20,536 bases of DNA, taken from NCBI GenBank assembly GCA_002887195.1, contig PJAB01000800.1:1-20536 (forward strand), read 5' to 3'. The stretch comes from Chrysochromulina parva (lineage: Eukaryota > Haptophyta > Prymnesiales > Chrysochromulinaceae). The notes under the pieces are model-generated. The model saw only the letters and a list, made by a program, of their open reading frames with translations. It made no database searches and was not told where the DNA came from. Shown one piece after another: positions 1 to 20,536 of this stretch (positions are counted from its first letter, which is position 1; every line of letters starts with the position of its first letter). The translations under genes were made by a program, and so were the position numbers.

Positions 1-169
1 CATGCGTCCGTTTCGGGTAGTCCTCGTGCGTCATCAGCTTGAGGTTATCTTTGCCCGAGTCCTTGCTCCGGAGCTCCTTCAACGCAGGCTCCAACGCAGA
101 CTCCAACGGCGGTGGGGCGGCGCTGGAGAGTGCAAACAGGAGCGCAAGCAGCAACATCACCTTGCGCAT
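1..169 (-). CDS. Secreted protein, N-terminal fragment (runs off window)
   Basis: The minus strand is open from an ATG at 169 to the window edge (56 codons) with no stop. The first 18 residues are a classic signal peptide: MRKV followed by a hydrophobic core MLLLALLFAL and a small-residue end SSAA. The mature part seen is charged and proline-containing (PPPLESALEPALKELRSKD, then a segment with HEDYPKRTH). Two ESALEP/EPALKE-like segments come from a short near-repeat in the DNA (about 79-104). The protein is therefore probably exported or enters the secretory pathway. I do not recognise the family from this fragment, and the rest of the gene lies left of the window. The call rests on an open frame and a good signal peptide only. 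Confidence 0.6.
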   Translation of the reverse strand, partial: MRKVMLLLALLFALSSAAPPPLESALEPALKELRSKDSGKDNLKLMTHEDYPKRTH

Positions 170-907
170 GTTCTGAACGTACTTTCTGTGAGCGGGTGAG
201 AAGCAGCGCGCGCGCGGTGGTGAGCGAAGCCGCGTTTCGTGATCGCAGGCAGTGGGTCACGTGCGATTCGCTTCTAGGTGCCAGCCACTCTTACGGCTCG
301 TTTCGGCGCAACGAAAAGCCTGGTCAGGCAGGGCCGCGAGAGCGCGGAGGCACGCGTCTGGCCAGGCAGTCCGCGCAGGGCGCGGGTGCGGCGCTGGCCC
401 TTGCACCTGGGCAGGCAGGGAAGCGAGGAGCGCGGAGGCGCGTCTGCTGTTCCCCGAAAGCGTCTGATTCCCGAACCTAATTTGGTTCTCTCCGGCGAGG
501 TAAGCCCGCGATGCGTCGGCGTCGGAGGATCCGGGCGGTTCCTGGTTTCTTTCTAACAAGTCGATTACCCCCCCCCGTTCCTGGACACGCGGTGCGGTGT
601 GGTTTTTCTGACGAGCCTCTTAGCCCCGTGGCCCGCGTCACCCCCGCTCGACCCTCAGGTGTTGTCAGGGAAGCCTCCCCTCTGGGGCTCGGACGATAGT
701 GCATAGTCGCAGCGCGCCGTGACAGACACCAATGCACTGGCTGAGTACTGGCAGAGCCATTGTACAGGAGGACGCAACTGATTCGAGCCGCTCCAAAGCT
801 AGGGACCATACATACTTGGTGACGCCCCCGAGCAGTCCGAGCTAAAATAATCGCGAAATCGTAGAAAAACCTTTTCACTAGCTGTGAACTACACCTTACA
901 ATCAAGT
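170..907. other. Intergenic region, 738 bp
   Basis: This lies between the start of the secreted-protein gene (-) and the stop of the GT77 gene (-), so it should hold the promoter of the first and the 3' UTR of the second. Several ORFs of 60-120 codons cross it in different frames, but none has a recognisable domain. It contains an imperfect duplication (319-360 and 406-446), a poly-C run near 568-576 and an AT-richer stretch at 841-900 just beyond the GT77 stop. I see no RNA gene or further coding region. Confidence 0.5.
319..446. repeat. Imperfect direct repeat, two copies of about 41 bp
   Basis: Copies at 319-360 and 406-446, 87 bp apart. Both begin CCTGG, share CAGGCAGGG and GAGCGCGGAGG, and end CGCGTCTG, with a few substitutions and one indel. 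They are noncoding as far as can be seen and look like an old local duplication. Confidence 0.6.
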
Positions 908-2532
908 CTACGACTGGCAGCACGTCGAGAGCGTGCCATTGAACGGGTCGTCTGCGCCGCCCTTGGGGCACGTTTCGAAGGCGAGCCCCCTCTCCAACCG
1001 CCGGAGCGCCTTGAGGCCGTAGTAGCCGTCCTTGCCCTGCTGCCCCGATTTGAGCACATACTCGAGCTTCGCGGGGCCGGCCTGCTGCGCGCGCCGGTAC
1101 GCTTGCAGCTGGTCGACGCACTGGGGGCTGCGTTCGGGCTCCCACGGCTTCGTGATGCCGCAGCCGGGCCGCCAGGCGAGCGTTTCGTGAGGTCCCACGT
1201 ACTCTATCGAGCCGCTCGGCTTGTACCACGAGGAGCAACACCACGAACCACTGAGCATCGACGACTGCTGAATCATCGCCTCAAAGGCGGCCCGCTGCCG
1301 CCCGTCGACGAACCCGCCAAAGACACCCTCTGCTCTCTCGAGGCGCAGAACGGGAGCGTGGGCGAAGGCTGAGCTCGGGCCCAGGGTGGCCAGCGCTTGC
1401 ACGTCGGACGTGCCGAGCAGCACTGCGGCCTCTCCTCGCTCGCGTGCCGCCTGCATCGCGGCCGCGTCGGCAGCAACACGTACGCGCGTGTGGTTGGTGC
1501 GCACGTGAGCTGGGGTGAGTGGGTTGGTAAAGAAGGACGACTCGCGAAAGGTGACGGTGGCGACGCCTTCGAGATTCGAACCGGCGCTACCCATGTCGGG
1601 TGCGATGGAGGCGAAGCGTACAATGTCAAAGATGTGGGTCAGCGGGCACACGAAGGGTGTGGGCAGCTCCGACGCCTCGTACTTGCACTGCTGCAGCACC
1701 AACGGCCCCTCGGAGCGATCGCACAGGCACAGCAGCCGTGGCAGCACCAAGACGCGCCCTAGGGAGAGCGCAAGCGCGAGCGCGTCGCGTAGCGCGTGGA
1801 TGTGACGACGCACGAGCTCGAGGTGCTGGCGCAGCCGCGGCGACATTGCGAGTGCGTCCGGCACGAGCCAGCCCGCCTTGTACTTGTCGGTGTAGGCACA
1901 CGGCGCGTGCGGACCCACGTACTTGGGGCACCGGGTCTTGTTGATGAGCGGGGCGAGATGGGCGGGCGCGGGGGGCTCGGGAGGCTCGAAGGCGAGGTAC
2001 TTGGCCGAGGTGGAGGGCTCAAAGTGCGAAGGCGGCTCTAGCAGCCACAAGCCTGCATCCCGAAAGCGCCAGAGCTTGCCCCTGTTGCCTCCCTCCACGA
2101 ATGTCGTGTGCACAGTCATGCAGTCGCGCCGTGCTAAGCCCTGCTGCTCCCAAAACAAATGGCCGGAACAAAAGTGGCGCGCAGGTAGTGGTGCGAGCTT
2201 GAAGGCCATCGGCATCGGGCCGATGCGATCTGCGGCCGTGCCCTCGGACAAGCGCTCTGACAAGTACGAGGCAGCTCCGCGCGCGCTCGCATTGTGTGCG
2301 CTCGCATTGTGTGCTGCCGCCAGAGCGCTTGCTTCCGCGCCGCGCGCCGACAGGTCGAAGGCTTCGTTTGGATTGCTCAGCAGGTCGCGCCAGCCTGCGC
2401 TCCACACAGGCAGTGCCTTCGGTTCGGGCAGCTGATCGGTCTCCTCGAGCTCGGCACTGTAGTGGCTCTTGGCCAGCACGTCGATCGTCGCCCGTGTCGC
2501 CTGTGTCAGCCGCATCGCTCCTCCTCCTCCTC

Positions 2533-2573
<41 letters not shown>

Positions 2574-3856
2574 GGGTCCTCGCGCCGCCCCATACGCACC
2601 CAGATGGTCTTGCCGTCGGGCGAGGCGGCCCGTACTGCACGGCTCGGATGGTTGCGGAAGCCGTGCCATACCAACTCGTTGAAGGCCAACTGATCGTCCA
2701 CCCAGCTTGTCTTCTCGACCGAGAGCAGCCGATGGCGCCACGCGGCAGCGAAGGCCTTGGCGGCTGTAGAGGGCCGGAAAAAGACGACGCCCGTGTTGAA
2801 GGCTGCGTGCCCCTCGTTGTTGCCCGGGTTGTACGCGCACCGGTTCGTGCCCTTTGGCTTGTTCGGGGGTACTTTGGCCTCGTCGTCGGTCACGTGAAGG
2901 CAGTCGGTCGCACTCATCACGTCGGCGTGGGCCGCTGGGTAGGGGAGCGAGATTCGAAGGCCACGCGAGGGTGGTCAGAACTGGCGAGGCGAGACGGGGC
3001 GAGGCCCTCGTGCAGCAGCCTACCCACGCGCGCGCGCGCATTCGAGGCATGCTGCGAGTGCCGAGCCCCCCGAGCACGCTCGTCGGGTTGGCCATCCAAT
3101 CAAGGTCACAATTAAGGGCAATCAAGGGCAATCACCGAGCCGCCCGAGCACGCTCGTCGGGTTGGCCATCCAGATGACATCTACATCCGAGAGGAGCACG
3201 CAGCGCTCTGAGCGGAGCACTCGCAGCACGAGGTCGCCCTTGAGGGCCCCGAGGCGCCGGAACTCGGTCACGCTGCTGCGCAGGTCGCCCGTCAGCCCGT
3301 GGTCGTGCGCAAAGTACGGCAGCCCCTCGCGAAGCAGCCTTTGCTGGAACGGCCGGTCGAGTGCCGCGATCGCCATGTGCCGCTGCTTCTCGAGCCGGTA
3401 CACGTGGGCGGCCCAGTTGATCGCAAAGTCCTGGAAGGCCGTGTTCGCAAAGGTGAGCCACACGATGCCGCCTGCGGGCACGTCAGCGAAGATCTCTGGC
3501 AGCGTACGCTCATGCTCGAACACGGTGGCCTCCGACTCCGGAGGCAACGTGCGCCGCCAGCCTTGGGACCGTTCAGAGGCATTGGCGCGCCGGCCGATGG
3601 ACGTGATGCGCGGGGAAGCCACCGTCGGGATCGAAGCGCGCGGTGCCGCGCTCATGCTGGCCGGCGCCGCTTGGACCTCTGCGCTGGAGAAGACTTGCGG
3701 CCGTGCGGCCGCGTAAAAGGTAGACGTGGTGAGGATGCTGGATCGCGTTTGAAGAGTGAGGCACACTGAGCAGAGAATGAGCAGCGCCACTGCCAGGCGA
3801 GCAGAACTACCGCTGCTCCATCGCCTCGGCTCCGACGCCGCATCGCCTCCCGACAT
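908..3856 (-). CDS. GT77 family (XEG113/RRA-like) glycosyltransferase, Golgi type II membrane protein
   Basis: Two exons, 3856-3136 and 2934-908, give 915 aa. Residues 20-36 form a membrane anchor near the N-terminus, as in Golgi type II enzymes. The catalytic domain starts near residue 128 and has the metal/nucleotide-sugar motif DVD at 224-226 (LLSDVDVIWMANP). Exon 2 continues with the GT77-type segments YNPGNNEGHAAFNTG (about 275-289), VDDQLAFNEL (about 319-328), FCSGH (about 495) and HTTF (about 516), then a C-terminal extension with GRVLVLPRLLCLCD (about 633-646), as in plant XEG113-like proteins. Plant relatives add arabinose to hydroxyproline glycoproteins; the substrate here is inferred. 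Residues 362-379 are polyAla-polyGly from a triplet microsatellite. The start is the Met before the anchor; an upstream in-frame ATG at 4060 would overlap the divergent neighbour. The intron is needed to link the two domain halves. Confidence 0.85.
2283..2312. repeat. Perfect 15-bp tandem duplication in GT77 exon 2
   Basis: Two identical 15-bp units (2283-2297, 2298-2312). In frame this duplicates a five-residue unit around HNASA, doubling an Asn-X-Ser glycosylation sequon in the predicted lumenal domain. Confidence 0.85.
2521..2572. repeat. CTC/CTG triplet microsatellite in GT77 exon 2
   Basis: On the plus strand a run of CTC units passes into about a dozen CTG units. On the coding (minus) strand it reads GCA then GGA codons, giving a run of about 12 Ala followed by about 6 Gly. 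It lies in a low-complexity loop between the catalytic segments, so its length probably varies without loss of function. Confidence 0.9.
2935..3135 (-). other. GT-AG intron of the GT77 gene (201 bp)
   Basis: The donor is CTCG|GTGATT and the acceptor CTACCCAG|CGGCC (minus strand). Splicing joins a phase-1 codon (G + CG = Ala) and gives a continuous protein from VLGRL to AAHADVMSATDCL. A CTGAC branch-like site has its A at 2975, 40 nt before the acceptor. The intron carries a 37/38 copy of the end of the preceding exon. Confidence 0.85.
3061..3172. repeat. 38-bp direct repeat spanning the exon 1/intron boundary of GT77
   Basis: Copies at 3061-3098 (inside the intron) and 3135-3172 (end of exon 1 plus the first intron base), offset 74 bp, with one mismatch (3068 versus 3142). 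In the exon copy the DNA encodes WMANPTSVLGRL. A perfect 10-bp tandem repeat (AAGGGCAATC twice, 3114-3133) lies between them. Confidence 0.9.
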
Positions 3857-4058
3857 AGGGGAGTGGGCTCGCCACGGCGCCTTCGTGGGTGTCGAATTAT
3901 AAACATTGGCTGTGAATAGTATCGACCTCCAACTCTCCAACGACTGGCTGTGGAGAAAAAAGAGTTCACGCGAAGCTGCGAACTTACGTTTGGAGAGTTG
4001 TGAACGAAAACTTGTGTGACACTTTCTTGGGCCGCGAGCATGGTGTCGCGCTGACGTC
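3857..4058. promoter_or_regulatory. Bidirectional promoter between GT77 and the DDT/WHIM gene (202 bp)
   Basis: Start codons of the divergent genes are at 3856 (-) and 4059 (+), so both promoters and 5' UTRs must share this stretch unless they extend into the genes. It is AT-richer than its flanks and has a TATAAA at 3898-3903. It contains a perfect 11-bp inverted repeat (CAACTCTCCAA at 3930-3940, TTGGAGAGTTG at 3990-4000) and an overlapping GTTCAC/GTGAAC pair (3964-3969, 4000-4005). Transcription start sites are not visible. Confidence 0.65.
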
Positions 4059-4059
4059 A
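4052..4059. promoter_or_regulatory. CRE-type palindrome TGACGTCA at the DDT gene start codon
   Basis: A perfect 8-bp cAMP-response-element palindrome, the classic bZIP/CREB-ATF site, whose last base is the A of the start codon at 4059. Its function here is unproven; one perfect 8-mer can occur by chance. Confidence 0.4.
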
Positions 4060-5625
4060 TGGCATCGACCGCTTCCGATGAGGACCCGGCGCTCGCGTCT
4101 GTGCGCGCGTGCTGGGAGGTCGCGGCCCTCGCCCAGTTTTACCGCGTCTTCGGCACGCTGGAGGCGCCGAAGAGCATCGATGAGCTCGAGGCCTCCTTGG
4201 TCGGTGGCGATGAGGTCTCCTTGGTATCCTTGCTGCCTCCGCTGCTGTCACTGTCGGCGGACGCGGACGCAGGCACGTGCTGGGAAGCCGTCGCCGCTGT
4301 GCTCCTGGGCGACGAGGCCATCGGCTTTGCGAGCGATCCGCCGCCCACTTCATTCGCCGCACTCTCCGCGAGTGACCGCGGCCGCTTGCTCTACACGCTC
4401 GCGGATGCATCGCTGTCGACGCTGTCGCGCGGGCCCGACCTTGACCAGGCGACTTCGCGCGGTGAGATGCTCGGCGCGGACGGCAAGGGCGCCACCTACT
4501 GGTGCCTCGGCGACCGACGCATTTACAGGGAAGGTCTCGCGAGCCTCGGTAAGGGAAAGAAGAAGCGCTCGAGGGAAGAAGCGCTTCTCTCGAGGCCCTG
4601 GGAGACGGTGGCGACGTGCGCGGCGGAGTGGCGCGAGCTAGCGGCGACGCTCAAGTCCAAGGGCGCCGAGGGCAGCCTGCGCATCATGATCGAGCAGCGC
4701 GTCGACGCCGTTGAGGCGGAGGAAGCCCGGGAGGCCAATGAGGCCAAGCGTCAGGCGATGTTCGAGGGACAACGGCGCACGTCGACCCGTATGGAGGCCA
4801 AGGAGGAGGAGGAGCTCTCGAAGGCACTCGCGCTCGCGGAGCGGCAGGAGCGCCTCCGGCTTGTCGACCTGGTCAAGAGCAGCCTGCGCCAGATGAGTTC
4901 CGAGCTGCTCGAGGGAGGCAAGGAGGAGGGTACGGACGAGGTCGACGAGGCCCACGAGGCGCTGGTACGTCTCAATTCCCTAGCCGCGCTTCTCGTCCCT
5001 GTGCCCCATCCTGCGCTGATGGCCAGCCACCCTGTGCCGTCGCCTGTTCGTCGTCGCAGGTGCGCGCCAGGCTGCCCGTGTCGGCGGTCGCTCAGCTTGG
5101 TCTGGATGCCGTCGAGCAGCTCCTGCGTGCGGAGCGCAAGGTGCGTTCCAATAAGCGACGGCAGGAGATCCTTGCCGAGCAGCGAAGGGTCGAGAGGGAG
5201 GAGGCTGAGCGGCAGGCGGCCATTCGAGCGGAGGCGGAGCGGCTCGAGCTCGAGCGCCTCGAAGCCGACAAGAGAGCCGCCAAAGAGCTCGAGGACCAGG
5301 CCAGGCTGGCCCAGAAGGCCATCGAGAAGAAGGAAAAGGCGCGGCGCTATCGCGAGAAGAAGAAGCGCGAAAAAGAGCTGGAGCGCTGTGATGAGCAGGC
5401 CCAGGCGGCCGCGGAGCAGGCGGAACGCACTCGCCAGTGGGAGCAGCAGGCCGAGCTGCTCAAGCAGCAGTATCCTCAGCTACAAATGGCTCAGATCTAC
5501 CAGATCCTCCAGCAGCAGCAGCAGCAGCAGCAAGTGCAGGAGCAGCAAGTGCAGCAACGCGCCGCACAGAAATGGGCGATGCAGCAGCCGCAGCAGATAC
5601 AGCAGCCTCAACAGATGCAACAGAT

Positions 5626-5669
<44 letters not shown>

Positions 5670-6535
5670 TACAGCAGCAGCAGCTACAGCAGCAGCAGTT
5701 GCAGCTACTACAGAATGCACAGCGCCAGCAGCAACTGCAGCAACTGCAGCAACTGCAGCGACCGCCCCAACACCAGCTTCTGCACCAGCACCAGCACCAG
5801 CACCAACAGCAGCATCAGCAGCACCAGCACCAGCAGCACCAGCAGCACCAGCAGCACCAGCAGCACCAGCAGCTACAGCAGCTACAGCAGCTACAGCAGC
5901 TACAGCAGCAACAGCAGCAACAGCAGCAGCTCGCGCACCAGTATCAGCCGCAGCAGTTAGCGGCCTCGATACCTCCGCTTCTGGCGACGGCACCGCCTCA
6001 CGGCGGCGGCCCCAGTGGGCCACCGCCGCCGCCTTGCTCGGTCACGCACCCTGCCGTGTCGCTACTGCAAGCGATCGCGCCGCAGCGGCCCTCGGAACCA
6101 TCCGGTGTCGCTGGCCCCTTTGCCGCCGCTGCCCTCGTCCCGGGACCATTACTGCCGTGTGCACATCCTGCGAACGGCATCACGCAGCCATGGCCTTTGC
6201 CTCCGGCTGCAGCACAACCCTCGCGCATCACCACTCACCACTCACCACTCTGCACAGAAGCAACCACTTACCACTCGGCCATGGGTGCCAGCGGACCGTC
6301 ACGCACAGTGCTCGTGGCCTCCACCGCAACGCCCAAAGCCTCCTTGGTGCCCAGCGCGCATTTGGCAGCGCCGCCGCTGGCGAGGCCGCAGGCGGTCTGT
6401 GCGGCTGTCGCGCCGAGTGTGCTGCTGCTGCCTATCCCCCTTGGTGCGCCTGCAGCGACAGTGGCGCACGCTGTGGCTGGGCCTGCACCCACGGGGTTGA
6501 GTACGGATGAGAGGATTTTAGGCGTCGACGCCTAA
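4059..6535 (+). CDS. DDT/WHIM-domain chromatin-remodelling-associated protein with polyQ tail
   Basis: Two exons, 4059-4964 and 5060-6535, give 793 aa. Residues about 13-66 (CWEVAALAQFYRVFG, then SIDELEASL) resemble a DDT domain of the CECR2/RSF1 type. Residues about 106-160 fit a WHIM motif, with LGADGKGATYWCLGDRRIYR matching the usual GxDxxGxxYWxFGxxRLYRE pattern. A W-x-TV-AxxxEWREL segment follows at 181-197, as in those proteins. These families are non-catalytic partners of ISWI remodellers, so a nuclear role is inferred. Residues about 215-290 and 325-450 are highly charged predicted coiled coils. Residues about 453-603 are Gln/His-rich with several pure Gln runs, and 604-793 are Ala/Pro/Ser-rich. 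No bromodomain or PHD finger is seen. The start is the first ATG of the open frame in a good context (GTCATGG). The domain assignment is from motif memory, not a search. Confidence 0.75.
4965..5059 (+). other. GT-AG intron of the DDT/WHIM gene (95 bp)
   Basis: The donor is GCTG|GTACGT and the acceptor CGTCGCAG|GTGCG, phase 0. Reading through would keep the frame open but insert a proline/arginine/serine-rich stretch and then run out of the coiled-coil frame; splicing restores LVRARLPVSAVAQLGLDAVE and the coiled coil. A CTGAT branch-like site has its A at 5019, 40 nt before the acceptor. Confidence 0.85.
5509..5962 (+). repeat. CAG/CAC-rich imperfect trinucleotide repeat encoding polyQ/QH tract
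   Basis: About 450 bp are dominated by CAG with interspersed CAC, CAA and CTA, read in frame as Gln with His and Leu interruptions. The longest near-pure block is around 5626-5668. Sub-repeats with higher periods are visible, for example CAGCAGCAC units at 5814-5870 and CAGCTA units at 5868-5906. The tract lacks stops in other frames on both strands, which creates spurious long polyAla and polyAlaVal ORFs. Confidence 0.95.
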
Positions 6536-6869
6536 ACTCGGTCTTGCGTGTGCCAGTGCGCGTCGCGGTTTCACACCACCGAAGCCAACATTTTCGAAAA
6601 GGTCAGCTCAGAACGACACACGCCAGCGCGTACCGATTGCGGCCACTATCACACACGTTCATGTAACACTGCACCTGGCGCCGCAGGCGCAGCGGTGCGT
6701 CAGACATATTCCGCCGTCTCGGGTAACGGGGAAACGGGTGCGGAGCCGAACTTAACTTTGAGACCGGACGGTGCGCCATCAGACCGCGAATCAACTGACT
6801 GACTGACGGCCTGGCTCGGAAGACCCACCCTCTTGGGGGGGGGTCTGTGACTTGATCGCTATGAACCTT

Positions 6870-6950
6870 CACGCATAAGCAAGCTAGTTAGTCGAAACAA
6901 CACAAGTACCTAATTGCTTGCTTGCTTGCTTGCTTGCTTGCTTCACGCAT
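6870..6950. mobile_element. Possible 67-bp MITE-like element with flanking direct repeats
   Basis: CACGCAT occurs directly on both sides (6870-6876 and 6944-6950). Immediately inside are inverted ends AAGCAAGC (6877-6884) and GCTTGCTT (6936-6943), and the body is 67 bp. This matches a target duplication plus terminal inverted repeats. However, the right end is part of a (TTGC)7.5 microsatellite (6914-6943), which makes the inverted match easier to get by chance. No transposase is present. Confidence 0.35.
6914..6943. repeat. (TTGC)7.5 microsatellite
   Basis: Thirty uninterrupted bases of a TTGC tetranucleotide repeat. A shorter run of the same unit is found at about 20312-20328 near the right edge of the window. 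Confidence 0.95.
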
Positions 6951-7034
6951 ACACTTTCTACTCGATCTGGCTTCGTGCAAGGGCTTTCCACGAGACTCGT
7001 CCTCGGCGATCACGGTCCGCGCTAGGATAGGATC

Positions 7035-8631
7035 ATGCCTTCCTCGATGGCGCGGCTGCTGCTGCCGCCCTTGCTGTTGAGTCCCGCAAGCGGCGCTTGG
7101 CTCGCGCCTGCAGAGCTCACGCGAGGACTCGGAAGCACCGCTGGCAGCTCTGCAACTCCGGCAGTGATGCAGCGGAGGAGGACGGCCGCCAGTCCGCGTG
7201 CGGTGCTCGCAGACCCGTCCGCGGCGAGCGCCGCGCGTGCGAACTTCACGCCAGCGAAGTCGGTCGACGTCGGCGTGATGCTGCTCAACCTCGGCGGGCC
7301 CGACAGCCTCGAAAACGTCGAGCCCTTCTTGTACAATCTCTTCTCCGACCCGGAGATCATCACGCTGCCCTCGTTCCTCTCGTGGTTCAACGGCCCGCTC
7401 GCGTTCATCATCTCGCGCTCGCGCGCGCCGCAGAGCCGCGAGGGATACGCTGCCATTGGCGGCAGCTCGCCGCAGCTCGCGACGACGCTCGAGCAAGGGC
7501 GTGCGCTCGAGGCATCGCTCGCACGGCGAGGCATCGAGGCGAAGACGTACGTGGCGATGCGGTACTGGCACCCGTTCACGGAGGAGGCGCTCAAGGCGAT
7601 CAAGGCGGACGGCGTGCGCCGCCTCGTAGTGCTGCCCCTCTACCCGCAGTTCTCCATCTCCACCTCGGGCTCGTCTCTCCGACTTCTCGAGCGCATGTTC
7701 TACGCTGACCAGGAGCTGCGACAGATGCGCGCCGTGGTGATCCCCGCGTGGTACACTCGCCCCGGGTACGTGGCGGCACTCGCGCGGCTCATCCGCGAAA
7801 AGTGCGACACGTACGCCGATCGCTCTCAGCCGACCATCTTCTTCTCCGCGCATGGGCTCCCGAAGAAGTATATTGAGACGCTCGGCGACCCTTACAAGCA
7901 GCAGACGGAGGCCACGGTGGGCGCGGTGATGTCGAAGCTGCGCAGGCTCGGGTACATGAACAACTACACGCTCGCGTACCAGAGCCGCGTCGGTCCCGTC
8001 GAGTGGCTTCGGCCGTACACAGACGACTCGATCCGTGAGCTGGGGGCCTCCGGTGTGCGCGACATGGTGACGGTGCCTATCTCGTTTGTGTCGGAGCACA
8101 TCGAGACCCTCGAGGAGATTGATGTCGAGTATGCGGAGCTCGCGAGGGAGTGCGGCATCACGGGATGGACGCGCGTGCCCGCCCTTGGGCTCGAGCAGGT
8201 GATGGCTGTTGATTGGTCCTGCAGTTTAGCCTCTCCTTGCCCCTCTCCTGACCTCTCTCTCTTTTTCTCTTTCTCTCTCTCGCGCACGCGCACGCGCGCA
8301 GGACTTCATCGACGACCTCGCCCTCGCTGTTGAGGAGACGCTGCCTCTCACCGAGGAGCGCCCAAAGTCCGACATCAACGAGGGCCGGCCCGTCTCCTTG
8401 CGCGTAGTCAACGACCTAGTGCAGCTGCGCTCAAAGGACCAAGAGATCGAATTCGGGCCGGTGCGGTACGAGGTGCGGCGCACTGGCTTGACGCCCAACG
8501 CCGAGCTGATTAACGGGCGCATCGCGATGACCTCGATCACTCTCGCGTCGCTCTATTCCGTCTATGATGGGACGCTCACCTCCGACATCCTCGAAGGGCG
8601 CCTCCCATTCTCGCAATTCTTCGGCTTCTGA
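7035..8631 (+). CDS. hemH: Ferrochelatase, plastid type with C-terminal CAB-like domain
   Basis: Two exons, 7035-8198 and 8302-8631, give 497 aa. The enzyme inserts Fe2+ into protoporphyrin IX, the last step of haem synthesis. Family motifs appear in order: LLNLGGP (83-89), YAAIGGSSP (138-146), MRYWHPF (175-181), LPLYPQFSISTSGSS (200-214), FSAHGLP (270-276), YQSRVGPVEWLRP (315-327) and PISFVSEHIETLEEID (348-363). His273 and the His355/Glu357 pair fit the catalytic His and Glu of known ferrochelatases. After a linker, ELINGRIAM (456-464) plus a hydrophobic stretch is the chlorophyll-binding-like helix of plant, algal and cyanobacterial plastid enzymes. The N-terminus looks bipartite: a signal peptide (MARLLLPPLLLSPASGA) followed by WLAP and an Arg/Ser/Ala-rich transit peptide, as for plastids bounded by four membranes. 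Met1 versus Met5 as start cannot be decided. Confidence 0.97.
8199..8301 (+). other. GT-AG intron of ferrochelatase (103 bp)
   Basis: The donor is GCAG|GTGATG and the acceptor CGCGCAG|GACTTC, phase 0, joining GLEQ to DFIDDL. A CTGAC branch-like site has its A at 8251, 50 nt before the acceptor, followed by a long CT-rich tract. The intron separates the catalytic domain from the last helix and the CAB-like tail. Confidence 0.95.
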
Positions 8632-9104
8632 GCGCGCGTGCCGCCCGGACGCCGCCTTCACTGTTGTCGCCGCCTGGTCCCGAGCTGCTTCAGGCGGCGC
8701 GCTCCGATCGCTCGAAGAGCAGGCGCGCTGTGCTGGCCGCGGTAGGGCATGCCCGGACGGCGCGCTCGGCAGATCGCGCTCTTGAGAAGTTGCCGATCGC
8801 TTGTTTACACTTCGGTCATCGGTGGCGGCCCCCGGCGCGTCACCACTCACCTGGACGCTGGACCTGCGTCCACGCCCACGACACTGTAAAGTACCGACAC
8901 AAAAGAGTCGGTGTGCGCGGACGCGGGCCGTTAACCGGCAGTCATCTCGACCGGAGCGTGCGAGTGGGAGAGTCACCGCGCGGCGTCACAGTCTCTTAGG
9001 GAACATGTAAGAAAAGGATGCACAGCGATGCTAACGTACGAACGTCATCTGACGATCGGGGGCGCGGCCGACGGAACCACAATCCATGCACAAGCTTCTG
9101 ACCG
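8632..9104. other. Convergent intergenic region, 473 bp
   Basis: It lies between the 3' ends of ferrochelatase (+) and the secreted glycoprotein (-), so both 3' UTRs are expected here. A small hairpin is present at 8893-8912. Open frames crossing it have no recognisable features. Confidence 0.55.
8893..8912 (+). other. Small hairpin in 3' region of ferrochelatase
   Basis: Arms ACCGAC (8893-8898) and GTCGGT (8907-8912) enclose the loop ACAAAAGA; two G-T pairs can extend the stem. A similar ACAAAAGAG-containing hairpin is found at 12148-12181. Its role, for example in 3'-end processing, is unproven. Confidence 0.3.
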
Positions 9105-9845
9105 TCACACTTCATCCTTGTCGTAATCCACCACGTCGACGTCCTGCTCGTCGCGGGAGATGATTTCGATCGGTCTCTCCATTATCGTCGGCCCCTCCCA
9201 TATGCCGTACTTGTAGTTGAGGCAATACGGCGTAAAGCGCACGCCCTCGCCCTCGAACGCCCCACGGTGATCATCAAAACCAAAGGCGACCGAGGCGCCC
9301 GGGGCTCGCACACTGGCCGTGGCAAGGGTTTGGAAAAGGATGATCTGCGGCTGCGTGTCCTTGCTGGCCCCAGGCTCGTGACGCTCCACCCAGATGCCCA
9401 GGATGAAGTCGGTCGGGGCTTGATAGTACAGCTCGTCTGGGCCGTCTCCGAGCACGCGCACGTTAGCCGCCCGTATGCCCTTGACCGTACCGAACTCGAG
9501 CAGCGGCATGCCCCTGTAGGCCTTGCCTGGGAGGTTTTTGATGAACGTCGTATTCTTAGCAGCGTCGAGGAGCTGCTGGAGAAGGATTCGATTTTTGGCA
9601 TCCACCACTGTGCGTCGTTCCGTATTGTTGAGGAGTTCAAGGCCAGTATCGTTCACGGGCGCCAAGGTATTCACGGGCTCGGCCGCCTGGGGCTCGAAGG
9701 GCTTGGGCTGCTCTGGAAGAGCGTCATTTACTGACTGCCACTTCGGCTCTGTTTTGCCGAAGTGGAGCTGCGGCTCTTCAGCTGATGCGGAGGCCAGCGC
9801 CAGCAGCAGCAGCTTCATGGCGAAGCGCCAAGACCATTCGCGCAT
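9105..9845 (-). CDS. Small secreted glycoprotein of unknown family
   Basis: A single-exon frame of 246 aa. The N-terminus MREWSWRFAMKLLLLALASASA is a signal peptide ending ASA/EEPQ; Met10 (at 9818) is an equally good start. The mature part begins Pro/Glu/Gln-rich and has Asn-X-Thr sequons at Asn65, Asn73 and Asn98. Residues about 105-220 look like a compact beta-rich domain: GMPLLEFGTVKGIRAANVRV, LYYQAPTDFILGIWVERHEP, IILFQTLATASV and TPYCLNYKYGIWEGP. There is only one cysteine (208). The C-terminus is strongly acidic and ends in KDEV, which is near but not equal to the ER-retention signal KDEL. I do not recognise the family. It is divergently arranged with the proline-rich membrane protein (238 bp between starts) and convergent with ferrochelatase. 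Confidence 0.72.
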   Translation of the reverse strand: MREWSWRFAMKLLLLALASASAEEPQLHFGKTEPKWQSVNDALPEQPKPFEPQAAEPVNTLAPVNDTGLELLNNTERRTVVDAKNRILLQQLLDAAKNTTFIKNLPGKAYRGMPLLEFGTVKGIRAANVRVLGDGPDELYYQAPTDFILGIWVERHEPGASKDTQPQIILFQTLATASVRAPGASVAFGFDDHRGAFEGEGVRFTPYCLNYKYGIWEGPTIMERPIEIISRDEQDVDVVDYDKDEV

Positions 9846-10083
9846 GACTCTTCCTGGTCGCGAGCCTCAAGCTCTTCCCTGGTCGCGGCAACTCTTCAAG
9901 TTTGCGACAACTCCGACGGCGTTACTGGAATTCATGGTATCCGGGACGAAGCTGTGTCACACCTCTTTGTGTCCGTAGATGACTCGCGCATGCACACGTC
10001 TTTGCGCTTGAACAAACACGGGGGTGTTTTCGATCTGAAACTCCTCAGACGCTTTCGGACGCAGCACACCCAAGCCGCCGTGG
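9846..10083. promoter_or_regulatory. Bidirectional promoter between the secreted glycoprotein and the Pro-rich membrane protein (238 bp)
   Basis: The head-to-head start codons at 9845 (-) and 10084 (+) leave only this stretch. It contains an imperfect direct repeat (CTCTTCCTGGTCGCG at 9848-9862, and the same with one extra C at 9872-9887). It also has CAACTCTTCAA at 9889-9899, one base different from the inverted-repeat arm in the 3857-4058 promoter. A small upstream ORF starts at 9954 but has no features. Confidence 0.55.
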
Positions 10084-11814
10084 ATGACAAGCTCGTCGCC
10101 ATCACCATCTTCACCACCTCAGAACGAGCTGCCTCACGAGGTGCCCACGTGGGCCATCCTCATCATCGTCCTCATCAGCATCACCCTAGCCCTCGTCCTA
10201 CTCATCATTGTTTGGCGCCAGTACGCAAAAGGGCGACTCACGATGCGATGGCAGCCGGCTGACAGTGCGCCAGGAGTTGTACCAGGAATTGCAGTGGGAA
10301 CGCCGGTGAATCAGTGCAGTTCAGCTTGTAGCTATCTCTTCCGCCGAGGTCGACGCCGAGGAGGCGCAGGCCCCATTGCAGTGGAGGCAGGCTCCTCATC
10401 GCCCTCGCGTACTTCTTCTCTTGCGGAAGACTCGGAGCATGACTTGGAGGCGCCCTCATTGCTGCCGCCCATGGAAACCGCGGATGGGATCTCACCAACA
10501 CCGTGCTCACCGAGTCGGACGAGCCCTGGGCTGGTGAAACGTGCCAATTTGGCCAACCGTACGCGCCCCAACAGTGGGCGCAGCCTTCGGGTACGGTTGA
10601 AGTTGAGGCGTGAAGGCGCCCCGCCTGAGGTGGAGGCAGAGGAGGTGCTCAGGACCTCGACATCAGCCGTGACGGCACCGGGCGCCGCGCAGGATTCAAG
10701 CGATGCGCTTCCTTCAGAGCGCTGCCCGACGACGGCCGTCGAATTATCGGCGGCGTCCACCACGACGTCGACTCACGGGGCTGGGTCGACTCAAGGGGCT
10801 GGGTCGACTCTCACTCGCGACTCCCCCCCGACGGCGACGTCAGAAGCGCTTCCCTCTGCCTTGGAGGACGAGGAGAAGAATAAGGTGGCTGAGGTAGCTA
10901 CTATCCTCGTGTGCGATGAGGAGACGGACCTACTTAAGTCGGCGTCCCCTAGCCAGGACTTGCCCCAAGCCCCAGTGGTGGAGGGGACGGTCTTGCGCTC
11001 GGCATGGCACTCGGCCGCACCGCCGTCGTCCCCAGCGCAGATGAGACAGAGCCCCCTGCGTGGCCCGCCGCCGCCTCCACCACCCCGCCGTCTCTATTTC
11101 CCCCCCGCAGCCACCGATGTCCTCGGCATGAAGCCCGACCCCCCGCTAACTCCACCTCTCCGTAACCGCCCCCCACCCGGCACCGCCCCCCCAATGGCCA
11201 CGATCACGGCAGATGTCGCGACCTCCAACGTGCCTGCTACGAGGCATGTCGGCTGGGGTGAGACGCTCTCCGACATGATCTCCTACGTGTCAGCCTCCGA
11301 CTTGAGCCCCGAACCCAACTTATGGCATCGCCATCGGTGTGAGACTAGCTGCGAGGGAGGGGAGGGGGGGAGGGGGGAGGGGACGGTGGTGCACCGCCAT
11401 CGGTATGAGACGAGCTGCGAGTCTAGCTTCGAGAGGGCGCCCAGCGCGCCGGCACTCCCCAGCTCTGTGCCCGCGGTCGTGCCCGTACAGCGGACTTCTG
11501 CCCACGAGGATCCCTCCCCCCCCAAACTCTTCCGAGGGGTGCGGGCGATCCAAGTGGTGGCCTCCACCGAGATGGCGATGCGCCGGACGTTGGCGGCGGC
11601 GAGGGCGGCGGCGGAGGAGGCGGTAGAGAAGGCGGGGGCGGAGAAGGCGGCGGCGGAGAGAGCGGTTGCACAGCTGGTGGCGGCAGAGAGGGCGATCCAG
11701 CTCTGTCGCGACATGACGTACTTCCACCCGAGTCGCCCCGACTTATTCCTTCCGAATTTGTCCGCACCCCCGTTGAGCCCCCCGAGGGGGGGGACTCGTC
11801 CGCATCCCCCTTGA
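10084..11814 (+). CDS. Single-pass membrane protein with long proline/serine-rich cytoplasmic region, unknown function
   Basis: A single-exon frame of 576 aa. After a short Ser/Pro N-terminus there is one clear membrane helix at 23-44 (WAILIIVLISITLALVLLII), followed by WRQYAKGR, whose positive charge suggests the long C-terminal part is cytoplasmic. No signal peptide precedes it, so it is a signal-anchor type protein unless an upstream exon is missing. The rest is low complexity: acidic/Ser segments, a run of eight prolines near residue 330, an 18-bp tandem repeat giving HGAGST/QGAGST (about 230-242), a 66-bp duplication giving two HRHR-x-ETSCE units (415-424 and 437-446) and an Ala/Glu/Arg-rich helix (about 499-541). 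No enzymatic domain is visible. Proline-rich parts could bind SH3/WW-type or actin-related partners, but that is a guess. Third-base composition and the maintained frame over 1.7 kb support coding. Confidence 0.65.
   Translation: MTSSSPSPSSPPQNELPHEVPTWAILIIVLISITLALVLLIIVWRQYAKGRLTMRWQPADSAPGVVPGIAVGTPVNQCSSACSYLFRRGRRRGGAGPIAVEAGSSSPSRTSSLAEDSEHDLEAPSLLPPMETADGISPTPCSPSRTSPGLVKRANLANRTRPNSGRSLRVRLKLRREGAPPEVEAEEVLRTSTSAVTAPGAAQDSSDALPSERCPTTAVELSAASTTTSTHGAGSTQGAGSTLTRDSPPTATSEALPSALEDEEKNKVAEVATILVCDEETDLLKSASPSQDLPQAPVVEGTVLRSAWHSAAPPSSPAQMRQSPLRGPPPPPPPRRLYFPPAATDVLGMKPDPPLTPPLRNRPPPGTAPPMATITADVATSNVPATRHVGWGETLSDMISYVSASDLSPEPNLWHRHRCETSCEGGEGGRGEGTVVHRHRYETSCESSFERAPSAPALPSSVPAVVPVQRTSAHEDPSPPKLFRGVRAIQVVASTEMAMRRTLAAARAAAEEAVEKAGAEKAAAERAVAQLVAAERAIQLCRDMTYFHPSRPDLFLPNLSAPPLSPPRGGTRPHPP
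10767..10810 (+). repeat. 18-bp tandem repeat in the Pro-rich membrane protein gene
   Basis: Two units start GTCGACTCA and end GGGGCTGG (10767-10784, 10785-10802; one mismatch), followed by a partial third (10803-10810). Each unit adds six residues, keeping the frame. Confidence 0.85.
11326..11421 (+). repeat. 30-bp direct repeat (period 66 bp) around a G-rich tract
   Basis: Copies at 11326-11355 and 11392-11421 match at 27 of 30 bases and encode HRHRCETSCE and HRHRYETSCE. Between them, 11353-11382, are five consecutive G runs of three to seven bases separated by single A residues. Confidence 0.9.
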
Positions 11815-12300
11815 GCCCCCCGTACGCATCGCCGCTCCGCGTTTCCGTCCGCCGGGTTGCATAGTTCGGTTCGTACATAGTTCGGGGAGGAGACCAACCC
11901 CTGATTGAACAGACGGGCGGGTGTGCGGGTTGGATGCCGATCCGCCACCCACGCGCGCACAACACGTCCTCGCGTCATGCCTTTGGGTCATGGTGCCGGG
12001 TGCCGACATGTTGCCCCCGACGCGATCAGGACGGGATACTTCAGCTCGAGCTGACTCCTGGTCCTGTACACGAGATACGCACACCGTGACCGTGGAGCGT
12101 GTGTGATCGACACTTCGCAGCTGACACTTTAGCGTGTACGCGTATTTGCTCCGACAACGTACAAGTACAAAAGAGCGGAGCGTGTAGCTAGATGTTGAAC
12201 GCTTTAGTATTAGGTAACTTTATACTCCGTTAGGTACTGCAATCTAACTGCAATGTGCAAGTCACTCAAGACCCAACCCGCAACCGCGAGTGCGAGCCCA
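11815..12300. other. Convergent intergenic region, 486 bp
   Basis: It holds the 3' ends of the Pro-rich membrane protein (+) and the giant surface protein (-). Its right part is AT-richer (12110-12260), with a short repeated TTAGGTA (around 12212 and 12231) and repeated CTGCAAT near 12237-12254. A possible stem-loop is at 12148-12181. No coding or RNA gene is seen. Confidence 0.55.
12148..12181 (+). other. Possible stem-loop in 3' region of the Pro-rich membrane protein gene
   Basis: Arms GCTCCG (12148-12153) and CGGAGC (12176-12181) enclose a 22-nt loop that ends ACAAAAGAG. The same nine bases lie in the hairpin 3' of ferrochelatase (8899-8907), in each case directly before a CGG-containing right arm. 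Confidence 0.3.
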
Positions 12301-15300
12301 CTACGAATCCATGTCCAAGGCCAGCGGCGTGCGAAGCCGTTGCACGCTCACCTCGGTGCGCCCGCCGCCACCGCCCTTTCCATTGGCACGGCTGCCAATT
12401 CTCATCTCCACCACTTCCTCCTCCTCTTCCCCCTCCTCTTCCCCCTCCTCTGCGTAGGCCAGAAAGGACTTTTGTCGCTCGGCCGCCGCTCGTCGCTCCA
12501 CCCGCGCAGCATGCCACTGCTGCAGCTGGCCTAGCGCCATGTTGAGCAGCGGCCAGCAGCACGCACCAAGCAAGATGAGTGCAATCAAGCCGAGCGTGCG
12601 CCCACGAGCGGCCCATCGCGTGGGCGGTGCGCCCACGCCGCCCGGGGCCCCTTCGAGCAGCTGCTCGCTGAACATAGCGTCCGGGTCCTCGGCGGCCATG
12701 CCCTCGGCCATCACCTGGCGGTTGATCCCAAAGGACAAATCGAGGAGCAGGTGTGGCGGCAGCTGCTCGAGTGCGTCACGTCGCCCTACGAGCTGACTCA
12801 GGGCGTCTGCAACGGTCAGCCCCCCAACCGCGCCGCCACCGGGCGCTCCTGTTCCGGACGGCTCCACGTCCATCGTCACGAAGAGCCCGAGGCTGCATAC
12901 CTCGACAATGGAGAGCTGCGAGGGCGCGAGGGACGTTGCCTGCGCGAGCGCCTGCAGCAGCTGGCTCGCTGAAGCCATGCGTGGCGGCGGCAGGGGCGCG
13001 AGCATTCGAAGCTCGACTCGTGCGCCGTTCTGAGGGATGGCCGCGGGCGGCTTGGGCGTGACCACCTTGGCGGACGGGTGCGAGAAGCCTTCCCAGCCCC
13101 GCACGTTGAGTGCGCGTAGCTTGATGTAGCAGCCGGCGTGGCAATAGGTGGAGCCGACGGCGATTGGCAGTGGCGCTCCCTCGTCGCCGACTTGGAGCAG
13201 GGTCTGCCATGTGCTCGAGCCCTCGTGACGAAGCAGTACCTCGAACCGTATCGCCTCGTCGAGCCGGCAGGGTGGGCCGCCGTCGCCAGTTCCTCCGCCT
13301 CGCGCCGTATTGAACGCTGTATGGTGCGACAGGAGGTGCGACGGGAGGTGCGAGGCCAAGTCGGCTTGGCGCGGTGGGGGCTGACGACCTTCGCCGTTGG
13401 CGCCAAACAAGGGGCCCCAGATGAGCAGTGAGGAGGAGCTGATGGGCTCGACAGAGGGTGGGTGGAAGGCTGCGGAGACGGCATGGTGAGGCAAGATTGG
13501 CTCTGAGCGCGCCCCGGCGGTGCTGCTTCCGACTGAGTTGTGTGCCACCACCCGAGCATAGACGGCCGTGAGCGCATCGAGTGGCTCCGTCCCAATCGAA
13601 TTGATCCACACGTCCGGAGTGACGGCATGCTTCGCAGCGCTGCGCCATACGCCGGGCTCCGTCGCACGTTGGAGCTCCACACTCAGCCACTCGTCGCCGC
13701 TGCAACCTCCGCGCAGCTCGGGCAGGGTCAGCACGACACCTGGCTCGCAAGAAGTCTCGTCGACAGACCCCGCGAGGCTGCCTCCGCCACCCGTCGACGC
13801 AGACACAGCCGGCCGAAGCTGCGCAGCGGCCGCGGCGGTCCCGGCTGGCTTCGGGACGCCGTACGGCGTCGCTGGTAGGCGCATCGCCGGCTCCGTCGAG
13901 GCGTACATCCGCTCGCTCACGCGGGACCATCCTGCCGGGCCGCGAGCCTGGACGGCGAGCGTATACGTTGTCGATGCGAGCAAGCCAGTGAGTTCTTTGC
14001 GAGTGAGCGTGAGCCCCTCGCCCACGGTGCGCATCGGTATCCCCGGGCGGCTCGAGAGAAGCCGGTACTCCTCGATAGGGTGCCCATGAGCCGCAGGCGC
14101 CGTCCACTCCACTTCGAGGGATGCACACGAGGAGCGCACGAGCCGTGGTGCAGCTGGTTGCTCCGGCGGTGCCCAGCCGGTGCTGTCGAGCGAAGCGAAG
14201 GCGCTGGCGTCCTGGCCCATGGCGTCCTGGCCCGGGCGCGGCGGCGGTGGCGGGCTGTGCGCGATGTTGCAGCTGATGGTGGGCCGGCCGAGTGACGAAC
14301 CCGCCACCGCTGGCACTGCGGCTCCTGTGAACCGAGCCGTCAGCTTGAATGAAGCGTAGGCGGCGTCATGTTTGCCCTCCGGCTCTGGCACTAGCCGAAC
14401 GACCACGACAGATGTGCCGGCCGTGGAGGCAGCTGCACTCGCATGCTTGGCACTCGGACCGCCGCCGTGCTCCAAGTCGCTGGGTCCCGCCGCCGCCGCC
14501 GCCGCCGAAGGATCGAGAACGGCCCGCCACATGCTCAGCACCTCGAGCGGCGGCAGCGCTAATGGCCCGAAATCGAGGACGAAGCGAGCTCCACCACGCC
14601 AGCTACGTACGCTCACCTCGGCCTCGAAGCCGCTGCCCCAGCTATCGACGTAGGCAAAGTCCGCTCCGAGGATGCAATTGGGAGGTGGTGGTGGTGAGAT
14701 GAGCATGGCTGCCGTGACTCCGGCACACGCAAACAAGGCCGACTGCACGGGCGGCGCGCCACGCGCAGTAAAGCCGAGGCCTTTGTACTCTGCATCGGGC
14801 GTGTCACCAAGCCTGAACGTGATGGCACCGTCCTCGGCAGCCCGCGAGGCGGTGGCTGCGTAGACCGTGAGGAGCTGGATTGGGTGGAGCCCCGCGCTGG
14901 CGGCATCGGCCGTGGGGTGGAAGCGCAGTGTGAGCGTCGCGCGGGGGACCCAGTGAAGAATGCGCACGGCGGCGCGAAAGCCACCGGTCCATACATTGAG
15001 GATGGACAGCGTCGCACCCATGCGACAGGCGGCGAGCGCCAGGCGTGTCGGCTCGTCGAGACCGGCGGACAGCGGCGGAAACGGAGGGTACCATGCCGTA
15101 GAGGAGGCGGGCGACGGGCCGCCGTAGCCTGCGCCGTCGCATGAGAGCGTCCGAGGCTCAATGGCGCCTGTGCCGTGCGCGACGAAGCCGAAGCTGTGTT
15201 TGTCATCAGGCGCCGCTCCGAGGATGAACTCGCACAGGCGCAGTGTTGAGCTTCCTAAGCCGTCGCCACCGTCGCGGGGGGTGCGCAGATCGCACTGGCC

Positions 15301-18300
15301 CGTCTTCGCATTCTTGACTGTCGAAATCGAGAACCCTCCCGCGCTCGCGCCTAATTCGAGACGCACGACCGCCCCGGGCACCCACGTCGCCACCATGACA
15401 GATGCCTTGAAGCCCGCAGTCCAGCTGAGGTCCAAGATGAAGGCTAGCCCCAGCGAGCACGTGCTCGCAGGCGGAGGCGCGGGCGCCATGGGCAGCGGCG
15501 GCGGCGACGGCGACGGCGACGGCGCAGTGTACGGCGGCGGCCTTGGCGCCGGTGGCGGCACGGGAGGCGAAGGGCTCAGGTCGACATTGCACGAAAAGGT
15601 GGGCGGCGGCACGGTCGTGTCGTACGTGAAGCCCGAGCGAACGCGCGCTCGAAACCAAATGGAACGGGGAGGGCCGAGGGGCGGCGGGTCCGCGTCAAGC
15701 ACAAAGCCGAGGCGAAGTTCAACGGACGCCATGGGCTCGGCTGCACGCCCACCTACCACTGTCGCCCCACGGACAGCATCAACCAAGATCTTTTTCTGCC
15801 CACCAAATGTAACGTTGAGCGATGCGCCTCCCTTCCATGCGCCCAGCAGCACGCGCGCCTCGAACTCGCTCCCCTCGACACGCAGGAGCAGCAGCTGCCC
15901 ACCCAGCGCGCATGCAAGCGGCGCGGCAGCCACGCCTAGTGGCGCGAGGAGCGGTGGAGCGGTATGCCCGGCACTGCAGGCGACGCATGCTCGACACCAG
16001 CACAGTGAGCAGGCACCCGCGAGGGTGGAATCGTGTGACATGCTCACGGCGGCGCCCTCCGAGGCTGCGCCAACGGCAGTCTGCGGATCGAAGGCATCCT
16101 CATCGTCCTCGCCTTCCTCGCCATCGGCCCCCTCGCCATCGCCCCCCTCGTCCAGTGGGTTGTTCGGTGGGCTCCCGCACCAACGAGAGCACTCGGCGGT
16201 GCTCGCGTCACCCTTCACTGAAGATGAGCACGGTCGGTTGCTCACGAAGGCGCTCGCATGGCCTCCCGCCTCTGGCAGCGCGGTTGTGCCTAGTGCCTTG
16301 CAAAACGAGCAGGCCGTGCACTTGCATTGCTTGCCTGCAGCACACGTGTGCGAGAGAGCACAGTGTCACGAGACGTTCATATGGGCCAAATCCGAAGCGC
16401 ACGGATTTGGTGAGGGTTAAAGCCACATGATGTGCTCACAATGGACAGCCGACGAGGCTGGGTCGCAGAACGATTGGCACTCGGCGTACTCGCTATCCCA
16501 TTGCCGGTGGCGGCCTATGACCTGCGAGGTGCACGCGGGAGGCGGCGGAGCGCGCACGGGCACGAGACGGCCACCGCTTGCCGGCGGTGGCGGCCTCGGT
16601 TGACAAAAGGGGCACAGAGCACAGCGGCACATGAGGCACATGGCCGGCGCGAACGTGGCGGAGCAAATGAACATGCACGCCTTGTACGCCGTGTCGCCGC
16701 GCACGATCGAGCTGCAGGCGGGCGCAGAGGCTGCGTCGGCAAATGATGTGGCCTGTGGCAATAGAGGCACGTCCCCACACCACTGGCAGCCGGCGCACTT
16801 ACACCTGCGACGCCACGCACCCACGCCAATCTCGTCAATCACGTCAGCGAGGGTGAGGGATCTTTGCCTGTTCGAATGAAGAGAGCGACGCGCGCGTGAG
16901 TTCGACACAATCGTTGCCATCGCACAGTGTGCAGTGGATGTCCTTTTGGAGAGGGTCGCAGAAGACCTGGCACTCGGAGGTGCCCACATCTTCCTTCCAG
17001 CGCGAGGAGCATGCAACGGCGCCGACCGGCAAGGGCGGTGGTGGTACCATCATGGCCGCGAGATCGCTACCCATGGAGCCGCCGCAGGCGATGCATCCCT
17101 TGCAGCGGCACGTGGTGCATGCCTCTGGGCCCGGCGCCGCCCCGCATGTGGGCTGTTCACAGCTCTCAAATGGCAAGTCTCCCAGCGCGAGGGACACGCA
17201 GGCCTCCCCCCGAGCTGCCACCACACGCGCTGCGACCGGTGCAGGCGCTAGGCCGGGCGGGTAGGGCGGCGGCGGGGACGCGTCGCACAGCTTGCAGCCC
17301 TGGCAGCGGCAGTAGCGGCAATGGTCGGCGGCGTGGGTGGGCTCGCATCCGGGCTCGCAGCTCGCAAATTGAGAGTCACCCAGAAGGCCTGAGCTGCATT
17401 TCCCAGTACAGAACGAGCAGAGCTGGCACTTGCACATCTTGCAATGGGCTTCGCCACCGAGCACGTTGCAAAAGCTCTCGCAGCGTGCCTCGGTCGTGTC
17501 GCCGAGGATGCCCGAAGAACATGAAGGCGGAGGCGGCGGAGCGGCAGCAGCGACGATGGTCGTCTTGGAGCGACTCGAGGAGGATGTTGAGGCGGAGGGC
17601 AGGGCAGTGGGCCTTGTGGCAGCGCCTTGGGCGCCAATGGTCTTCTGTGAGCCCGCGCCGACGCCCGCCATACCCTCCGCATCGCAAAACTCGCAGCTTT
17701 TGCACTTGCACATCTCGCAATGCGAGTCCGCGAAGTACGCATCACAGAAGACGTCGCAGGTCTCCACGCGCCCATCGTCGGGGAGGAAGGAGTCGCACGG
17801 GACGCCCTCGCGGCACCATTCGCAGCCTTGGCACGCGCACCAGTCGCAATGCGTCCGGTGGAAGCTCACGTCGCACCAGGGCGCGCAAGTCGCATGCTTA
17901 GCATCGCCCGCGTGTGTCGAGCTGCACGAGCACCACTCGCACTGCTGGCACTGGCAGCGCGCGCAGTGTGTGTGCTTGTATGTCGGAGAGCAGAAGGTCT
18001 GGCAGTCGAAGACGCTCACGTCGTCTGCGTCAGCGGGCGTGCACTGTTCCGGTGCCGCGCGCGTGGTGCTCGCCATGAGCGCCGGCGCTGCACGGCACAT
18101 TGGGCACGCTTTGCACTTGCACTGGTCGCAGTGCGTGTCGCGGAATTCGAGTGCGCACCAGGGCTCGCACAACTCGTCGGCGCTGTCGCCCTCCACCTGA
18201 GATTCGCATGCACAGAAGCCGCACGCCTTGCATTTGCACAGACCACAGTGGTCGGCTTTGTACTGACTCGAGCAAAATGAGGCGCAGTCACGGAACGTTG

Positions 18301-18604
18301 AGTCGCCGTCGTGGCCAGAGTGGCATGCATCCACAGCACTGCCGCCTCCTGCGACGCTGCTCCCGGGTAGCGCGCTAGCCCCAGCACCTGCTGCGCCGCC
18401 GCACCAGCCGCACCCCATGCACGCGCACCAGCCGCAATGTTCCGCCCTGAAGATTGGCGAGCACCATCCAAAACAACCCGGCTTGGAAGCATCGCCCTCG
18501 TGCACGGTAGGGCAAGATGCTAGCGAGCGAGATGCTGGCGCGTTTATCTGACAGGTGCAATGCGTGGTGAGAAGGGCAACGAGGAGCAAGACGCGTCTGC
18601 GCAT
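12301..18604 (-). CDS. Giant modular cell-surface protein: 13 eight-cysteine repeats, four CBM2-like modules, FnIII-like modules, one membrane helix
   Basis: Three exons, 18604-16926, 16804-16440 and 16334-12301, give 2025 aa. The signal peptide is MRRRVLLLVALLTTHCTC. Residues 31 to about 801 hold 13 repeats of about 38 aa with eight Cys each. Four modules (823-930, 974-1080, 1118-1218, 1235-1370) begin and end with Cys and share W-x2-GF-x-A-x-V near the start, as in CBM2 carbohydrate-binding modules. They are joined by Ser-Pro/Pro linkers. A good FnIII domain lies at about 1404-1498, with two weaker ones at 1546-1629 and 1639-1774. A SEA-like alpha/beta segment (1786-1891) precedes a membrane helix at about 1928-1949 and an acidic tail. 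This suggests a type I surface protein that binds wall or scale polysaccharide. The function is inferred; the repeat family is not one I know. The start is the Met directly before the signal peptide. Confidence 0.85.
16335..16439 (-). other. GT-AG intron 2 of the giant surface protein gene (105 bp)
   Basis: The donor is TCCATT|GTGAGC and the acceptor GTGCTGCAG|GCAAGC (minus strand), phase 1. Splicing yields HCKQCKCTACSFC, completing repeat unit 12, and leads straight into unit 13. Without splicing the frame stops at 16419-16417. A CGTGACA branch-like site has its A at 16366, 31 nt before the acceptor. Confidence 0.9.
16805..16925 (-). other. GT-AG intron 1 of the giant surface protein gene (121 bp)
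   Basis: The donor is CACACT|GTGCGA and the acceptor CGTCGCAG|GTGTAAG (minus strand), phase 2. Splicing turns the unfinished unit 10 into HCTLCKCAGCQWC, exactly the repeat consensus. Without splicing the frame runs to a stop at 16844. A CTGAC site has its branch A at 16844, 39 nt before the acceptor. Confidence 0.9.
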
Positions 18605-18820
18605 CACGCAAATGTCCTCGACCAGAGGAGCGACCGGTGACTTTTTTGACGGTGCATGCAACGCGACTTGGGAAGTGCCGCCCCGGGATACCCTCTCCGT
18701 GATGGGAAATGTAAGGAAATGATGCAGCATGCTGATGACGACAGACCAAAAACAGAAAATTTCTGTTACGCTTGAAGGATCCCGCACCTAGGGCACGCGC
18801 CCAGGGGGAGCAGAAGCGAC
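18605..18820. promoter_or_regulatory. Bidirectional promoter between the giant surface protein and the EF-hand gene (216 bp)
   Basis: Start codons face away at 18604 (-) and 18821 (+). It contains an odd palindrome ACAGAAA-A-TTTCTGT (18752-18766) in an AT-rich patch. The open frame of the giant gene extends through to 18787, but the signal peptide places the start at 18604. Confidence 0.55.
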
Positions 18821-20269
18821 ATGCTGAGCTTCGGCAGGAACGACGGCCAATCCGTCAATAGACGTCTCAAGCCGGCGCCGGTCACCGATGGAAACGCCCA
18901 ACTTCACGAAGCTCACAGCCGACTGATCAAGGTCAAGCGAATGGTGGCGGCACAACGAGCGCAGCATGCCCGAGACAGCTTCGCGGAGCGGCGCCGGCAG
19001 GACGCGCAGGCCGTGCGCTCCGCCCTCGACGAACTCAGCGGGCGCCATGCCATTCGGAATTTGCTCAAGGTTCATGCGGCCGACGAGTTGGAGGTACGCG
19101 CGATCTCAGAGGCGCTCAATGATGCACTTGTGGCGCAGAGCGGCGGCAGCGGGGCGGGCGCGCCGGGGCGCTCACGGCTTTGGATCGAGTTGTGGCGCGA
19201 GATGGACGACCAGTCGCGCGGGCGCGTCGAGTTTAGCGACTTCTCGTCCATGCTGCGCCGCAAGCTCGGATGGCGCGGCCAGCACTGCAGGTTGGGCGAG
19301 ATTGAGAACGTTCTGCAGGCGCTGTGGAGGTACCTGGATGATGATGGGCACGATCAGCCGGTAGGGTGCCTCGTGCTCAGCCAGTACCTGGCCTTCATGA
19401 AGATGGGCGTGGACGAGCAGAATGAGGCCGCCACAGCAGTGCGACGCAGCTGGCGGCAGCGGCTCGAGGACGAGAAACGGTTGGCGGCGCTCGCCTTTCG
19501 AAACGAGCAGCGGCAGCGAGAAAGCGAGCTCCGCCACCAGCGGTTCGTGAGCCCGGGGCTTTGGCGACGTTCGATGGATGATGTGGTGGCCGCGAGCACG
19601 GCGGCGCGGCGGCAGCTCGCGAGTGCCCTGTGTGAGAGACTCGGCCTCACCGAGGGATGGTACTCTTGGTACAAGACGATGGATGTGGGCGGGTTGGGCA
19701 AAGTGAGCTGGGATGAGTGGCACGACGCCGTCCTCTCCCGCCTGCCGCGGGCCGATGAGGAGCATGACCCACGGGGCGTGTGGCGCGCGATGGATCCGGA
19801 GCTCACGGGGTTCGTCAGCCTGCCCGCCGTCCGAGCGTGGGTGCAGCTCGGGGTGCCCACTACGGCGCGCCGGTCAGGCCGTCAGCAACTCGACGCGCGA
19901 CGTGCGCGCGTGCTCGTGCTGGAGGAGGAGGAGAGCTCCGCCCACGAGCTCGCGAGCCGTTCCCGGGAGGCGGCGCGTGGGCGGTTCGAGGCTGAGGCCC
20001 TGAGGCTGGAGCTGGACCTCAAGCGTCTCCAAAAGGAAGAGGAACGCCAAGCGCGACGGCAGGCAGGCGCGGCGGAGGAGGCGAGGGCGAGCGGCACGCA
20101 GACTGATCGACTACCGCGCATCGACTACCGTGTCATCCTCGCGACTGAGCCGAAGTGCATGAGCGCACGGGCGCACTATCTTGGCAACAAGGACGGCACG
20201 GCACACCGGCGCAGGCTCCATGTGAACAGGCAGGTGAACGAGCGCTTCAGGTTCGATAGGCTGGGATGA
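18821..20269 (+). CDS. Degenerate EF-hand protein with coiled-coil C-terminus
   Basis: A single-exon frame of 482 aa, without signal peptide or membrane helix. Four EF-hand-like helix-loop-helix segments can be seen in two pairs: loops near 128-141 (EMDDQSRGRVEFSDF), 171-186 (YLDDDGHD), 287-299 (MDVGGLGKVSWDEW) and 324-336 (MDPELTGFVSLPAV). Each keeps the hydrophobic position and usually the central Gly, but most liganding acids are missing, so Ca2+ binding is doubtful except perhaps at loops 1 and 3. Arg/Gln/Glu-rich helical regions lie at 27-70, 198-240 and 355-420. The C-terminus is basic (HRRRLHVNRQVNERFRFDRLG). Such architecture is common among cytoskeletal or flagellar proteins of algae and other protists, but no specific family is recognised. 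It is divergent from the giant surface protein gene. Confidence 0.72.
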   Translation: MLSFGRNDGQSVNRRLKPAPVTDGNAQLHEAHSRLIKVKRMVAAQRAQHARDSFAERRRQDAQAVRSALDELSGRHAIRNLLKVHAADELEVRAISEALNDALVAQSGGSGAGAPGRSRLWIELWREMDDQSRGRVEFSDFSSMLRRKLGWRGQHCRLGEIENVLQALWRYLDDDGHDQPVGCLVLSQYLAFMKMGVDEQNEAATAVRRSWRQRLEDEKRLAALAFRNEQRQRESELRHQRFVSPGLWRRSMDDVVAASTAARRQLASALCERLGLTEGWYSWYKTMDVGGLGKVSWDEWHDAVLSRLPRADEEHDPRGVWRAMDPELTGFVSLPAVRAWVQLGVPTTARRSGRQQLDARRARVLVLEEEESSAHELASRSREAARGRFEAEALRLELDLKRLQKEEERQARRQAGAAEEARASGTQTDRLPRIDYRVILATEPKCMSARAHYLGNKDGTAHRRRLHVNRQVNERFRFDRLG

Positions 20270-20536
20270 AGGAACGGAAGAGATCAGGAACGGAAGAGAT
20301 CATGTTTGCACGCTTGCTTGCTTGCTTGCCTACTGGTCGCTTTCTACATGTACCCGCACCAGCACCTCAAGAGCCTCTGTGGCCGACCCTGAAGGGGTGT
20401 ATTCCCGGTCGAGGAAATTCTTCCCCACCCCCGGTTTCGTCTGAATACCGGGAGGGAAGCCTCAGAGATTAACCGCCAGCGTGAAATTAGCGCGTGCGCG
20501 AAACGATAGGAATTTGCGGTGGTGCCCGATTTCCGA
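20270..20536. other. Right-edge noncoding region, 267 bp
   Basis: Downstream of the EF-hand gene. It begins with a perfect 16-bp tandem duplication (20270-20285 and 20286-20301) followed by a (GCTTG-type) tetranucleotide run at about 20312-20328. Nothing else recognisable is present up to the edge. Confidence 0.6.

What the first reader, a model, noticed from the sequence alone, without database searches (positions are those of the whole stretch)
12301..18604. A 2025-aa surface protein combining novel 8-Cys repeats, CBM2-like modules and FnIII domains
Three separate minus-strand frames become one protein after removing two introns. The order is signal peptide, 13 Cys repeats, four CBM2-like modules with Ser-Pro linkers, FnIII-like modules, a SEA-like segment, a membrane helix and an acidic tail. 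I know of no described protein with this architecture. It looks like a sugar-binding, mechanically extended surface receptor or adhesin, possibly holding cellulosic scales or wall, or catching prey or bacteria.
Basis: partly seen in the sequence, partly recalled or inferred. Interest (0 to 1): 0.88.

Follow-up and report, generated by a model that had tools for sequence, protein, structure and literature searches.

The report
Giant sugar-gripping algal surface receptor family
A genome that is likely algal carries a gene predicted, once two likely introns are removed, to make a 2025-residue cell-surface protein built from 13 copies of an eight-cysteine unit that is absent from the family libraries searched, four relatives of bacterial cellulose-binding modules and fibronectin-type modules; it would likely grip sugars on particles or other cells, and at least three more genes of the same genome share its likely membrane-anchoring half.

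Summary
Removing two predicted GT..AG introns joins three minus-strand frames into one 2025-aa protein, and both splices rebuild the repeat motif HCxxCxCxxCxxC. Related proteins keep frame and order (P0003, P0001, P0010). Three paralogues in the same genome (C2065, C1399, C2084) are uninterrupted frames with other combinations of the same parts and one membrane-span-like stretch near the C-terminus. The four modules are related to CBM2: a 13-module profile against all PDB sequences puts three cellulose-binding chains first (E 0.0017-0.0097, next 0.62; two of the three are the same C. fimi module), and the 12 best Foldseek chains for the module-4 model are cellulose-, xylan- or chitin-binding modules. 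Pfam's CBM_2 cut-off and the full three-Trp face are not met. The 8-Cys repeat has no significant Pfam or PDB match and occurs on 11 further contigs. The SEA-like domain has the right topology at low confidence. Best reading: a combinatorial family of membrane-anchored, extended, probably glycan-binding adhesion receptors. Ligand, localisation, transcripts and organism are unproved.

The parts
12301..18604 (-). whole gene from start codon to stop, three predicted exons
   Evidence: spliced frame of 2025 aa without internal stop; relatives P0001, P0002, P0003, P0010
16926..18604 (-). exon 1: signal peptide and repeats 1 to most of 10
   Evidence: P0002 98.9% identical over residues 1-561
16805..16925 (-). 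intron 1 (predicted, 121 bp, GT..AG)
   Evidence: splice rebuilds repeat 10; GC 0.595
16440..16804 (-). exon 2: end of repeat 10, repeat 11, most of repeat 12
16335..16439 (-). intron 2 (predicted, 105 bp, GT..AG)
   Evidence: splice rebuilds repeat 12; GC 0.543
12301..16334 (-). exon 3: rest of repeat 12, repeat 13, modules, FnIII, SEA-like, membrane span, tail, stop
18542..18604 (-). signal peptide, residues 1-21 (by eye)
   Evidence: MRRRVLLLVALLTTHCTCQIN; no predictor run
15976..18514 (-). 13 eight-Cys repeats, residues 31-801 (introns included in the span); the 13th carries an acidic insertion
   Evidence: no significant Pfam or PDB match
15583..15915 (-). CBM2-like module 1, residues 822-932; lacks both aligned aromatic positions
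15133..15462 (-). CBM2-like module 2, residues 973-1082; W986 at the first aligned Trp position, Lys at the second
14719..15030 (-). CBM2-like module 3, residues 1117-1220; W1130 and Y1173 at the two aligned aromatic positions
14263..14679 (-). CBM2-like module 4, residues 1234-1372; W1247 and W1284, both kept in P0010
   Evidence: AF2 pLDDT 76.8, pTM 0.71; Foldseek (42) and VIA (43)
13888..14157 (-). FnIII module 1, residues 1408-1497
   Evidence: Pfam fn3 27.7 bits, cut-off 25
13489..13752 (-). FnIII-like module 2, residues 1543-1630, with a paired-Cys signature
   Evidence: no Pfam hit here; aligned to relatives
13048..13464 (-). FnIII-like module 3, residues 1639-1777, with an insertion and a paired-Cys signature
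   Evidence: no Pfam hit here; aligned to relatives
12700..13023 (-). SEA-like domain, residues 1786-1893
   Evidence: AF2 topology E-H-E-E-H-E, pLDDT 62.9, pTM 0.46; best Foldseek match the membrane-proximal ectodomain of phogrin, E 0.004
12529..12597 (-). membrane span, residues 1928-1950
   Evidence: hydropathy 2.18; 16 of 23 residues identical in P0010
12304..12528 (-). tail, residues 1951-2025: juxtamembrane stretch (12 of 16 identical in P0010) then acidic run (13 of 54)

Best explanation
With two predicted introns removed, this gene reads as one 2025-residue protein with 13 eight-cysteine repeats, four modules related to bacterial family-2 carbohydrate-binding modules, FnIII-type modules and a single membrane-span-like stretch, and it would likely stand out from the cell surface as an extended adhesion receptor that is predicted to grip beta-linked polysaccharide through modules 3 and 4. 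Shown by sequence and calls: the open spliced frame, the repeats, the relation of the modules to CBM2, the single hydrophobic span, and three paralogues with the same C-terminal core and different N-terminal sets. Inferred: secretion and type I topology, a stiff rod made of disulfide-rich repeats and FnIII modules, and attachment through the SEA-like domain. Also inferred: that two aromatic residues per module (W1130/Y1173 and W1247/W1284) form a flat sugar-binding face like that of two-aromatic CBM2 modules, with modules 1 and 2 acting more as spacers. The combinatorial family (7 repeats and no modules; 5 repeats plus at least one module; no repeats and five modules; 13 repeats plus four) would give different reach and specificity on one conserved anchor.
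For: Spliced frame and restored motif. Related proteins keep frame and order: P0003 (282 of 370 aligned residues identical, 53 of 54 Cys), P0001, P0010. Three single-frame paralogues. CBM2 relation. Aromatic positions aligned with W17 and W54 of the C. fimi module (that numbering is recalled); both kept in module 4 of P0010. SEA-like topology and matches to membrane-proximal ectodomains. Against P0010, FnIII-1 63%, FnIII-2 70%, main part of FnIII-3 68%, SEA-like 62%, span 70% and juxtamembrane stretch 75% are more alike than module 4 at 47%. In another haptophyte, two of six CBM1 modules tested bound cellulose and chitin in vitro (PMC5962083: abstract and passages).
Confidence: 0.55

Rival explanations
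1. The protein is a holdfast for the cell's own coat: the modules would bind cellulose-like material in the alga's scales or extracellular matrix and tie it to the membrane.
For: CBM2-type fold; passages of PMC5962083 say that cellulose is reported in coccoliths, and its abstract that two coccolithophore CBM1 modules bind cellulose.
Against: The organism is not identified. C. tobin, the published haptophyte genome that I compared with, is described as naturally wall-less (PMC4580454 passage), but the window was not shown to be that species. Paralogue C2065 has no such modules, so coat binding cannot be the role shared by the family.
Confidence: 0.2
2. The CBM2-like modules are structural beta-sandwiches without sugar affinity, and the protein works in protein-protein adhesion (mating, flagellar or homophilic contact), with the Cys repeats as the binding part.
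For: The full three-Trp face is not kept; the Cys repeats are the more widespread part (11 further contigs, against one distant module hit); C2065 has repeats only.
Against: Aromatic residues stand at the aligned face positions in modules 3 and 4 and in module 4 of P0010.
Confidence: 0.2
3. Separate genes or a misassembled chimera read as one.
For: No transcript was available; three frames are involved; no in-register match from another species spans residues 390-1004.
Against: Both splices rebuild a conserved motif exactly; three paralogues are uninterrupted frames with the same order of parts; P0001 joins modules and FnIII, P0010 joins module 4, FnIII, SEA-like domain and span.
Confidence: 0.03

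Closest known systems
CBM2 (Pfam PF00553), for example the C. fimi module 1exg/6qfs and ScLPMO10C 6f7e
   Same: profile similarity, beta-sandwich fold of module 4, Cys near both ends in the 13 modules aligned (cut out at these Cys)
   Different: below Pfam's cut-off, incomplete aromatic face, long loops, and set in a protein with a predicted membrane span instead of a secreted enzyme
Membrane-proximal SEA-like ectodomains (phogrin, IA-2, EpCAM, Trop2; 'SEA-like' recalled)
   Same: position next to the span, predicted topology, Foldseek and VIA matches
   Different: no sequence match, low-confidence model, many unrelated ferredoxin-like proteins score alike, no recalled G-S-V-V-V cleavage motif between strands 2 and 3
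Fungal-type CBM1 proteins of Emiliania huxleyi (PMC5962083, abstract and passages)
   Same: a haptophyte with predicted extracellular carbohydrate-binding modules, two of which bind cellulose and chitin
   Different: CBM1 is an unrelated small module (recalled); no mention of CBM2 in that text
Prey-recognition lectins of protists (mannose receptors named in a passage of PMC11982794)
   Same: surface protein with carbohydrate-binding modules, if the inferred function holds
   Different: C-type lectins there, CBM2-like fold here; no functional data here

Membership tests
CBM2 (PF00553) | score above Pfam's gathering cut-off of 24 bits | tested here: not met
   12.9 bits; 2 of 11 modules match weakly, best E 0.0091; C2084 14.3 bits
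CBM2 (PF00553) | sequence-profile similarity to solved CBM2 chains | tested here: met
   three of the five hits at E up to 10: 0.0017, 0.0023 (two versions of one C. fimi module) and 0.0097; next 0.62
CBM2 (PF00553) | CBM2 beta-sandwich fold | tested here: met
CBM2 (PF00553) | three exposed Trp of the cellulose-binding face (recalled) | tested here: not met
   by sequence alignment only: first Trp in 3 of 4 modules, second position Trp in module 4 and Tyr in module 3, third not found
CBM2 (PF00553) | binds polysaccharide | not testable with these tools
   needs a binding assay
Fibronectin type III (PF00041) | module 1 scores above Pfam's cut-off of 25 bits | tested here: met
   27.7 bits
Fibronectin type III (PF00041) | modules 2 and 3 score above Pfam's cut-off | tested here: not met
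   0 families at E up to 10 for window 13047-13752; this stretch starts with module 2 and ends with module 3
SEA domain | Pfam SEA match | tested here: not met
   none at E up to 1 or up to 10 in P0010 and the C-terminal parts of three paralogues
SEA domain | ferredoxin-like fold next to the membrane | tested here: inconclusive
Type I single-pass surface protein | signal peptide and one C-terminal membrane span | tested here: inconclusive
   span by hydropathy; signal peptide by eye; no localisation

The most novel reading that the evidence does not exclude
These genes are the prey-capture receptors of a mixotrophic haptophyte: a combinatorial set of long, disulfide-stiffened surface lectins whose CBM2-derived heads seize chitin, cellulose or bacterial wall glycans, displayed on the haptonema or the feeding pole, with reach and specificity set by shuffling repeats and modules onto one anchor.
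Probability: 0.18. Interest if true: 0.88.

Novelty: new variant of a known kind. Interest (0 to 1): 0.62.

Why it matters
How phagotrophic algae recognise prey is open at the molecular level: a 2025 study of a coccolithophore says that the mechanisms of prey uptake need further examination and that recognition by carbohydrate-binding lectins is likely (PMC11982794, passage). Here is a concrete gene family with binding-type modules, a long ectodomain and a conserved anchor, so the question becomes a test with purified modules. The eight-Cys repeat is also a compact, probably disulfide-bonded module without a significant match in Pfam or the PDB, found on 12 contigs of one genome, among them one that encodes a methyltransferase-like protein.

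Tried and rejected
Bacterial or viral origin: a back-translated repeat pattern gave 0 matches in viral contigs and 3 in the genome-contig collection of 84,980 prokaryote species, against roughly 0.5 by my hand estimate with equal base use; the three loci were not read. The module region gave no relative in viral contigs. The CBM_2 family search of the own genome gave 0 of 1, so the modules are invisible to the standard model.

PDB profile of the SEA-like alignment: 52 hits at E up to 10, best 0.007, none named a SEA domain; judged uninformative because of Gly-rich linkers and a poor alignment. In some searches transposases, monooxygenases and other ferredoxin-like proteins score near the receptor ectodomains, so the SEA label rests on position and topology.

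Relatives: the C-terminal core search gave four proteins; P0011 and P0012 matched only 14% and 18% of the query, carry FnIII among other Pfam domains and were not used. C2147 shares FnIII-like sequence only, by eye, and was left out of the family. A weaker first module candidate of C1399 (by eye) and the partial module 2 of P0001 were left out of the module alignments; repeat 13 was left out of the repeat alignment.

This speaks against a haptophyte but does not exclude one, because the search for any 18S gene did not complete. The held assembly (45.07 Mb, 2199 contigs) is smaller than the published C. tobin one (59 Mb, 3,472 contigs), which could be a subset or another species. I leave the organism open; 'algal' rests on inference from gene structure, composition and the family, not on a test.

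Papers: ten searches. I saw only the listed titles and abstract starts, at most 12 per search of up to 393 holding papers, and none described this architecture or the Cys repeat; (haptophyte, fibronectin, receptor, carbohydrate-binding together) held 0 papers. Papers opened: PMC4580454 (passages and one section), PMC2824669 (passages), PMC5962083 (abstract and passages), PMC11982794 (passages).

Full report
Observation. The three minus-strand frames join into one reading frame of 2025 codons when 16925-16805 and 16439-16335 are removed. Both are GT..AG, 121 and 105 bp long, poorer in GC (0.595, 0.543) than the third codon positions of the exons (0.753). The strongest evidence is internal: each splice falls inside a Cys repeat and rebuilds the spacing HCxxCxCxxCxxC. 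No transcript was available, so the introns stay predicted.

Independent support for the gene model. P0002 (98.9% over residues 1-561; a cluster of 16 sequences from JGI) is in effect the same gene and runs into intron 1 with the same letters as the window's own frame. P0003 (71.7% over residues 1-389 by BLAST, 282 of 370 in the pairwise alignment, 53 of 54 aligned Cys kept) is a more distant version. P0001 aligns from residue 1005 to 1760 (modules 2 to 4 and FnIII) and P0010 from 1221 to 1999 (end of module 3 to the tail), at 37% and 52%. In register, none of the more distant ones covers residues 390-1004. That stretch is bridged by paralogue C1399, where Cys repeats, modules, FnIII, SEA-like domain and membrane span lie in a single frame of 1652 codons and BLAST aligns residues 355-896 of this protein in one piece (24%, E 1.9e-22).

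A family, not a single protein. In the same genome (45 Mb, 2199 contigs) exon 1 matches 17 places, 2 of them in this gene and 15 on 11 other contigs (lower bounds); all 11 carry at least one full core motif. Three relatives share the C-terminal core: C2065 (7 core repeats, no modules), C1399 (5 core repeats and at least one module) and C2084 (no core repeat, five modules by eye), all with FnIII modules, a SEA-like stretch, one hydropathy peak of 2.05, 2.46 and 2.49 close to the C-terminus and a tail. C2065 and C1399 also show an N-terminal peak that fits a signal peptide; that of C2084 was read by eye. So N-terminal parts have been combined differently on one type of anchor. Other contigs carry one or two repeats in smaller proteins, four of them with one hydropathy peak (C1990, C1671, C1601, C1014).

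The repeat. 35 cores were counted in 12 proteins; the residue before the core is His in 32 of 35. 34 repeats were aligned (the 13th of this gene was left out because of its insertion): eight Cys are invariant, Asp and His at 90% or more. No significant Pfam family (34 members scanned; two families, one member each, best E 0.13), no NCBIfam match for exon 1 and no PDB relative (one hit, E 0.46). Disulfides are the likely role outside the cell; metal binding is not excluded.

Binding face. In the alignments, W17 of the C. fimi module pairs with the Trp of the W..GF motif (W986, W1130, W1247; absent in module 1), and W54 pairs with Y1173 in module 3 and W1284 in module 4. Module 4 of P0010 keeps both; module 4 of P0001 has Val at the second, while its module 3 has Trp and Phe. 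The third Trp has no partner. Two-aromatic faces are enough in xylan-binding CBM2 modules (recalled), so modules 3 and 4 are the candidates for binding. The residue numbers of the C. fimi module are recalled.

The anchor. Identity with P0010 by part: module 4 47%, FnIII-1 63%, FnIII-2 70%, FnIII-3 50% in its first part, 20% in its insertion and 68% in its main part, SEA-like 62%, stalk 52%, span 70%, juxtamembrane 16 residues 75%, acidic tail 24%. Against P0001 the contrast between modules (38-53%) and FnIII (49-56%) is small. The SEA-like model has the order strand, helix, strand, strand, helix, strand; its best Foldseek match is the membrane-proximal ectodomain of phogrin, with IA-2 also listed (E 0.004 and above), but VIA Z stays at 7.2 or below and many ferredoxin-like proteins score alike. 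FnIII modules 2 and 3 have no Pfam hit in this protein and are assigned by relatives.

How it most likely works. Inferred: a secreted ectodomain anchored by one helix, with FnIII and SEA-like modules as stalk, modules 3 and 4 as sugar-gripping heads, and the disulfide-rich repeats as an outer rod or a second binding surface. The conserved juxtamembrane stretch and the weakly conserved acidic tail suggest attachment to a partner near the membrane rather than a long signalling tail. Which sugar, and whose, is unknown. Prey or bacterial glycans fit a phagotrophic flagellate; own-coat binding and sugar-free adhesion are live rivals.

Known versus new. Each module type except the repeat resembles a known fold. 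The combination and the repeat were not found in the libraries, nor in the titles and abstract starts of the papers listed. Novelty: new variant of a known kind (modular membrane-anchored lectin-like receptor), carrying one apparently undescribed module.

Noticed in passing
L027 (G000:C442) 211-1980 +: A TylF-type methyltransferase frame (Pfam 142.5 bits, two stretches, the better at residues 491-570) carries one eight-Cys repeat at about residues 317-354. By eye another TylF-like stretch lies before the repeat, as if it were inserted into the enzyme; the place of the second Pfam stretch was not printed.
   Followed up: partly
L024, L029, L034 (C1399, C1990, C1020), C-terminal 80-90 residues: Three proteins with Cys repeats (two with a clear membrane-span peak, C1020 without one above the threshold) end in a similar-looking domain (by eye, beta-grasp or PB1-like); no Pfam match over it reached its cut-off. 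Possible signalling module.
   Followed up: partly
16805-16925, 16335-16439, and ends of P0003, P0004, P0006, P0009: Introns or, by eye, frame ends fall near the same HCxxCxC part of different repeats (the window's two introns in different phases), which could mean repeated intron gain at one kind of site.
   Followed up: no
window 908-4138 -: A nucleotide-diphospho-sugar transferase (PF03407) is split over two frames that match profile positions 3-86 and 89-159, probably by an intron; a Gln-rich frame lies nearby on the other strand (4742-6535).
   Followed up: no
window 7026-8631 +: Ferrochelatase (349.5 bits) followed by a short frame whose end looks like a chlorophyll-binding-type tail (by eye, no Pfam hit); possibly one gene with an intron.
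   Followed up: no
L028 (C1835) 3439-5052 -: Besides one Cys repeat, a stretch resembling fungal CBM1 (CGGKGWVGPTLCC, by eye); no Pfam hit at E 0.01.
   Followed up: no
P0002: The cluster of the near-identical protein holds 16 member sequences from JGI, so this organism or a very close one recurs there.
   Followed up: no
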